From a bacterium (GTDB lineage: Bacteria; 4484-113; JAGGVC01), in the NCBI GenBank assembly GCA_039961635.1, contig JABRWB010000032.1, positions 1 through 64,000 of the forward strand: DNA of 64,000 nt, in the 5' to 3' direction. Both the position numbers and the translations under genes were made by a program. The notes beneath the pieces were generated by a model. The model did not search any database. It saw nothing but the letters and a program-made list of their open reading frames with translations, and was not told the origin of the DNA. Below, in pieces: positions 1-64,000 of the stretch. Every line of letters starts with the position of its first letter. Positions within the stretch are counted from its first letter, which is position 1.

Positions 1-1184
1 ATTGGGGACTTTTCGCACGGCTCCTCTTCCGGCGCCGTATCGCCGTAGTCGTACGCGCCCTCGCCCTGGATTTCGCCCGACTCGTCCACCCAGACCTGCC
101 CGCCGCCGGGCAGCGTTATCGTGGCCCTGTACGTCTTGCCGTCCGTCTGGAATTCGAGCGTCATCCCTTTGACGCCTTCGAGATCGGTTATCGAGTTCGA
201 GCCGTACTTCTTGTCCAGGTAATCCTTTTCCGCGAGCGTGGGCAGGTCGGCGTACGCGTTTTCGGTCGCGTAGTAAAGCGATTCCGCGAGCCGGATTTGA
301 ATGAGCGCGAGGTTCGCGCTTAGCTTCGCGGACGCGTCGGCGAAGTCGCCTTCCAGGATTTCGTCCGATTTCAATATGCCGGTGAACGCCTCGCCGAAAT
401 CCGCCATCCCTTCGGTGCTGATATTCCCGGTTTCGTCGAGCGTCATAGTCCCGCCCAGCGGCAATATTGCATAAGCGGTGTAGGACTGCTCATCCTCGGC
501 AACCGATAAGGTGATCGAAACTCCCCGGTCGAAAAACGCGCCTCCCGCAAATCGCGAATCGAGAAATCCCGCGGACGCGAGAGCCTCGAAATCGCCGTAT
601 TTTCCGTTCTTGATGTAGTAGTTCGCCTCGGCCGCCCGAATGGACACCAGCACGTCCTCCGTGAACTGTCTGACCTCCGTTTCCTTCGATTTAAGAAAGA
701 TGGGAACGGAGACAGCTATTACAATCGGCAGGAAAAACATCCCGATCAGCATCACGATCGCGGAATAGACCAGAAATCCTACTCCTCCGCGTCTGCGGTT
801 GGCCGCCCAGATTATTCCGAAAATGAGTCCGATAATCGGGCCGAGAACCGGGACGAGCAGCACGAGACATCCTCCCCCGTACAGCGCGCAGCCCGATACC
901 GGCTCGCCTTCCGGCTTGGGCGGCTGTGCGTAATACCGGCCGGATGGCTGCTGCGAGTATTCCTGTCGCGGCGGCTCGCGGCTCTCCTGCGGCTGGGGAT
1001 AAACCTGTCCGGCTTGGGAAACCTGTTGGGTTTCGGCTTGCGCATCGTCCGCGTGCGGCGAAGCGGCCTGCGCTTCCGGTTCCTGCGGCGGCGAATAGGG
1101 ATGCAGTATCTGCGCGCCGCAGTGCGCGCAGAATTTAGCGTCTCCGGAATTCGAAGCTCCGCAACTCGTGCAGTGAAGAGGCAT
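1..1184 (-). CDS. Zinc-ribbon membrane protein with pilin-like repeats (3' end cut by window)
   Basis: Reading leftward from ATG at 1184 the frame stays open to the window edge, so the C-terminus is missing. It starts MPLHCTSCGASNSGDAKFC, a CxxC...CxxC zinc ribbon, followed by a Pro/Gln/Glu-rich linker of about 70 residues and two hydrophobic membrane segments. Two related segments follow (IRAAEANYYIKNGKYGDFEAL and IRLAESLYYATENAYADL types), which resemble the post-helix part of type II/IV pseudopilins (GspG-like). A GAGGAG ribosome site precedes the start. It is a tandem paralogue of the next gene, sharing the zinc ribbon. The function is unknown; a cytosolic ribbon with an exported sensor-like or pilin-like domain is the likely topology. 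Confidence 0.75.
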   Translation of the reverse strand, partial: MPLHCTSCGASNSGDAKFCAHCGAQILHPYSPPQEPEAQAASPHADDAQAETQQVSQAGQVYPQPQESREPPRQEYSQQPSGRYYAQPPKPEGEPVSGCALYGGGCLVLLVPVLGPIIGLIFGIIWAANRRRGGVGFLVYSAIVMLIGMFFLPIVIAVSVPIFLKSKETEVRQFTEDVLVSIRAAEANYYIKNGKYGDFEALASAGFLDSRFAGGAFFDRGVSITLSVAEDEQSYTAYAILPLGGTMTLDETGNISTEGMADFGEAFTGILKSDEILEGDFADASAKLSANLALIQIRLAESLYYATENAYADLPTLAEKDYLDKKYGSNSITDLEGVKGMTLEFQTDGKTYRATITLPGGGQVWVDESGEIQGEGAYDYGDTAPEEEPCEKSP

Positions 1185-1208
1185 TGATTTCTCCTCGAGC
1201 CGGCCTCG

Positions 1209-1937
1209 TTACAATTCAAGATACTGCCGTTCAAATTCCGTCCGCTCGAACGCGATCGGGGCAACCGACTCTTCCGCAGCGGGCGGGGATTGGGGAGCCG
1301 GTTTCGATTCATCTTCCATGGTCAGACCCAGAACCAGCAGAAACCAAAAGAAACCGGCGATCATATTGACGATGACGGTGAACACGAGGAAGCCTATCGC
1401 GCCGGGACGCCGGGCTTTGAGCCAGTTGACGCTGAAAAAAATGCCCGCGACGGGAATCAAAAGCGTCAGGCATCCAGCTCCGAATGCCTCTCCCGCTCCG
1501 ACGGGCCTGCCGGCTGCAGGCTGCGTGAATTGCGTTGCAGGCCTGGCGGCGGGCGCGGCGTCCATCCTTGATTCGTGGATTGCGACGCCCGCATCGGATG
1601 CCGAATACGTCTGCGCATCTTCGATGCCAAGCGTTGCGATCAATTCCGCCTTTATGTCCGCGGGATTTCGTTCCGAAAGCCGTCCGGTGCCTTCGAACCG
1701 CGTTTCGGCGTTGTCAATTTCCGGCGGCTCCGGCCACTCCAGCGGTTTGAATCCGGGCAGCTCATTTTGGGAATCGGCTTTTTCGGATTCCGGCGCGGTT
1801 GAAGCAACCGATGCCGAGGCCGCAAGGTCGTGGGACTGCGGCCGTTCGTAGGGAGAAACGAGCTTTGCCCCGCAATTCTGGCAGAAGTTGGCATCCCCCG
1901 AATTGGATGCGCCGCAGGCGCTGCAATGAAGTGGCAT
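1209..1937 (-). CDS. Zinc-ribbon membrane protein
   Basis: This 242-residue protein begins MPLHCSACGASNSGDANFC, nearly the same zinc ribbon as the gene at 1-1184, so the two are tandem duplicates that diverged after residue 25. A long low-complexity acidic linker follows, then two membrane helices at roughly residues 150-200 and a short acidic tail. It lacks the pilin-like repeats of its neighbour. The ATG at 1937 was chosen because AGGTGA lies six bases upstream and because it matches the paralogue's start; a GTG three codons earlier is also open. The function is unknown. Confidence 0.75.
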   Translation of the reverse strand: MPLHCSACGASNSGDANFCQNCGAKLVSPYERPQSHDLAASASVASTAPESEKADSQNELPGFKPLEWPEPPEIDNAETRFEGTGRLSERNPADIKAELIATLGIEDAQTYSASDAGVAIHESRMDAAPAARPATQFTQPAAGRPVGAGEAFGAGCLTLLIPVAGIFFSVNWLKARRPGAIGFLVFTVIVNMIAGFFWFLLVLGLTMEDESKPAPQSPPAAEESVAPIAFERTEFERQYLEL

Positions 1938-2117
1938 ATCCGTCACCTGGCGGGCGCTGCCGCCGGGAAATCAATTTAACACAGCGCGCGCCGCGCCGCA
2001 ATCGCACGTATGGATCGCACACCTGCGGCGCGGAATTTTCCGCGCGGCCGCAACCGAGGCGAGAATCTTCCCAGCGGCGTGGTAGTAATCCTGGTTTAAT
2101 CGCAAGGAGCAAATAGA

Positions 2118-2999
2118 ATGACAAGGATTTTCACGGGTACGCTGTCCGCTTTCGCAGCTTTGCTTATCGTTTGCGGAGCGGCGTCTGCACAGAATAACGG
2201 TTCTGAAGGAAACGCAACACAGGAGGACGTAATGAGCTACGGACCGCCGGAAGGATACGAAGGCCATCATTTTTGCTGGGTCGAGTTCGGCTATGCCGAC
2301 AAGGACGCCACCACGAAGTTTTACGCCGATTTGTTCGGCTGGCGGTTCACGCCGTTCGAGGAAATGCCTGAATACGTCTTTTTTCAGGCTCCGTCGGGGC
2401 TGATGGGCGGATTCAACGGCCAGGGATTCGGCCGGATGCAGCAGACGATTCCGTACATTTACGTCCCGGAAATCGACGCGGCGCTTGCGGAAATCGAAGC
2501 CGCGGGGGGAAAGACGATCGTTCCCAAGATGGCGGTCGGTGGCGAAGCCGGGCACATCGCTTTGTTCACGGACCCCGCGGGAGTCACCTACGGGCTGGCG
2601 GACATGTACATGCCTCTTGAGCCGAGTCCGAATCCGTTTACAGGAACCGAAAAGCCCGAGCCCAACACGATTTGCTTTTTTGAAATTTTCGGCGGCGATT
2701 TCGAGGCGACGAATGCGTTTTTCACGAAAGTATTCGGATGGACGACTACGCCGACGCCGGGGCACACGGAGTATCTTGGCTTCAATCCTGGCGCCGGACT
2801 GGAAGGAGTATTCCAGGGTCATACCAAGGAAATTCCTGTGATGGCGTATATTTGGGTGGACGACGTCGCGGCGACGCTTGAAAAGGTCAAGGCCGCGGGC
2901 GGCACGCCATCGGGCGAGCCGATGGTCTCCGAGATGGGCGTGTTCGGCTATTTCCAGGATCCCTCGGGCGTGTGGATCGGCCTGCTGGGAGCGGCCTAG
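2118..2999 (+). CDS. Exported two-domain VOC (glyoxalase/bleomycin-resistance fold) protein
   Basis: The 293-residue product has two vicinal-oxygen-chelate domains in tandem (about 50-165 and 180-293), each with a F(A/F)DLFGW or FTKVFGW core and the ending G(x)FxDPxG. The N-terminus has a Sec-type signal peptide (hydrophobic residues 8-22, cleavage after ASA). AAGGAG precedes ATG 2118. A second, stronger site, AGGAGG, sits just before ATG 2232 (residue 39), which would give a cytosolic form starting MSYGPPEGYEG. The closest family is the CFP-30-like antibiotic-resistance/dioxygenase VOC group; substrate and metal use are unknown. Confidence 0.8.
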   Translation: MTRIFTGTLSAFAALLIVCGAASAQNNGSEGNATQEDVMSYGPPEGYEGHHFCWVEFGYADKDATTKFYADLFGWRFTPFEEMPEYVFFQAPSGLMGGFNGQGFGRMQQTIPYIYVPEIDAALAEIEAAGGKTIVPKMAVGGEAGHIALFTDPAGVTYGLADMYMPLEPSPNPFTGTEKPEPNTICFFEIFGGDFEATNAFFTKVFGWTTTPTPGHTEYLGFNPGAGLEGVFQGHTKEIPVMAYIWVDDVAATLEKVKAAGGTPSGEPMVSEMGVFGYFQDPSGVWIGLLGAA

Positions 3000-3038
3000 C
3001 CGGACTGGTACAATTGCAGCCTTCCAAAGGAGACTGCA

Positions 3039-4058
3039 ATGAGTTTACGGGGATTGCCCTTTTTGCTTTTGGCGGCGGCTGTGTTGCTGCTGACCGCGGC
3101 GCCCGCTTTTGCAAACGGCTACGGCGAATATCCGCCTAAGCTGGTTTGGTCGCCCGACGGCTTCCATCTTGCGGCGGTCGTCGGTACCGAGCTTTGGATT
3201 GTAGATGCTTACGGCTCCGCATACGGGATCGCTTACGAGTCCCCGTCGTCGCCGTCGTGGAGTCCGGACGGCTCGCAGCTCGCCTACGTTCAGAACGGAA
3301 AGCTGTTCATATACGGCTACAGCTCGGACTTGAGCCAGCAAGTGCGGATGCTTTCGGGCGTACTGGACTGCGCATTCCTGCCCGACGCGGACAATCCGAG
3401 AGTGTTGGTCAGCTACGGCGAGCGGTTTTACGGCTGCGACATCGGGTTGTACGAGGTGCGTACGGGCAGGTTCGAGCCGCTCGTCGAAAGCCGCGACCAA
3501 TCGGAGTGCTCGCCCGTGCCGAATCCGGACGGCTCGGGATTCGCTTACCTCGTCCAGGGCGACGGTATGCCCGGCGGCTACGAGCAGATTTTCTACAAGC
3601 CGTTCGGCAGAAAGCCGGGACGAGCGCTGACCGGCATCGCGGATTTCGGCGAGTGGGGCTACCACGAATCGAATCCCCGCTGGACGGGCGAAGGACTTCT
3701 CTTGTTCGAACGCGGCGGATGGGGAGACTGGCATCTGTATCAGTTCGATGTTGAATCCGGCACGGAGGAGCTTTTTCTTGCCGATGCCGAGCAGCCGGCT
3801 CTATCGAAATATATGGGGATGATTGCGTTCGTCCGCCGCGATCCGGAGTTGAAGGCCGAATACGAGTACGACTGGGAGATCGCGCCGTCGGTCTGGTTGC
3901 GCCATCAGGAATCCGGCGACGAGTTCCAGATAAGCCCGCCCGGCACTTGGGCCGAGTATCCCGCCATTTCGCCCGACGGGACTCATGTCGCCTGGATCGA
4001 AATACATGCGGAGATGCCGCAGGTCGTGATCCGCACGGTCGTCAACGCGCTGGGCTAG
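3039..4058 (+). CDS. Exported beta-propeller (TolB/WD40-like) protein
   Basis: This 339-residue protein has a clear signal peptide (LPFLLLAAAVLLLTAAPAFA) followed by repeated W-SPDG blades (VWSPDGFHLA, SWSPDGSQLA, ISPDGTHVAW) typical of TolB-C or PD40 propellers. An AAAGGAG ribosome site precedes the ATG, and TACAAT at 3012-3017 may be the -10 box. No catalytic domain is visible, so it may bind a ligand or scaffold other envelope proteins. It ends about 25 bases from the convergent gene at 4083. Confidence 0.7.
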   Translation: MSLRGLPFLLLAAAVLLLTAAPAFANGYGEYPPKLVWSPDGFHLAAVVGTELWIVDAYGSAYGIAYESPSSPSWSPDGSQLAYVQNGKLFIYGYSSDLSQQVRMLSGVLDCAFLPDADNPRVLVSYGERFYGCDIGLYEVRTGRFEPLVESRDQSECSPVPNPDGSGFAYLVQGDGMPGGYEQIFYKPFGRKPGRALTGIADFGEWGYHESNPRWTGEGLLLFERGGWGDWHLYQFDVESGTEELFLADAEQPALSKYMGMIAFVRRDPELKAEYEYDWEIAPSVWLRHQESGDEFQISPPGTWAEYPAISPDGTHVAWIEIHAEMPQVVIRTVVNALG

Positions 4059-4082
4059 CCGGTTTCGGCGGCTGAATGCGGC

Positions 4083-5201
4083 TCAATAGTTGACAAGCGG
4101 AGTTTTCGGCAGTTCGGTGCCAAGCGGCGCTTCTTCTTTTTGCTCCTCGACCGGCTCCGGTTCGGGCTCGCGGATTGCCGGTTTCGCAAGTTTGCGGATT
4201 CCTTTCGGCGTCCACTCGCCTTCGTCTGTCAGAACATACACCACGCCGTCCGGCTTACCGTCCGGGTTGCCCACGACCAGCCTGCCTTCCTCGTTAAGTC
4301 GAAGCGGGCTGCCGTTGCCGGATTTGTCGCTTGCGACGAGAAAGCCTTCCGGCGCAGGGCCGAGTATGTCGTACCCCTCGTCGTAAAACGAACCGTACGC
4401 GCCGAGTACGAAGTGGCTGGTGCCATCCACGGAATCGCTCCATTCCTTGTAAAAGAACATTCCCGGAAGGAAAGGAAGCTTGCGCTCTCCGATTTCGCCG
4501 CCTCCCCAGGCGCTGTAACAGAACGAGCCGTGATTGCTGCGCACGTCGCCCAGCACCGAGCCCATCCGGAGCGCGTCGAATTCAGATGCGGTTCCGAACC
4601 GGGCAAGGGTGCTTTTGCGGTCGGAGTAAGGATCTCCAAGCTGGTACTGCAGGTCGATGGCGAAATTTTGGCCGAAGTGGCAGGGACGCTTGTCGTCCTG
4701 CAGACACTCCGTCAAAAAAGTTTTGGGATAAGTTACAAAGCTGCCCGGAACGCCGTACGGGTTTACGGGATACGAAATGATGGCTCCTTTGGCGATAAGC
4801 GGATCATCGGAAAGCTCCGTCGGGCCGGTCTCGACGCCGCCGATGAGGTAGGGAGGATACGCTCCGTTGTCCAGCTTGTATTTCCCGATCGCGTCGGCGA
4901 TTGCAAGCAGGTTGGATTTCAGCTCCTGCTTTTTCTTGGCCAGCGAGTAGAACCCGACGATGCCCGGAGCCGCGAACCATCCCGCGAAAAGCCCGGCGAT
5001 CGTGGCCAGCGAAAGAACGGCTATCGGCCATTTTTCCTCGAACGCCTGGTACATCAGCGCAGCCGCGAGTATAAAGCTGCATATCAGCGAAAAGAGGAAA
5101 AAGAACATGATAAACGGCGAGACCAGCTTGCCTAAAGTGAGTAACGTCGCGCATACAATGCTGACCAGGGCGCTGGTGAGGAACTGCGCCGCGTAATACA
5201 T
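4083..5201 (-). CDS. Multi-pass membrane protein with pseudopilin-like ectodomain
   Basis: The 372-residue protein starts MYYAAQFLTSALVS and has about four hydrophobic helices in the first 110 residues. After them comes KKKQELKSNLLAIADAIGKYKLDNGAYPPYL, which is characteristic of the amphipathic helix and loop of GspG/type IV pilin-like proteins. A large ectodomain and a Pro/Glu-rich tail follow. The frame is open to 5327, but the upstream part overlaps the tyrS promoter and is not membrane-like, so ATG 5201 is preferred. It resembles the pilin-like domain of the gene at 1-1184. The function is unknown. Confidence 0.65.
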   Translation of the reverse strand: MYYAAQFLTSALVSIVCATLLTLGKLVSPFIMFFFLFSLICSFILAAALMYQAFEEKWPIAVLSLATIAGLFAGWFAAPGIVGFYSLAKKKQELKSNLLAIADAIGKYKLDNGAYPPYLIGGVETGPTELSDDPLIAKGAIISYPVNPYGVPGSFVTYPKTFLTECLQDDKRPCHFGQNFAIDLQYQLGDPYSDRKSTLARFGTASEFDALRMGSVLGDVRSNHGSFCYSAWGGGEIGERKLPFLPGMFFYKEWSDSVDGTSHFVLGAYGSFYDEGYDILGPAPEGFLVASDKSGNGSPLRLNEEGRLVVGNPDGKPDGVVYVLTDEGEWTPKGIRKLAKPAIREPEPEPVEEQKEEAPLGTELPKTPLVNY

Positions 5202-5364
5202 CGAAGGTCTTGTCTCTTCCACGCCAAAGTATATCGGAGCGGTAGGAATTGCGCCATAAACGATCGCGCGAATTCGCGTTTTGCAACAAACGGACGGATC
5301 GCGGTTTGGAGTCGGAAGCAGTTTCAAAGCCGTCTCCCCGGGTCTTTCCGCCTGGCGCTTGTGC

Positions 5365-5370
5365 TAGTAT
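5365..5370 (+). promoter_or_regulatory. Putative tyrS -10 box
   Basis: TAGTAT lies 15 bases before ATG 5386. Transcription would start near 5377, downstream of the alternative TTG at 5371, which supports ATG 5386 as the tyrS start. The -35 region is poor. Confidence 0.4.
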
Positions 5371-5385
5371 TTGTGCGGGATATCG

Positions 5386-6654
5386 ATGCGCGTTTCACCC
5401 GAAGAACAGGTTGCAATCCTTATGCGCGGCACCAAGTTCGCCGACGAGAGCGCGGAATTCGGCGACCCGGGCGGCGAGAGCGTCCTGCGCAAACGATGCC
5501 AGGCGGAGCTGCTCGCGCGCATAAAATCCGCTGCGAAAGAAGGCCGCCCGCTGCGCGTATACCTCGGCGTGGATCCGACGCGGGAAAGCCTTCACATAGG
5601 CCACATGGTGCCTGCGCAGAAGCTCCGCCAATTTCAGGAGCTGGGCCACCAGGCGATATTCCTCATCGGCGATTACACTGCCCGAATCGGCGACCCGACA
5701 GGCCAAAGCAGGGAGCGCGCCGAAATATCCGGAGAGGCAATCGATAGGATGGCGCAGCTTTACACCGAGCAAGCTTTCAAGCTCCTTGATCGGGAGAAAA
5801 CGGAAATCCGGTTTAACGGCGAATGGCTTGCCAAGCTTTCGTTCGAGCAGATAATTGACATAGCAAAGATCTTCCCGTTCAAGCGGATAATCAGCAGGCG
5901 TGATTTCCAGATCAGGCTGGAATCGGACGAAGAGTTCAGATTTCATGAAGCCCTGTACGCCTTGATGCAGGGTTATGACGCATACGTGCTTAGATGTGAC
6001 GTCCAGATCGGCGCGTACGACCAGCATCTCAATATGCTAGCCGGCAGAACCGTCCAGGAGCACTACGGCGACCCGCCTCACGTTATGCTCACGATGCCCA
6101 TCCTCGCCGGCACCGACGGGCGCAAGATGAGCAAAAGCTGGGGAAATACCATTGATTTGCTCGATGCGCCGGAGGACATGTACGGCAAGTGCATGCGCAT
6201 CTCCGACGATTTGCTGCCGCAATATATCGAGCTTGCGTGCGATTTTTCCGCTGCCGAAAAGGATGCGCTGCTGGCGCGCCTCGAATCCGGCGAAAACCCG
6301 ATGAATGTCAAAAAAGAAGTCGCGTGGAAAGTGACCCGGCAATACAACGGAAAGGAGGCTGCCGACCGCGCCGCGGAGCATTTCCGCGCGACGGTTCAGG
6401 AAAAAACCGCGGACGAGGACGCGCCGACAATCAAAGTCGGCCCGGAATGGTTGGACGGCAGTCGCACGCTTTTCGAATTCATCGTTGAACACAAGCTGTT
6501 CGACGGAAGCAACCGCGAACTTCGCCGCCTTTTCGAGCAGGGCGGTGTGAAATTGGGGGAAGCGGCCGTTTCCGATTCCAAGTCCGCGATGCCGGACGAA
6601 TTGCCGGCCGTCGTGCGTATCGGGAAGCGCGGCTTTTTCCGGCTTGCAAGGTGA
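5386..6654 (+). CDS. tyrS: Tyrosyl-tRNA synthetase
   Basis: This class I synthetase joins tyrosine to tRNA-Tyr in the cytosol. The 422-residue protein shows the HIGH signature (LHIGHMV, about residue 70), the TyrRS-specific GDYTARIGDPTGQS segment, the KMSKS loop (GRKMSKSWGN, about 247) and a C-terminal S4-type RNA-binding domain (FIVEHKLFDGSNRELRRLFEQGGV). Full length for the TyrZ-like branch. The frame is open from TTG 5371, but the likely -10 box at 5365 makes ATG 5386 the better start. It stands alone, with the flagellar operon starting 0.6 kb downstream. Confidence 0.96.
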   Translation: MRVSPEEQVAILMRGTKFADESAEFGDPGGESVLRKRCQAELLARIKSAAKEGRPLRVYLGVDPTRESLHIGHMVPAQKLRQFQELGHQAIFLIGDYTARIGDPTGQSRERAEISGEAIDRMAQLYTEQAFKLLDREKTEIRFNGEWLAKLSFEQIIDIAKIFPFKRIISRRDFQIRLESDEEFRFHEALYALMQGYDAYVLRCDVQIGAYDQHLNMLAGRTVQEHYGDPPHVMLTMPILAGTDGRKMSKSWGNTIDLLDAPEDMYGKCMRISDDLLPQYIELACDFSAAEKDALLARLESGENPMNVKKEVAWKVTRQYNGKEAADRAAEHFRATVQEKTADEDAPTIKVGPEWLDGSRTLFEFIVEHKLFDGSNRELRRLFEQGGVKLGEAAVSDSKSAMPDELPAVVRIGKRGFFRLAR

Positions 6655-7019
6655 TAATACGGGCGGAGCCTGCAGGAAGAGGAAAAAGGGCTTGTATAAG
6701 GCGCCGCCGGAATGCACTTGATTTGCGCTGTATAACTGCGGAAACATAACATACTGCAGGTCGAGCAGGTTTCCGCGCCCGTTTTCATCCCCCGTTGCCG
6801 CTGCTAATTACCATGTTTAATTACATTTCGCGCCCGCGGCGCGGCTTGGGCGACTTTCGCGGACTATCGCGGCCCCGAGATTGGTTTGCGCGTCGCGCGC
6901 GCGACCGCAATCGCGCGCGGTTTTGGAGCGCAAAACGCGGCGTTTTGGCGGGATTCGCGAGGTTGTGAATTTTGAAACGTTCGCCGTCACATCAAACCCA
7001 CCTTTTATGTTGATAAGTG
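6655..7019 (+). other. Intergenic region with no recognised gene
   Basis: This stretch between tyrS and the flagellar promoter has no convincing reading frame. It contains a CG-rich, self-complementary patch near 6890-6940 built from GCGCGC and CGCGCG runs. No tRNA or terminator with a T-tract was recognised. Confidence 0.4.
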
Positions 7020-7047
7020 TTGATAACCTGGTTGTTTGTGATACAAT
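7020..7047 (+). promoter_or_regulatory. Promoter of the flagellar export operon
   Basis: TTGATA (7020-7025) and TACAAT (7042-7047) are separated by 16 bases, a near-consensus housekeeping promoter. Two copies of the 9-mer TGTTGATAA (7009-7017 and 7019-7027) overlap the -35 box with a 10-base period and could be an operator or DnaA-type boxes. Transcription would start near 7054, leaving a leader of about 185 bases before fliR that begins with a stable GGGCGG...CCGCCC hairpin (7067-7084). Confidence 0.7.
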
Positions 7048-7239
7048 ATCGGAGGGATATCCGGCCGGGCGGTTGGGGCCGCCCGACATCACGCGCCGCA
7101 AGGCTCGTTTCAAGGGGAATTGGCGTTGTCGCCCGTGCAGGTGGAGTGCGGGCAGGCGGGCCGGGATTTGTTTCGGAAGCCGCGGCGTTATGCTGCGGCT
7201 TTTGGGGCGCCGGGCCGCGTTGAAATGCGGTGATTCTCG

Positions 7240-8019
7240 TTGAATTTGCTCGATCTGACGGCGGTGCAGTTTCAGGCTTTTCTGCTCTATTTTCTGCGCG
7301 GGGCGGGCTTCCTGTTCGTCGCGCCGGTAGTTTCCGCGCGCAGCGTGCCGTCTCAGTTCAAGGTGGCGCTGGCTGGCGGGCTTGCCCTGATGTTTCTGGC
7401 TCTCAATCAGCCGGCGCTTCCGGCGAGGCCGTATGAAACGGCGGTGTGGGCGCCGATGGCGGTGGGGGAGCTGATTATCGGGCTTGCGGTCGGTTTTCTG
7501 GTCGGATTGATTTACGTTGTTTTCGAGTTCGCCGGGCGGATATTCGGATTCCAGATGGGATTCGGAATCGTCAACGTGCTCGATCCGCAAAGCCAGGAGG
7601 AAGTCAGTCTTACGGGGGAGTTTCTGTTCACGATTGTTTCGCTCGCGATTCTCAATCTCAATTTGCATCATGCTTTTCTTCTGTATTGGGGCAGGTCGTT
7701 CGAACTCGTTCCCGCGGGCGGCATAGACGCCGCGGGATTCTCGATCGAAGCGTTCGGCGGGATGCTCACGACGCTGTTCGTGGTCGCGCTTCAAATCGCC
7801 GCCCCGCTTCTGGCGATTCTGTTCATGCTCGATTTCGGGCTGGGGATTATCGCGCGCGTCGTCCCGCAAATAAACGTTTTTCTCGTGGGGATTCCGCTCA
7901 AGATCGCCGGCGGGCTTTTCGTGATGGCGATGGTCGTCGGGTTGCTGAATCCGGTCGTATGGCGCGTGGTGGATAAGTTTCTTACCGACGCGATGTCGGT
8001 TGTGACTTCATTCGGGTAA
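7240..8019 (+). CDS. fliR: Flagellar export gate protein FliR
   Basis: FliR is part of the FliPQR core of the flagellar type III export gate in the inner membrane. The 259-residue protein is highly hydrophobic with about six helices and shows the family pattern: an FLRGAGFLFVAPV start, GELIIGLAVGFLVGLIYVVFEFAGRIFGFQMGFGIVNVLDP in the middle and IPLKIAGGLFVMA near the end. The start is TTG 7240. It is the first gene of the operon; flhB follows after 41 bases. fliP and fliQ, which often precede fliR, are not present in the window. Confidence 0.93.
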   Translation: MNLLDLTAVQFQAFLLYFLRGAGFLFVAPVVSARSVPSQFKVALAGGLALMFLALNQPALPARPYETAVWAPMAVGELIIGLAVGFLVGLIYVVFEFAGRIFGFQMGFGIVNVLDPQSQEEVSLTGEFLFTIVSLAILNLNLHHAFLLYWGRSFELVPAGGIDAAGFSIEAFGGMLTTLFVVALQIAAPLLAILFMLDFGLGIIARVVPQINVFLVGIPLKIAGGLFVMAMVVGLLNPVVWRVVDKFLTDAMSVVTSFG

Positions 8020-8060
8020 TCGCAATGGTGAATAATTTTTGCAGGGAGGTGATTTGCTAG

Positions 8061-9137
8061 TTGGCCGAAGGCGGCGAGAGAACCGAGCGGGCGACTCCGC
8101 GGCAGCGGCGCAAGGCGCGAGAGCGCGGCCAGGTGGCGCGCTCGAACGAGTTGACCAGCGCGCTGCTTCTGTTGGCGCTTTTCGTCACGCTTTCCGCGGC
8201 GTCCGATCGCACGGGAGGGCTTTTCCGCGCTCTTACGTTGGACACCATCGGCCGTGCGGACCAACTTCGGCTCGACCAGTCCACGATAATGCGTTATACG
8301 GCGGAATGGGTAGCCGCATCGCTCAACATTCTCGCCCCGTTTTTCTTGGTTGCGATTGCCGTGGGCCTGCTGACCCAGGTCGCCCAGACCGGCGGCATCG
8401 TGTCTGCGCATCCGCTGCAGCCGGATTTATCCAGGCTCAACCCCGTGCGCGGCTTCCAGCGGCTCTTCAGCCTGCGCGGATTCGTCGAGCTCGCGAAAAG
8501 CTTGGCCAAGCTCGCGGTCGTGGGAATCATCGTGTACGTGATTCTCAAAACGGAGATGTTCAACTTTCCCGGATTGATCGGCGCGTCGATTGAGTCGAGT
8601 TTCGCGTCGAGCTTCGGCATCGCGCTTCGAATAGGGATTTGGACAAGCGTCGCGCTTCTCATTCTCGCGATATTCGATTATGCGTACCAGGTTTACGAGT
8701 TCGAAAAAGGCATCCGGATGACGAAGCAGGAGGTGAAGGACGAGCTGAAGACCGAGGAAGGCGATCCGCTGATCAAGCGCACTCTGCGGGAACGCGGGCG
8801 GCAGATCGCGTTCACGCGGATGATGAAACGCGCTGCCGAGGCGGATGTTGTCATCACGAACCCGACGCACTATTCCGTGGCGATTTTGTACGAATTCGGG
8901 ATGACCGCGCCGCGGGTAACCGCCAAGGGCAAGGGATACATCGCGCTCAAAATCCGCGAGGTGGCGCGCGAAAACGGGGTGCCGATCGTCGAAGACCCGC
9001 CGCTGGCGCGCGCTCTGTACGCGACGGAAATCGACGACTACATCCCGGCGGAGCATTTCCGCGCGGTGGCGCAGATTCTTGCGTTCCTCGCGCGCAGCAA
9101 CGAACGCATCAAGGCGCGCCTGGTGGCGCAGCAATAA
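8061..9137 (+). CDS. flhB: Flagellar export switch protein FlhB
   Basis: FlhB switches export specificity from rod/hook to filament subunits. The 358-residue protein has a basic N-terminus (ERTERATPRQRRKARERGQV), four membrane helices and a cytosolic C-domain with the self-cleavage motif NPTH at residues 267-270, followed by YSVAILY. Start TTG 8061 has a very good GGAGGTGAT ribosome site. Length and motifs match intact family members. Confidence 0.95.
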   Translation: MAEGGERTERATPRQRRKARERGQVARSNELTSALLLLALFVTLSAASDRTGGLFRALTLDTIGRADQLRLDQSTIMRYTAEWVAASLNILAPFFLVAIAVGLLTQVAQTGGIVSAHPLQPDLSRLNPVRGFQRLFSLRGFVELAKSLAKLAVVGIIVYVILKTEMFNFPGLIGASIESSFASSFGIALRIGIWTSVALLILAIFDYAYQVYEFEKGIRMTKQEVKDELKTEEGDPLIKRTLRERGRQIAFTRMMKRAAEADVVITNPTHYSVAILYEFGMTAPRVTAKGKGYIALKIREVARENGVPIVEDPPLARALYATEIDDYIPAEHFRAVAQILAFLARSNERIKARLVAQQ

Positions 9138-9170
9138 AATCCGGCCGCGGCTTGCGGCGGAGTTTTGTAA

Positions 9171-11291
9171 ATGGAAGGTCGAAGCATACCTGCAATCGGT
9201 GAATTCGCTGGGATAGCCGGTTCCGCGCGCAGGAATATCGAGATGGCTGTGCCGCTGATATTCCTGGCGAGCCTGCTCTTGATGATCATCCGGTTTCCGC
9301 CTTTCATGCTGGATGTATTCATCGCGGGAAGCTTGATTGCGGCGATATTGGTTTCCGTATTGACGATGTACGTCCGGGAGCCGCTGGACTTCAGTATATT
9401 CCCGACGGTTATCCTGCTCACGTCGGTATACCGTCTGTTCCTTAACGTCGCGACAACGCGCGCGATTTTATCTTCGGCGAACGCGGGCCACGTCATCCAG
9501 ACTTTCGCAAGCTACGTGGTCGGCGACAGCTACATAGTCGGCATAGCGATTTTCGCAATCATCATCATAATCAATTTCGTCGTCATCACCTTCGGCGCGC
9601 AGCGCATAGGCGAGGTGGCGGCGCGGTTCACGCTGGACGCGTTGCCCGGCAAGCAGATTTCGATAGACGCCGATTTGAACGCGGGGATAATCAACGAAGA
9701 GCAGGCGCGCGCGCGCCGCAAGCGCCTAGAGGACGAGGCCGACTATTTCGGAGCGATGGACGGCGCGTCCCGGTTCGTGCAGAGGGACGCTTTGGCGACG
9801 ATAATCCTGATTTTCGTGAACATCATCGCGGGATTCGCGATAGGCATTACGCAGATGGGGATGACCTGGCAGGAGGCGCTGCAGACCTTCACGCGGCTCA
9901 CGATCGGAGACGGGCTGGTCGCGTCCATTCCCGCGCTGCTGATCAGCACGGCAACGGGCATAATGGTTACGAAATCGGCCGCCGAAGAAACCGTCGGCGA
10001 AAGCGTCATCGGCCAGCTGTTCGCGCAGGCCAGGGTAATGTGGATTGCTTCGGGATTTCTATTTGTAGTCTCGATGGTTCCAGGAATGCCGAAAATAATC
10101 CTGTGGCCCGCCGCCGGGATTCTCGCGTACCTCGGCTGGCGCGTGTCGCAGGAAAGGAAGCGAAAGGAAGAGGCGGGCGAAATCGCGATTGCTCCTTCCG
10201 CTGCGGCCGCAGCGGAATCTCCCGCCGACCGGCAGCGCCGGCAGCTTGAAGAAATGCTTCAGGTGGACCAGCTTGAGCTCGAAATAGGGTACGCGCTCAT
10301 TCCGCTTGTGGACGCCGAGCAGCAGGGCGACCTTTTGGAGAGGGTGAACAACATCCGCCGGCAGATCGTGAACGATCTGGGATTCATCGTTCCGCCCATG
10401 CGGATAAGGGACAACATCGCGCTCGCGCCGGGCGGATACGTGATCAAAGTAAAGGGCACGACGGTCGCGACGGGAGAGCTGCAAATTGACAGGTTTCTGG
10501 CGATGAATCCGCGCGATCCACAGGCGGAATTCGAAGGACTCAAAACCAAAGAACCCGCGTTCGGAATCGACGCGTATTGGATCGAAACGCGCGATCGCGC
10601 GCGCGCGGAGGCGGCGGGATTCACCGTGGTCGATGCTTCCACGGTTCTTGCGACACATTTGACCGAGGTCATCAAAAATTACTCGGCGGAGATTTTGGAC
10701 AGACAAGCCGTCAAGACGTTGCTGGATAATCTTAAAGAGCGGTTTCCCGCGCTCGTGGAAGATCTTGTACCCGGAAAGCTTTCCATTGCGCAGGTGCACA
10801 AAGTGCTTCAGCTCCTCCTGCGCGAACGCGTGAGCATCAAAAACCTGGCGGTGATTTGCGAAGCGCTTGGCGATTACGCCACGGAAGTTGAACGCAATCC
10901 GGAAATATTGACCGAATACTGCCGTCAGGCACTGGCTCGCCAGATAACGGCGCAGCATACGGGCGCGGACGGCGTATTGGTGGTTTCAACGCTCGATCCG
11001 GCAATCGAGGAAAGGATTGCGGCGAATCTCCAGCAGACGCCGTCCGGAACGGTGCCGGTGCTCGATTTGAAATACAACAAAGCGTTAATGGAGAACGTTG
11101 GAAAACAAATCGAAAAAATGGTGAGGGCGGGAAATCCGCCCGTGTTCCTGGTCAGCCCGCGCGTTCGGCCGTATTTCCGCAAGCTCGTCGAGCGCACCTA
11201 TACCGGTGTGACGGTGCTATCGTACCTGGAAGTGACGAAGGACGCGCAGCTGAGAACCGTGGGCTACGTGGAGAATCCAGATGCAGGCTAA
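9171..11291 (+). CDS. flhA: Flagellar export gate protein FlhA
   Basis: FlhA forms the nonameric ring of the export apparatus and docks substrate-chaperone complexes. The 706-residue protein has about eight membrane helices in the first 330 residues with the conserved FHIPEP-type loop region (ITFGAQRIGEVAARFTLDALPGKQISIDADLNAG) and a large cytosolic domain beginning near residue 360 (LELEIGYALIPLVD). The start is ATG 9171 with GGAG upstream. Its last 11 bases overlap flhF. Confidence 0.96.
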   Translation: MEGRSIPAIGEFAGIAGSARRNIEMAVPLIFLASLLLMIIRFPPFMLDVFIAGSLIAAILVSVLTMYVREPLDFSIFPTVILLTSVYRLFLNVATTRAILSSANAGHVIQTFASYVVGDSYIVGIAIFAIIIIINFVVITFGAQRIGEVAARFTLDALPGKQISIDADLNAGIINEEQARARRKRLEDEADYFGAMDGASRFVQRDALATIILIFVNIIAGFAIGITQMGMTWQEALQTFTRLTIGDGLVASIPALLISTATGIMVTKSAAEETVGESVIGQLFAQARVMWIASGFLFVVSMVPGMPKIILWPAAGILAYLGWRVSQERKRKEEAGEIAIAPSAAAAAESPADRQRRQLEEMLQVDQLELEIGYALIPLVDAEQQGDLLERVNNIRRQIVNDLGFIVPPMRIRDNIALAPGGYVIKVKGTTVATGELQIDRFLAMNPRDPQAEFEGLKTKEPAFGIDAYWIETRDRARAEAAGFTVVDASTVLATHLTEVIKNYSAEILDRQAVKTLLDNLKERFPALVEDLVPGKLSIAQVHKVLQLLLRERVSIKNLAVICEALGDYATEVERNPEILTEYCRQALARQITAQHTGADGVLVVSTLDPAIEERIAANLQQTPSGTVPVLDLKYNKALMENVGKQIEKMVRAGNPPVFLVSPRVRPYFRKLVERTYTGVTVLSYLEVTKDAQLRTVGYVENPDAG

Positions 11292-12567
11292 GAGATACGA
11301 AGCGAAACTCGTGGATTACGGCGATCTCCTCGGCAGAATCAAGGAGGAGATGGGGCCGGACGTCCTGATTCAAACGCGGCGGTTTCAGCGCGGCGGATTC
11401 CTGGGGCTTTTCGGAGTTCAGGAGTGGATCGAAGTTCTCGCGGCGCCGAAATCGCAAGCGAAGGACCGCGTCGAAATTTCGGGCGACGCGGCTCCTCGCG
11501 CGGGCGGACAGGTCGAGCCGGGCAGACGGTACGTGGGCGCTCCTCCCCGGGTTTTCGCGGCTGAAAGGCGCGTTGAAACGCAGGAAACATCGGCGGCTTC
11601 GGTCAACTCCGGTTCGTCAAACGGAAACGGAAAAGATTCGATCGCTGCCGAAATTAGGCAGCTCAAATCGCTGGTGGAGGGACTGGCGCAAAAATTGGAA
11701 GGCTTGGAGCGGGAGACGAAATCCTTCAAACCCGCTGCGGAAACGGCATCCGCTTCGGCGCCCGAAACGAAATCGCGTATCGAGAGAACAGTTTTGAACG
11801 AAGTAATCTCATGGGACATATCGCCCGATCGCGCCGCCAAATTGGTCGAAAAGGCGATCGCGCTGAATCCCGCCAACAAAGAGGCGCTTACGCCCGAAAT
11901 GTTGATGAACCGCGTGAAACGCGTCGTAATCAGCGAAATCCTGCTCGCGGGAGGTGTCAAGCTGCCGGCCGCGGGGCAGGGGATGACGATCGCTTTCATC
12001 GGGGCGACCGGCGTGGGCAAAACGACGACCATCGCAAAGCTCGCCGCGCAATGGGGAATAAAAGAAGGCCGCAAGATCGCGCTGGTCAGCCTTGATACTT
12101 ACCGTATCGCTGCGGCCGAGCAGCTGCGGACTTATGCCGATATCATGAAGATGCCGATTTCGATCGTGTTCACGCCGAAGGAATTTGGTGATGCGGTTGC
12201 GAAATACGCAAAAGACCATTTGGTGCTTGTGGATACGGCGGGACGCAGTCCTTTCAACGTCGAGCATATGGAGGACTTGCGCAATTACTTCCGCGTCGCC
12301 GCGCCGGACGCGACCGAGCTTGTTATCGACGCGCACACGAAAGCGGACGACATTCGTTTGATGCTTGAAAAGTTCAGCGGGATAGGATTCGACCACATAA
12401 TCGTAAGCAAGCTTGACGAGACGGGCAGCCTTGGCAGCGTTTATGCGATAAACTGCCTCACGAACCGGCCGGTCAGCTATTTCACGATCGGCCAGAAGGT
12501 GCCAGACGACATAAGGGCCGCTTCGGTGGATTTCATCCAAAAGTGGGCGGCGACAGGAAAGGTTTAG
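11281..12567 (+). CDS. flhF: Flagellar SRP-type GTPase FlhF
   Basis: FlhF is an SRP54/FtsY-family GTPase that sets the site and number of polar flagella. The 428-residue protein has a variable N-terminal B domain, then an NG domain with G1 at about 241-248 (GATGVGKTTT), DTYRIAAAEQL, DTAGRSPF (about 318) and KLDETGSLG. It overlaps flhA and is followed directly by flhG, its usual partner and activator. Confidence 0.95.
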   Translation: MQAKRYEAKLVDYGDLLGRIKEEMGPDVLIQTRRFQRGGFLGLFGVQEWIEVLAAPKSQAKDRVEISGDAAPRAGGQVEPGRRYVGAPPRVFAAERRVETQETSAASVNSGSSNGNGKDSIAAEIRQLKSLVEGLAQKLEGLERETKSFKPAAETASASAPETKSRIERTVLNEVISWDISPDRAAKLVEKAIALNPANKEALTPEMLMNRVKRVVISEILLAGGVKLPAAGQGMTIAFIGATGVGKTTTIAKLAAQWGIKEGRKIALVSLDTYRIAAAEQLRTYADIMKMPISIVFTPKEFGDAVAKYAKDHLVLVDTAGRSPFNVEHMEDLRNYFRVAAPDATELVIDAHTKADDIRLMLEKFSGIGFDHIIVSKLDETGSLGSVYAINCLTNRPVSYFTIGQKVPDDIRAASVDFIQKWAATGKV

Positions 12568-13467
12568 ATGCACACAATGGATCAGGCATCGGAGCTGAGA
12601 CTTCTGGTTGCGGGCAAGACCGCCGCCGATGTCGCATCGCGCGGCGGAGCCAAAGTCTTGGTTGTAGCGAGCGGCAAGGGCGGCGTCGGCAAAAGCACGG
12701 TGGCGCTGAATCTCGCGCTCGCGCTGAACCGAATGGGGAGGGGCGTCGTTCTCGTTGATGCCGATCTAGGGCTGGCCAATTTGGATCTTATGCTGGGGAT
12801 AACTCCCAAGCTTACGCTTTGGAACTTCATCCACCAGGGAATTCCGCTGACGGATATCGTAATCAAGGGGCCGGAAGGATTGGTGCTTCTTCCCGGTGGC
12901 AGCGGATTCGAGGATATGGCCAATCTGTCGCCGGACGGAACAAAACGGCTGCTGGAAGGGCTTGAATCCGTTATTCAGGCATCGGATTACGTCGTCGTGG
13001 ATACTGCGGCGGGAATCGCCCACCAGGTGACATCGTTCGCCGCAGCGGCGGACGAAGTTGTCGCGGTCGTGGCTCCCGAAAGCACGTCCGTGATGGATGC
13101 ATACGGGCTGATAAAGGTGACGTGTGCGCATCATCCGGGCCAGCGGTTCGGCGTGGTCATGTCCATGGCGGGAGACCAGGGAGAGGCAAGAAGGCATTAT
13201 GAAGCTCTTTCGCGCGTGTCGGGCAAGTACACGACGGCGAAGATGCGGATGCTGGGACATGTCCCGCGCGACGAGGCCGCCAGGCGGGCTGTGAATATGC
13301 ACGTTCCGTTGCTGGTGGAATTTCCAAGAAGCATCGCGGCGCTGAGCTTTCAAAAAATTGCCCAGAACGCGGTCGCCGAGCCCGCGTGGGCGGCTTCGGA
13401 AGCGGCGGAAGGCGCGAAAAGCAGATTTATTGGCAGGCTTTGGCGCTCTTTATCCGCCCGAAATTAA
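12568..13467 (+). CDS. flhG: MinD-like ATPase FlhG (YlxH/FleN)
   Basis: FlhG is a ParA/MinD-family ATPase that restrains FlhF and controls flagellar number. The 299-residue protein carries the deviant Walker A motif SGKGGVGKST at 35-43, VDADLGLANLDLMLG and the Walker B-like segment DYVVVDTAAG. The N-terminal DQASELRLL segment resembles the FlhF-activating helix seen in the family. The ATG follows the flhF stop with no gap, with AGGAAAGG as ribosome site. Confidence 0.93.
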   Translation: MHTMDQASELRLLVAGKTAADVASRGGAKVLVVASGKGGVGKSTVALNLALALNRMGRGVVLVDADLGLANLDLMLGITPKLTLWNFIHQGIPLTDIVIKGPEGLVLLPGGSGFEDMANLSPDGTKRLLEGLESVIQASDYVVVDTAAGIAHQVTSFAAAADEVVAVVAPESTSVMDAYGLIKVTCAHHPGQRFGVVMSMAGDQGEARRHYEALSRVSGKYTTAKMRMLGHVPRDEAARRAVNMHVPLLVEFPRSIAALSFQKIAQNAVAEPAWAASEAAEGAKSRFIGRLWRSLSARN

Positions 13468-13511
13468 ATTTTCGCGCCAAATGGGCTTCATTGCGGCAAT
13501 CTTGGCGATGT

Positions 13512-13517
13512 TATAAT
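13512..13517 (+). promoter_or_regulatory. Possible internal promoter (-10 box) before the small membrane protein
   Basis: TATAAT at 13512-13517 lies 31 bases before ATG 13549, with TTGCGG (13491-13496) 15 bases upstream as a weak -35. It could drive the small membrane protein and fliA separately from the flagellar export genes. Confidence 0.4.
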
Positions 13518-13548
13518 TCCCGTTCGTCCGCATCCGCGGTGCATTTCC

Positions 13549-13899
13549 ATGCCTAAAACGCAACAGCAGAAGCGCAATTACCGACAGGCGATCATAAGGA
13601 TCGGGCACTCCTTCGTCTGGGCGGTCGTATGCTTGTGGCTGATCGTCACGGGCATTATCGGCATCGTCAAGGACATGCCCGCGGCCGCGCTCGCGCAAAT
13701 GATGCTCGGCGGCGCGGTGTTGCTCCTGATCGGCGGAATGCTTGTCGCCTCGATCGCCATACACCTGGTTGTTGCGTCCATTACCTCCGAGCGAAAGAGG
13801 AAGGTCGAGCGGCTTACGGAGGAATTCACGCGCCTTATGATTTCGAACCCCGGCTCGGGGGGCGATGCTGATCAGGCATCTGGCGGTGAGGAGTATTGA
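13549..13899 (+). CDS. Small two-helix membrane protein between flhG and fliA
   Basis: This 116-residue protein has two hydrophobic helices (about 22-42 and 50-76) followed by a basic, helical cytosolic tail (SERKRKVERLTEEFTRLM). No ribosome site is obvious. Its stop overlaps the TTG start of fliA as TTGA, so the two are probably translationally coupled. No family was recognised; the position suggests a flagellum- or motility-related membrane role. Confidence 0.65.
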   Translation: MPKTQQQKRNYRQAIIRIGHSFVWAVVCLWLIVTGIIGIVKDMPAAALAQMMLGGAVLLLIGGMLVASIAIHLVVASITSERKRKVERLTEEFTRLMISNPGSGGDADQASGGEEY

Positions 13900-14654
13900 C
13901 TCATGGCGCGCCTTTAAGCGGCGGAAAGGAGCAGTACGCCGACGCGCACGCAAGACGCGCCGCGCTGGAACAGCTTGTCAAAGCCTATTCCCATTTGGTC
14001 GAGTATGTCGTCCATCGGATAATGGTTGACCTTCCCGCAAGCGTTGATCGCGCCGACCTTGTCAGCGAAGGCAAAATCGGGCTGATTGAGGCGATTAACC
14101 GCTACGATCCGGAGCGGAACGTCAAATTCGAAACGTTCGCGACATGGCGTATCCGCGGCGCCGTGCTGGATTATTTGCGCAAGCTGGATTGGTCCCCGCG
14201 AAGCTTGCGCAAACGGGCGCGGGAAATCGGCGCCGTCCAAGATTCCCTTACCAAGAAACTTGGCCGCCCCGCGTTTGACGAGGAAGTCGCAAAGGAGCTC
14301 GGCATCTCTGAAAGCGAGTACCGCGACTCATTGTCGAAAATCAGCGCGCTGTCGGTGGCCGGATTCAGCGACCTGGACGAGCGCACGGCGGCATCGTTCG
14401 AGGACAAGGGCAGAACGCCGGAGGAATCGGCCTCCGAAGAGCATTTCCTTGCGAATCTGGCAGCCGCCATAAAAAAACTCCCCGAACGCGAAAAACTGGT
14501 GCTGGATTTGTATTACTCCAAGGAGCTGTCCCTTAAGGAAATAGGCGCGATTCTGGATTTGTCCGAATCCAGAATCTGCCAGATACACGGTTCGGCTGTA
14601 ATACGGCTGCGTTCCGCGCTTGCGGATTGGACGGGCGGCGCCGCCGGAAAGTGA
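13896..14654 (+). CDS. fliA: Flagellar sigma factor sigma-28 (FliA/WhiG/SigD family)
   Basis: The alternative sigma factor for late flagellar genes. The 252-residue protein has region 2 (LVKAYSHLVEYVVHRI, LVSEGKIGLIEAINRYDPERNVKFETFATWRIRGAVLDYLRKLDW), region 3 (REIGAVQDSLTKKLGRPAFDEEVAKELGISE) and region 4 (LPEREKLVLDLYYSKELSLKEIGAILDLSESRICQIH). The start is TTG 13896, overlapping the previous stop, with GGTGAGGAG upstream. The gene order flhF-flhG-...-fliA echoes the fla/che operon of Bacillus, with the chemotaxis genes absent. Confidence 0.93.
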   Translation: MTHGAPLSGGKEQYADAHARRAALEQLVKAYSHLVEYVVHRIMVDLPASVDRADLVSEGKIGLIEAINRYDPERNVKFETFATWRIRGAVLDYLRKLDWSPRSLRKRAREIGAVQDSLTKKLGRPAFDEEVAKELGISESEYRDSLSKISALSVAGFSDLDERTAASFEDKGRTPEESASEEHFLANLAAAIKKLPEREKLVLDLYYSKELSLKEIGAILDLSESRICQIHGSAVIRLRSALADWTGGAAGK

Positions 14655-14660
14655 TCGGGC

Positions 14661-14688
14661 TTGCGATCGCGCGTAGGTCGGGTATCAT
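14661..14688 (+). promoter_or_regulatory. Putative promoter after fliA
   Basis: TTGCGA (14661-14666) and TATCAT (14683-14688) are 16 bases apart, 26 bases before ATG 14714. It could transcribe the three unknown genes after fliA on their own. Confidence 0.45.
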
Positions 14689-14713
14689 TAATGGCTAGCC
14701 GGGATTGAACGAA

Positions 14714-15007
14714 ATGGTAAGGCCTGTGGACCTTCAGGTGAATTTGCTCAAGCTGGACGAAATCGTCCAGCACCAGCGCATCGCTCAAACGCAGGCCGTT
14801 CTTTCGGAGCACGAGCAGGACAAGCGCACCCAAGTGCAGAAGGATGTTTTCGAGCGCACGGTCGTCCGCACCGAGCAAGCCGGACAGGAAGGAATCGTGC
14901 GGGAACGCGAAGAGCGCCGGCGCAGGGGAAGGGAAGGGCGCGGCGGAGCGAAGGACGAGCGGGAAGGCTGCGCGCCGCCGCGCAAGCACATAGACATCAC
15001 AACCTGA
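14714..15007 (+). CDS. Small charged coiled-coil-like protein in flagellar operon
   Basis: This 97-residue protein starts MVRPVDLQVNLLKLDEIVQHQ and continues as a highly charged helix rich in Glu, Arg and Gln. Small proteins with a (M/V)RP(I/V)(D/E)LQ start are, from memory, common next to flagellar or sigma-28 genes in several phyla; no function is known to me. The ATG at 14714 is preferred to a TTG three codons upstream. Confidence 0.6.
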   Translation: MVRPVDLQVNLLKLDEIVQHQRIAQTQAVLSEHEQDKRTQVQKDVFERTVVRTEQAGQEGIVREREERRRRGREGRGGAKDEREGCAPPRKHIDITT

Positions 15008-15035
15008 ATCCGGAGCATGGATTAGGGAGGATCGT

Positions 15036-15581
15036 TTGGTTGTAGTCGCATATTTGGGAACTAGAGGCTGGCCGGACGGTAGACTTTACGGTGCCATTTT
15101 GGCCGTGGATGAACTTGGATTGCCTGTTGAGTTCAAGCATACGGAGCCGGTAGCTCCCGCAGGTTTGGTCGCGGCGCTGCACGGCCGCAAGCTGGACTGG
15201 CACTTGAAGTTGAACGTAATCGGCGCGCCGCTGATATCCGCACTGGGCGCGCAGGCGGCGGCTGTGATTTGCGACGAGGCTGTGTACCTGAAACTCCAGC
15301 CAAAGGTCAAGCCGCCTTTGGTGCTTGTTTCGCAAACGACGCAGCAGCCGTTGCCCGAATCGGGCAAGGCGGAGGATGTGGGGCAGGGGCGGTTTTTGGT
15401 TTCGCTTTCGCCCACCGAAAGCCCCTACATTCTCACGCCCGCCGAAGGACAGGAAAAGGCGATTCCCAAAATCGCTGAAGCTATGACCGCGATCGCCAAA
15501 TCCATTTCGATACTGGAGCCCATGGACAGGCTGGCGAAAGCCCTCGAAATAATCGCGTCGGAAAGAAACGAGCATAAGTGA
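15036..15581 (+). CDS. Conserved-looking protein of unknown function
   Basis: The 181-residue product starts at TTG 15036 with a good AGGGAGG ribosome site. It begins VVVAYLGTRGWPDGRLYGAILAVDELGLPVEFKHTEPV, looks globular and soluble, and ends in a helical region (IAEAMTAIAKSISILEPMDRLAKALEIIA). I do not recognise the family. Its GTG-linked overlap (GTGA) with the next gene indicates that the two are expressed together. Confidence 0.65.
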   Translation: MVVVAYLGTRGWPDGRLYGAILAVDELGLPVEFKHTEPVAPAGLVAALHGRKLDWHLKLNVIGAPLISALGAQAAAVICDEAVYLKLQPKVKPPLVLVSQTTQQPLPESGKAEDVGQGRFLVSLSPTESPYILTPAEGQEKAIPKIAEAMTAIAKSISILEPMDRLAKALEIIASERNEHK

Positions 15582-16141
15582 CGAAGATAATCAACCTGCG
15601 GATTGTCGAGGAACCGGCCGGCATTGATCTTACCGGGACGCCGCCGGAAATAATCAATGAGCAAATTCCCGCAGACGCGCCCGTCCCGGTGAGTCGCGAG
15701 TTGGCGGTGGATTTCCGTCCGCTCGTTTCGACCCCCACTTCGATAATGTCCGCGGTTGCGGGAAGAAATCCCGCGCTCGGCCGCGCCGCGGTTTTCAGGA
15801 AACACTGCTCGTTGATGGAGGCAAAAGTCGTTTCCGCGGATGCATTCGGGCTGCCGATCCGCTACCGGATGGTGCCATGGATGCATAATCCCCCCGAAAT
15901 CCGCGGCAAGGGCGCTTCCGCCTTGCTCGCGGCGTCCGGTTGCTCTCCGAACGAAGTGGAATTTGTGGGAACGGTGACGGCTCCGCTCGAGTGCGCCGAA
16001 CGGATTGAAATCGCGGCATTGAGCGGCAAATTGCTTCTGTTTCCGAAAAAGGGAAAGCCTGAAATGCGCAGACCGGTGACAGCTGCCGTGGCAATGAAAA
16101 AGGAAACGCGGGAACCGCTGATAGCGGTGCTTTTCAAATAA
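15578..16141 (+). CDS. Protein of unknown function, coupled to upstream gene
   Basis: This 187-residue protein starts at GTG 15578, overlapping the stop of the preceding gene by four bases. No signal peptide, membrane helix or known motif is visible. It is the last gene of the fliA-distal set and ends 15 bases before the convergent HD-GYP gene. A weak inverted repeat (TCGCCGC at 16142, GCGGCGA at 16166) lies at the junction. I do not recognise the family. Confidence 0.6.
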   Translation: MTKIINLRIVEEPAGIDLTGTPPEIINEQIPADAPVPVSRELAVDFRPLVSTPTSIMSAVAGRNPALGRAAVFRKHCSLMEAKVVSADAFGLPIRYRMVPWMHNPPEIRGKGASALLAASGCSPNEVEFVGTVTAPLECAERIEIAALSGKLLLFPKKGKPEMRRPVTAAVAMKKETREPLIAVLFK

Positions 16142-16155
16142 TCGCCGCCGGAAAA

Positions 16156-17097
16156 TCAAACAGCCGCGGCGACCTTTCCGGATTTGGCCGATTCCTTCTC
16201 GCGGATAATTTCGAGAAAAACTTCGACCAGTTCCGCGTCGAGCTGGGTTCCGGCTATTTCCTTGATGATCTGAAGCGCTTTGTCTTTGGGCATTCCCTTT
16301 CTGTAAGGGCGGTCGCTGGTCATCGCGTCGTAAACGTCGCCGACGGAAATCACGCGTGCGTCGAGCGGAATGTCGTAGCCCGAAAGTCCGGACGGATAAC
16401 CTTTGCCGTCCATTCTTTCGTGGTGATACAGGATTCCGTCAAGGCACGGTGCCAAGAATCTGACGCCTTTGAGTATCTCGTAGCCGTAAACCGGATGCAT
16501 CTGCATAGCTTTGCGTTCTTCGTCGGTAAGCGGCCCGTCCTTCTTGAGAATGGAATCCTCTACGCCGATTTTGCCGAGGTCGTGAAGCAATGCGCTCTGA
16601 CGTATGCGCTGAAGATCCTCGCGCGAATAACCTATCCGCTCCGCGATAAGCACCGCCCAACCCGCGACGCGCTCGCTGTGGCCGTGCGTGTATCTGTCGC
16701 GGCTGTCGAGCGATTTCGCGAGCGAATTGACGGTGTCTATATAAGCCGTTTCGAGTTCCTGGGAGAGACGGGTAAGCTCGATGACCTGGTCGTTGACCAT
16801 CTGGTTGATCGAGACTATTTCCTCGTTTGCCTCCTCTTCGATGCGCTGAAGGCGTTCAAGTTCGGCGATTTTTTCGTCGCGTTCCCTGATGCGGTTGTCG
16901 ATCTGGCCAAGGAAGTAACTTCCGACAAGGAATGTAACGATGAAAATGCCGCCAAAGGCGAGGATTTTGATCGCCCAAAGGCTTTCGCGCCAGACTGGAT
17001 TCTGCGCGAGGATGTTGAAAACCATGAATACGACGACCATGAACCCGGCCGCCGCACCAAGGATCAACCACCGCTTAAGCCTTTCAACCCCAGACAT
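16156..17097 (-). CDS. Membrane-anchored HD-GYP domain protein (probable cyclic-di-GMP phosphodiesterase)
   Basis: The 313-residue protein has two membrane helices (about 9-31 and 42-62), a coiled-coil segment (65-125) and an HD-GYP domain: YTHGHSERV at 137, the HD pair at 172-173 (LLHDLGKIG), HHERMDGKGYPSGL with GYP at 233-235, and VISVGDVYDAMTSDRPYR. This set is what active c-di-GMP phosphodiesterases show. ATG 17097 was chosen because TATAAT at 17145-17150 would place the transcript start downstream of the other possible start, 17142. Its position beside the flagellar genes fits motility control, an inference only. Confidence 0.88.
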   Translation of the reverse strand: MSGVERLKRWLILGAAAGFMVVVFMVFNILAQNPVWRESLWAIKILAFGGIFIVTFLVGSYFLGQIDNRIRERDEKIAELERLQRIEEEANEEIVSINQMVNDQVIELTRLSQELETAYIDTVNSLAKSLDSRDRYTHGHSERVAGWAVLIAERIGYSREDLQRIRQSALLHDLGKIGVEDSILKKDGPLTDEERKAMQMHPVYGYEILKGVRFLAPCLDGILYHHERMDGKGYPSGLSGYDIPLDARVISVGDVYDAMTSDRPYRKGMPKDKALQIIKEIAGTQLDAELVEVFLEIIREKESAKSGKVAAAV

Positions 17098-17144
17098 ACC
17101 GGCCCAATGAACAAAATTGGGGCAGCCTGCGGCCCCGTTCATTT

Positions 17145-17150
17145 ATTATA
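17145..17150 (-). promoter_or_regulatory. -10 box of the HD-GYP gene
   Basis: TATAAT on the minus strand, with transcription expected near 17138, gives a leader of about 40 bases to ATG 17097. No good -35 box is visible. Confidence 0.45.
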
Positions 17151-17258
17151 CCGAGTTTTCAACAAAATGCTCGCGCCGGCCGCGCTTTCCTGAATTTTCA
17201 ACGGGCGGACCCAATGCCGAAACCTAGATAATTCGAGCCGCAAAATCACATAAAGGGA

Positions 17259-18206
17259 TTATGCGGGCAGGTTTCTGACTGCATCGCGCATCGCGAATAT
17301 GTGACTCTCCCAGATGTTGGTTTTCAGGCTGCAGCCCGGAGTGCATATCCATCCCCGGCCGCCGGTTTGACGGAATGCGTCTTCAATTTCCGCCGCCAGA
17401 GACCGCGGATCCGATTCCTTCGCGTCCAATTCTCCGATGCCTCCCATCAGGCACCAATCCGACTTCAGCCTGCGCATTTCATCCAGCGATGGGTTTGAAA
17501 CGAACCGGTCGCTGTAGTTGACAACCTTTACGGGATAGTCTCTGTACAGGTCGATATAAATGTGCTCGCCGTGCGCGTGCAGAATGTTGAACGGAAGCTC
17601 CCGAACGGCATTCAGGATTCGAATGTCGAACGGCTTGACGTACCGCTCGAATTCCTCCTCCGTCGTAAACTCGGGGTCGCCCGCGACCTGCGAGTAGAAA
17701 ATCCCGTCCACCCCTGCCTCGGCCTGGGCCGCCACATACTTGACGATGTTTGAAGTCGCAATTTCCATCGCCGAAAGGAACTTGTCCGGATGCTCGCGCA
17801 TGGTTTCCCTCCAGGCAAGCCGGCCGTAGTTGCGCAGCCAGGTGAACGGGCTGAAGATTGTATTGACGAAATACGCTTCGCCGGAAAGCGCTTTTTTGAT
17901 TTCCGACAGGCATTCAAGCTGCCTGCGGTATCCCTCGAACTCCGCCGCGGAGTGTATCGCCGTCAGTTTTTCGTAATCTTCCGGCTTGCGGAACCACTCG
18001 AAACCGTCCGGAAACGGGTAGCCGAAATCGTCCATCACCTTCAAAAAGTCGAGGTCGTAATGCCTGAAAAACGCGATCTCGATTTCCGCTTGTTTTTTTC
18101 CGCTTTCATGCTGGAGTCCGAAGTGGTACCAGCACGAAAATGGTATGCGGGCGGGGCGCCCGCCGGAAAGCGCGACATCCACTATTTCGGTTTTGCTTAT
18201 AGCCAT
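17259..18206 (-). CDS. Uroporphyrinogen decarboxylase (URO-D) family protein
   Basis: The 315-residue protein matches the URO-D/MtaA-like fold family: RIPFSCWYHFG near the start, HYDLDFLKVMDDFGYP, GVDGIFYSQVAGDPEFTTEEEFERYVKPFDIRIL and ILHAHGEHIYID, then GGIGELDAKESDPRSLAAEIEDAF and a C-terminal TPGCSLKTN. It lacks the heme gene neighbours expected of true HemE, so it is more likely a corrinoid-methyltransferase-like or other URO-D-fold enzyme. TATAAG lies eight bases before the ATG, giving an almost leaderless transcript. It follows the glycosyltransferase gene on the same strand. Confidence 0.8.
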   Translation of the reverse strand: MAISKTEIVDVALSGGRPARIPFSCWYHFGLQHESGKKQAEIEIAFFRHYDLDFLKVMDDFGYPFPDGFEWFRKPEDYEKLTAIHSAAEFEGYRRQLECLSEIKKALSGEAYFVNTIFSPFTWLRNYGRLAWRETMREHPDKFLSAMEIATSNIVKYVAAQAEAGVDGIFYSQVAGDPEFTTEEEFERYVKPFDIRILNAVRELPFNILHAHGEHIYIDLYRDYPVKVVNYSDRFVSNPSLDEMRRLKSDWCLMGGIGELDAKESDPRSLAAEIEDAFRQTGGRGWICTPGCSLKTNIWESHIFAMRDAVRNLPA

Positions 18207-18214
18207 GACGGTTT

Positions 18215-18220
18215 CTTATA
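18215..18220 (-). promoter_or_regulatory. -10 box for near-leaderless URO-D-family gene
   Basis: TATAAG on the minus strand is eight bases from ATG 18206, so the predicted transcript starts within two or three bases of the start codon. No ribosome site is visible. Confidence 0.4.
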
Positions 18221-18252
18221 CCATTTTTCAATGGCCGGTTGGTCGAGCAAGC

Positions 18253-19977
18253 TCAACTCCGTTTTCTTTGCCATAGATCCACGCGGATTCCCGCGAAACG
18301 TTTGCTTCCTTCGTACCGGAAGCTCCCGCCCAGAATTTCCCCCAGGTCAATTTCGGGATCGGGCGGCGGTTTGGCCGCGATGTAGGCAACATAAACTTCC
18401 GGCGGCAGCGTCCAGTTTCCTTCCTTCAATATTTCATTGAACTCCGGAAACGAGTAATGCGGAGGGTAATACCTGGCGAACGTTTTGCGCACCTCGTCGC
18501 TCATTTTCGCCACTTCCGAGCGGACTTTCATCGGAAGGGGCGATGCTCCTTCAGGACTGATTGAAAAAATCCTAAAACCTTCGGGAAGAATTTCGGGCAG
18601 GTACGCGCGCAGGCATGAGGTTTCGCTGACGACGTAATTCGGGTCGGCTTCGCGGACAATCACCCACCTGCTTGAAGACGTTCCGGGCCGCAGCCAATCC
18701 GCCACGCTTTTCCAGTCGGCCGGATACTGGATGTAAAACACCGCGTACAGCCCCATCAAGCTGAACATCGCCAGCGCGGCGATAAACGCGACTCGCACCG
18801 GTTTCCATTTGATTTCCGCTGCGCCCAGAGCCCAGGCGACCAGCACGGCGATTGCCGTTGGAATCATGTACCTTCTGCTGAAAAGCTGGGCGTTGCCGAG
18901 GACGTGCGACGCCGCAAAAAGCAGCACGGGCGGAAAGAGCGCTATCCAAATGCAAACGGGAACGAGAGCCGGTACAAGCTGCCCGGCGCGTTTTTTGTCG
19001 AGCGCGTTCCAAATCAGCAGCGCGATCGGGCCGAAAACGAAAATCACGCCGAGCCATATCGGCACCATGCTGAACAACAGCAGGAAGTCGTTCAGCGCGG
19101 AAAGGAAGTTTTCGAAAGCGGGCATCGGAAGCGTCGTTTCGTAGCCGAAGGCGAACTCGGCCTGCCAAAGAAACACCCTTGCCCAGTACGCAAGCGGAGC
19201 GACAATCCATAAATACTGCAGGGGACGGTTGAACAAGGCGGGAAAAGCGCGGCCGAGGCAGAACATCAAACAAAGAGTGCCCGCGAGCCAAGTCGCCGCG
19301 AAGATGTTGTGGGTGAGCATTCCCAGAGCCGAAAACAGGAGCCACAAATGAACCGTCACGGATTGCTGTGTGCCGTTTGTGCGATTTCCGCGCGCGTTTT
19401 TCAACTCCCTTCCCAGCGATACGAGCTTCACCGTCAAAAAGAACCAGGTGATTGAAATGAAGTCCATCAGCGAGTAATAGCGCAGGTCGAGCGCATACCA
19501 AACATGAATCGGACTGATAGCCAGGATTGAACCTGCGAGCCACATCTCGCCGCGCCGGAGATGCCTGCTTCCCAGCCACAAAAACGCCGCGAGCGCCAGG
19601 ATTCCGAAAATTCCCGGGACAATCCTGGTTATTTCGCCGTCGGGTAGCTGCGGGGTCAGCCGCAGGAACAGGTAGCTGAGCGGCGGATTGGCGTCGAAAT
19701 GATGAATGAAATATAGAGCGTCCTTGAGAGGAAGCTTGGAAATCAGTAACGTCCAGACTTCGTCGAACCAAATGCTGTACTGGACGCCGCCGAACGACAT
19801 CGGGATTTCGGGCGCCAGCCTGACCACAATGCCCGCCAAAAGCGCAAGTGGAAACAAAATCCATTTAACCGCGGAAGTCGTCATCGCATCGACGCCGGAA
19901 ACGCGCGTATGCAAAGCCGGCGCGGCAGTCCGGGCTGTATGCTTGCGCTTTTGAAGTTTTGATTTTCCAGGATTCAT
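18253..19977 (-). CDS. GT-C type membrane glycosyltransferase (GT39/ArnT-like)
   Basis: This 574-residue protein has about eleven membrane helices. The first periplasmic loop carries the GT-C acidic pair WFDEVW (residues 72-73), followed by HHFDANPPLSYLFLRL, the PPL motif typical of dolichyl/undecaprenyl-phosphate sugar-dependent transferases. Such enzymes move a sugar from a polyprenyl phosphate to a protein or lipid on the outer face of the membrane. ATG 19977 sits just past the ogt stop; earlier in-frame starts fall inside ogt. Donor and acceptor are unknown. Confidence 0.83.
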   Translation of the reverse strand: MNPGKSKLQKRKHTARTAAPALHTRVSGVDAMTTSAVKWILFPLALLAGIVVRLAPEIPMSFGGVQYSIWFDEVWTLLISKLPLKDALYFIHHFDANPPLSYLFLRLTPQLPDGEITRIVPGIFGILALAAFLWLGSRHLRRGEMWLAGSILAISPIHVWYALDLRYYSLMDFISITWFFLTVKLVSLGRELKNARGNRTNGTQQSVTVHLWLLFSALGMLTHNIFAATWLAGTLCLMFCLGRAFPALFNRPLQYLWIVAPLAYWARVFLWQAEFAFGYETTLPMPAFENFLSALNDFLLLFSMVPIWLGVIFVFGPIALLIWNALDKKRAGQLVPALVPVCIWIALFPPVLLFAASHVLGNAQLFSRRYMIPTAIAVLVAWALGAAEIKWKPVRVAFIAALAMFSLMGLYAVFYIQYPADWKSVADWLRPGTSSSRWVIVREADPNYVVSETSCLRAYLPEILPEGFRIFSISPEGASPLPMKVRSEVAKMSDEVRKTFARYYPPHYSFPEFNEILKEGNWTLPPEVYVAYIAAKPPPDPEIDLGEILGGSFRYEGSKRFAGIRVDLWQRKRS

Positions 19978-19990
19978 TTTCGGGCGGCGC

Positions 19991-20548
19991 TCAACCAACC
20001 GCTTGAATGCCCTCGTGGGCAAGCAGCATCGCCTTGAGCTTGATTCCGCCTCCGAAGCCGCGAAGGTCGCCGCCAGCACCTATCACCCTGTGGCAGGGGA
20101 TTATCACCGGGCAACGGTTCGCGCCGCAGGCGCCGCCGACCGCGCGCGGCGCGCTTTTTATCTTGGCGGAAAGCTCGCCGTAAGTCGCAGTAGCGCCCCA
20201 TGGAATCGAGAGCATGCTGTTCCAGACCTTCTTGCGATGGTCGGTGGCCAGCGCGAAGTCGAACTTGGCCGAATCCGAAAGAAGGCGCTTGCAGGTCTTG
20301 CCGTCGCCGTTTGCATAGGCCGTGAAGAACTTGCCTATCCAGGCTGGAGGCGCATCGGATTTCGAAACTTCGACTTTTTCGATGCCGAGCTTGCGCGCTA
20401 GTGGAGCGATTTCCTTGAGCGCGGAGCCGAGGGACTTGTAAAAAAAGGAGTTGGCAACAAGTCCCTTCGCCGACCAGATGAATGCGACCGTTCCCAACGT
20501 TGTGGAGACGGCGCCGATGCAATACTCGAAGTTGGATTGTTTTCCCAT
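19991..20548 (-). CDS. ogt: Methylated-DNA--protein-cysteine methyltransferase
   Basis: Suicide repair protein that takes the methyl group from O6-methylguanine onto its own cysteine. The 185-residue protein shows the recognition-helix region (VWNSMLSIPWGATATYGELSAKI), RAVGGACGANRCPVIIPCHRVI with acceptor Cys152 in PCHR, and the GGDLRGFGGGIKLKAMLLAHEG tail. ATG 20548 is chosen because TATATT lies six bases upstream, which implies a leaderless transcript; a 24-codon extension to 20620 would run through that box. It is transcribed divergently from the phosphorylase gene. Confidence 0.92.
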   Translation of the reverse strand: MGKQSNFEYCIGAVSTTLGTVAFIWSAKGLVANSFFYKSLGSALKEIAPLARKLGIEKVEVSKSDAPPAWIGKFFTAYANGDGKTCKRLLSDSAKFDFALATDHRKKVWNSMLSIPWGATATYGELSAKIKSAPRAVGGACGANRCPVIIPCHRVIGAGGDLRGFGGGIKLKAMLLAHEGIQAVG

Positions 20549-20554
20549 ACATCT

Positions 20555-20633
20555 AATATATGGCCGTCCGGCCGACAAATCAACCTGTGCAAGTGGCGGG
20601 AATCGAAGAGTGGTCGTCAAGTGGCGCTAGAAT
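20555..20633. promoter_or_regulatory. Divergent leaderless promoters of ogt and the phosphorylase gene
   Basis: On the minus strand TATATT (20555-20560) lies six bases before the ogt ATG. On the plus strand TAGAAT (20628-20633) lies six bases before GTG 20640. Between them the 9-mer CAAGTGGCG occurs twice, at 20590-20598 and 20618-20626. No -35 boxes close to consensus are visible on either side. Confidence 0.45.
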
Positions 20634-20639
20634 TACTCC

Positions 20640-21980
20640 GTGGGCGGATTCGACATCCTTTGTGCCATCGAAACCAAGAAGCGCGGCGATGCTTTGTCGG
20701 AAGATGAAATCAGCGGATTTGTAACCGGATTCGTATCCGGACAAATACCCGATTACCAAGCGAGCGCCTTGCTGATGGCGATCGTGCTGCGCGGCATGAG
20801 CGACAAGGAAGTGTTCGCGCTCACCGAGGCGATTTGGAGGAGCGGCGGCACGTTGGCGTTTCCCGGCCTGGGAAAGCCGCTGGTGGATAAGCATTCCACG
20901 GGGGGTGTCGGCGACAAGGTAACGCCGCTTTTTGTTCCGCTTATGATGGCCGCGGGAGCGGTATGCTGCAAAATGAGCGGGCGCGGCCTCGGCCACACCG
21001 GCGGGACGATTGACAAACTCGAAACCATTCCCGGATTCCGGACATCGCTTTCCGCAGACGAATTGGACGGGCAGATTCGCTCCATAGGCGGGGCGATAGT
21101 AGGTCAAAGCGCGGATCTTGCCCCCGCGGATAAAAAGCTTTATGCGCTGCGCGATGTGACGGGAACGGTGGACAGCATTCCGCTGATCGTCGCAAGCATA
21201 ATGGGCAAAAAGCTTGCCGGCGGCGCGGGGACGATCGTGCTCGACGTGAAAGTAGGAAAAGGAGCCTTTTTTCGCGACGAAGCTGCGGCGCGTGAATTTG
21301 CGCGGCTTGCTGAAGCGGCGGGAGCGCGTTTCGGACGGAAAGTGGTTTGCGTTCTCACAAAGATGGACTCGCCGCTCGGTCACGCGGTCGGGAATCTGCT
21401 GGAGATGATTGAAGTGTGGGACGCGCTTCTGGGCAAAGGGCCTGCTGATTTGCTGGAGGTAGTGTACGAGCTTGGCTCGGCGGCGCTGGTTGAATCCGGC
21501 TTGGCGGTTTCCAAGGCCGCGGCCCGCGACAAACTAATGCAGCTTATTGCCGACGGCTCGGCGCGCGTTGCCTTCGAAAAGCTGGTCAAAGCGCAAGGAG
21601 GGTCGTTGGGCGCGCTTAGGGAAAGATTCGGCGAACTCGCATCCGTCCCTCGGGCGTACATCGCGGCCCGCAAGGCAGGGTTCATCCATTCCATTGACGC
21701 GCTTGCGATCGGGGAAGCCGCGCGGGCGCTCGGCGCAGGCAGGTTCGAACTCGACGATTCCATCGACCCGTTTGCAGGCATCTTGCTTCTTAAAAAGCCT
21801 GGCGACAGAATCGAACTCAAGGAGCCTTGGGCGCTCTGCTACTTCAATCTGGGCACACCGTCGGTAATCGCGAGGCTGGGCTCGACACGCGAAGCTGTCG
21901 GCTCCGGAATTGAAATGCTGCTGCATGACGCGATTGCCATCGGCGGAGAGCTTCCCGAGCCGAATCCGAATTCCAGGTGA
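20640..21980 (+). CDS. Thymidine/pyrimidine-nucleoside phosphorylase
   Basis: This enzyme splits pyrimidine (deoxy)nucleosides with phosphate in nucleoside salvage. The 446-residue protein shows the family signature KHSTGGVGDK at 84-93, SGRGLGHTGGTIDKLE, LYALRDVTGTVDSIPLI, KKLAGGAGTIVLDVKVGKGAF and a C-terminal domain (VPRAYIAARKAGFIHSID). It could be DeoA or Pdp; the motifs visible here do not decide. A cytidine deaminase elsewhere in the window would feed the same salvage route. Confidence 0.93.
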   Translation: MGGFDILCAIETKKRGDALSEDEISGFVTGFVSGQIPDYQASALLMAIVLRGMSDKEVFALTEAIWRSGGTLAFPGLGKPLVDKHSTGGVGDKVTPLFVPLMMAAGAVCCKMSGRGLGHTGGTIDKLETIPGFRTSLSADELDGQIRSIGGAIVGQSADLAPADKKLYALRDVTGTVDSIPLIVASIMGKKLAGGAGTIVLDVKVGKGAFFRDEAAAREFARLAEAAGARFGRKVVCVLTKMDSPLGHAVGNLLEMIEVWDALLGKGPADLLEVVYELGSAALVESGLAVSKAAARDKLMQLIADGSARVAFEKLVKAQGGSLGALRERFGELASVPRAYIAARKAGFIHSIDALAIGEAARALGAGRFELDDSIDPFAGILLLKKPGDRIELKEPWALCYFNLGTPSVIARLGSTREAVGSGIEMLLHDAIAIGGELPEPNPNSR

Positions 21981-22287
21981 TTGGGGTATGAGCAGAGCCG
22001 AACCTCATTTGGGAACAGCCTTCGACAGTGAAAAAAAGAAGTGTCGAGGACTCGAGCAGGTATTGTGTTTTATGGTTCTAACCAAAAAAGCCTGATTTGG
22101 CTTCCGTAATTGGCCTCTAAAATATCTTTACTTATGTATAGCTAAAAAGGCGCCAAAAATTGCCTTTCCCGAAATTGGTTGCTTTTGGCGGGCAGAAGGG
22201 AAGAAAAATGCCCAAAAAAGTGCCCAAATTCTAGCTAATGGGATTGATTTCCCGTCCAAAGGGCTGTTCAAATTATCTTTCTTAGTT
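21981..22287 (+). other. Intergenic region upstream of the dcw cluster
   Basis: No gene is supported here. The stretch holds an inverted repeat, CGCCAAAA at 22151 against TTTTGGCG at about 22184, and two directly repeated GCCCAAA words near 22211 and 22225 that could belong to an MraZ operator (TGGGC on the minus strand). The sequence is more AT-rich than its surroundings. Confidence 0.35.
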
Positions 22288-22293
22288 TAAAAT
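22288..22293 (+). promoter_or_regulatory. Putative -10 box of the dcw cluster
   Basis: TAAAAT lies 37 bases before ATG 22331 of mraZ, with only weak -35 candidates (TGTTCA near 22265). The expected transcript start near 22300 rules out the earlier in-frame TTG 22298 as start. Confidence 0.35.
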
Positions 22294-22330
22294 TCCCTTG
22301 CTCTTCAGGTTTGAAGAGCGGTTTAGGGAA

Positions 22331-22915
22331 ATGAATCAAGTCGCTTTCAATTCGGTGCAGGAAGCTATGCCTCCCAAGATGCTTGTGGGACGCGAGTCGC
22401 AGGTCATTGACGGGCGGTTCCGCATCAGGCTTCCGCAAAATCTGTGCAACACGGAGATCCGTGATGTGGTGATCACTCTCAGCCCGCACAGAAAGTGGCT
22501 TGAGATTCTTCCCAAGTGGACGTACGAGGCTCTTTACAACCAACTTTGGCCGAAAACCAGCCTCAGCTCGTATTCCGGATTCATCAACTACAGCGATCGC
22601 GATTACGTGGACAATCTGCGCGAAGTGCTCGAAAGCCATCACAGGACGGCAATAGACGATTCGCAGCGCGTTGTCATCCCGCAGGACCTGCGCGAGGCCA
22701 TCGGTCTCAAGCAAGGCGACACCGTGGTTCTCATCGGCATGCTTGACAAGGTCGAAGTGTGGCGTGAAGAGGACTACGTTTCCTACTCGCAAACCCGCAA
22801 AAACAGGGACTTGTCCCTGGTTTTCGGTTCTGAAGGGCTCAAGGCCGGCGGCAAAGGCGGCGACGCCGGTCTTGAGCACCTTAATTTGCCCGGAGGAGAT
22901 CCTGCTTCGGGCTAG
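22331..22915 (+). CDS. mraZ: Transcriptional regulator MraZ
   Basis: MraZ is the DNA-binding regulator at the head of division/cell wall clusters and represses its own operon. The 194-residue protein contains two SpoVT/AbrB-like half-repeats: VIDGRFRIRLPQNL near residue 24 and IDDSQRVVIPQDLREAIGLKQGDTVVLIGMLDKVEVWREEDY near 105. It is longer than the usual 140-150 residues because of a glycine-rich C-terminal tail. rsmH starts seven bases after the stop. Confidence 0.9.
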   Translation: MNQVAFNSVQEAMPPKMLVGRESQVIDGRFRIRLPQNLCNTEIRDVVITLSPHRKWLEILPKWTYEALYNQLWPKTSLSSYSGFINYSDRDYVDNLREVLESHHRTAIDDSQRVVIPQDLREAIGLKQGDTVVLIGMLDKVEVWREEDYVSYSQTRKNRDLSLVFGSEGLKAGGKGGDAGLEHLNLPGGDPASG

Positions 22916-22922
22916 CAGGTTC

Positions 22923-23876
22923 ATGGAGGAAAATCCCAGGCTTCACGCAAGCGTGATGGTCGAGGAAGTGGTGCGATACCTCGACCCGAAGCCGGGAGGA
23001 AAGCACCTGGAATTGGGAGTATCAACAGGCGGTCATCTGTTAAGGGTGTGCAAGTTGATTTCTCCCGGCGGATTCGCCGTCGCCGTTGATCTCGACGGGC
23101 AGGCCATAGAGATCGCTCGGCGAAGGATTGAAGAAACGCTCACGGAGTGCCGCGTTGTGTTTTTGCAAGGGGATTACGGGGAATTACCCGCTCTTCTTTC
23201 CCCCGCGGGGATTCCGGAGGATTTCTTCAACAGCTGCGTCCTGGACGCCGGAATGAGCGGTTTTCAGCTCGAAGGCGGCAGGGGATTCAGCTATAAGCGC
23301 GATCAGGAATTGGACATGAGATTCGATCCGGGAATGAAACTTACTGCAAAGGAATTGGTCAACGGCGCGAGCGTCGAAGAGCTTTCCCGCATACTGGCCG
23401 AAGTCGGCGACATTCCGGAAGCCGCAAAAGTCGCCGCGGCGATCGCCAAGGCGCGGGCGATACGTCCGATAAACACAACCTTCGAGCTTATCGAGGCGGT
23501 GTCCGAGATTTGGCCGGAGAAAATGCCGTACGGGAAGCGCATGCGCAGGCTTGGCCAGCTTTTCATGGCGCTTCGCGACATCGTCAATCCGGGCGCGAAG
23601 GGATTGCGCGGCGGTATCGAACACGCCGTCAAATATTTAAGCAAAAACAAGGGCCGCTTTGCGTTGCTCACGTTCAGCGGCGGCGAAAACAGGGTGGCGA
23701 AATCGGTTCTTAACGCATACAGAAGGCCCGGTGAATCCAACTCCGATTGGGTTGTAAAGGAAATTACGCCTGGGGCGGTCAGGCCTTCCAGGCAGGAAGT
23801 TAAAGCGAATCCAGCCGCGCATTCCGCGATGCTGCGCGTATTCGAGCGCCGCGCGGTCGCGCAGGAGAAGGAGTGA
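22923..23876 (+). CDS. rsmH: 16S rRNA m4C1402 methyltransferase RsmH
   Basis: RsmH methylates N4 of C1402 in 16S rRNA using S-adenosylmethionine. The 317-residue protein begins HASVMVEEVVRYLDPKPGGKHLELGVSTGGHL, the RsmH-type opening and SAM-binding loop, and contains DAGMSGFQLEGGRGFSYKRDQELDMRFDP and NTTFELIEAV. The first loop is ELGVSTGGH rather than the usual D-T-G-GGH form. ATG 22923 lies seven bases after mraZ, as in many dcw clusters. Confidence 0.93.
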   Translation: MEENPRLHASVMVEEVVRYLDPKPGGKHLELGVSTGGHLLRVCKLISPGGFAVAVDLDGQAIEIARRRIEETLTECRVVFLQGDYGELPALLSPAGIPEDFFNSCVLDAGMSGFQLEGGRGFSYKRDQELDMRFDPGMKLTAKELVNGASVEELSRILAEVGDIPEAAKVAAAIAKARAIRPINTTFELIEAVSEIWPEKMPYGKRMRRLGQLFMALRDIVNPGAKGLRGGIEHAVKYLSKNKGRFALLTFSGGENRVAKSVLNAYRRPGESNSDWVVKEITPGAVRPSRQEVKANPAAHSAMLRVFERRAVAQEKE

Positions 23877-23879
23877 AAG

Positions 23880-24356
23880 ATGTCGAATGTTCGCACCGTT
23901 CTGCCTCGCGAGGCTTACGAAGGGGCGCTTTCCTTCGACGAAAGCAGAAAGTTCCGCCAGAAACCGCCAAGGGTTTACGAATCCGTCGAGTTTTCGATCA
24001 AATGGCGGATTTTTCTGTTCCTCACCATCGCCGGTTTGGCGATGACGCTTTTCGGGATCGCATATCTTGCGACCCAGGTATCGATTAAGCAGTACAGGTT
24101 GCAGCAACTGGAGGAATCCACGCGCAACCTGGAGGTGCAGATTTCGCAGGCGCAGGCGCAGAATCTTGGCGTAAGGCGCGACATTTTTTTCAATACCGGA
24201 CTTCAGACAAGACTGGGCCTCGAATACCCTGCAAGTACGCTGTTCGTTTACCACAAGCCTGTGGAGGGGGGGGCGTCCGGCGAAGAACTGGTGCGCACGC
24301 TTTACGGCGCGGCAAAGCCGGAAGTGAAATGGGGTTCTTACCTTTTCAAGTATTAG
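23880..24356 (+). CDS. ftsL: FtsL-like cell division protein
   Basis: This 158-residue single-pass protein has a basic cytosolic N-terminus, one membrane helix (about 44-66) and a short coiled coil (KQYRLQQLEESTRNLEVQISQAQAQN), the FtsL layout. The sequence is poorly conserved in this family, so the assignment rests on topology and position between rsmH and ftsI. FtsL bridges FtsQ/DivIB to FtsI-FtsW. AAGGAG precedes the ATG. A run of eight G (24266-24273) lies in the coding region. The C-terminal 60 residues are extra compared with typical FtsL. Confidence 0.7.
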   Translation: MSNVRTVLPREAYEGALSFDESRKFRQKPPRVYESVEFSIKWRIFLFLTIAGLAMTLFGIAYLATQVSIKQYRLQQLEESTRNLEVQISQAQAQNLGVRRDIFFNTGLQTRLGLEYPASTLFVYHKPVEGGASGEELVRTLYGAAKPEVKWGSYLFKY

Positions 24357-24374
24357 GGGCGCTGCGGCGTTTTC

Positions 24375-26225
24375 ATGGCGATTCGCGAATACAGAGGGCA
24401 TGACTGCGGATTCGACCCCGCCATTCTTAAATGGCGGATCATCTGCGCGTCGTTGCTCATGGCATTCTTTTCCGTATTCATCATCGCGTTCGTCGTCAAA
24501 TGGCAGACCGTGGATCGCGACAAAGTCCTCGAAATGATGCGCTCCAAATGGCAGGCGTCATACGAAGTGCCCGCGCGGCGCGGTGCGATTCGCTCTCGCG
24601 GCGGCTCGCTGTTGGCGATCAGCGAAAAAACCTGGGAAGTCGTGGTCGATCCGCTGATAGTCGGCGACGGTGCCGTGGCATCCGAAAAGCTCGCCGAATT
24701 GTTCGGCGGCTCGAAGGAAGAGCTGTTGGCGCGCATTGCCGATGGAAAGCGTAAGGGAAGCAGGTATCTGAAAGTGGCGGACGGGCTGTCGCAATCCGAA
24801 ATGGTTGCCACCATGAACCTGAATCTCAAAGGGGTTTTCGTCTCGGAAGGTTACCGCAGGTTTTATCCGTTCAAAGATCAGATGTCGCCGCACACCATCG
24901 GTTTCATCCGGCTGCGCGACGACGTCCATTTTCAGGCGGAATCCGCGTTCGACGAATATCTGGAGGGCGAGCCCGGTCAAGTATTTTACCAGCGGGACAG
25001 CAAGTGGGGCAGGATTCCCGAATCCACTTTCATACAAAAAGAAGTCCGCAACGGCCTCGATGTTTACCTGACGATCGACGAAAACATTCAGATAATCTGT
25101 GACGCGGAGCTGGATGTCGCTTTCGCTTCCAACAAGGCGGAGTGGGGGCTTGTTTCGGTGATGGATCCTTACACCGGCGAGATTCTCGCGTGCGCCGTGC
25201 GCCCCACTTTCGATCCCAACGAGTGCGTCCGTGGAGCGAAGGTAGGCTCCATCGCGGTCAATCCGCTGTACGGCATGGTCGTCGAGCCGGGAAGCATAAT
25301 CAAGCCGATAATAATCGCCGGCGCGCTTGACCGCGGCTATATAACGCTTGACGACAAGTACTATTGCCCGGCGACGCTGAAGATTGACGACACAACGGTT
25401 TCGGAAGCGCATAAGGGAAAAGGTTTCGGCCTGATCACGGTCAAAGAAGGAATAATCAAGTCCAGCAACGTCCTCATGGCGCAGGTTGGAACCGACTTGG
25501 GGATGAACAAGCTCATGGAAATTCTTGACGGGGCCATGCTTCTCGAACGGCCCGGGCTGGGATTGCCCACCGAAACCGCAGGGCTGCCCCCGAATTTGGC
25601 GAAGCTGGACAAGCACGGCCGATATTACGAGCAGTACGATTCGGACGAGGGCCGCATCGCATTCGGCCAGGGGCCGGCCATGTCGCCTTTGGCGATTCTC
25701 ACGGCATACGCCGAGCTTGCCAACGGCGGTTACGCCGTTCAGCCGAAGATTATTTTGGGAACTGCGAAAGACGTCGGAGCGGCGCTGGAATACGCTGGTT
25801 TGGCGAGAACCGAATACGCCCCCTTCAAGGTTTCCGCTACGGACAGGCTGAAACGCAAGCAGGTTTACAGCAAAGACACGGTCGAAGCTGTAAGGCAAGC
25901 TCTGGTTGAAGTTGTGCATAGCGACAGGGGAACAGGCAAAGCCGCCCGGCTGTCGAGCGGGCTGACCGTCGCCGGCAAAACCGGCACCGCGCAGATTCAC
26001 AATCCGAACGGCAAGGGATACTTGAAAGGCCAGTACCTTTCCAGTTTCGTCGGTTACTTTCCGGCGGCCGCGCCCAGATACGTCGTTATGGTCATGTTCA
26101 AAAATCCGCGTGGCAAGTATTACGGCGGCGAGGTGTCGGCTCCGGTTTTCAAGCGGGTGGCGGATCGCATCTGTTACCTGGACAGGATAAGCCCGGAAGT
26201 CGTTGAAGGCGACGGACGGACTTAG
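24375..26225 (+). CDS. ftsI: Septal peptidoglycan transpeptidase FtsI (PBP3, class B PBP)
   Basis: FtsI cross-links septal peptidoglycan in the periplasm. The 616-residue protein has one N-terminal membrane helix (about 20-42), the dimerisation segment (EVPARRGAIRSRGGSLLA), and a transpeptidase domain with the active-site SxxK as EPGSIIK (Ser307, Lys310), SSN at 363-365 and KTGT near 535. The serine motif is SIIK where STFK is common in this family. No PASTA domain. There is no clear ribosome site; it follows ftsL by 18 bases. Confidence 0.95.
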   Translation: MAIREYRGHDCGFDPAILKWRIICASLLMAFFSVFIIAFVVKWQTVDRDKVLEMMRSKWQASYEVPARRGAIRSRGGSLLAISEKTWEVVVDPLIVGDGAVASEKLAELFGGSKEELLARIADGKRKGSRYLKVADGLSQSEMVATMNLNLKGVFVSEGYRRFYPFKDQMSPHTIGFIRLRDDVHFQAESAFDEYLEGEPGQVFYQRDSKWGRIPESTFIQKEVRNGLDVYLTIDENIQIICDAELDVAFASNKAEWGLVSVMDPYTGEILACAVRPTFDPNECVRGAKVGSIAVNPLYGMVVEPGSIIKPIIIAGALDRGYITLDDKYYCPATLKIDDTTVSEAHKGKGFGLITVKEGIIKSSNVLMAQVGTDLGMNKLMEILDGAMLLERPGLGLPTETAGLPPNLAKLDKHGRYYEQYDSDEGRIAFGQGPAMSPLAILTAYAELANGGYAVQPKIILGTAKDVGAALEYAGLARTEYAPFKVSATDRLKRKQVYSKDTVEAVRQALVEVVHSDRGTGKAARLSSGLTVAGKTGTAQIHNPNGKGYLKGQYLSSFVGYFPAAAPRYVVMVMFKNPRGKYYGGEVSAPVFKRVADRICYLDRISPEVVEGDGRT

Positions 26226-26274
26226 CCGTTGACAGCTCTTAATTTGTCCTTCGCTCTTTCGAGGCGCAGGTGAA

Positions 26275-27822
26275 ATGAAGTTGGCGAAGCTTGTGGAAAA
26301 GCTTGAGGTGGTTGAATTGAGAGTGGCCGACCCCGAGGTCGAGATCACTTCGGTCAGCCACGATTCCAAGAAATGCGGAAAGGGAACGCTTTTCGTCGCC
26401 CTAAAGGGGACAAAGCGCGACGGCCACGAGTATATTCCCGAAGCAATCGCCAACGGTGCGGATGCGGTTCTTTGCGAGCACAGCTTGAGCCTTGTGGATC
26501 CAAAACAGAAAGTTGCAAACATCGTACGCGTAGCGGATGGGCGGGACTCTTTGGCAGCGGCCGCAGCCGAAATCGCCGGCAACCCTTCAAAAAAACTCAC
26601 CGTAATCGGTGTCACGGGCACCAATGGAAAGACCACCGTCGTCTCGATGCTTTGCCACATTCTTGAAGGCGCTGGTGTCCCGGTGGTCGGTTTGACCACG
26701 GTCGGAACCCTCCGGGGCGGCGTTTACACTTCTGAAAGCGATCTTACCACTCCGGATCCGGTGTTTCTGCAACACACGTTCGCGAAAGCGCTGGCGGATG
26801 GCGTCACGCACGTTGTGATGGAAGTATCGTCGCACTCGCTCTCCCAGAAGCGCGTCGCGCATACCAAATTCAAGGCGGGCGCATTCACCAATCTAACGGA
26901 AGATCATCTAGATTTCCACGGCACCATGGACGCGTACTTCGCGGCCAAGGCCGAATTTTTCAAGTCTTACTTGGTTGACCCCGCAGGGCAGTACGCGGTC
27001 ATTTGGAAGGACGACCCCGCGGGCAAAAAACTGGCCTCTCTTTCCGGAGCGCAAATAATAACCTGCTCCATGGAAGACAGGAATGCCGACATATGCGCCG
27101 AACCAATGGAGCTTACCCCCTTGGGCTCCCGGTTCGAAATGGCGCTGGATGTCTCCAAAATTTCCCAGGTTTCCTCCGCCTGGATCCCCCAAACCGGCCG
27201 GGCAGTACGCACCGTCGGCATGCGTCTGCCCGGCACTTTTAACATCGCAAACTCGCTGGTCGCGGCCGGCCTTGCGCTCGGACAGGGCGTGGGGATTGAA
27301 CAAGTCGCGGCCGGAATCGAATCGTTTCCCGGCGTGCCAGGGCGCCTCGAACGCATCGACGAAGGGCAGCGGTTCACGGTCATCGTGGACTACGCCCACA
27401 CTCCCGATGCGCTCGAAAACGTGCTCCGCACGCTCCAACAACTTCGCCATCAGAGGGGGCGCGTAATCCTTGTCATGGGCAATGGCGGCGACCGTGACAG
27501 GGATAAGCGCCCCCTTTGTGGGTCTATCGGCGCGGAGATGAGCCATCGGTTTTTTGTCACGACGGACAACCCGCGAACCGAGGATCCCGACGCGATCATT
27601 GCGGGCATAGTTTCCGGCGTGAAGCCCCCCCACAAGGATCGCATAACTGTGATTCCGGACAGGCGCAAAGCCATCGAAGCCGCTATTTCCATTGCCGGGC
27701 CGGAAGACATCGTCCTGATTGCCGGAAAAGGCCACGAGACCTACCAGATAATCGGGACACAGAAGTTTCCTTTCGACGACAGGGAAGTCGCCAGGGAAAT
27801 ATTGCGGGGAATTCAAAGCTGA
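26275..27822 (+). CDS. murE: UDP-MurNAc-tripeptide ligase MurE
   Basis: MurE adds the third stem-peptide residue to UDP-MurNAc-L-Ala-D-Glu in the cytosol, using ATP. The 515-residue protein has the P-loop TGTNGKTT (about 113-120), EVSSHSL, TNLTEDHLDFHGTM and the substrate motif DNPR at 431-434. DNPR is associated with meso-diaminopimelate rather than lysine, so a DAP-type wall is inferred. An AGGTGA ribosome site is present. Confidence 0.96.
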   Translation: MKLAKLVEKLEVVELRVADPEVEITSVSHDSKKCGKGTLFVALKGTKRDGHEYIPEAIANGADAVLCEHSLSLVDPKQKVANIVRVADGRDSLAAAAAEIAGNPSKKLTVIGVTGTNGKTTVVSMLCHILEGAGVPVVGLTTVGTLRGGVYTSESDLTTPDPVFLQHTFAKALADGVTHVVMEVSSHSLSQKRVAHTKFKAGAFTNLTEDHLDFHGTMDAYFAAKAEFFKSYLVDPAGQYAVIWKDDPAGKKLASLSGAQIITCSMEDRNADICAEPMELTPLGSRFEMALDVSKISQVSSAWIPQTGRAVRTVGMRLPGTFNIANSLVAAGLALGQGVGIEQVAAGIESFPGVPGRLERIDEGQRFTVIVDYAHTPDALENVLRTLQQLRHQRGRVILVMGNGGDRDRDKRPLCGSIGAEMSHRFFVTTDNPRTEDPDAIIAGIVSGVKPPHKDRITVIPDRRKAIEAAISIAGPEDIVLIAGKGHETYQIIGTQKFPFDDREVAREILRGIQS

Positions 27823-27895
27823 ATGCGCAGAGTGTTCCCCGAACGAGGTTGATTTTGATGGGGCGTTTCGCCCGAAAAACATATGCCGGGGTATT

Positions 27896-29395
27896 TTGGT
27901 GCGGGATTTTCGCATCACAGTCGGTGAACTTGCGACGGCCGCGGGGGCCGAAGTTTTGCGCGGCGACCCGGATACACTCGTCCTCTCTTTCGATATAGAT
28001 TCAAGAACCATCCAGCCCGGAGCGTTGTTTTTCGCGCTGCGCGGCGCGCGCGCGGACGGGCATGATTTCGTCGCTGCGGCGGAAGAGCGCGGCGCGTCCG
28101 GCGCGGTAGTGCGGAGCGGATTCGAGCCGCCAACCGGTCTCCCGGCCCATTTCTGTCTGATTGCGGCGGGCGATGTGCAACATGCTATGGAGGAAATGGC
28201 GTCGCATATCCGGCGGAAATCGGCAGTAGTCCTCGTCGGAATAACCGGCAGCGTCGGCAAGACCACCGCCAAAGAAATACTTGCGCACGTCATCTGCGAA
28301 AGGTTTTCCACGCTGCACAGCAAGGCAAATTGGAATACCGAAATCGGAGTGCCCCTGACGCTGTCCAGAATTACCGGGGAGACCGAAGTCGTGGTACAGG
28401 AGATGGCGATGCGCGGGCGCGGCCAGATCGCGCGACTCTCGGAAATCGCGCGCCCCGACCACGCGGTTATTACCAATGCGCGCTCGGTGCACATCGAGCT
28501 GCTCGGCACAAAGGACGAAATACTCAAGGCCAAACTGGAAATCACGAAGGGGCTTGGCGCGGACGGCTCGCTTTGGCTGAATCGAGATGAAGCGGCGTGG
28601 ACCTGGCTGGACGATGTCTCCGCGCGCGAAGCCGCGCACAAGCGCATCGGCTTCAGCGGCGAAGTGCGCACGTTCGGAATGGACGAGCGCGCGGATGTAT
28701 CCGCCACGGGCGCTGAATTGCTTGGGCTTTCCGGCTCCGAATTCAAGCTTAATTTTCCGGATGAAACTGCATTGGTGCGGTTTCCGCTTTTGGGGAACGG
28801 CGCGATTGCTTCAGCGATATCGGTCGCCGGAGTTGCATGGAAGTTGGGATTGTCCGCGCGCGACGTTGCTGACAGGCTTGAAACTTTGAAGCATACGCCC
28901 GGCAGGCTGAATCCCGTCGAAAGGCCGTTCGGGACGGTCATTGACGATGCTTACAATGCCGGCCCTGATTCGGTTTTGAATGCCATCGGGCTTTTGCGCT
29001 CGGTTCAGGTGACCGACAACAGGCCGGTAATCGCGGTAATCGGGGACATGCTTGAATTGGGCGCGCAGGCCGAAATCGAGCACCACAGGATCGGCCGCTC
29101 GCTTTCCGCGCTTGAGCCGTACCGGGCGATCGTAGCGGGCGATTACGCGGCCACTATCGAGCAGGGAACCGGAGATCACGAGCCGTGGCTTGTGCCCGTG
29201 CCTACGCATAATCGGGGGAGGTACGACGAAGCATTCATCGCGCGCGTGCTTGCAGAAACGCGGCGCGCGATTAAGTCCTGTCCCGAGCCGCCGGTTGTGC
29301 TTGTCAAGGCAAGCCGGTCGGTCGGTTTGGATCGCGTCGTCGCGGAGTTGGTCAATCGAGACGTGATTCCGGCCGGGAGGTGCGGCAATGGCTGA
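27896..29395 (+). CDS. murF: UDP-MurNAc-pentapeptide ligase MurF
   Basis: MurF attaches D-Ala-D-Ala to the UDP-MurNAc-tripeptide. The 499-residue protein shows SFDIDSRTIQPGALFFALRG, the P-loop GSVGKTTAKE (about 117), HSKANWNTEIGVPLTL, IDDAYNAGPDSVLNAI and IGDMLELG. The common MurF sequence around NIGPAHLE reads NARSVHIELLG here. The start is TTG 27896 or GTG 27899; neither has a strong ribosome site. It overlaps mraY by eight bases. Confidence 0.94.
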   Translation: MVRDFRITVGELATAAGAEVLRGDPDTLVLSFDIDSRTIQPGALFFALRGARADGHDFVAAAEERGASGAVVRSGFEPPTGLPAHFCLIAAGDVQHAMEEMASHIRRKSAVVLVGITGSVGKTTAKEILAHVICERFSTLHSKANWNTEIGVPLTLSRITGETEVVVQEMAMRGRGQIARLSEIARPDHAVITNARSVHIELLGTKDEILKAKLEITKGLGADGSLWLNRDEAAWTWLDDVSAREAAHKRIGFSGEVRTFGMDERADVSATGAELLGLSGSEFKLNFPDETALVRFPLLGNGAIASAISVAGVAWKLGLSARDVADRLETLKHTPGRLNPVERPFGTVIDDAYNAGPDSVLNAIGLLRSVQVTDNRPVIAVIGDMLELGAQAEIEHHRIGRSLSALEPYRAIVAGDYAATIEQGTGDHEPWLVPVPTHNRGRYDEAFIARVLAETRRAIKSCPEPPVVLVKASRSVGLDRVVAELVNRDVIPAGRCGNG

Positions 29396-30398
29396 TGCCT
29401 TCCGTCACCTGGCCGAGTTCGCGATATTCGGCGCAGTAGGATTTGCCTTGACCTTCGCACTGGCGAAGGCGCTGGGCAAGGCCGGTGCATTCCAGCAATA
29501 CCGCAGATGGGGGCCGATCGCGCACTTTGCGAAAGGCAACGTTCCCACGGCCGGCGGCGTCGTTTTCATTCTCGGAACGACATTGTTTTGGATTTATCAC
29601 GTTGCGTCCAGGCCGTGGGGCGGCGACATGCCGCCGATTTTGGCGGACCGCGCGTTTATCACGATTACGGTCATCTGCGCGACGACAGTTCTTACGGGTT
29701 TGGTCGGATTCGCCGACGATTACCTGAAGCTCGCGGGGAAGGGAAGCCTCGGCGTCCCGGCCCGCTACAGATTCGCCCTCCAACTCCTCCTTGGAGCATT
29801 TGCCTCTTTCCTCCTTGCCCCAGAGGGCTCCCAGCTCGAACTTCCCCCTAATCGAGTTATATGGGAGCCCTCCCCCCTTCTTTTCGCGATACTGGGGGCG
29901 GTGATGTTCGCGGCGATTGTCAACGGAGTGAATTTTACGGACGGACTCGACGGACTTGCGTCCGGCGCTGTGCTTATTTCGTTTTTCGGACTTTCCTCGA
30001 TCAACTCGTTCGCGTCGAACGATATTCTTCTTTCGCTTGTCTTCGCTTCCTGCGGGCTGATTGTGGGATATCTTGCGCTCAATTTGAAGCCTGCAAGGAT
30101 TTTCATGGGAGACACGGGGAGCTACGCCCTCGGGGCGCTGGTGGCGCTTTTGTTCATTTCCAGCGGTCTATTGTTCGCGGTTTTCCTTCTGGGAATCGTG
30201 TATTTCGTGGAAATCGCGAGCGTGATTGCACAGGTCGCAATCTTCAGGTTGACGGGCAGGCGCCTGTTCAGGATGAGTCCCGTTCACCATCATTTCGAGC
30301 AACTGGGATACCGCGAGGAAACGGTCGTTGCGGGGCTTTGGATTGTCCAGGCAATCGGCTGCGCGATTGGAGTGCTTGCCGCGGCGAAGGCCGCCTGA
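29388..30398 (+). CDS. mraY: Phospho-MurNAc-pentapeptide transferase MraY
   Basis: MraY makes lipid I by moving phospho-MurNAc-pentapeptide onto undecaprenyl phosphate in the inner membrane. The 336-residue protein has about ten helices and the family motifs GNVPTAGGVVF, VGFADDYLK (about 107), NGVNFTDGLDGLASG (about 179), LKPARIFMGDTGS and MSPVHHHFE. It fits the slot between murF and murD as in most dcw clusters. Confidence 0.96.
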   Translation: MADAFRHLAEFAIFGAVGFALTFALAKALGKAGAFQQYRRWGPIAHFAKGNVPTAGGVVFILGTTLFWIYHVASRPWGGDMPPILADRAFITITVICATTVLTGLVGFADDYLKLAGKGSLGVPARYRFALQLLLGAFASFLLAPEGSQLELPPNRVIWEPSPLLFAILGAVMFAAIVNGVNFTDGLDGLASGAVLISFFGLSSINSFASNDILLSLVFASCGLIVGYLALNLKPARIFMGDTGSYALGALVALLFISSGLLFAVFLLGIVYFVEIASVIAQVAIFRLTGRRLFRMSPVHHHFEQLGYREETVVAGLWIVQAIGCAIGVLAAAKAA

Positions 30399-30437
30399 AT
30401 TAGACCTTAAACGGGCGATGCCCGGAAAGTGGAACCG

Positions 30438-31832
30438 ATGGATTTAAACGGTAAACGTATCGGTGTTTACGGATACGGCGTCACGGGGCGCGCGGTTGTG
30501 GCCGCGCTGATCGGCCATCCGTGCCAGATTGTGGTATTCGACGACAGGGACGACGCGCAGTTGGCATCCGAGCTGTCCGCGCTTGCGAAAGAGGGCGATG
30601 TCGAATTCCATCTGGGCGGCTGGTCGCCCGAAGAGCAGTACGCGCGGCTCAATCTGCTCGTGGTCAGCCCGGGAATCAATTTGGAGCGTCCGAGCGTCGC
30701 CCTTGCCCGCAATTTCGGCGTCGAAGTTTTAAGCGAGATTGAACTTGGATGGCGGCTCGGCAAGGGTACCGTGCTTGCTGTAACGGGATCGAACGGCAAA
30801 AGCACGACGACCGCGCTTTTGGGCAAGATAATCGCTCGAAGCCTATCCGGCGGGAAGGGCAGGGTGCACGTTGCGGGAAACATCGGCTCGCCGTACATCG
30901 CGGCCGCCGTCCTATCCGGCGAAAATGACATCACAGTTCTGGAAGTATCGAGCTACCAGCTTGAAGCGAGCCCGACTTTTCACCCGCATGTCGCTATTTA
31001 CACGAATATAACGCCCGACCATCTCGACCGACACAAGACTTTCGAAGCGTACGCCGCGGTTAAGCGCAGCATGGTTCGAAACTTAACGCGGAACGATTTC
31101 GTCATCTACAATTCCGAGGACGAAAACCTCCAGCCGGAAAAGTTTCCGAATTCCTCGCCGGTTTTTTACGGATTCACAAGCGCGCATGGCTCGATGCCTG
31201 AAAAAGGAGCTTGGCTTGAAAACGGAGAGATCCTTGTGGATCTGGGGCGGGGCGTCGTGGAGCGCTACCCGCAGTCCATGGTCAAACTCCGCGGACTGCA
31301 TAACGTAGAGAATTGCATGTGCGCGCTGCTCGCGGCGCGTGTGATGGACGTATCTCAGGCAGACATCATAGATGCGGTAAGCGAATTCGAAGGATATCCG
31401 CACCGGATCGAATTCGTGAGGGAAATCGGCGGGGTCAAATATTACAACGACAGCAAGGCGACTAATCCGGAAAGCACGATTACGGCGCTGCGAGCGTTCG
31501 ATGAGCCGATAATCCTCATCCTCGGGGGGCGCGACAAGGGTACTTCGCTTGAAGCGCTTGCCAGGATGGTCAGAAACAAGGTCGAAAAGGCCGTGTTGCT
31601 CGGCGAGGCCGCGCCGCGGTTTGAGGCCGCGCTGCGCGAGTTCGGATTCGGAAACATCGCGAACGCGAGGTCGCTCGAAGACGCGGTCGCGATCGCGCGC
31701 GAAGCCGCGCGGCCGGGCAGGGTGGTTCTATTCAGCCCCGCCTGCGCGAGCTTCGACATGTTCAAGAGCTTTGAACACAGGGGAGAGATGTTCAGGAAGA
31801 TTGTGGGTAGTCTGGAGGAGGTCGGCCCTTGA
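30438..31832 (+). CDS. murD: UDP-MurNAc-L-Ala:D-Glu ligase MurD
   Basis: MurD adds D-glutamate to UDP-MurNAc-L-alanine. The 464-residue protein has an N-terminal Rossmann segment (RIGVYGYGVTGRAVV), the P-loop TGSNGKSTTTALL (about 113-122), EVSSYQLE, TNITPDHLDRH and YNDSKATNPESTITALRAF. ATG 30438 is preferred to GTG 30429 because GGAA lies too close to the GTG. The stop overlaps the ftsW TTG start (TTGA). Confidence 0.95.
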   Translation: MDLNGKRIGVYGYGVTGRAVVAALIGHPCQIVVFDDRDDAQLASELSALAKEGDVEFHLGGWSPEEQYARLNLLVVSPGINLERPSVALARNFGVEVLSEIELGWRLGKGTVLAVTGSNGKSTTTALLGKIIARSLSGGKGRVHVAGNIGSPYIAAAVLSGENDITVLEVSSYQLEASPTFHPHVAIYTNITPDHLDRHKTFEAYAAVKRSMVRNLTRNDFVIYNSEDENLQPEKFPNSSPVFYGFTSAHGSMPEKGAWLENGEILVDLGRGVVERYPQSMVKLRGLHNVENCMCALLAARVMDVSQADIIDAVSEFEGYPHRIEFVREIGGVKYYNDSKATNPESTITALRAFDEPIILILGGRDKGTSLEALARMVRNKVEKAVLLGEAAPRFEAALREFGFGNIANARSLEDAVAIAREAARPGRVVLFSPACASFDMFKSFEHRGEMFRKIVGSLEEVGP

Positions 31833-33136
31833 AAGCTTTTGCCAAAGCTCCCATATTCGAGGCGGTACGCGGCGTAGAGCGCGCGCATGTTTCGGGAGAG
31901 GAAATCGCCGATTCGTTGAGGTTTTACACGGCAAACCTGGCGTGGCTGGTTTGCGGAATAACGATTTTCGGACTCATAATGGGTTATTCCGCCTCCTCGA
32001 CAAAACTGATCAGCGAGGGGCTTTCGCCGCTAGGGGACATTATGCCCCAGTTCGTTACAACGGCGATCGGTTTTGCAGCATTGTTTCTGATTAGCATGAT
32101 GAGATTCGCTCCCAACGCGCGGGACTTGAAAATGCGGTTGATCGTGAAATTCAGCTACTGGCTCTCCATTGCCGCGCTGGTTTTCGTATACATTCAAGGC
32201 GATATCGTCAACGGCTCGCGAAGAGCGCTTACGATCTTCGGTGTTCAATTTCAGCCGACCGAACTCGCGAAGTTCGCGCTTGTGGCTTACATACTTTACT
32301 TCCTGATTGTTGACGCGAGATCAATGTCCACCGTCAAAGAAGCGACGGCTTCGCGATTCGACGCCTTGGCGGCCGGTATTCCCATCCGCATTTCTAAGAC
32401 CGGATTCGCCATGATTGCCGCCGCTGCTCTTATCGCTCTTGTGCTTTTTCAGCCGAACTTGGGCGGTGCAATTTATCTTTTTGTGCTTGCTCTTGTGACG
32501 TTTGCGCTTTGCGGCGCCAAAAAACGCTGGCTTGCACTCGCCGCGGCGGTTGTCGCCGTGCCGGCGCTTCTTTTGCTTTTCCTTCCAAACGACTATTTCA
32601 GCCACGCGAGGGTAAGATTGGCTGCTTGGCAGAATCCCTTCGGCGAAGCGACGGCATCAGGCCGATCGGTGAATGCGGATGCGGACAAAGAGAGCTACCA
32701 GATCATCCAGAGCCTCGGCGCGGTGGCGAACGGCGGGCTGTTCGGAAGAGGTTTGTTTCAAGGAATTCAGAAGATCAACCGTCTGCCGGAAAGCAAAAAC
32801 GACTTCATATTCGCCGTCATATGCGAAGAGCTGGGCCTTTTGGGTGCGCTTCTGGTTATCGGCGGATACCTCGCATTGCTTTATTTCTCCGCGGGGATCG
32901 CTCTCTGCATCCGCAATCCGTTTTACAGCGGCCTGGTGTTCCTGATCGGGTTCGGAATCGTGCTCCAAGCCGGAATCAATATGGCTGCCGCGGTCAATTT
33001 GGTGCCCACGACTGGCATAAATCTGCCTCTGATCAGTTTCGGCGGCTCCAGCAAAATCGTCACATTGGCCGAACTCGGCCTTGTATTGGCCGTCGCCAAC
33101 TCGTTTCTTAAGTTTGAAAGCCCGAAAGTGAGGTGA
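31829..33136 (+). CDS. ftsW: Septal peptidoglycan polymerase FtsW
   Basis: FtsW is the SEDS-family glycosyltransferase that polymerises septal glycan with FtsI. The 435-residue protein has about ten helices and the SEDS motifs NGSRRALTIFGVQFQPTELAK, PESKNDFIFAVICEELG and TGINLPLISFGGSS. The start is TTG, overlapping the murD stop by four bases. In many clusters murG would follow; here the next gene is murC. Confidence 0.94.
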   Translation: MKAFAKAPIFEAVRGVERAHVSGEEIADSLRFYTANLAWLVCGITIFGLIMGYSASSTKLISEGLSPLGDIMPQFVTTAIGFAALFLISMMRFAPNARDLKMRLIVKFSYWLSIAALVFVYIQGDIVNGSRRALTIFGVQFQPTELAKFALVAYILYFLIVDARSMSTVKEATASRFDALAAGIPIRISKTGFAMIAAAALIALVLFQPNLGGAIYLFVLALVTFALCGAKKRWLALAAAVVAVPALLLLFLPNDYFSHARVRLAAWQNPFGEATASGRSVNADADKESYQIIQSLGAVANGGLFGRGLFQGIQKINRLPESKNDFIFAVICEELGLLGALLVIGGYLALLYFSAGIALCIRNPFYSGLVFLIGFGIVLQAGINMAAAVNLVPTTGINLPLISFGGSSKIVTLAELGLVLAVANSFLKFESPKVR

Positions 33137-33164
33137 TGCCGAAATCCGGCGGGGCGCCGCGATT

Positions 33165-33192
33165 TTGAATTGGCGGCGTTTTGGCCTAAAAT
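33165..33192 (+). promoter_or_regulatory. Internal dcw promoter before murC
   Basis: TTGAAT (33165-33170) and TAAAAT (33187-33192) are 16 bases apart, in the 93-base gap between ftsW and murC. This is the largest gap inside the cluster and probably marks a second transcription start for murC through sepF. Confidence 0.55.
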
Positions 33193-33229
33193 AAGCGGTT
33201 ATCCCTCCATTTGGAAGGCAAGGCTGTAA

Positions 33230-34675
33230 ATGGTACTGACACAACGAATAAGGCGGATTCACTTCGTGGGCGTCGGCGGCTCCGGAGTGAGCGGACTCGC
33301 TAAGCTCATGGTCGACATGGGCTACGAGGTTACCGGCTCGGATATCTCCGAGTCGCAGGTCACGCGCAATCTTCAGTTTCACGGCGTACAGGTGCACTAC
33401 GGACACAACGCCGGCCTGGTAAGGAGCGCCCAACTCATTATCGTCTCGACCGCGATTCCCGAGGACAACGTGGAAATCCAGGCAGCCCGCGAAATGGGTG
33501 TTCCGGTGCTCAACAGAATCAAGTTCCTTTCGTACCTTATGCAGCACAAGTACGGAATCACCGTCTCGGGCAGCCATGGAAAGAGCAGCACCTCCGCGAT
33601 GATCGCTTATATTTTTCACATAGCGGAATCCGATCCGACCGTGGTCATCGGGGGAGTTATAAACAACCACCTGGGTTCGAGCTGGCTGGGCAAGAGCAGG
33701 TATTTCATCTGCGAGGGCGACGAGAGCAACAACGCGTTTCTCGAGCTTTCCACTTCGGTGGGAGTGGTGCTGAACATTGACGACGACCACATAGACTTCC
33801 ACAAGTCTATGACCAATCTTCAAAACAGCTTCATCAAGTTCATCAACAAGCGCGACCTGGACGGAGTAAGCATCGTCTGCATGGACGATCCGGGCGTGCG
33901 CGAAATATACCCAAAGCTTTCGACGCGGTTAATTACCTACGGGATAGACGCGGAAGACGTGGACTACCGCGCAAAGAATATACGCATAAGCAATTTCGAA
34001 ACCAGATTCGACGTGGTTCACAGGAGCCGCGGCGAAATCGGCTCCATCCAGCTTCGCTTTCCCGGGCGGCATTTCGCGCTGGACGCCTTGGCCGCGCTTG
34101 CAGCAGCCGAATGGTGCGGCATAGACTTCGGCAAGAGCGCGTACGCGCTCGAAACTTTTCCGGGCGTTCTGCGCAGATTCCAAAGGCTTGCCGAAGGGAA
34201 CGGCGTCATGGTGGTTGACGACTACGCGCACCATCCGACCGAAATCGCCGCGTTGCTTAAGGCCACGCGCGCCGGCGGGGCGAAGCGTGTCCGCGGCGTT
34301 TTCCAGCCGCACAGATACACGAGAAGCAAATTGCTGGCCTCGCGCTTTCCGGAATCGTTCGATTACGCGGACGAGGTGATACTGACCGAGCTTTACGGCG
34401 CGGGAGAGACGCCAATTGCCGGAGTGGGTACGCGATACCTGTACCGCTTTTTCGAGGAGCGGTTTCCGGAAAGCAGAATCAAGTGCATCGAGGATTCTGC
34501 GGAGCTTCTGGATTACTTAAAGAACACGATGCATCCGGGCGACGTGATTCTTACAATAGGCGCGGGCGATGTTTACAAAATCGGCCTCGCGCTGGCCGAG
34601 CATATCGACGGGAACGGCGGCCACCTGTACGACACCGCGCCCTTCGACCGCATTTACTTTGGGAGCGATTCGTGA
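33230..34675 (+). CDS. murC: UDP-MurNAc:L-alanine ligase MurC
   Basis: MurC adds the first stem-peptide residue, L-alanine, to UDP-MurNAc. The 481-residue protein starts IRRIHFVGVGGSGVSGLAKLMVDMGYEVTGSD, has the P-loop as SGSHGKSSTSAM (about 111-122, where GTHGKTTT is usual), EGDESNNAFLEL, NIDDDHIDFH and VVDDYAHHPTEIAA. Its stop overlaps the ddl GTG start. No murB or murG flanks it. Confidence 0.95.
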   Translation: MVLTQRIRRIHFVGVGGSGVSGLAKLMVDMGYEVTGSDISESQVTRNLQFHGVQVHYGHNAGLVRSAQLIIVSTAIPEDNVEIQAAREMGVPVLNRIKFLSYLMQHKYGITVSGSHGKSSTSAMIAYIFHIAESDPTVVIGGVINNHLGSSWLGKSRYFICEGDESNNAFLELSTSVGVVLNIDDDHIDFHKSMTNLQNSFIKFINKRDLDGVSIVCMDDPGVREIYPKLSTRLITYGIDAEDVDYRAKNIRISNFETRFDVVHRSRGEIGSIQLRFPGRHFALDALAALAAAEWCGIDFGKSAYALETFPGVLRRFQRLAEGNGVMVVDDYAHHPTEIAALLKATRAGGAKRVRGVFQPHRYTRSKLLASRFPESFDYADEVILTELYGAGETPIAGVGTRYLYRFFEERFPESRIKCIEDSAELLDYLKNTMHPGDVILTIGAGDVYKIGLALAEHIDGNGGHLYDTAPFDRIYFGSDS

Positions 34676-35691
34676 GCGACAAGTATTATTCGAGCGAAGA
34701 AGTGTTGAGAAGGATGCAGGCGCAGGTGCGCCGCGCGTCCAAAAAAATGTCCGAAATCAAGATAGCGATCCTTTCGGGCGGACCCAGCCCGGAGCGGGAG
34801 GTTTCGCTGGCCAGCGGCAACGCGGTCTACAACGCGCTCAAGCAGGACGGCATGAACGTGGAGCTTGTCGAGGTCGAAAAGGATATCCTTTCGATGACCC
34901 GCAAGCGGTGGGATCGTTTCGGTCTTGTCTTCAATGTCATGCACGGACGCTACGGCGAGGACGGCGCGGTGCAGGGCTTGCTGGACATTTACGGTGTGCC
35001 GTATGTCGGCTCCAAAATCCTGGGCAGCGCGGCATGCATAGACAAGTCGTTTTCCAAGCTGCTGTTCACCCTGCTTTCCATTCCCACGGCAAAGTGGACT
35101 TACGTACCTCACCTTGAGGCCGTGCGCCCTGACCTGGTTGTGGAGAACTGGAGCGGACCGTCCGTCGTGAAACCGATAAAAAGCGGCTCCAGTCTAGGAA
35201 TCACATTTTGCAAAGACGTCAGCGAGCTTTTGCGCCAGCTTCCCGGCTTGGTGAAAAAGCACAAGGGCGTCGTAGTCGAAGAGCCGATCGAAGGCCGGGA
35301 GATGAGTTGCGCTGTGATTGACAGCGTCAATCCAATCGCGCTTCCGGTTGTCGAGATAATCCCGCAAAACCAGGAATTCTTTTCCTACAAGGCGAAGTAC
35401 ACGAAAGGCGAAACCGAATACCAATCGCCGGCCCGCATCACCGGCGGGCAGTTCGAAAAGATCGCCGAGTATTCGCTAAGGTTTTTCCGCGCCGCGAAGC
35501 TATCGGGTTACGCAAGGTTCGACCTGATTCTTGATGACGCGGGCAAACCCATTTTTCTGGAATGCAACACGCTGCCCGGATTCACGCAAACGAGCCTTGT
35601 GCCGATGGCGGCCAAGGCTTTCGGACTCGAGTACACCGAGCTTCTTAAATTCCTGATTTTCGACGCGCTGAGGATTGAGCATTACCTTTGA
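34672..35691 (+). CDS. ddl: D-alanine--D-alanine ligase
   Basis: Ddl joins two D-alanines with ATP to supply MurF. The 339-residue protein has an N-terminal extension of about 30 residues before EIKIAILSGGPSPEREVSLASG, then HGRYGEDGAVQGLLDIYGVPYVGS, an ATP-grasp domain (VVKPIKSGSSLGI, EEPIEGREMSCAV) and the metal/ATP site FLECNTLPGFTQTSLVP. GTG 34672 overlaps the murC stop as GTGA, with GGGAG upstream. Confidence 0.94.
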   Translation: MSDKYYSSEEVLRRMQAQVRRASKKMSEIKIAILSGGPSPEREVSLASGNAVYNALKQDGMNVELVEVEKDILSMTRKRWDRFGLVFNVMHGRYGEDGAVQGLLDIYGVPYVGSKILGSAACIDKSFSKLLFTLLSIPTAKWTYVPHLEAVRPDLVVENWSGPSVVKPIKSGSSLGITFCKDVSELLRQLPGLVKKHKGVVVEEPIEGREMSCAVIDSVNPIALPVVEIIPQNQEFFSYKAKYTKGETEYQSPARITGGQFEKIAEYSLRFFRAAKLSGYARFDLILDDAGKPIFLECNTLPGFTQTSLVPMAAKAFGLEYTELLKFLIFDALRIEHYL

Positions 35692-36533
35692 AATCTAAAA
35701 GCAGAAAGCGGAAGCATGGAATTCCTCCCTCCGGGAGGCTGTTCATGCGCGCGGCGGGTATAGCCGCGGCGACGCTGGCGCTTCTCGCCGTTACCGGAGC
35801 CGCGGCCTTCGCGTTCGTCAAGCCGCGACTTGCGGATTCCGTGCTTCTTAAGCAAATAGTGGTAAGCGGAAACGTAATCACTCCAAGCTCCGAAATCGTC
35901 CGGGCTTTGGGCATGCATCCCGGCGAATCCCTGATAGACTTGGATTTGAAATCGCTTGAACGAAAAGTCGAAAAGTGCAGATTTGTTTCATCTGCCGAAG
36001 TACGCCGGGTGGTCAAGCCGCCTTTCGATATTATGGGCGGAATTCTGGAAGTCCGGGTGCTTTCCGAATCGCTGCCCGTCGCGCGAGCGTTCCTTTTCGG
36101 GCGGAAGTACTGGCTCACGAGCGAAGGCCGGCTGATTCCCGCGTCTCCATCGGATGCCGATTCGCGATTCGATTCCGCAAGACGTTCCCCCAGCGTCTAT
36201 TTCCATTCGACCAGGCAAGTGGAATCGCCGGAATTCGTGCAAAGCACATTGGCCGTTCTTTCCGCGATTTCCAAAACGGCGCCCGGACTAATCCGCGAAG
36301 TGAGGATTTCCGGCGGCGATGTTGTCACGCTTGTTGAGACCGGCGGGACGGCAATCCGCCTCGAAACGATGGACAAGCCGGAAGCGTCGCTCGCGAATCT
36401 GGCGGACGTGGTCAGGCTGATTTCCGCAAACCGCTTGAAATATCGGGAAGCCGTTCTTTCTCCCGACGGAGAATCGTTTTTCCAGCTTGCGCCCAAAATC
36501 GAAAGCGATTCCGAAAAGGCGGGTGAACGATGA
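35688..36533 (+). CDS. ftsQ: Cell division protein FtsQ/DivIB
   Basis: This 281-residue single-pass protein has a basic cytosolic start, one membrane helix (about 21-45) and a POTRA-type domain (LLKQIVVSGNVITPSSEIVRALGMHPGESLIDLDLKSLERKVEKCRFVSSAEVRR), then the FtsQ beta domain. It forms the FtsQ-FtsL bridge in the divisome. The TTG start overlaps the ddl stop as TTGA. It ends four bases into the DUF881 gene. Confidence 0.88.
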   Translation: MKSKSRKRKHGIPPSGRLFMRAAGIAAATLALLAVTGAAAFAFVKPRLADSVLLKQIVVSGNVITPSSEIVRALGMHPGESLIDLDLKSLERKVEKCRFVSSAEVRRVVKPPFDIMGGILEVRVLSESLPVARAFLFGRKYWLTSEGRLIPASPSDADSRFDSARRSPSVYFHSTRQVESPEFVQSTLAVLSAISKTAPGLIREVRISGGDVVTLVETGGTAIRLETMDKPEASLANLADVVRLISANRLKYREAVLSPDGESFFQLAPKIESDSEKAGER

Positions 36534-37291
36534 AAGACGCCCACGCGATGCTGAAAAATGGACTGCTGCTCACCGGGGCGCTGTTCGGCTTTCTGATAGT
36601 GCTTCTTTTCCGGGTGTCAAAGCCCGCCGCCGGTTCGTCCGGCGACCTGCGGCAGGAGGAGCTGGTGCGAATGCTTGCGGCCGCCGAAAACGAACGCAAG
36701 CTGTTGCAGGCCGAAGTGGACAACCTGCGGGGCGAGGTGGACGCGTACCAGCAGGACGCGCTGTCGGGCAAGTCTTCTTTGAGGAATATCGAGGAAAAGC
36801 TGGCCCAAATCGAGACGCTGGCCGGATTGTCGGCGGTTCACGGGCCGGGCATCGAAGTGAAAATGACGGACGCGAACCGCGGGGCGATAGACATCGGGCC
36901 GGGCTCGCTTGGCTCGGACGCCTTTGTAATCCACGACCAGGATTTGATGCTGCTTATCAACGAGCTGAAGGCCGCCGGAGCGGAAGCCCTCAGCATCAAA
37001 AGCGGCGAATTGGAAGAGAGGATTGTGAACTCCACGTTTATCCGCTGTACCGGCCCCACGGTGATTGTCAACAACCGCAAAATGACAAGCCCGTTCACGA
37101 TCAGGGCAATCGGGGATCCGAACATACTTGCTGCGTCGCTTGAAATGCCCGACGGGCTTGTGGATCAGCTCCGCGTTTTCGGCATTCGCGTTGAAATCAC
37201 GCGGTCTCAAAATCTGACGATTCCCGCGTATACCGGAAGCAGGATTCTGACATACGCGCAGCCGGAAACCGGTTCGAGGAGCGGCAAATGA
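36530..37291 (+). CDS. DUF881 family protein
   Basis: The 253-residue protein has one N-terminal membrane helix (about 9-28), a coiled coil (about 40-100, ENERKLLQAEVDNLRGEVDAYQQ) and a DUF881 domain (GPGIEVKMTD, HDQDLMLLINELKAAGAEALSIKSG, RCTGPTVIVNNRKMTSPFTIRAIGDP, LEMPDGLVDQLRVFGIRVEI). DUF881 proteins usually lie beside ftsQ and the DUF1290 gene in Gram-positive-type clusters; their role in division is not settled. Confidence 0.88.
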   Translation: MKDAHAMLKNGLLLTGALFGFLIVLLFRVSKPAAGSSGDLRQEELVRMLAAAENERKLLQAEVDNLRGEVDAYQQDALSGKSSLRNIEEKLAQIETLAGLSAVHGPGIEVKMTDANRGAIDIGPGSLGSDAFVIHDQDLMLLINELKAAGAEALSIKSGELEERIVNSTFIRCTGPTVIVNNRKMTSPFTIRAIGDPNILAASLEMPDGLVDQLRVFGIRVEITRSQNLTIPAYTGSRILTYAQPETGSRSGK

Positions 37292-37671
37292 TTCTCGTCG
37301 GAGCGATAGTGTTTGGCGCGTTGATCGGACTCGTAGTGCCGGTTAGAATAGAGCATGCCAATTTGGATTGGCTCGTCGTGGGAATCTTTTGCGTCGGCGA
37401 CGCTTTCTTGTCCGAACTTAACATATTCCTGCACAAGAGGCGCGGCACCCACGTTTTAACGCGGATTATGTTCAACGCGCTGTTCGGAGCGGCGATCCTG
37501 TTAATCGGCGAGCGCCTGGGGTACGATTTGTATCTCGTTGTAATCATTCCGTTCGCAATCCGGACGCTGAACAATCTGAACCATCTCAAGGATCTGCTTT
37601 CCGAATCCATTGCCGAGGGCGACATCACGATATTCCGCGATCGGCGCGCGTCGGTGAGGGAAAGGAACTGA
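37288..37671 (+). CDS. sbp: Small basic membrane protein Sbp (DUF1290)
   Basis: This 127-residue protein has three membrane helices and the DUF1290 pattern: GALIGLVVPVRI, DAFLSELNIFL, FNALFGAAILLIGERLGYDLYLVVIIPFAIRTLNNL. In Bacillus the orthologous sbp also sits before ftsA. The start overlaps the DUF881 stop (ATGA). Function unknown; a division-linked membrane role is inferred from context. Confidence 0.85.
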   Translation: MILVGAIVFGALIGLVVPVRIEHANLDWLVVGIFCVGDAFLSELNIFLHKRRGTHVLTRIMFNALFGAAILLIGERLGYDLYLVVIIPFAIRTLNNLNHLKDLLSESIAEGDITIFRDRRASVRERN

Positions 37672-37676
37672 TTTCG

Positions 37677-38945
37677 ATGACGAGAAAGCGCACAGTGGCG
37701 GCGATCGATCTTGGAACTTCCAAGACCGCCACGGCCATCGCGGAAATCGGCGACGTGCGCGGCTTGTATATCGAAAGTATGTCCAGCGTTCCTACCGAAG
37801 GCATGGTCAAAGGCGTCGTCCGCGACCTGAATGCGGTAGGAATGAGCATATATCAGTCATTCTCCCAGGCGGCCCATACGGTTGGCGACGTGCCGGAAGA
37901 AGTTTACCTGTCGGTCAGCGGCGGTTCGATGGAAAGCTACGATTTCAGCACCACAAAGACGCTTGCCGGAGACAACGAAGAAGTTACCGAAGAAACCGTT
38001 GAGGAATTGCGGGACAAGCTGCGTGAGACAAAGGTGCGCGACGGATTCAGGCTGATTGACGTCGTGCCGCAGAATTACACGCTGGACGGCATTGAGAACA
38101 TTTTGAATCCGGTCGGTATGTTCGGCAAAAACCTCACCCTGAACGCCCACATCGTGATCGGCCCGGAAAGTCAAGTTCTGAACTTGGAACGGGCGGTCGA
38201 ACGCACCGGACTGAAAATCTGCGGACTGGTACCGGCGGTACTCGGCAGCGCCTACTCGGTGATGAAGGAAGAGGAAAGCCGGGGCGGAGTGCTTATAGTG
38301 GATTTCGGTGCGGGCACCACCGATCTTGCCGTGCTTGTGGACGGATTGCTCCGGTATATTTCAATACTTCCTGTCGGAGGAAACCACTTCGACAACGACT
38401 TAAGACAGGGTCTTGGAATTTCCATCGAAGAAGCGTCCAGGCTGAAACTTAATTACGGCCGCATCCGAATCGATCCCGACAACGGGGCGACCGGCGAATT
38501 TGTGGATATTAAAAGGCTGGGCAAGCGCGATTACGAAAAAATACCGAAGCAGGAAATATACCGGATTCTCGAACCCAGATTCGAAGAGCTGATCGAGCTT
38601 ATTTGGCAGAATGTCAAGAGCAGCGGGTTCAAGGACGACATCGCGGGCGGGGCTATCCTCGTCGGCGGCGGCGCCCTGTCCCGCGGATTCAGAGCGGCGC
38701 TGTCAATGCGCATCGGCGTCAACGTGCGAGTGGGTTATCCGGAAGGCTTTAATCATTTGCTGGAAGAATACAGGACTCCGTCCTACACGGCGGTCCTGGG
38801 AATGCTTAGATACGCTTCAATGCAGCCCGTCCATGAAGCCGAAGGCCCCGGATTGCTCGGATACCTCAGGGCGGGCTGGGATTTTATCCAGCGCCAGATC
38901 GCGGCGAAAACCGCGAAGGGCGCCAAAACCGAGGCAAAGAAATGA
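37677..38945 (+). CDS. ftsA: Cell division protein FtsA
   Basis: FtsA is the actin-like protein that anchors FtsZ to the membrane. The 422-residue protein has the ATPase phosphate-1 loop ([19 protein letters not shown]), the SHS2/1C domain ([19 protein letters not shown]), phosphate-2 ([18 protein letters not shown]) and the adenosine motif ([13 protein letters not shown]). The C-terminus ends in an amphipathic helix ([17 protein letters not shown]) as expected for membrane targeting. Confidence 0.95.
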
Positions 38946-38998
38946 ACAGCCAACCCCGCGGGCAAGCCGGCGGCGGCCCGTACCTTAAGGAGACTGGA

Positions 38999-40129
38999 AT
39001 GAGCGATCTTTTTGACAGCGATCTTCAAGCGCGGATTAAAGTCGTAGGGGTCGGCGGAGGAGGTACGAACGCCGTCGATCGCATGATATCAAGCGGTTTG
39101 CGCGGCGTGGAGTTCATCGCGCTTAACACCGATTTTCAAGCGCTTTCGCGCAGCCTTGCGCCAATCAAAATCCAGGTGGGGACAAAGCTCACCAAAGGAT
39201 TGGGTGCGGGTGGCAATCCGGAGATCGGCCGAAAAGCGATGGAGGAAAGCCGTCCCGACGTGCTCGAAAAGCTGGAAGGCGCGGACATGGTGTTCGTCAC
39301 TGCGGGAATGGGCGGCGGCACCGGAACCGGCGGAGCGCCGCTCGTGGCCGAGGCCGCAAAGGAGCTTGGAGCGCTGACCGTAGGCATCGTGACCAGGCCG
39401 TTCAGGTTCGAAGGTAAACGCAGGGCGTCCGTGGCACAGGAAGGTGCAGATACCCTCCGGGACCGCGTCGACACGCTCATCGTCATTCCGAACGACAAGC
39501 TGCTCGATCTGGTCAAGGAACAAACGAGCCTCCAGGAAAGCTTTCTTTTGGCGGACGAGGTGTTGAGGCAGGCGGTCACCGGAATCAGCGAGCTGATTTT
39601 GAAGCCGGGCCTGATTAACCTTGATTTCGCAGACGTCAAGATGATTATGAGCAACAGCGGCACGGCGCTAATCGGACTCGGTGAAGGTTCAGGAGGCGAG
39701 AAGGCCGTTATGGCGGTTCAGCAGGCGATGTCCTCGCCGCTTCTCGAATCCAGCATTGACGGCGCGTCCGGTGTATTGATCAATTTCATCGGCGGGCCGG
39801 ATCTCGGCCTCCACGAGGTGGACAAGGCCGCCGAGATGGTAGCGGAGCGCGTCGACGTGGACGCGAACATCATTTTCGGCGCGACGGTGGAAGAGGAAAT
39901 GAAAGACCGCGTGCACGTGCTGCTTCTCGCCACAGGTTTTTCGACCGCCAGGGTGCGCGACGTCCGCGCAAAGCGCCCCGCGGCCGAGCAGCAATCCCGT
40001 GTAAGGCTGCTGGCCGACGAGGAAAAGAAGCGTGAGCAGGCCGCGAAGGAAGAGCAGGCAAGGCAGTCCGATCCGGAACTGGAAAATTTGGATATACCGA
40101 GCTTCCTTAGGAGGATTCGGAAGAACTGA
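38999..40129 (+). CDS. ftsZ: Cell division protein FtsZ
   Basis: FtsZ is the tubulin-like GTPase that forms the division ring. The 376-residue protein has [16 protein letters not shown], the GTP signature GGGTGTG (105-111), NDKLL and the T7 loop NLDFADVK. The C-terminal tail ends [13 protein letters not shown], the conserved peptide that binds FtsA and SepF. ATG 38999 is chosen for its AAGGAG site; a 19-codon extension to 38942 is open but low in family similarity. Confidence 0.97.
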
Positions 40130-40851
40130 TGGCGTCCGTAATCGCCAGCGGGGATCGCGTTATCGCCGACAATTTCGCGCGCGTGCGCGAGCGAATCGAA
40201 CGCGCGGCGCACGGCCGGGATGTGACTCTGGTCTGCGTTACGAAGTACGTCGGCGAGCGGGAAGCCGCGGCGCTGGTCCGCGCCGGCGCGACCGATCTGG
40301 GCGAAAACCGCGTTTTCGAAGGGGCGGAGAAGTTCGCGGCAATCAAGCGGGAGGGGCTTGCGTTTACTTCGCACATGATCGGCCCGGTTCAAAGCAACAA
40401 GGCAAAGCGCATTCCATACGCGTTCGACTGGTGCCAATCGCTCTCGCGCGAAAAAATTGCCCGGCTCATTCAGGAGGCCTGCAAGGAGCACGAAACTTCG
40501 CTGGACGCGACAATCGAGGTCAACATCGGTCGCGAGGAGCAAAAGGACGGAGTTATGCCGGAAAGTTTGGGCTCGCTCGTGAAATTCGTTTTGTACGAAT
40601 GTCCGCTTGTCCGGCTTCGCGGGCTGATGTGCATCCCTCCTTTGGCAACCGAGGATGCGACGAGGGATTACTTCGCTCAAACGAGGAATTTGTTCGACAA
40701 AATCGGCGCGGAATTCCGGAGTTCGTTGCCGGCGTGGGACACGTTGAGCATGGGAATGAGCGCGGATTTCGAGGCCGCAATCGAGGAAGGCTCGACAATG
40801 GTTAGAATCGGAAGCGAGCTTTACCGCGGGCTTCAAGGATTCATGCATTAG
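40129..40851 (+). CDS. yggS: Pyridoxal-phosphate homeostasis protein (YggS/PLPBP)
   Basis: PLPBP binds pyridoxal phosphate and balances vitamin B6 and amino acid pools; no catalytic reaction is known. The 240-residue protein shows VCVTKYVG with the PLP lysine at 39, DLGENRVFE, HMIGPVQSNKAK and the phosphate-binding LSMGMSADFEAAIEEGSTMVRIGS. Its ATG shares a base with the ftsZ stop. Location between ftsZ and sepF is common in Firmicutes, Actinobacteria and Cyanobacteria. Confidence 0.93.
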   Translation: MASVIASGDRVIADNFARVRERIERAAHGRDVTLVCVTKYVGEREAAALVRAGATDLGENRVFEGAEKFAAIKREGLAFTSHMIGPVQSNKAKRIPYAFDWCQSLSREKIARLIQEACKEHETSLDATIEVNIGREEQKDGVMPESLGSLVKFVLYECPLVRLRGLMCIPPLATEDATRDYFAQTRNLFDKIGAEFRSSLPAWDTLSMGMSADFEAAIEEGSTMVRIGSELYRGLQGFMH

Positions 40852-40907
40852 CAAGGAGAGTTGAAGGGGTTCAAGAGTCGCCGCCAAGACTTTTGGAGGT
40901 TATTGCG

Positions 40908-41336
40908 ATGAAAGGTTTTTTGGACAATCTCTCGAAGTTTATCGGGATTCCTCCCGAGCCCGAGATCGCGGACGACTTCGAGTCGGAGCCGGTGGAGCAG
41001 GCCGCGCACCATCATTTCGAACCGTCGGCGGAGCGGTTTCCGCGTCTGGCCGCGATTCAGGTAGTCAAGCCGCGGATGACCGAGGACGGCTTCAGGGGTT
41101 ATTCAATCCGGCACTATGCTGACCTTCTCAAAGAGCAAAACGCGTTGATTTTGGATATAACGGAAGTTGCGGAAGGCAGGATAGAGCTGGCCAAAAGGCT
41201 GATAGACTTCCTGGCGGGCGTGACGCTTGCGCTCGGCGGCACAAGCCGCGAGATCAATCCCAACATGTTTCTTTTCGCGCCGTCGAATTTCCTGGTTGGC
41301 GGGGATGCGGTCCGCATGTCCGACGATTACGAGTAG
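40908..41336 (+). CDS. sepF: Cell division protein SepF
   Basis: SepF binds FtsZ and membranes and can replace FtsA. The 142-residue protein has a short N-terminal amphipathic helix (MKGFLDNLSKFIG), a linker and the SepF core domain (YADLLKEQNALILDITEVAEGRIELAKRLIDFLAGVTLALGG, INPNMFLFAPSNF). A strong GGAGGT site precedes ATG 40908, so the extension to 40893 is rejected. Having both FtsA and SepF is typical of many Terrabacteria. Confidence 0.92.
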   Translation: MKGFLDNLSKFIGIPPEPEIADDFESEPVEQAAHHHFEPSAERFPRLAAIQVVKPRMTEDGFRGYSIRHYADLLKEQNALILDITEVAEGRIELAKRLIDFLAGVTLALGGTSREINPNMFLFAPSNFLVGGDAVRMSDDYE

Positions 41337-41345
41337 GCTTTGACC

Positions 41346-43046
41346 ATGACGGAATCCGAAAGCTTTCTTTTGACATTGCTGGGCGGTGTCGGCGAAATCG
41401 GCAAGAACTGCGTCTCCCTGGAAGTGGACGACGATTTGTTCATCATTGACTGCGGCCTGTCTTTTCCCGACGTGTCTGCATTCGGCGTCGACATCATCAT
41501 CCCGGATTTCACATACCTGTACAAGAACCAGCATCGCATCAAGGGGCTGTTCCTGACTCACGGGCACGAGGATCATATCGGCGCGATTCCTTATCTTATT
41601 GAAGGACTCGATGAGCCGCTTCCGATTTACGGGACCAAACTTACGCTGGGCCTCGTAAAGAACAAGATTTCCGAGTGGAATCAATTGGATAAGGTCGAAT
41701 ACAGGGAGCTTGTGCCCGGCGAGACCGTATCGGCAAACGGAACAAGCGTCACCGGTTACCGGGTGACGCACAGCATTCCGGATGCGGTGAGCCTCGCCTT
41801 CCGCACGCCGTACGGCACGCTTTTGCACAGCGGCGATTTCAAAATCGACCCCTCTCCCGTGGACGGGCGCTTAACCGACAAAGACGGCCTTGCCGAGCTG
41901 GGCAGGGAGGGCGTGTCGCTTTTGATGTGCGATATCACTAACGTCGAGAGGCTCGGCAGGACGATCAGCGAGTCCGCCGTCGGCCCTTCGCTTGAGGCTG
42001 TATTCAAGTCCGCGGGCGGCCGCGTTTTTACAACCACATTCGCCAGCAACATCCACCGAATCCAGCAAATTATCAACGCGGCGCACCACTTGGGCCGCAA
42101 GGTCGCGATAGTCGGCAGGAGCATGATTAAAAACGTCGCTATGGCGCAGGAAATCGGCTATCTGAAAGTGCCGTCAGGCACGATTATCGATATAGACGAT
42201 ATCAGAAATTATCAGCCGGAACAGATAGTAATCATCGTGACCGGAAGCCAGGGCGAGCCGATGGCCGCGCTCACCCAGATTTCGCAGGACAGGCACGCGC
42301 GCGTTGCAATCGAGAAGGGCGATATGGTCATTTTCAGCGCCAGTCCGATTCCGGGAAACGAAACAGCAATATACGGCGTTATAAACGATCTCTTCCGGCT
42401 CGGCGCGGATGTGATTTACGGCCCGGAATACGGCGTGCATGCGAGCGGCCACGGCAGCGAAGAGGATATTAAAGAGTACATTGGTCTGGTCCAGCCGACC
42501 TATATCCTTCCGCACCATGGCCAGTACCGCCACCTTCGCAAGTTCGTATCGCTGGCCGGCACGATGGGTTTCGACGAGGATCGGATTATTCTTTCGGAAT
42601 TGGGCGACCAGTGGGAATTTTCGCAGTCCGGTTTCAAACTTGCGGGCAAGACAAGAAGCGGCGTAGTTTACATTTCTGGAGACAACTCGGCCGAAGTGGC
42701 GAGCCGCACGATCCAGGAACGGCGCGAGCTTGCCCGGGACGGCACGATTTACATCTCGGTCGTGCTTTCTGCGGACGGGAAACGGCGTCTCAGCGACGTA
42801 ATAGTGGAGCACAAGGGCTTCATACCTGAATCGAAAGATCCCGCTATTTACGAAAAGATACGTGAGGCCGTTTTGTTGGGAATAGCCAACAACAGACTGA
42901 GAAGCCGCGAGTATCGTCTGCAACTTCAAAACAACGTGGGGCAATCAGTACAAGCCGTCGTTCAGGCCGCGTCCGGATTGCGTCCGAACGTGCAGATGCT
43001 TGTAAACTACGCGGATCGGGACGAAAAAATAAACGGAAAGCCGTAG
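41346..43046 (+). CDS. rnj: Ribonuclease J
   Basis: RNase J is a metallo-beta-lactamase-fold nuclease with 5'-3' exo- and endonuclease activity for mRNA decay and rRNA processing. The 566-residue protein has the zinc motif HGHEDH at 72-77, LHSGDFKID, CDITNVERLGRTISE, the beta-CASP domain (FTTTFASNIHRIQQII, GSQGEP) and PVHASGHGSEED-type GVHASGHGS followed by LPHHGQYRHL. It follows sepF by nine bases; the pairing with division genes is probably historical. Confidence 0.95.
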   Translation: MTESESFLLTLLGGVGEIGKNCVSLEVDDDLFIIDCGLSFPDVSAFGVDIIIPDFTYLYKNQHRIKGLFLTHGHEDHIGAIPYLIEGLDEPLPIYGTKLTLGLVKNKISEWNQLDKVEYRELVPGETVSANGTSVTGYRVTHSIPDAVSLAFRTPYGTLLHSGDFKIDPSPVDGRLTDKDGLAELGREGVSLLMCDITNVERLGRTISESAVGPSLEAVFKSAGGRVFTTTFASNIHRIQQIINAAHHLGRKVAIVGRSMIKNVAMAQEIGYLKVPSGTIIDIDDIRNYQPEQIVIIVTGSQGEPMAALTQISQDRHARVAIEKGDMVIFSASPIPGNETAIYGVINDLFRLGADVIYGPEYGVHASGHGSEEDIKEYIGLVQPTYILPHHGQYRHLRKFVSLAGTMGFDEDRIILSELGDQWEFSQSGFKLAGKTRSGVVYISGDNSAEVASRTIQERRELARDGTIYISVVLSADGKRRLSDVIVEHKGFIPESKDPAIYEKIREAVLLGIANNRLRSREYRLQLQNNVGQSVQAVVQAASGLRPNVQMLVNYADRDEKINGKP

Positions 43047-43058
43047 CGCCATTCCTTG

Positions 43059-43883
43059 ATGAACGAAATTCTTACTTACATCCTGCTCGGCCTTGTTCAG
43101 GGTTTGACCGAGTTTCTTCCGGTTAGCTCCAGCGGACATTTGATAATTGCGGAAAAGCTGTTGGGTTACTCCGCGACATCTGTATCATACGAAGTGCTGC
43201 TGCACCTCGCAACCCTCGCCGCGGTTTTTTGGGTGTTCTGGAAGGATATCGCGAAGGTATTTGTCAGCTTGTTCCGTCAAAGGGATAAATCGAATGCCTT
43301 CGTTCGTGACAGAGGGCTTGCGCTTTGGATACTCGTGGGTTCGACGGCGACCGCCGCCGCGGCGTTGCCCTTCAAGGATTACCTTGAACGTCTGAAGGGG
43401 CAACCCTGGCTCCTCGCCGAAGTCGGCTTCGCGCTGCTTTTGACCGGCATTCTGCTTATCACGGTGGACAAATTGGGACGCGGCCAGTCGGCGTCTTTCG
43501 ACAAATGCTGGTGGAAAAGCATTTTAATCGGACTCGCCCAGGCCGTCGCCGTTCTGCCGGGCATATCCAGAAGCGGCTCGACCATCTTCGCGTCCGTAGC
43601 GTCCGGTTTGAAACGGGAGGATGCGGCAAAGTTCAGCTTTCTACTTTCCATCCCGGCGATCCTCGGCGCGGCCGCGATCGATGCAAAAAACATAACTGGA
43701 TTGCTGGACTTGTCGCCGGTTCCGACATTGCTTGGGATGCTTGCCGCCTTTCTCTCCGGTGTGGCGTCGATAAAATGGCTGATCGGACTGATCGTCCGCG
43801 CCAGATTGGCCGGTTTCGCTGTTTACTGCTGGATTCTTGGAGCCGGCACACTTGCAGCATACTTTATCGGACTGGGCTCCTGA
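43059..43883 (+). CDS. uppP: Undecaprenyl-diphosphatase UppP (BacA)
   Basis: UppP dephosphorylates undecaprenyl pyrophosphate to renew the lipid carrier for peptidoglycan and polysaccharide synthesis. The 274-residue membrane protein has the two signature regions GLVQGLTEFLPVSSSGHL (residues about 9-26) and AVLPGISRSGSTIFASVASGLKREDAAKFSFLLSIPAILGA. It follows RNase J by 12 bases without an obvious ribosome site and fits the wall theme of the cluster. Confidence 0.95.
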   Translation: MNEILTYILLGLVQGLTEFLPVSSSGHLIIAEKLLGYSATSVSYEVLLHLATLAAVFWVFWKDIAKVFVSLFRQRDKSNAFVRDRGLALWILVGSTATAAAALPFKDYLERLKGQPWLLAEVGFALLLTGILLITVDKLGRGQSASFDKCWWKSILIGLAQAVAVLPGISRSGSTIFASVASGLKREDAAKFSFLLSIPAILGAAAIDAKNITGLLDLSPVPTLLGMLAAFLSGVASIKWLIGLIVRARLAGFAVYCWILGAGTLAAYFIGLGS

Positions 43884-43988
43884 CAGCGTAAATCGCGCAA
43901 TTAACTTCGCATTTGTAAAGTAAAATGACCCCATTTTGGTCATCCTGCCCGGCTTCAAATGTTAAAAGTTGTAAAAAGTTATGTAGAG

Positions 43989-44018
43989 TTGCGAAATAGC
44001 GCGAACAAATGTTAAAAT
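43989..44018 (+). promoter_or_regulatory. Putative promoter of the sugar transferase leader
   Basis: TTGCGA (43989-43994) and TAAAAT (44013-44018) are 18 bases apart. Transcription would begin about 265 bases before the coding start at 44290. Confidence 0.5.
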
Positions 44019-44045
44019 CTGTGGTCTGTTGTTGTGGCTGACGGA

Positions 44046-44114
44046 GCGGCGAATCCGGAATCGCCGCAGCCCTCAGGGCGGTGGTACTGGACGGATGGCC
44101 AGAACCCATCGGGT
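44046..44114 (+). repeat. Copy A of a hairpin-associated motif (CAGGGCGGTGGTACTGG)
   Basis: Order: hairpin GCGGCGA/TCGCCGC with CCGGA in its loop (44046-44067), a short GCCC-TCA-GGGC hairpin, then GGTGGTACTGG (44080-44090), then hairpin ACCC-ATC-GGGT (44104-44114). The same order occurs at 45716-45775 with different stem bases, which is the pattern expected for a conserved RNA structure. Confidence 0.5.
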
Positions 44115-44289
44115 GTGCGACCGGCCTCCAAATCCTGGAACCGGCGGCTCCATCGGTCGAAATGGAGCTTCCGGCGGGCGTTCCTTAGGCCAGAATGTTT
44201 CCCCAACGTGTCCCGGCATTCCCCGCCGGGACGCGCATTTTGAGGGTCTTGTCTTTGCCGGGCGAGGACGCTTTGATAGAATTCGAAAG

Positions 44290-45696
44290 GTGAATACAAA
44301 AACCGAATACGCCCGCCCGCGCGCTCCGGAATCGCTGCCGATCTCGTGGCTGCATTTGCTCGGCGAAGCGGTAATTTTGTGCGCCGCTTTCGCTCTGGCC
44401 CATTATTTCAGATTTCAGAGCGGCTACCTGCCTCCGGCGGTCGAGTTTATTCCGATTGAAAAATATTTGATCCTGATGGCGGTTACCGTGCCGCTTTGGC
44501 TGATACTTCATCTCGGACACGGCCTTTATTTCCAAAAAATCGGCGCATCTTCAGGCGAAGAAATTTCCGCCCTGGTCAACGCCCAGATGCAGGGCTTTCT
44601 TCTGCTTGTTCTCGCAAGCTTTTTCATCCGCGACTTTCCCGAAAGCCGGCTTACGCTTTTGCTCATATTCGCCTTTTCGTTTCTCCTTTGCCTTGGCTGG
44701 AGGATTGCGCTTCGTTTTTTTCGCACCGGCAATCTGTTGCGAGGCATCGGCGCGATTCCGGTGATAGTGCTCGGCGAGAGTCCTTTGGGGGAGTTGCTGG
44801 TAAAACGAATCGCGAAAAGCCCGCAGGTCGGATATTCAATAAGAGAACGTCTTTCCCTGGACGCGATTGCCAAGGGCATTGAAGCGCCTGTGTTGAGACA
44901 CGTTTTCGGGGAGACCGGCTCGCCCGCAGCGCTTTTGATTGCGGGAGAAGTGCCCGAAGATGCGCTCGGAACGATAATAGCCGAATGTCACCGGACGGGA
45001 GTAGAGTGCATCCTGCCTCTCGAACGCACGGGCGCGGCCGGCGTGCCGTCGTCCGCGTCCATGCTGGAAGGCGTACCTGTTGTACGGCTTGCGTCGCCCG
45101 GTGAGCTTGCCTGGATTCGGCTTAAAAAGCGGATTTTCGATCTTTTGCTTGTAATCCTGTTTCTTCCGATCTGGCTGCCGCTGTTGATTTTGATTTCGCT
45201 TGCGTCGCTCGCGGCGCAAGGCGCGCCGGTATTCTTCAGCCATGAGCGGCTGGGCAGGGGGGATTCGACCATCCGTTTGCTTAAGTTCAGGACAATGGTG
45301 CGCGATGCATCCAAAATGAGCATTCCAGCCGGATTCGAGGATAAGTTCAAATCGGAGGCGGATCCGCGCATCACGCGGTTCGGCGCGTTCCTGCGCAGAA
45401 CCAGCCTGGACGAACTTCCGCAAATCATCAACATCCTGCGAGGAGATATCAGCATCGTCGGCCCGCGTCCGATAGTTCGCGATGAGCTGTCGAAGTACGG
45501 TTATTGGGCTGGTTTGCTTCGTTCGGTGCCGCCCGGACTAACCGGGCTGTGGCAAGTGAGCGGCCGCAGCGATCTGTCTTACGACCAGCGCGTGGAGCTG
45601 GATACCTATTACATTCACAACTGGTCGTTGGCGCTGGATATCAGAATTATTTTGCAAACGCTGCCGGCGGTTCTTTCGCGGAAAGGCGCGTATTGA
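44290..45696 (+). CDS. Polyprenyl-phosphate sugar-1-phosphate transferase (exopolysaccharide initiation)
   Basis: Enzymes of this family start exopolysaccharide or O-glycan synthesis by putting a sugar phosphate on undecaprenyl phosphate. The 468-residue protein has four N-terminal helices, a CoA-binding-like middle domain and, after a fifth helix, the catalytic domain: RLGRGDSTIRLLKFRTMVRDA, EADPRITRFGAFLRRTSLDELPQIINILRGDISIVGPRP and PGLTGLWQVSGRSDLSYDQRVELDTYYIHNWSL. The sugar is unknown. GTG 44290 is the likely start; the frame stays open upstream through the hairpin-rich leader. No other polysaccharide genes are adjacent, though uppP is just upstream. Confidence 0.9.
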   Translation: MNTKTEYARPRAPESLPISWLHLLGEAVILCAAFALAHYFRFQSGYLPPAVEFIPIEKYLILMAVTVPLWLILHLGHGLYFQKIGASSGEEISALVNAQMQGFLLLVLASFFIRDFPESRLTLLLIFAFSFLLCLGWRIALRFFRTGNLLRGIGAIPVIVLGESPLGELLVKRIAKSPQVGYSIRERLSLDAIAKGIEAPVLRHVFGETGSPAALLIAGEVPEDALGTIIAECHRTGVECILPLERTGAAGVPSSASMLEGVPVVRLASPGELAWIRLKKRIFDLLLVILFLPIWLPLLILISLASLAAQGAPVFFSHERLGRGDSTIRLLKFRTMVRDASKMSIPAGFEDKFKSEADPRITRFGAFLRRTSLDELPQIINILRGDISIVGPRPIVRDELSKYGYWAGLLRSVPPGLTGLWQVSGRSDLSYDQRVELDTYYIHNWSLALDIRIILQTLPAVLSRKGAY

Positions 45697-45707
45697 TCCA
45701 TGACCAT

Positions 45708-45738
45708 AAAAAAAAGGGTCCTCCCGGATTGAGGACCC
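45708..45738 (-). terminator. Intrinsic terminator of the minus-strand larA operon
   Basis: Read on the minus strand, an eight-base-pair stem (GGGTCCTC/GAGGACCC, loop of seven) is followed by eight T. It lies 207 bases beyond the larA stop and just past the end of the convergent sugar transferase gene. Confidence 0.85.
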
Positions 45739-45775
45739 CCAGGGGGTGGTACTGGTTTGTGTGGGATATTCCCAC
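45716..45775 (+). repeat. Copy B of the hairpin-associated motif (CAGGGGGTGGTACTGG)
   Basis: The hairpin at 45716-45738 has CCGGA in its loop, followed by CCCC-CAG-GGGG, then GTGGTACTGG (45746-45755) and hairpin GTGGGA-TAT-TCCCAC (45761-45775). The linear core is 16 bases, one shorter than copy A. The first hairpin doubles as the minus-strand terminator. Confidence 0.5.
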
Positions 45776-45944
45776 GTGCAAATTATGCCGCCGTCAAATC
45801 GGTCATGCAATACGTTTTACGAGCCGAAACAACGTTTAACAACTTTTTACAAATGGAAATTGGTCGCCTTGACAGCCGTAATATGCGCGGGCTCGATCAA
45901 AAGCTGGATATGCGCAAAATCCCGAAGGAACAACGATTTGACGA
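45739..45944 (-). other. Untranslated stretch between the larA stop and its terminator
   Basis: No gene is supported. A 63-codon frame on the plus strand (TTG 45757 to TAG) has no ribosome site and no recognisable domain. AACTTTTTACAA at 45841-45852 is the inverse of TTGTAAAAAGTT at 43969-43980 on the other side of the sugar transferase gene. Confidence 0.4.
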
Positions 45945-47384
45945 TTAGCCGCCGAATATCTTACGGGCAAGTTCGCTCGTATTCGAGTCGCCGTCGTCAA
46001 TCTCAATTTCGTCCGGTTCCTCGGCCGACTTGTCGAATTCGTCGTAATACTTGGTCATTTCCTTTGCGGTGATTCCGACGCGGTCGCTCGGCCGTATCGG
46101 CGTGGCGAGAGAAGCATATGGCATAATCGTGATGGGAGGGAAGGGAGGTCTGACCTTGGAGAAAATCATGCCCATCGCCTGTCCGGCGGTTTTTGCCGGA
46201 ATCAGGCCGAGCGATCGGACTTCCTCGTCGGGCAGGGAGCTGACCAAATAAATTTTGTGCTTTTCAGCGCGCGTTCGAAGCGATAGAATCAAATGCCCAA
46301 GCGGGGAATACTTGTTTTGCAGGCGCAGCCTGACGGTGTCCGCCGTTTTGAATTCCTTCCAGTCTTCGAATACAGGATGTCCCAATCCTTCCCTGCACTC
46401 GGCGAGCAGCACCAGTTGTCCGCCGTCGGGATTCAGCAGATTGGTTCCGTTCACCAACGATTTATGGGTCTGATAAAAGTTGATGTCGCGCGGGTATCCG
46501 CCTGCGCTCGCGATTGCAATATCGGCGTATGGATTCTCCCTGCCGCCGACCACTATTCCGTAAAAGTCCTCGACGAACTGGCAGCCGACGCGGTGCGCGT
46601 AGCTGAAATCGCCCGCAAAAACCCCCGCGATTCCTCCGGAGGGCGTAAGAACCACATCCATTAGAAAGTCCGGACGCAGCTCCCCCGCCGCGTCGAGCAT
46701 ATCCTCGTGCACCGGGTTGCCCAGCAGACTGCCCGGCCGCACGCGGTCATGGAAGAATCCCGTTTCGGGATCGATACAGAGGGAGTGATTCTGGATGATG
46801 CTTTCGCGCGCGGCGACGCCGGGAAAGAGAGCTTTTCTGCCGCCTGTGAATCCCGCGAAATAATGGTAGGTGATCGATCCGGTCAGTATGATGAAATCAG
46901 CTTCGAACGCGACGGGATTGTAATAAATTATCGTGCCGCGCGTTGTTTTGCCGCAACGCTTCATCTTGCCGGAATCGCTTCCGTCATGCTGGACTATTTT
47001 GTACTTTTTAACTATTTCCGTTCCAAGATGAGCAGCCAATTCGGCATCGGTCATGAAGCGGTGCGTGCCGGTTGCGACCAAAATCGTGATCGCCTGCGCG
47101 GGAATCTTCGCCACCCTCGTCAGCTCGTCGAATAGAACCGGCAGAGTTGCATCGTATCTGCACTTGCGCGTGTGATCGGAAACGATGACAACCAAATTTT
47201 TCTTCCCGCGGGCCGCCTCCATAAGCGGAGCGGCTCCGATGGGATTTCTAAGAGCGCGGCGTAGCGCGTTCTCAACGTTGTCCAGCGGCGGGCATGCGCG
47301 CGGGGCGAACTCGCGGCATTCTATTCCGATCGGAACGGAAATCGTTTCTTCCCTGTCCCCGTATTTCAGTTTGTAGTCAGGCAT
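45945..47384 (-). CDS. larA: LarA-family nickel-pincer racemase/epimerase
   Basis: LarA-type enzymes use a nickel pincer nucleotide bound to a lysine to racemise or epimerise 2-hydroxyacids by hydride transfer. The 479-residue protein has H108 (ATGTHRF), H174 (ITYHYFAGFTGGRKALFPG), K184 in GGRKALFPG and H200 (IIQNHSL); these positions match those I recall for the lactate racemase of Lactiplantibacillus plantarum. The substrate may not be lactate: LarA homologues are diverse and no larB, larC or larE cofactor gene is in the window. Last gene of the operon before the terminator at 45708. Confidence 0.87.
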   Translation of the reverse strand: MPDYKLKYGDREETISVPIGIECREFAPRACPPLDNVENALRRALRNPIGAAPLMEAARGKKNLVVIVSDHTRKCRYDATLPVLFDELTRVAKIPAQAITILVATGTHRFMTDAELAAHLGTEIVKKYKIVQHDGSDSGKMKRCGKTTRGTIIYYNPVAFEADFIILTGSITYHYFAGFTGGRKALFPGVAARESIIQNHSLCIDPETGFFHDRVRPGSLLGNPVHEDMLDAAGELRPDFLMDVVLTPSGGIAGVFAGDFSYAHRVGCQFVEDFYGIVVGGRENPYADIAIASAGGYPRDINFYQTHKSLVNGTNLLNPDGGQLVLLAECREGLGHPVFEDWKEFKTADTVRLRLQNKYSPLGHLILSLRTRAEKHKIYLVSSLPDEEVRSLGLIPAKTAGQAMGMIFSKVRPPFPPITIMPYASLATPIRPSDRVGITAKEMTKYYDEFDKSAEEPDEIEIDDGDSNTSELARKIFGG

Positions 47385-47461
47385 CGCCGGCTCCGGGCCG
47401 ATTTGTCACTTTGCCTTCACGCGAAGGATGCCTGATTGTACCACTTTGCGGGAATGCCTTG

Positions 47462-48340
47462 TCAGCCGCCTTGCGAAAACTGATGATACCAGCGGTACCA
47501 GCTCCGGTACTTCGGCGAATCGGGATATTTCAGGTAGGCTTCCTTCTGTTCGATCAACACTTGCGGCGCACCCGCGCGCAAGAGAAAGTCGTACGCTTTT
47601 TCTTCGCAGTAAACCTCTTCGGCAACCGTGTCCAGGTCGAGGCCCAGCCTGGACGATTCAACATGCGAAGCCTCGTGAACCAGCGTCGCCGCGTAATTGA
47701 AAACCGCCCAATCCGAATTGTCCGCGACGTTCGCGCCGAACGCCATTCGGGTTTTGATCCACATTTTGCCGGATAAGCTGTCCACCATCGCGCCTATGGA
47801 CTTTAAATGCACCGGATGTTCGTTCACGTAAATTCGCGTCCGGGTTTTTATCTCGCTGACCTCCGTGATCCTGTCGGCCACGAAGTCGTAATAAGTCGGC
47901 GTCCGCTGCTTCATCAGAGCGAGGGTCAAAAGCGTCCGCTCCTTGAACAAACCGTCGCCTTCTATTTTGAGCCAAGGAACATCGGATTCGGAGAGCGGCG
48001 CTATCGAATCGGCGACTGCGGTTGTAATACCGAAATACTCGTCGCTGTACGACCGGTAAAGGAAGTAAAACGCCTCGGTCAGCCCCAGCGCGACAATCGC
48101 CAGCAAACCCAAAACCTTCCAAAATCCGCGGACGCCCTTTTTGCGTTTTTGGTATTCGGGCGGAATTTCCACCGGATCGCATACGAAGGGAAACTCGCAC
48201 TTGGCGCACGCTTCGGCATCCGCTGGGACGAATCTACCGCAATTGGGGCATTTGATGATGACCGCGCGGGGCTCGCCCGGCGGCCGCTCGAACGACGGGC
48301 CGGTGCGCGAATAAGAAAAAAATTTCGGATCGTCGGGCAA
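47462..48340 (-). CDS. Membrane-anchored zinc-ribbon protein with HExxH metallopeptidase motif
   Basis: The 292-residue protein has a cytosolic zinc ribbon (Cys31, Cys34, Cys45, Cys48: CPNCGRF...CAKCEF), a membrane helix (about 73-95) and an exported domain with HEASH at 222-226 inside AATLVHEASHVES, followed by EEVYCEEKAY (241-250), which can supply the third zinc ligand as in gluzincins. It is probably a membrane-bound zinc peptidase, though no named family was recognised. The start appears to be TTG 48340, 12 bases after the AAA+ gene; a TAAACT box lies nine bases upstream. Confidence 0.72.
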   Translation of the reverse strand: MPDDPKFFSYSRTGPSFERPPGEPRAVIIKCPNCGRFVPADAEACAKCEFPFVCDPVEIPPEYQKRKKGVRGFWKVLGLLAIVALGLTEAFYFLYRSYSDEYFGITTAVADSIAPLSESDVPWLKIEGDGLFKERTLLTLALMKQRTPTYYDFVADRITEVSEIKTRTRIYVNEHPVHLKSIGAMVDSLSGKMWIKTRMAFGANVADNSDWAVFNYAATLVHEASHVESSRLGLDLDTVAEEVYCEEKAYDFLLRAGAPQVLIEQKEAYLKYPDSPKYRSWYRWYHQFSQGG

Positions 48341-48352
48341 TCTGGCGAAAGT

Positions 48353-50419
48353 TTACACCGTCTGCTTTCTTCCGCCCGGGTTGCGGAATCCGATAACGGT
48401 CTTGACTCTCGTCTGGCGGGCGAATTCCTCGTAGCGGCGCACGAGTTTGTCCCATTCAAGCAGGTCCGCCTGGCGGGAATCTAGGGCGGCGAGCAGGTCT
48501 TTCATTTCCAATGGCCGCGCCACGCCGGTTTTAATCGCTTCCTTCCACGGAATCGTGGCCGCGTCCTCGACAAGCTGGCGCAGGTTGTCGCTCGAATGAT
48601 ACTCGGTCTTGGCCGCGAGCTCGTCGAAGTCGATTCCCTCCCGATCCACGAAAGGCTTCTTGCCGACGTACAGCTCAAGCACGGCCTTTCGCTCCTCCGC
48701 GTTGGGCGGTGGGACGAACACGCTCTTGCCGAACCTTCCCGCGCGCCTAAGCGCCAAATCCACGTTCCACGGCGCGTTGGTTGCACCGAGAACCATAAGA
48801 TTCTCGTTGTTGCTTTCGATTCCGTCCATCTCGGTCAAAAGCTGGCTGATTATTTTCTTTTCCCAGCCCGTGTGGCTTTCCTCGCGCGCCATTCCGAGCG
48901 CGTCGAGTTCGTCTATGAACATTATGCAGGGCGCCTTTTTGCGAGCCGCGCGGAAGATGGTAGCTATGGCCTTTTCCGAATTGCCGACCCACTTGTCGAG
49001 AACGGTGGACAGATTCACGTTTATGAAGAAAAGCTTGCACTCGCCGGCGGCCGCGCGCGCGAGCATCGTTTTGCCGCAGCCCGGAGGCCCGAAAAACAGA
49101 ACGCCGCCCCCCGCGCGCTTGCCGTATTTCGCCGCGAGTTCCGGATTCGTCAGCGGATATTGAATCGTCTCGCGCACGATTTCCTTGACCGATTCAAGCC
49201 CGGCGATGTCCGCGAACGTGTCCGCCGGAATGCGCTGCTCGCCAAGCAGCTTCTCCTCGCTGCCGGTCGAATATGCGGAGTACACGTCGTCGTCCATTCC
49301 CATAGAGCGGCGCTTCAGCAGCGACTGGTCGCGGCCGAGCTGCGCCTCCACAAGCCCCGGATCGAGCTCCAGCGCGCGCGCGTAATCTTCCATCGCGCGG
49401 TCGCTTACGTCCAACTGGTCATAGACGCGGGCGCGTCCCAGGTAATGCGACGCCGTTTCAGGGTCGTTCTGTATCAGCAAAGTGAACTGCTCGATAGCCT
49501 CGATGGGGCGGTAGCTCATCGCGAGCGCCTGCGCGTACGCGGTGCGCACCTCTTTGTCGCCCGGTACCATATCGAGAAACACGCGCATGTCCTCGGCGGC
49601 GCGTGCGTAATCCTCGCGGTCGAAATAAATGAACGCACGCCGCCGTCTGAATTCAGGAAGGTCGGGAAACAGATCCAGCATCCGCTCAAGCTCGCTCGGA
49701 GTCCTTTCAAAAAAGGTGTCGCCCGGAGAGCGGTCCGCTTTGTAAGCCATCAGCTCGGGTATGTGGGGGAAAAAGGCGAGGCCTATTTTTGCTACGGACT
49801 CCGCCTCTTTGTTGAGCCCGTCTTCGGCGAGGGCGGTTGCAAGCTCCACGAACATATTCGGCCCGAACGGTTTTGACGCAGCCGGCTCGTCGAGATTGCG
49901 CAGCAGCTTGTGAATCAGCTTCGAAGCCGCCATGCCTTCCTGGCCCATATTCAGCGAGTTGCACAAGTCGGCGGTAATCACAAGCACGGGCCGCAGCAAC
50001 TTTTCGCCATGCGTCTTCGCGAGTTTGAGCAATACGCGCTCAATCAACAAGAGCGCCGCGCCGTATAGATCAAGTTGCTTCAGCGGCCTGCTGTGCATTT
50101 GAGACAGCAGCCGCACCGACGCGGAAAAGTCCCAAGAGCAGCCCGCGAGTACGCACCAGGCCGCGAATGCGCAATGAAGCTCCGCTTTTTCGGCGAACTG
50201 CAGTCCTATGTTGAAAAATCGCTTGCTTTTCAGCAAACCGGGCGAAGGATTTGGAATGTCGGCCAAATACTGCCGCGCCAGATTTTGCCACGGCTCGGGC
50301 GGAATGTCTTCCATCAGCCGTCGCGCCGGACTTTTGTTCGGCTTTTTAAAGCCCGAACAGATGGATGCAAAATCGTTCCAGTAGGAAATTGCCCGAATAT
50401 CGGGCGATTTGTCAGCCAT
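48353..50419 (-). CDS. TPR-repeat AAA+ ATPase
   Basis: The 688-residue protein has an N-terminal helical region with TPR-like repeats (clearest at about 270-380: AEDMRVFLDMVPGDKEVRTAYAQALAM, PETASHYLGRARVYDQLDVSDRAMEDYARALELDP) and a C-terminal classic AAA+ module: GPPGCGKT near 440, FIDELDALG near 495, GATNAPWNVDLALRRAGRFGKSVFVPPP with the arginine fingers, and a VPS4/FtsH-like lid. No protease or membrane domain is present. Adjacent to the HExxH gene, it may act as a remodelling partner, which is an inference. It resembles Vps4/katanin-type classic AAA proteins more than ClpX-type ones. Confidence 0.82.
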   Translation of the reverse strand: MADKSPDIRAISYWNDFASICSGFKKPNKSPARRLMEDIPPEPWQNLARQYLADIPNPSPGLLKSKRFFNIGLQFAEKAELHCAFAAWCVLAGCSWDFSASVRLLSQMHSRPLKQLDLYGAALLLIERVLLKLAKTHGEKLLRPVLVITADLCNSLNMGQEGMAASKLIHKLLRNLDEPAASKPFGPNMFVELATALAEDGLNKEAESVAKIGLAFFPHIPELMAYKADRSPGDTFFERTPSELERMLDLFPDLPEFRRRRAFIYFDREDYARAAEDMRVFLDMVPGDKEVRTAYAQALAMSYRPIEAIEQFTLLIQNDPETASHYLGRARVYDQLDVSDRAMEDYARALELDPGLVEAQLGRDQSLLKRRSMGMDDDVYSAYSTGSEEKLLGEQRIPADTFADIAGLESVKEIVRETIQYPLTNPELAAKYGKRAGGGVLFFGPPGCGKTMLARAAAGECKLFFINVNLSTVLDKWVGNSEKAIATIFRAARKKAPCIMFIDELDALGMAREESHTGWEKKIISQLLTEMDGIESNNENLMVLGATNAPWNVDLALRRAGRFGKSVFVPPPNAEERKAVLELYVGKKPFVDREGIDFDELAAKTEYHSSDNLRQLVEDAATIPWKEAIKTGVARPLEMKDLLAALDSRQADLLEWDKLVRRYEEFARQTRVKTVIGFRNPGGRKQTV

Positions 50420-50433
50420 ATATTCGATTACCT

Positions 50434-51018
50434 CTAAAGGCTCGCGTCTCCGTAGAGCCTTTCAAGCGTGGATTCTATCAGCATAATCTCGAACAAATGA
50501 GTGCCTGACGTGTTTGCGAAAGGCAGGTTCAGCGGCGGAACCTTTACGATATCCACGGGGATTCCGACCGAAACGTCCGCGTAAAGTTTCTTCGCGTCTT
50601 CCCTTTTCAGCCTTATGCACCCATGGCTAGCCGGCGTCCCGATCAACTTGTAGTAGGACCATCCAAGAAGGCCGTGTATGCCGTAAGCGCCGTCGGGGGT
50701 TAACGCCATCCAATTCGTCATTGTCGCGCTGTACTTCCTGCTGTATGCGCTCGGGTGTTTATTGTAAATCTTATAGCTTCCCGTGGGCGTTCCATATCCG
50801 GCCTTTCCGCTGGAAATGGGGAACGCATGCAGCACGAATCCATTTGAATCGAGAGCGAACAACCGCTGCTCTTCAAGGTTGATTATTATCCGGGCGACCT
50901 TTGAAGTATTTTGAGTTTCCTGGCTTTCAGGTTCGGCAAATGAAGCAGGAATGCACGTGCAGAAAGCGGCAATCGCGGTGACCGCCGTCACGGATGCAAT
51001 TTTCAGTACAATTGGCAC
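50434..51018 (-). CDS. Exported L,D-transpeptidase (YkuD domain)
   Basis: L,D-transpeptidases make 3-3 cross-links between DAP residues or attach lipoproteins to peptidoglycan. The 194-residue protein has a signal peptide (residues 1-28) and a YkuD domain with GYGTPTGSYKIY, YGIHG (His115) and SHGCIRL (His132, Cys134, Arg136). GTG 51018 has TATAAT five bases upstream, so the transcript should be leaderless; it could also be read from the operon promoter. Fits the DAP-type wall predicted from MurE. Confidence 0.9.
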   Translation of the reverse strand: MPIVLKIASVTAVTAIAAFCTCIPASFAEPESQETQNTSKVARIIINLEEQRLFALDSNGFVLHAFPISSGKAGYGTPTGSYKIYNKHPSAYSRKYSATMTNWMALTPDGAYGIHGLLGWSYYKLIGTPASHGCIRLKREDAKKLYADVSVGIPVDIVKVPPLNLPFANTSGTHLFEIMLIESTLERLYGDASL

Positions 51019-51023
51019 GCCAG

Positions 51024-51029
51024 ATTATA
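51024..51029 (-). promoter_or_regulatory. -10 box for a leaderless L,D-transpeptidase transcript
   Basis: TATAAT on the minus strand is five bases from GTG 51018. It lies in the 25-base gap after the cytidine deaminase gene, so the gene may have its own start inside the operon. Confidence 0.5.
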
Positions 51030-51043
51030 CCCCGCGAACGAAA

Positions 51044-51472
51044 TCAAGATTTGGTTTTCGGCTTCCCCAGATTGAACGCGAACGGAAGAAATTCCATCAG
51101 TCGCCGGCTGGAAATCCCCCCCGATTCATCTTCGCCTAGCACTACGCAATCAGGCGCGCCGAATTCGGCAAGCACCTGCAGGCAGGCTCCGCACGGAACG
51201 ACATCCGGCTGTTTTTCCGCGACGACGGCCACTGCGACAATCGTTCGGAAGCCCGCCTCGGCCACCATTCGCGCGACCGCGGCGCGCTCCGCGCATATAG
51301 TCAGTCCAAAACTGGCGTTTTCCACGTTTGCGGCGGAAAAAACGCGGCCGTCGTGCGACACCACGGCTGCGCCCACCGGGAAGTGCGAGTAAATGGAATA
51401 CGAGCGCTTCATCGCGTCGCGTGCAGATTCGAGAAGCTTTGCGGGCTCCACCGGTAATTGAAATCCGATCAT
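51044..51472 (-). CDS. cdd: Cytidine deaminase
   Basis: Converts cytidine and deoxycytidine to uridine and deoxyuridine in pyrimidine salvage. The 142-residue protein has SHFPVGAAVV, ENASFGLTICAERAA (zinc ligand Cys60, catalytic Glu62) and PCGACLQVLAEF (Cys94, Cys97), a complete small tetrameric-type enzyme. The ATG overlaps the stop of the upstream gene by four bases (ATGA), so it is translationally coupled. Confidence 0.94.
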   Translation of the reverse strand: MIGFQLPVEPAKLLESARDAMKRSYSIYSHFPVGAAVVSHDGRVFSAANVENASFGLTICAERAAVARMVAEAGFRTIVAVAVVAEKQPDVVPCGACLQVLAEFGAPDCVVLGEDESGGISSRRLMEFLPFAFNLGKPKTKS

Positions 51473-52608
51473 GCTTCGGGCAGGGGATCAAAGCTGATTT
51501 CGTAATACTGGTCGGTGAAGTCCACCAGGTGGTATTCCTCTTTTTCCGCTCGCGTTTGAAGTTCCACCCTGGCGACGCCCAAAAACCTGCCGGCCATAAT
51601 CGCCGCGTTTTGCCGCCTCGGCAGCACTTTCAAATTGTTCTGTTTGGCGATTTCGGTCATTTTCTCGATCGCGGCGCGAGGAACGCGGGCCGCCTTGGAC
51701 TTGTTCTGATACTCGAAAATGGCTATTTCGAACGTTTCGCCGCCAATATTCATGCTTTTGGTTTCAATTCGCTTGCGCTGAATCGTTATCGTTCCCGCGC
51801 CTTCGACCGTCTGAACCTTGATTTTGTCAAGCAGGTGTGAGTCCTCTTCCTCTTCGTGTTCGGGCTCCGGTTCCGCAGCCGGTTCGGCGGATGCGGCCGG
51901 CCTGTATGCCTCTTCTACAGGTGCCGTTGCAGCTTCGGGCTTCGGCTCTTCGACTGTTACTCCCATTGCGGAAAGCTCTTCAGGACTCGCGGCCTCGCCG
52001 CCGAGCTCCACGACTGGTTCCTCGGTATCTACGGAGGTAGCGGATGCTTCCGCCGGCGCGGACGCGGCTTCGGGATGCGCGGACTTTATTTCGCGGGCAA
52101 GATCAAGCGGCGACCAGTCGTCCGCCGGAGGCGGCGCCGTCGCAGGCTCGGGCTCCGGCGCTTTTTCGGGTTGCGCGGCCGTTTCGAACGGGCTTGCTCC
52201 GGACGGCGACGACCACCTGTCCGGCTGGGGCTCCGGTTCCGGCTCGGGTTCGGGTCGCTTATCTGTTTCAAAAGGACTCGCTCCCGGAGCGGAAGACCAA
52301 CGGTCGGTTTTCGCTTGCTCTTGGGCGGCGGCCTCTTCGCGGGCCTTTGCCTCCGCCGCGCGCCTGCGCTCGGCTCGGTCCCCCGCAAGGTCGAACAGGT
52401 CGCGTTCTGCAGCCGGCGGCTCCTGGTGCTTCTCTCGCGGACTTCTGGGCGTGTACGAAGTCGAAGGAGTATAGGTTGAAGAAGGCTTTGGTTCGGAAAA
52501 TCGAACGGAACCTTGCTTACCCGGGCGCGACCGGTACTCGACGATTTTCGCCGGTATTTTTGACTGCTTTTTTCCGAACAAACGACCGAGCCAGCTGAAA
52601 AGACCCAT
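51469..52608 (-). CDS. Protein with N-terminal amphipathic helix, Pro/Glu linker and unknown C-terminal domain
   Basis: The 379-residue protein starts MGLFSWLGRLFGKKQ, a helix with hydrophobic and basic faces like a membrane-targeting sequence. The middle is rich in Pro, Glu and Ala and repeats DRWSS...GASPFET twice. The last 120 residues (from DKIKVQTVEGAGTITIQRKRIETKSMNIGG to YYEISFDPLPEA) look folded and conserved. No family recognised. First gene of a six-gene operon; ATG 52608 has a GAGG site. Confidence 0.7.
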   Translation of the reverse strand: MGLFSWLGRLFGKKQSKIPAKIVEYRSRPGKQGSVRFSEPKPSSTYTPSTSYTPRSPREKHQEPPAAERDLFDLAGDRAERRRAAEAKAREEAAAQEQAKTDRWSSAPGASPFETDKRPEPEPEPEPQPDRWSSPSGASPFETAAQPEKAPEPEPATAPPPADDWSPLDLAREIKSAHPEAASAPAEASATSVDTEEPVVELGGEAASPEELSAMGVTVEEPKPEAATAPVEEAYRPAASAEPAAEPEPEHEEEEDSHLLDKIKVQTVEGAGTITIQRKRIETKSMNIGGETFEIAIFEYQNKSKAARVPRAAIEKMTEIAKQNNLKVLPRRQNAAIMAGRFLGVARVELQTRAEKEEYHLVDFTDQYYEISFDPLPEA

Positions 52609-52637
52609 ATCCAACCTCGAGCAATAAAACGGATTTG

Positions 52638-52666
52638 AGTATACAGTCAATCTTGCGGGCGCGCAA
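52638..52666 (-). promoter_or_regulatory. Promoter of the minus-strand operon 52608-45945
   Basis: On the minus strand TTGCGC (52661-52666) and TATACT (52638-52643) are 17 bases apart, giving a transcript start near 52631 and a leader of about 23 bases to ATG 52608. Confidence 0.65.
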
Positions 52667-52732
52667 TAAGGTCGCCGGTCGCGTATTGCGGGGCTGCTGC
52701 CGGACGAGCGGTTTGTCCGCCGGGCGGAAATT

Positions 52733-53158
52733 TCAGGCCAAAATCAGGAACGCGCCTTCCGGTCCGGTTTCCACCCTGCCGGTTGAGCCGCTGCCGGACT
52801 TGCCGACCGCGACGTTTTTGATCAAATACACTTCGTCGGCAAGATGAATTCCGGGCAGGTTACGCAGATGCGCGTGCACGAAATCGGTCATTTCCACGAC
52901 CTTTTCCATTCCGAAGTCGCCCGGCAGGATCATTCTGCAGTTCCCGCCTTCTCCTTGCAGCTTTTGGACGGGAAGATGCTCCACGTACATCTGCCAGTGG
53001 CACCGGTACGAAAAATCCCGGACCGCGGCTTCGTTTTCGAGCACAATCGCGGGCACCTTTTCGAATCCGGCAAGGGAAGGCGCCGGGCGGTTGTCGATTA
53101 CGGCCGCAAGGGTTTTGTCCTTGCAGACTGTCCACCATTTGAGTTTGATGGGAGCCAT
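52733..53158 (-). CDS. Small protein of unknown function
   Basis: This 141-residue protein starts APIKLKWWTVCKDKTLAAVIDNRPAPSL and has no signal peptide, membrane helix or recognised motif. AGAGGT precedes the ATG. It stands between the amphipathic-helix operon and the exported protein at 53331. Its composition looks like a folded cytosolic protein. Could be a nucleotide- or ligand-binding domain, but nothing visible supports a specific role. Confidence 0.6.
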   Translation of the reverse strand: MAPIKLKWWTVCKDKTLAAVIDNRPAPSLAGFEKVPAIVLENEAAVRDFSYRCHWQMYVEHLPVQKLQGEGGNCRMILPGDFGMEKVVEMTDFVHAHLRNLPGIHLADEVYLIKNVAVGKSGSGSTGRVETGPEGAFLILA

Positions 53159-53278
53159 TTCAACCTCTTTGAAACGGGACGAGATTAACCGCCGCCGCGC
53201 CGCATGTCAACAATCGATGTCCATAGCGCGCATCGCGCAAATCCCTGTCGGCAGGACTGAAAGCAACCGATTCACGCG

Positions 53279-53304
53279 AAAAAGCCCCGCCCTGAAGCGG
53301 GGCT
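53279..53304 (-). terminator. Intrinsic terminator of the exported-protein gene
   Basis: On the minus strand AGCCCCGC pairs with GCGGGGCT (loop of six) and is followed by five T. It lies about 27 bases past the stop at 53331. Confidence 0.85.
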
Positions 53305-53330
53305 CGTAGTAGTCGGGAAGAGCAATGTTG

Positions 53331-54200
53331 CTAATACCTGTTCGGATCGCTGAGTTTGGCTCCGGTCCACAGCTTCTTGCGTTGCTGCTCCATTACCATA
53401 TCGAAATACTCGGGATCGAGCGACTTGATTATCCAGTTGCCGAACCGCCTGTCGAAGGTGCGTTTGCCGTACAGGTTGTACTGCGAAGAGACAAGCCTGA
53501 ATGTCGGGAAAATTTCGTTCTCGATAAGATCCTTTACGAGCTGGATGTCGCTGTCGGTGAACCAAAATTCGAATCGGTACTCGTACGCGTTGGGCACCCG
53601 GCGGTATTCGAAGCTGTATTCCGGCTTGATCGCCCAAATCCAGTCGTCGGTGTAATGGAACGTTATCGGATTGATGCCGCCGCCGTACTGGTTGTCGCCC
53701 TCTTCCGGCTCGCCGCGGTAGTGCTCCACGTTCTTGCGCTGGCGCTCGATGATCCGCTGAATCTGGTCAACGCCGAATTCGAAGTAAACGGTTTCGGGCC
53801 AAGTGTCCAGAAGTTCCTTGTAATAGCGGTTCTCCATATGAAAGCCTTCGAAGTACGCGAACACCAGAACCTGTCCGGGCTCCGGCGTGTAGTAGGCGTA
53901 CTTGTCGATCAGCCACTGGATGTCGCCTGGATCGTTTAGGCCGTATTCGTCAATAACAGCCTGAATAAAATCCTTGACCATCTCGCGGGTGAATAGGTAA
54001 CCGTACACGGTGTACCCCATTTCCTTGTCGTGTACCAGCTGAAAACGTTGGGACGGGTACTGCAACAATGCTTCGCGGTAATCGATCATTGTGCGCGACG
54101 GCATCGCGGGATAGAAGTCGTCGACCGTAAGTCCGGCCGCGATTGCGCCGCCCGCCATCGCCACCACGAATAGCACCGCCAAGGTAAGCGTTCTCATCAT
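53331..54200 (-). CDS. Exported protein of unknown function
   Basis: The 289-residue product has a signal peptide (MMRTLTLAVLFVVAMAGGAIAA) and a mature domain rich in Tyr, Phe, Asp and Glu (FEFGVDQIQRIIERQRKNVEHY, KPEYSFEYRRVPNAYEYRFEFWF). No family was recognised. AGGAG precedes ATG 54200; a GTG-free longer frame to 54287 is rejected because it lacks a ribosome site and buries the signal. It has its own promoter (54236-54263) and terminator, so it is a complete single-gene unit. Confidence 0.72.
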   Translation of the reverse strand: MMRTLTLAVLFVVAMAGGAIAAGLTVDDFYPAMPSRTMIDYREALLQYPSQRFQLVHDKEMGYTVYGYLFTREMVKDFIQAVIDEYGLNDPGDIQWLIDKYAYYTPEPGQVLVFAYFEGFHMENRYYKELLDTWPETVYFEFGVDQIQRIIERQRKNVEHYRGEPEEGDNQYGGGINPITFHYTDDWIWAIKPEYSFEYRRVPNAYEYRFEFWFTDSDIQLVKDLIENEIFPTFRLVSSQYNLYGKRTFDRRFGNWIIKSLDPEYFDMVMEQQRKKLWTGAKLSDPNRY

Positions 54201-54235
54201 CCGCTCCTGTGGGAAAGCAAAACTTGAGTCGGGTA

Positions 54236-54263
54236 ATAATAGCACGATTATTCGCGAATGCAA
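54236..54263 (-). promoter_or_regulatory. Promoter of the exported-protein gene
   Basis: On the minus strand TTGCAT (54258-54263) and TATTAT (54236-54241) are 16 bases apart; transcription near 54229 leaves a 29-base leader containing AGGAG. The palindrome TTCGCGAA (54251-54258) overlaps the spacer and touches the -35 box. Confidence 0.65.
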
Positions 54264-54414
54264 AGCGCCCGGTGCGAGGCCAAACAAGTGCCGCCAAGCC
54301 TGTCGGCGAGCCGCCGCGCCGGGTTATCAACATTACCGGTTTTAGCCCTCTTGGGCGGCGCGTTCCCCGCGCTGCTTGCAGCCGGGAAACAGCCGGAATT
54401 TCTCCGCTGACCGG

Positions 54415-57400
54415 CTAGTGCTGCTCTACCTCCAGGGTTCCCTTGCCAAACTTGTTGACAAACGATGTTCCGCCGTCCGGCCAGTTAACCGAAAGACTGA
54501 CCGGCTTTTCGCCCTTCGGGATGCCGAAGTGCACCGCTCCGGCGTAGCTTGACAGATATCCGCTTCCGGCCTGAACCTCGCGAACAATCTTGCCGCCGCC
54601 GGACAGCTCCAGCTTCAGCCTTGCGCCGACGCCGAATGTGTTGGGCGCCTTGCCTTTCAGCGATACCCACAGATTCGTGCCGAGGCCGGAATCCTTTTCC
54701 GCAAATGCGACCTGGGGCTTGCCGTTGCTTGCGGATACGACGAAATCGGGCCGGGCGTCTCCGTTGAAATCCGCCGGAACGACGCCGCGGCCCTCCCAGT
54801 GCATCGAAATCCCCGATTCGTCGCGGTCGAGCGCCCTGAAAGTGCAATCGCCGTTTCCCAGAAGAAGCACTCCGTATCCGGCGTTCCAGCGCCCGGTCTC
54901 GCACTGCGGCAGCTCGAAATTGTTCGCGATGTAACAGTCCAGGTTTCCATCCAGGTCGAAATCCGCGACACCGATTCCGAACGCGGGAGCCCACTGGGCC
55001 ATCGGCGGAAGTTCCTTGGCGATGAAGTTGCCCGCCCCGTCGTTGATAAGGATCATCGAGCGCATTTCTTCGGCATCATAGCGTTCGGCGGCTTTGTCGG
55101 CTGGCCCGTAAATGTCCTCCCAAGTGGCGTCGGCGAAGCTCGCCCAGGTCGGGAATTTTTCCGGGATATAGCTTATCGCGTATCCGCTGCAGCTTCGACC
55201 TCGGCCGGGCAGCATGCAGCCGTCCTTGCGGTATTTCACTTCGACGACGTCGCGCGTGCCGTTCTTGTCGAAATCGTCGCAAATCACCGTCCAGGGCTTA
55301 TCGGAGCTCGGGTGGTATTTGACGTTTTGTCCCCAGTTCCCGGCCACTATGTCAAGGTCGCCGTCGTTGTCGAAATCGCCTATGCCGAGGCTCGTCCACA
55401 TTCCTGACGGCCCGGCGTCCGCGAACTTGGCGAGCTTTCCGTCGTCGTTTTTCCAAATTTGCACATGGCCGAACTCGGTCGCGAGAATCAAGTCCTGCCT
55501 GCCGTCGCCGTCTATGTCCGCAAACTGGGCTTCCGAAACGAGAGCGGGCGACTGCATCAAAGCGGGCGCGAGCTTTTCTATTCCGAAGTCGAGTTTGCCG
55601 TCTCCCAAATTTTCGAAAACGTACGACGGGACGGGCTTGGCAAACTTGTACGGCCACAGCCTTCCTGCGACGAAAACATCCAAATCGCCGTCGCGGTCTA
55701 TGTCCGATGCCACTGCCGAACCCGAGGATACCCTGGTTTCCGGCACGTTCATCTTTTTCCAACCATCGGGCTTGTTCAAGTAAAAGTTGCTTCTCATTTC
55801 GGGGCTTGTGGGTTCTGCTTCGAAACTTCCGCTTGAGACGAACAGATCCAACCTTCCGTCTCCGTCTGCATCGAAGCAAAGCGGCGCCATTTCCTCCGTG
55901 CCTTTCGGAATAAAATCTTCCGGCAGGGGCGATTCCGCGAAATTACCTTTCCCGTCGCCATTGAAAAACGCGCCCTTCTGGCCCGCCGGGCCGGCGAAAT
56001 AAACATCCAAAAATCCGTCTCCATTGAAATCTGCGACGCTTACCCCGGTTCCCAGCGTGCTTCGCTGGTTGGGCAAGAGCGGCTCCGCGGCGAATTCCTT
56101 TTCGAGAGTGTCGCTTTCCTTTTGCTCCCATTGCAGGTCGGTTTGCACGAACATCGGTTTGGGCTTAATTTCCATCCATTCCGGAAGATTCGTTCCCTTG
56201 TATACCGTGTGCCTTTTGTTGGCCGGCAAGTCCGTAAACGTTTCGTACGTCCCATCGGGCCAGCGGACTTCCAGCTTGTCTATCTTTTCGTGCTCTCCCA
56301 GGCCCAAGTGAATCCTGGTGCTTTCGCCCGAGCCGAAGCCGCGTCCGATTATCACCTCTTGAGTAAAAACGTCCTCGCCGCAATACGCCCAAACGCGGGC
56401 GCCGACGGCGGTTGTATTCGGCGGATCCTGCTTCAAATCGAGCTGGACAAGATTGCCGCTTTCCAGGTCGTTCCTCCAGATAGCGGCCTCGGCGTTTGTT
56501 TGGTTTACAACTATATCGGGATCGCCGTCGCCGTCGAGGTCGGTGATTACGCACCCTCCGCCGACTGCGCCGTCCTTGATTCCCCAGTTGTCTTCTGGGC
56601 TTTTGTATTTTAACGGCTCCGCCGCGGTGAACACGGCGTCGTTGTGCAGCAGCGGCGGCACATGCTCGACGAATTCCAGCTTCGCCTCCATGCTGCCGAG
56701 CGATTCGATTTTGTTCGCAGTGTCAACGTCGATCGTGGAGGATACGTGCCCCGTCGTCGCGAAAATCTCCGGAATGCCGGACGAATCGAGGTCGGCAATC
56801 CTGCAGCTCCACGTCCAGTCTGACGCCTGCACTCCCGCATATTCCGCCATTTCGGTCATCCAGCCTTGGCCGCGGTTCAAATACATGCAGTTGCGCATGA
56901 GTTGCTGCGGCTTGAAGTTGATCAACTCATAGCGAAATGCGTACATGTCGCCGCTCTGCTTGCGGGCTTCCTTGTAGTCGCGCGCAAGCATGTCTCCGGC
57001 GAAAATATCCATCCTGCCGTCGCCGTTCAGGTCGCCCGCGTCGGAGCCCATCGAAAACCATGGGGTGCGGCGCAGCATGTCCTTGTTGCGGTTCGTGAAG
57101 GTGCCGTCGCCGTTGTTGATCCAATAATGGTCGGCGGTGTCGAAGTCGCCGTTCACGTAGAGGTCGGTGTATCCGTCGTCGTTGAAGTCGCACGCCAGAG
57201 CGTTGAAGCTCCAACTGTATCCCGTGATGCCCGCCTTGTCCGTACCGTTGGTGAAGTTGCCCTTGCCGTCGTTGATCATCAGCAGGTCGGGGTCGGGCTT
57301 AAGGCGGTACTTGTTCGCCTCGTCCAAATACCACTTGTCCTGGAACTGGGGGTCGAGTTCGAACCGTCCGTACTCGGGCGCCCAGCGTCCGGTCATCTTG

Positions 57401-58107
57401 TCCGGAACCGGTTCGTTCGTGAAAAAGTGGGGCGCGCGGTAGTTGGCAATGTACAAATCCAGGTCGCCGTCGCGTTCCGCGTCCAGCACGGCGGTGCTCG
57501 CCGTCGCGTAGTCGAACGCAAGCCCGCGCATCCCTGCCTCTTCGGTGAAATGCCCTTTTCCGTCGTTGACGAACAGCAAATTCGGATCGATTCTGTTGCC
57601 GACGTACAAATCGAGATCGGCATCCCCGTCTATATCGAAGAATGAAGCCGAAAACGCGGGATAGCCTTTGCCGTCCAGCCCTTCGCCGGATTCGGCCGTC
57701 ACGTCCGTGAATTTCCATCCGCCGTCGTTGCGGTAAAGCCTGCTGGGCGTGTCCAGTCCGCAAAAGTAAAGGTCTATGTCGCCGTCGCCGTCATAGTCGC
57801 CCGCGGCCACGCCCGATGCCGCCACCGCCTGGTCGAGGCCGATGTCCACCAGCCAGTCCTTGCGGACGGCCTTGTTGGCGAATGTGATTCCGCAGTCGGC
57901 GCCGGAAACGCGCGTGAAACCGGGCTGTGCCGCGGGCGTTCTCTCCGCGAGATCGAACGACTCGAACTTGCCGCTCTTGGTAGGCTTGCGGGCGAGCCCC
58001 CGCCCCCCGCTTTGCATCGCAGCCTCTTCTTCTTCGCCCGGCGCGCAGGCGAAAGCGAAAACAAACAGCGCAATCGATAAAACTAATGCAGAAGCAATAC
58101 CCCTCAT
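54415..58107 (-). CDS. Large lipoprotein with FG-GAP/VCBS repeats and two ASPIC/UnbV domains
   Basis: The 1230-residue protein has a lipoprotein-type signal (IALFVFAFAC, lipid Cys21 predicted). It carries about fifteen Ca-binding DxDxDG-type repeats (such as DYDGDGDIDLYF, DLNGDGRMDIFA, DADGDGRLDLFV, DFDNDGDLDIVA) that form integrin-like propellers. It is built as two halves, each ending in an ASPIC/UnbV domain: GARVWAYCGEDVFTQEVIIGRG...VRWPDG near 590-640 and GARLKLELSGGGKIVREVQAGSGY...VNWPDG at the C-terminus. ATG 58107 is chosen for the signal peptide and an AAGGGGG site. Such proteins are common in Planctomycetes, Verrucomicrobia, Bacteroidetes and Acidobacteria; role unknown, surface binding likely. 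Confidence 0.88.
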   Translation of the reverse strand: MRGIASALVLSIALFVFAFACAPGEEEEAAMQSGGRGLARKPTKSGKFESFDLAERTPAAQPGFTRVSGADCGITFANKAVRKDWLVDIGLDQAVAASGVAAGDYDGDGDIDLYFCGLDTPSRLYRNDGGWKFTDVTAESGEGLDGKGYPAFSASFFDIDGDADLDLYVGNRIDPNLLFVNDGKGHFTEEAGMRGLAFDYATASTAVLDAERDGDLDLYIANYRAPHFFTNEPVPDKMTGRWAPEYGRFELDPQFQDKWYLDEANKYRLKPDPDLLMINDGKGNFTNGTDKAGITGYSWSFNALACDFNDDGYTDLYVNGDFDTADHYWINNGDGTFTNRNKDMLRRTPWFSMGSDAGDLNGDGRMDIFAGDMLARDYKEARKQSGDMYAFRYELINFKPQQLMRNCMYLNRGQGWMTEMAEYAGVQASDWTWSCRIADLDSSGIPEIFATTGHVSSTIDVDTANKIESLGSMEAKLEFVEHVPPLLHNDAVFTAAEPLKYKSPEDNWGIKDGAVGGGCVITDLDGDGDPDIVVNQTNAEAAIWRNDLESGNLVQLDLKQDPPNTTAVGARVWAYCGEDVFTQEVIIGRGFGSGESTRIHLGLGEHEKIDKLEVRWPDGTYETFTDLPANKRHTVYKGTNLPEWMEIKPKPMFVQTDLQWEQKESDTLEKEFAAEPLLPNQRSTLGTGVSVADFNGDGFLDVYFAGPAGQKGAFFNGDGKGNFAESPLPEDFIPKGTEEMAPLCFDADGDGRLDLFVSSGSFEAEPTSPEMRSNFYLNKPDGWKKMNVPETRVSSGSAVASDIDRDGDLDVFVAGRLWPYKFAKPVPSYVFENLGDGKLDFGIEKLAPALMQSPALVSEAQFADIDGDGRQDLILATEFGHVQIWKNDDGKLAKFADAGPSGMWTSLGIGDFDNDGDLDIVAGNWGQNVKYHPSSDKPWTVICDDFDKNGTRDVVEVKYRKDGCMLPGRGRSCSGYAISYIPEKFPTWASFADATWEDIYGPADKAAERYDAEEMRSMILINDGAGNFIAKELPPMAQWAPAFGIGVADFDLDGNLDCYIANNFELPQCETGRWNAGYGVLLLGNGDCTFRALDRDESGISMHWEGRGVVPADFNGDARPDFVVSASNGKPQVAFAEKDSGLGTNLWVSLKGKAPNTFGVGARLKLELSGGGKIVREVQAGSGYLSSYAGAVHFGIPKGEKPVSLSVNWPDGGTSFVNKFGKGTLEVEQH

Positions 58108-58161
58108 TTCGGCAAACCCCCTTGCAATATGGAAGACGACCCGAATTCGCCTCCCCGATGA

Positions 58162-58218
58162 ATTATACCAATCGGGTACCTGTTTGCGGTTATTCTTGGG
58201 GCGCGCCCCTGCTATAAT
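58162..58218. promoter_or_regulatory. Divergent promoter region between the ASPIC lipoprotein and plsY
   Basis: TATAAT on the minus strand (58162-58167) serves the lipoprotein gene; TATAAT on the plus strand (58213-58218) lies seven bases before GTG 58226 of plsY, so that transcript should be leaderless. A perfect 12-base palindrome GGGGCGCGCCCC (58198-58209) sits directly upstream of the plsY -10 box and may be an operator. Confidence 0.5.
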
Positions 58219-58225
58219 TGCACCG

Positions 58226-58885
58226 GTGAACCAGGAAACAGCCTTTCGGATTTCGCTCTGGATTCTCGCCTCGTTCCTGTCGGGCAGCGTCCCGTGGGGC
58301 TGGCTCATCGGCCGCATCTTTTACGGCAGGGACGTACGCAAGCTGGGAAGCGGCAACATCGGCTTCACGAACGTCCTGCGCAGCTTCGGCGCCGTCCCGG
58401 GATACACATGCTTTCTTCTTGACGTCGCGAAAGGGCTTTTGCCCGTAGTCCTGGCCGGATCGCGGCTCTCGGTTTCGCCCGGCTCGCACGCGGAACCCAC
58501 GGCGGCCTGGACGCTGATGGCCGTCGCGCTCGCGGCGGTCCTCGGCCACACCTTCACGCCCTGGCTTGGATTCAAAGGCGGAAAGGGCATTGCCACCGGA
58601 CTCGGCGTGATTATCGGCCTCATCGGCTGGTACGTGTTCATCCCCCTCGCCGTTTTCCTGGCGGCGGCGGTTCCCACCCGCTACATCAGCCTCGGCAGCA
58701 TCCTCGCCGCGCTCGCCTTTCTTGCGGTCACGCTCCTGCCCGTGCAAGCGCTCGCGCCGATTCACGCTTACTGGCCTATGGCTGCGCTCACGGCCGCGCT
58801 TGTCCTGTTCACTCATAGGGAAAACATCAAGCGCCTCGCCGCGGGCACCGAGAACAAGTTCGGCTCCAAAAAACCCGCCGCGTAG
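58226..58885 (+). CDS. plsY: Acyl-phosphate:glycerol-3-phosphate acyltransferase PlsY
   Basis: PlsY makes lysophosphatidic acid from acyl phosphate and glycerol 3-phosphate in the inner membrane. The 219-residue protein has about five helices and the three PlsY motifs: FLSGSVPWGWLIGRIFYGRDVRKLGSGNIGFTNVLRSFG, LGHTFTPWLGFKGGKGIATGLGV and FTHRENIKRLAAGTENKF. GTG 58226 was chosen because a TATAAT box lies seven bases upstream. It is transcribed away from the large lipoprotein gene. Confidence 0.95.
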   Translation: MNQETAFRISLWILASFLSGSVPWGWLIGRIFYGRDVRKLGSGNIGFTNVLRSFGAVPGYTCFLLDVAKGLLPVVLAGSRLSVSPGSHAEPTAAWTLMAVALAAVLGHTFTPWLGFKGGKGIATGLGVIIGLIGWYVFIPLAVFLAAAVPTRYISLGSILAALAFLAVTLLPVQALAPIHAYWPMAALTAALVLFTHRENIKRLAAGTENKFGSKKPAA

Positions 58886-58987
58886 TCCCACGCAAATGGC
58901 CCGCCGGTCCGAAATTCAATAGGCTCGCCGCTTTTCCCGCGGCGGAGATTCCGGCAGGATGCTCCGGCGCGGTTGTCCAAAGCCGGG

Positions 58988-58993
58988 TATAAT
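58988..58993 (+). promoter_or_regulatory. -10 box for a leaderless small lipoprotein transcript
   Basis: TATAAT is six bases from GTG 59000, the same layout as for plsY. No ribosome site is present. Confidence 0.5.
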
Positions 58994-58999
58994 CTCCAC

Positions 59000-59305
59000 G
59001 TGCGCAGGCTGCTATTAGTTTTCGGCGCGGCGATGCTGCTTTCGGGCTGCGCGGCCTCGATCGGCCTCGCCGGAGTCTGGCACTTCGGCGACGGCAGCGG
59101 CACCCTCGGCTCGATTTCGATATCGAACCAGATGGGCCGCTCCAGCTATTTCTACATCGGCAACAGGGTGTACGGCCCGACCTATCACGGCGAAACGATT
59201 ATCGTGCAATTGAGCGCGGGAACCTGGATCGTTCGCGACAGCTTCGGCCACCGCCGGTACGTCACGCTGCATGAAGGCGATACGGTGTATGTGATATTCG
59301 GGTGA
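59000..59305 (+). CDS. Small lipoprotein of unknown function
   Basis: The 101-residue product has a lipoprotein signal with lipobox LLSGC (Cys17) and a short beta-rich domain (GSISISNQMGRSSYFYIGNRVYGP, GTWIVRDSFGHRRYVTLHEGDTVYVIFG). GTG 59000 is set by the -10 box six bases upstream and by the signal peptide. No family recognised; it could be a small envelope adaptor. Confidence 0.65.
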   Translation: MRRLLLVFGAAMLLSGCAASIGLAGVWHFGDGSGTLGSISISNQMGRSSYFYIGNRVYGPTYHGETIIVQLSAGTWIVRDSFGHRRYVTLHEGDTVYVIFG

Positions 59306-59323
59306 AGCAACGCGCGACAAAAC

Positions 59324-59417
59324 GCGGACGGGATAGGACCGGCGCGCGCCCGGCGATAAAGATCAGTCAAACTTCAACAATCGTCAGCTTCCGGCTTCTT
59401 CGGGAGGGAGGACGTTG
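59324..59417. repeat. First copy of a duplicated segment at the 3' ends of paralogous lipoprotein genes
   Basis: This block, from GCGGACGGGAT to CGGGAGGGAGGAC, is repeated with some substitutions and small indels at 59908-60002. It covers the C-terminal codons and the downstream flank of the lipoprotein gene at 59384. Confidence 0.6.
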
Positions 59418-59827
59418 ATTGTGCGCTCGTATGGGCTTTCGCTGTATACGACAGCACCATCCCAATAGGTTGCGCGAGCTCGGATTATGAATACTCCGGG
59501 GGCGGAGTATTCATGCACAATCAAATCCTGCGGCTTCAGACCGTTTTGCCAATAGTTCTCAAGCTGAGCGGTTACATCGGTCCAGCCGGCGCCGTCACCA
59601 AAGTCAACTTCGATTTTGCTGTAAAAGGGATCGTGTCCAATGTCCGTTGAGTCTGATTGAACACCAAGGGCTCCTCTTATTACTAAAGGTGCCGGTCCTG
59701 AAATCGGAGAGAACCACGGCCACACTAATCGAGGAACAAAAATGGGAGTTATGGGGTTGTTTGACGACGAACAACCAGATGCAAGCAATACCAGGATGCA
59801 AGCAAAAATCGCAAAAAGATACTTCAT
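59384..59827 (-). CDS. Lipoprotein with PKD-like domain (paralogue 1)
   Basis: The 147-residue protein has lipobox LASGC (Cys19) in MKYLFAIFACILVLLASGC and a small beta domain with VDFGDGAGWTDVTAQLENYW, a PKD-like pattern, and ends PPEEAGS. GGAGG precedes ATG 59827. It is a tandem paralogue of the gene at 59969, with a nearly identical C-terminus, and follows it in the subtilase operon. Confidence 0.72.
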   Translation of the reverse strand: MKYLFAIFACILVLLASGCSSSNNPITPIFVPRLVWPWFSPISGPAPLVIRGALGVQSDSTDIGHDPFYSKIEVDFGDGAGWTDVTAQLENYWQNGLKPQDLIVHEYSAPGVFIIRARATYWDGAVVYSESPYERTINVLPPEEAGS

Positions 59828-59907
59828 TTTTCCTCCCCTCTTAATTGCCTGCGGCATAAGCATCAACAGAGCCGCGACGGCCCAAAGTGAGCGAAGAAAT
59901 TCGTGGC

Positions 59908-60002
59908 GCGGACGGGATGGGACCGTCGCGCATCTTGCGACAAAGATCAATCAAACCTCAGGCAAACATCAGCTTCCGGCGTCTTCGGGAGGGAGGACGA
60001 TG
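59908..60002. repeat. Second copy of the duplicated lipoprotein 3' segment
   Basis: Matches 59324-59417, which shows that the two lipoprotein genes arose by tandem duplication including their downstream DNA. Confidence 0.6.
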
Positions 60003-60436
60003 ATATTGGGTTCTGCGCTGCTTTCTGAATACAGAATTTCGCCCCAGTTCATCGTCAATCGAGCGGCAATGTGATAGTTACCGGGAATTGTGTACGTGTG
60101 ACTTGGAAGCACATTGAAAAGCTGATCTTCGTTGAACATCCTGATCGCACTTGTAACATCTACCCAACCTCCGGAGTCCCCGAAGTCCATCTCGACTTTC
60201 GCGATTCGATTTTGCAATGGTGGATCTGGGCCGTTATGTAGATAAACATTGGCAAAAACGGTTACCGGTGCGGGGACAGCCTGCTCAGTAAACAATTTCC
60301 CATCTTGTGTGTATCCCACTACCCCAGTGCTCCGGAATGGCAGGTCGAATCCGCTTTCATTCTGCACGCTTTGGCCGCAAGCAACGAAACCAAAAGTGAC
60401 TGCAAGTACTATGGGAATGATTGGAATGCACTTCAT
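59969..60436 (-). CDS. Lipoprotein with PKD-like domain (paralogue 2)
   Basis: The 155-residue protein has a signal with lipobox FVAC (Cys20) and VEMDFGDSGGWVDVTSAIRMF, ending PPEDAGS, paralogous to the gene at 59384. AGGAGG precedes ATG 60436, which lies 16 bases after the subtilase stop, so the two are probably co-transcribed. Possible substrate, inhibitor or anchor for the protease; that is an inference from position. Confidence 0.72.
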   Translation of the reverse strand: MKCIPIIPIVLAVTFGFVACGQSVQNESGFDLPFRSTGVVGYTQDGKLFTEQAVPAPVTVFANVYLHNGPDPPLQNRIAKVEMDFGDSGGWVDVTSAIRMFNEDQLFNVLPSHTYTIPGNYHIAARLTMNWGEILYSESSAEPNIIVLPPEDAGS

Positions 60437-60452
60437 ATTGGCCTCCTTTGAA

Positions 60453-62198
60453 CTAATATCCAAACACACGCGCAGCATCCACGCCGCCGTACAAGCTAAA
60501 ATATGGGTAGTGGTTTAGAGGCTGCTCGTTGTTACGGATTTGCGTTCGAATGCCCGATGGAGCGTCAGAAGTGTAACAAGCAAGGAGTGCTGCAACAGCG
60601 CTTACGTGCGGTGCTGATGCTGAAGTTCCGCTAAAGGAGCTGTAAATTGGACCATCTGTATATCCCAGCCGCCAACCATGGGAACTAAATCCCTTCATGT
60701 CCGTCGTAGTTATCAAATCGCCAGGCGCCGCCACGTCAACGAATGCAGGATTCCAATTGCTCCATGTCGGCTTTTGACCAAGGTAATTGTAGGCTGCAAC
60801 TGCAAGCGCATCAGAATGAGTCGCCGGAAATTGCACAGCAATATCGCTACTGTCATTACCGGCAGAGCCAACAAGCACCGAATACCTTGCAACATTCGCA
60901 ACTACGTTGCGATATGTTAGGGATGAGGCTAATCCACCAAAACTGCAATTTACAACCTCGATATTGAGGTGTAGCTTGGGATCATCAGGATACAGCTGCC
61001 ATTTGTCAAACTCCCCTTTGAAAGCACCCAAAACATAAAATGCATTTATGTTTGTGGATTCAAAGTAACGGAATTTACCTCCTTCATTATGGCCTGACAT
61101 TGCAACTGGGAGCATAGGGACATTTTGCGTAATGCCAGCAACATCTCTTTCATGCTCTTGCGGTCCGAGATCGTTGTTGATTACGGCGCCAAGAATGCCC
61201 GCAACACAAGTACCATGACCAACGTTTATTGCATTCCACATATTGTCGTCGACAATACTTGGCCATGGTTCTCCTCCGTCAAGAAGGATTTTTGTTTTGC
61301 CAAATTTCGGGAATACATTCGCGCCATAGGCAGTCAACCTGGAGGCCAGATCCTGATGGCTTCTCTGTATTCCGGTATCGAGAACAGCAACAACCACATC
61401 GCTATTTCCGATCTTGCCATGTTGCCAAGTAGTTTGAATATTGATATCAAACTGAGTTGGCGTACGTTCCTTGATGTTCCACTGGTTGACAAAAAGTTCG
61501 TCGTTGGAGTCTCCGGAATAAGGCCAGGCACAGGTTGCATAAACCGAATCCGGATCAGCGGAAAGAACCAAGGCGGGGTAAGTAGCCGGCCAATTTGCGA
61601 CAGCTTCCTCAACCGATGTTCCTTCCGGCAAAATGGCGGCCATACTTCTGTGTGCACGCCATTCGGAATAAACCGTCAGGTTTTCCGCAATAATGAACGT
61701 GTCAATCTCCGGATCGCCGACAATCAGTGGATATTGGATGGAATAGCATGGGTCGGTTTGAAAGCGCTCTACGTCGAAGTAGTTTTCATCCATAAGCGGA
61801 AGCACTGGCGGGTTCTTGAACGCGACAATCACACGTCCATCCACAATATCGTAAGTTTGGCCTGTTCTTGGATCGGTAAATGGCCTGATTACTGCTGTGA
61901 GGTCGTCATAAGCAGGATCTGCCGGATTAGGTGAATCCAGCAGCCCCTCGCCCCCTTCCGGTTCATCATCGCCTCCCATGTCCGGGCCGACGGCCACCTT
62001 GCGGTCTCCCGCATTCGCAACCTGGTCGTTATCCGGGTCGCTCCCCGGCGCTGCGCCGGGCGAGCTTCCAACGAGCTGCTTTTTTGCGCCTTCGCCGCAG
62101 CTTGCGAGGCTAACCGCAAGCATGGCGAGCACCATCAGGGCGAGGACTATGGCAACCGCAGCCCCCCCCCTGGCAAGTTTTGACAAATTACTTCTCAT
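60453..62198 (-). CDS. Subtilisin-like serine protease lipoprotein (S8 family)
   Basis: The 581-residue protein has a lipoprotein signal (lipobox LASC, Cys34), an acidic linker, a prodomain-like segment and a subtilase domain with Asp274 (VVVAVLDTGIQ), His328 (NVGHGTCVAGI), oxyanion Asn448 (GSAGNDSSD) and Ser526 (FSGTSASAPHV). All catalytic residues are present. ATG 62198 has a GAGGAGG site. A run of nine G lies in codons 10-13. The gene looks AT-richer than its neighbours. Confidence 0.9.
   Translation of the reverse strand: MRSNLSKLARGGAAVAIVLALMVLAMLAVSLASCGEGAKKQLVGSSPGAAPGSDPDNDQVANAGDRKVAVGPDMGGDDEPEGGEGLLDSPNPADPAYDDLTAVIRPFTDPRTGQTYDIVDGRVIVAFKNPPVLPLMDENYFDVERFQTDPCYSIQYPLIVGDPEIDTFIIAENLTVYSEWRAHRSMAAILPEGTSVEEAVANWPATYPALVLSADPDSVYATCAWPYSGDSNDELFVNQWNIKERTPTQFDINIQTTWQHGKIGNSDVVVAVLDTGIQRSHQDLASRLTAYGANVFPKFGKTKILLDGGEPWPSIVDDNMWNAINVGHGTCVAGILGAVINNDLGPQEHERDVAGITQNVPMLPVAMSGHNEGGKFRYFESTNINAFYVLGAFKGEFDKWQLYPDDPKLHLNIEVVNCSFGGLASSLTYRNVVANVARYSVLVGSAGNDSSDIAVQFPATHSDALAVAAYNYLGQKPTWSNWNPAFVDVAAPGDLITTTDMKGFSSHGWRLGYTDGPIYSSFSGTSASAPHVSAVAALLACYTSDAPSGIRTQIRNNEQPLNHYPYFSLYGGVDAARVFGY
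62162..62170 (-). repeat. Poly-G (9) tract in the subtilase signal sequence
   Basis: Nine G on the coding strand cover codons 10-13 (Arg-Gly-Gly-Ala). A one-base slip would shift the frame before the membrane part of the signal and stop production of the surface protease. Confidence 0.6.
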
Positions 62199-62567
62199 GA
62201 CAAAATCCTCCTCAATGCAGAATTGTATATCGAAACAGGGACGCGCGGGATCCTCCACCGTGGGGAGGTTTCATCGCCGTCCCAATCTCTTCGAATCATA
62301 AATTCGCCTGCTTGGCAAAATCGCCCTATCCCCTGGCAGTCCTCGCCGGGAGGGTACGCGCGGATTATACCCGCATAGGGAATCCCCTAGCGGCGGGAAA
62401 ACCTTGATAGAAAATTCACAAATGCGCGTTGGAGTTGCTTAAGAGGGGTGCGTAAAACGCTGCTTCAACCGACGGCTCGGCGTTGTTGCAGTGCGGATTG
62501 GCATATACCTTTCAGGGTGGATTTTTCTATAGGCACCATGCACAAGGGGGTAATGGGAGTTCTCTTT
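62199..62567 (-). other. Leader/intergenic region of the subtilase gene
   Basis: On the minus strand TATAAT (62364-62369) could start a leader of about 160 bases. In that leader 62238-62283 folds as an outer stem GGGACG/CGTCCC extended by GCG/CGC, around an inner hairpin CCTCC/GGAGG. No known riboswitch was recognised. No gene is seen in this stretch. Confidence 0.4.
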
Positions 62568-64000
62568 TCACTCCTCCTCCCAGGGATCCGGGATGTCCGG
62601 CATCCACACGCCTCCCGGTTTCGAAGCGTCGCCGCCGCCCAGCATCTTTCCGCCGAGCTTTTCGATGTCGATCCCGCCGGTTATCCTCCGCTCCCGCGCT
62701 TCCTCTTGCTTCGCTTCGCGCTTCGGGTCGTCCCATTCGAGTATGAATTCGTCGTAGTGCTTCGACACTTCGCGCAGGTATCTTGACGGCATGGTCAAAT
62801 CCACCGAAAAATCGGCGCGCGACCGCTCCTGCGGATAGCTCAGTACGAGCTCGTCCTTCGCCCGCGTCACCGCGACGTAAAACAGCCGCCGCTCCTCGTC
62901 CAGCGCGTCCGGATCGTCGAACGTCATATTGTGGGGCAGGGTGCCGTCCACGCACCACACGAGAAAAACGACCTTCCACTCGAGGCCCTTCGCCTGGTGG
63001 ATCGTCGAAAGGCAGACGCGGCCTTCCTCCACCGCCGCGGGATCCGCCGCCGCCACCTCCTCGCCGCCGAATCCGCCGTGCAGCGCGACCTCGCTGAGCA
63101 TCTCGCCAAGCGACGCGAACCTGCTGGCGTAAATGAAAAACTGCTCGATGTCGTCTTCGCGCCGCTGCGCGTTGTCGTAGTTTTCCTTCAAGTAGGCCGA
63201 GTACCGCCGCTTGTGTATCGTGCGCGCCAGCACCGCAGGATCGCGGTTCGGGATTTCCTTCGCGATGTCGCCCAGGAAAACCGAAAGCGCCCGAAGAGAA
63301 GTCTTTCCCGCGCCGTACGCGAGATCGAGATACCTCCCGCCGATAAGCTCCGCAAGCGGATCCGGCACGCCGCTCATCGCTTCAAGGACGCGCGAAATCG
63401 TGCGCCCGCCGATGCCCTCGCACATCGAAAGCACTCGCTCCCACGCAAGCTCGTTGCGCGGCGAGCCGAAAATCACGAGGTAGGCCAGCAGATCCTTTAT
63501 GTGCGCCATCTCCATGAAACGCACCCCCCCCCGGATGAAGTACGGAATCCCGTGGCGGCCCATCGCCATCTCGATTTCCTGGCTGTTGCGGTGCGCACGG
63601 TAGAGCACGCCGATGTCCGCAAGCTGTTTGCCGTCCTCGCGCAATTCCAGGATTTTCCCGGCGATGAAATCCGCCTGGTCGTCCGGGTTGCGGCACACTA
63701 CGAGCGCGGGCTTGGCGCCCTCCGGCTTGACCGCGCGCAGCGTTTTCTTGAACGCTTCGGGCGTGTCGCGCAGCACCTCGTTCGCGAGCGTGAGTATGGC
63801 CTGAGTGCTGCGGTAGTTTGTTTCCAGCTTATAGGTGGCTGCGCCGGGAAAACGCTCCGGAAATGTAAGTATGTTTCGGTAGTTCGCGCCCCGGAAGCTG
63901 TAAATGCTCTGCGCGTCGTCGCCCACTACGAACAGATTCCCGTGCTCGCTCGACCACAGCTCGACAAGCTTCGCCTGCAGGTGGTTCGTGTCCTGATATT
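62568..64000 (-). CDS. UvrD/PcrA-type superfamily 1 DNA helicase (5' end beyond window)
   Basis: The frame runs from the right edge to TGA 62568, giving at least 477 residues of the C-terminal half. It shows NLFVVGDDAQSIYSFRGANYRN (motif III), LETNYRST (motif IV), VLYRAHRNSQEIE, LSTIHQAKGLEWKVVFLVW (motif V) and ERRLFYVAVTRAKDELVLSYP (motif VI). Walker motifs would lie beyond the window. A nine-G run (63524-63532) is inside the gene. UvrD/PcrA helicases unwind DNA in repair and replication restart; the tail is not the usual PcrA one, so the exact subfamily is open. Confidence 0.92.
   Translation of the reverse strand, partial: YQDTNHLQAKLVELWSSEHGNLFVVGDDAQSIYSFRGANYRNILTFPERFPGAATYKLETNYRSTQAILTLANEVLRDTPEAFKKTLRAVKPEGAKPALVVCRNPDDQADFIAGKILELREDGKQLADIGVLYRAHRNSQEIEMAMGRHGIPYFIRGGVRFMEMAHIKDLLAYLVIFGSPRNELAWERVLSMCEGIGGRTISRVLEAMSGVPDPLAELIGGRYLDLAYGAGKTSLRALSVFLGDIAKEIPNRDPAVLARTIHKRRYSAYLKENYDNAQRREDDIEQFFIYASRFASLGEMLSEVALHGGFGGEEVAAADPAAVEEGRVCLSTIHQAKGLEWKVVFLVWCVDGTLPHNMTFDDPDALDEERRLFYVAVTRAKDELVLSYPQERSRADFSVDLTMPSRYLREVSKHYDEFILEWDDPKREAKQEEARERRITGGIDIEKLGGKMLGGGDASKPGGVWMPDIPDPWEEE

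Follow-up and report, generated by a model that had tools for sequence, protein, structure and literature searches.

Gene order and conservation of the locus

The locus described here comprises a sugar transferase gene, the long leader that precedes it (leader A), the intergenic region that follows it (region B) and a larA-like gene convergent with the transferase (Table 1). It lies in a 64-kb stretch of DNA, referred to below as the window, which is part of contig C32 of a 2.78-Mb metagenome-assembled genome (G000). The class was compared across ten genomes, among which only that of bacterium isolate AUK090 (G001) belongs to the same family; the two assemblies are 91–96% complete. In the window, 248 nt separate the transferase stop from the end of the larA-like gene. 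The AUK090 transferase orthologue is 60% identical to the window protein, and the order of leader A, transferase, region B and convergent larA is retained, in keeping with the proposal of the first-pass annotation that an RNA-level conserved feature is tied to a polysaccharide gene. The gene upstream of leader A encodes UppP in the window and is a divergent peptidase-like gene in AUK090. Positions 35688-43883 of the window hold division and cell-wall genes (FtsQ-, FtsA- and FtsZ-like, YggS-like, RNase J and UppP), ending directly 5' of leader A.

The position beside a polysaccharide gene, kept in AUK090, does not extend further in the class: transferase homologues are present in the other eight genomes, with neither the A nor the B motif beside them. 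A covariance-model search of the kind that the first-pass annotation had suggested, run with models of A and B over 144 genomes, recovered the homologues in AUK090 in addition to the window genome itself and none beyond these, apart from weak B-model matches elsewhere that look like unrelated terminators or chance. A scan of IMG/VR for the antisense segment of region B gave 0 matches.

Table 1. Features of the transferase locus, with positions in the window
Feature	Position	Strand	Remarks
Promoter-like repeat TGTTAAAAGTTGTAAAA, upstream of leader A	43960..43976	+	Pattern TGTNAAAANNTGTNAAA
Promoter-like site of leader A, -35 TTGCGA and extended -10 TGTTAAAAT	43989..44018	+	Region ATGTTANAAT with upstream CGCGAAC conserved in G001
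Leader RNA A (putative length)	44025..44245	+	Homologous to L008 7145-7385 of G001
Predicted pairing site in leader A, GCCCTCAGGGCGGTGGTACTGG	44069..44090	+	Complementary to minus-strand B RNA
Possible hairpin P2, GGUACUGG-ACGGAUGG-CCAGAACC	44083..44106	+	G001 equivalent GAUACCGG-AUUUGGAUGGC-CCGGUAUC
GC-rich hairpin then TTTT, between leader A and start codon	44210..44243	+	From folding; possible attenuator or 3' end of A
Sugar transferase	44290..45696	+	GTG start; Pfam PF02397 (Bac_transf), E=9e-61; undecaprenyl-phosphate sugar phosphotransferase type
Predicted small RNA, about 68 nt (5' hairpin, single-stranded segment, terminator)	45708..45775	-	Block 45708-45792 conserved in G001
Intrinsic terminator, 10-bp stem then T8	45714..45740	-	Both stem and T8 also in G001
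Antisense segment of small RNA, CCAGUACCACCCCCUGGGGGU	45735..45755	-	Predicted; complementarity to leader A
Candidate small RNA promoter, TTGCAT-17-CATAAT	45782..45810	-	Putative; directly upstream of compact start
Promoter-like repeat TGTAAAAAGTTGTTAAA, upstream of B	45835..45851	-	Same repeat as upstream of leader A
larA-like gene (lactate racemase family)	45945..47384	-	Pfam PF09861, E=3e-59; G001 orthologue L008:9505-10944

The leader of the transferase gene

Copy A of the motif discussed below had been placed within a long leader behind a promoter-like site ending near 44025, and both the leader and the site proved to be conserved in AUK090. The site precedes the transferase start codon by 265 nt. 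Alignment of leader A with its AUK090 homologue gave a local score of 48.5, compared with 19.0±3.3 for shuffled sequences, none of 300 shuffles being as good. Leader A was rejected as a coding region because its indels in the two-genome comparison have lengths that three does not divide; GAGGTACTGGAACG at about L008:7527, just 5' of the AUK090 transferase, was set aside as a chance likeness, the true homologue lying at 7145-7385.

Within the leader, the case for hairpin P2 is suggestive only: its AUK090 equivalent carries two double changes and one repaired mismatch, and in the window the fold lies 4.1 kcal/mol above the minimum free energy. Covariation over the whole element gives weak support, as 14 of 300 shuffles attained the consensus-fold energy. 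Between leader A and the start codon stands a GC-rich hairpin with TTTT behind it, and AUK090 has a comparable hairpin and TTTT at L008 7564-7598; neither passed a terminator scan. Attenuation control of the transferase through this leader is possible but unproven. The leader of the AUK090 transferase is about twice the length of that in the window; between leader A and the transferase, at L008:7500-7600, it holds two more GC hairpins as well as a hairpin that resembles a terminator and has TTTT.

Likeness of the two motif copies

Copy A (CAGGGCGGTGGTACTGG, 44074-44090) and copy B (CAGGGGGTGGTACTGG, 45740-45755) had been described as two copies of one plus-strand hairpin motif bracketing the transferase gene, with stems kept while their bases differ. 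Both sequences are present in these places, as are the hairpins around them: GCGGCGA-ATCCGGAA-TCGCCGC at 44046-44067, GGGTCCTC-CCGGATT-GAGGACCC just 5' of copy B, and, read on the plus strand, GTGGGA-TAT-TCCCAC 3' of copy B. Although hairpins thus flank both copies, the flanking stems of A and B differ and are not equivalent. The CCGGA hairpin of A is not kept in AUK090, the corresponding loop of B there reads CCGCAC, and the stem of B is an invariant terminator of the minus strand, so the picture of preserved stems with changing bases could not be upheld. Since the A hairpin is unconserved, the stems are non-equivalent and copy B belongs to a minus-strand unit, the likeness is best explained by two transcripts that are complementary to each other.

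Taken by itself, the motif pair does not exceed chance: a genome-wide pattern search allowing 2 mismatches found 2 matches (A and B only), compared with 3 for the reversed control, and the alignment of the A leader with the B intergenic region of the window scored 16.0 against 15.4±2.5 for shuffles, 125 of 300 shuffles being as good. No further plus-strand copies were found in the genome. Across the 64-kb window, A and B are the sole repeat pair of the form 11 plus indel plus 5 within 2 kb. In each genome, CAGGGGGTGRTAC or its one-indel form occurs in A and B only, with one other near match, 1 mismatch off, in AUK090. It is the comparison with this relative that raises the likeness above chance.

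A predicted minus-strand small RNA in region B

A DNA search with region B matched AUK090 over 45708-45792 only (79% identity, E=8e-10), between the orthologous transferase and the orthologous convergent larA. Conservation is confined to the terminator, the antisense segment and a 5' hairpin, and region B looks like a unit encoding a small RNA (sRNA) on the minus strand. The hairpin 5' of copy B is preceded by A8 on the plus strand, which on the minus strand corresponds to a 10-bp stem followed by T8. Upstream of this stem, the minus strand reads CAGTACCACCCCCTGGGGGTCCTC in the window and CTGTATCACCCCCTGAGGGTCCTC in AUK090. The predicted 5' hairpin is GUGGGA-AUA-UCCCAC in the window and GGG-AAAU-CCC in AUK090. 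Folding of the compact transcript (45775-45708) suggests that the core of the antisense segment would be accessible, with opening costs of 1.9 kcal/mol in the window and 0.1 in AUK090. At the place aligned with the candidate sRNA promoter, AUK090 has TTGAAA-17-TAAATT. In both genomes, the end of larA lies about 200 nt upstream of region B on that strand; the terminator could simply serve the larA mRNA, and it is possible that the B RNA is processed from the larA 3' UTR.

Leader A and region B also share an upstream repeat, in each case oriented with the presumed transcript. Its pattern, TGTNAAAANNTGTNAAA, occurs 4 times in G000, 2 of these being the A (plus) and B (minus) copies, and 2 times in G001, whereas the reversed control gave 0. 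The likeness between the A and B repeats is held in both genomes (score 24; shuffles 11.0±1.7). The repeat is possibly a lineage-specific promoter or regulator site. Elsewhere in G000, it occurs at C43:26179-26195 (minus strand), upstream of the gene for a repeat-rich surface- or phage-like protein, and at C22:36815-36831 (minus strand), in a stretch without an obvious downstream gene; in G001, it occurs at C24:22339-22355 (plus strand), upstream of a small gene with a signal-peptide-like start. An invertible phase-switch segment was considered for these facing repeats across a gene and rejected as unlikely, because the repeats differ from each other in both genomes and recur upstream of other genes.

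Complementarity between leader A and region B in two genomes

Since the conserved transcription signals of region B lie on the minus strand, the B RNA would be the complement of leader A. The same-strand motif shared by A and B is GGTGGTACTGG in the window and CAGGGGGTGATAC in AUK090, where it extends to CTCAGGGGGTGATAC. In RNA terms, the predicted duplex spans 21 bp and a single bulge in the window and 19 contiguous bp in AUK090, with energies, opening costs not yet included, of -42.5 and -36.7 kcal/mol; the AUK090 duplex is built on a perfect 15-mer match, CUCAGGGGGUGAUAC, that wobbles extend to 19 bp. The seed complementarity to the leader is thus kept at 15-21 bp in both species. After opening costs, the net energy of the compact sRNA with leader A is -12.1 in the window and -14.4 in AUK090, and within 19 kb of the AUK090 locus the best non-self complement of the sRNA is leader A.

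The two copies have also changed in parallel: where both read GGTGGTAC in the window, both read GGTGATAC in AUK090. With two genomes only, this amounts to a single double-sided change, and one such coincidence is not rare given the several changes that each copy carries. Same-genome duplexes are predicted to be stronger (-43.2 and -38.8) than cross-genome ones (-35.2 and -34.9). The significance of the match was assessed by scoring the A-B alignment on one path with both genomes together, the null being shuffled A columns that keep the conservation pattern. The same-strand score was 27.5, compared with 11.4±1.7 for shuffles and a maximum of 18.5 in 400; with real aligned coding blocks as the null, the maximum was 14.25 in 36. 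In the window alone, contiguous complementarity of this extent was matched by 10 of 556 blocks and is not exceptional.

Proposed mechanism and alternative readings

The sequence itself shows that the terminator and the leader are conserved, that the complementarity of A and B is kept and includes a change matched on both sides, and that A and B share an upstream element. The reading that these features favor, with a probability of roughly 0.6, is that an antisense sRNA transcribed from region B pairs with leader A of the undecaprenyl-phosphate sugar transferase and controls the transferase independently of Hfq. Searches for Hfq (PF17209) were negative in both genomes and positive in control genomes, and an Hfq-dependent sRNA was rejected for want of a detectable Hfq in either. 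In the proposed sequence of events, the minus strand of B would be transcribed into an sRNA of about 65-70 nt ending at the intrinsic terminator, and its single-stranded middle, 5'-CCAGUACCACCCCCUG..., would meet and pair with 5'-GCCCUCAGGGCGGUGGUACUGG of leader A. The pairing would cover the 5' strand of the A fold (the closing stem and possibly P2) and might act either by refolding the leader together with the GC hairpin downstream or by making the duplex a target for RNase. Formation of the full 21-bp helix would require invasion of the terminator stem. The outcome would be an altered amount of the initiating glycosyltransferase, for which repression is only a guess. Direct ribosome blocking is unlikely because about 200 nt separate the pairing site from the start codon downstream.

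Such a pair would be a concrete candidate for an sRNA and its target in a poorly known, uncultured bacterial class, at a gene that initiates polysaccharide assembly, found from sequence alone, with support from the change that a relative shows on both sides. The case further illustrates that two "motif copies" on one strand can prove to be antisense partners when it is established which strand is transcribed. A bolder and doubtful extension would have the structured leader and the convergent sRNA, with their shared promoter element, act as a two-part RNA switch flanking the initiating glycosyltransferase: the sRNA could pair not only with the leader but also, and then perfectly, with the 3' end that read-through would give this mRNA, could bridge the two ends of the mRNA, and could so set the initiation of capsule or exopolysaccharide in this uncultured lineage without Hfq.

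Among the alternatives, the one that fares best, though still rather unlikely, is that leader A is a non-coding RNA in its own right, with its end at the GC hairpin, the B RNA being its antagonist or sponge and the transferase a mere neighbor. In both genomes A has its own conserved promoter-like site followed by a GC hairpin with TTTT, and in AUK090 A ends at least about 370 nt before the transferase start; against this, both hairpins fail in the terminator scan, and A stays with the transferase although the gene upstream differs.

It is less probable still that A and B are same-sense sites for one RNA- or DNA-binding protein, located in the 5' and 3' UTRs of the transferase mRNA or in the DNA, and that their parallel change follows the specificity of this protein. 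The same-sense likeness is what the data directly show, a CsrA-type protein is encoded in both genomes, and GGAUGG stands in a possible hairpin loop of A, although CsrA acting there is only an idea. However, the signals conserved in B, a stem of 10 bp with U8 and a box resembling a -10, belong to the minus strand, B in the plus sense is explained by neither a terminator nor a promoter on the plus strand, GGA loops are not kept in B of AUK090, and the genome has no other sites with the motif.

Similarly improbable is the view that B does no more than provide larA with its terminator and 3' UTR, and that it resembles A by chance or as the relic of an ancient local duplication. The proximity of the larA end on the same strand and the chance-level likeness in the window alone fit this view; the two-genome match, in contrast, is far above both shuffles and the real-sequence null, it is better in AUK090 than in the window and so not decayed, and a duplication gives no shared promoter-like repeat oriented opposite to the motif.

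Finally, an ops/JUMPstart element (acting through RfaH or a further NusG paralogue), or some other leader element already described, is very improbable, and membership is refuted by the searches made: the first-pass annotation had noted a partial likeness, and a GGCGGT core in a leader element upstream of a polysaccharide gene is indeed common to both, but here the ops consensus is absent from both genomes, the sequence in AUK090 is GGGGGTGATACC, the Rfam model does not match, and each genome has a single NusG match and no RfaH-like paralogue.

Relation to known RNA elements

The absence of a described family, as the first-pass annotation had supposed, was borne out by Rfam searches of the window and the 19-kb AUK090 locus, in which nothing reached the gathering score and the only matches at E<=10 were suhB and ylbH noise. 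A T-box leader, prompted by GGGTGGTAC, was rejected, with no T-box model match at E<=10, and no tRNA-like element was found.

The predicted sRNA resembles trans-acting antisense sRNAs with intrinsic terminators in its 5' hairpin, its exposed seed, its terminator and U-tail, and a complementarity to the leader kept between species; unlike these, it adjoins its predicted target on the opposite strand, its site lies far upstream of the start codon, and it would act without a detectable Hfq. Feedback sRNAs of the OppZ/CarZ type derive from 3' UTRs, adjoin the gene or operon that they target and end at an intrinsic terminator, whereas the sRNA here lies on the strand opposite to its target and, if processed, would originate from the larA 3' UTR. 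In icaR of Staphylococcus aureus, the 5' and 3' UTRs pair with one another, the two ends of the mRNA being complementary. Here too, the two ends of a gene related to polysaccharide share a short C/G-rich match, but both ends have the same sense, and complementarity arises only with the opposite strand of B. The nearest described case found in searches of the literature is the DonS-type RNAs of Bacteroides polysaccharide utilisation loci, cis-antisense RNAs divergently encoded to susC homologs (PMC7366714), in which a small antisense RNA beside a glycan gene is likewise proposed to act on that gene (PMC7366714). The sRNA predicted here differs in being convergent with a biosynthesis gene, beyond whose 3' end it is encoded, and in its predicted site, a short stretch of leader at a distance of 1.7 kb.

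A separate observation concerns the CsrA-type protein that both genomes encode (L041:3-410, minus strand; L040, about 1300-1752, plus strand). Its chain, about double the normal length, carries two CsrA-like Pfam stretches, the first part retaining LTRRVGE and the second the C-terminal part of the APKHVQILREE type. It may be a single-chain fused CsrA, and a FliW gene adjoins its gene.
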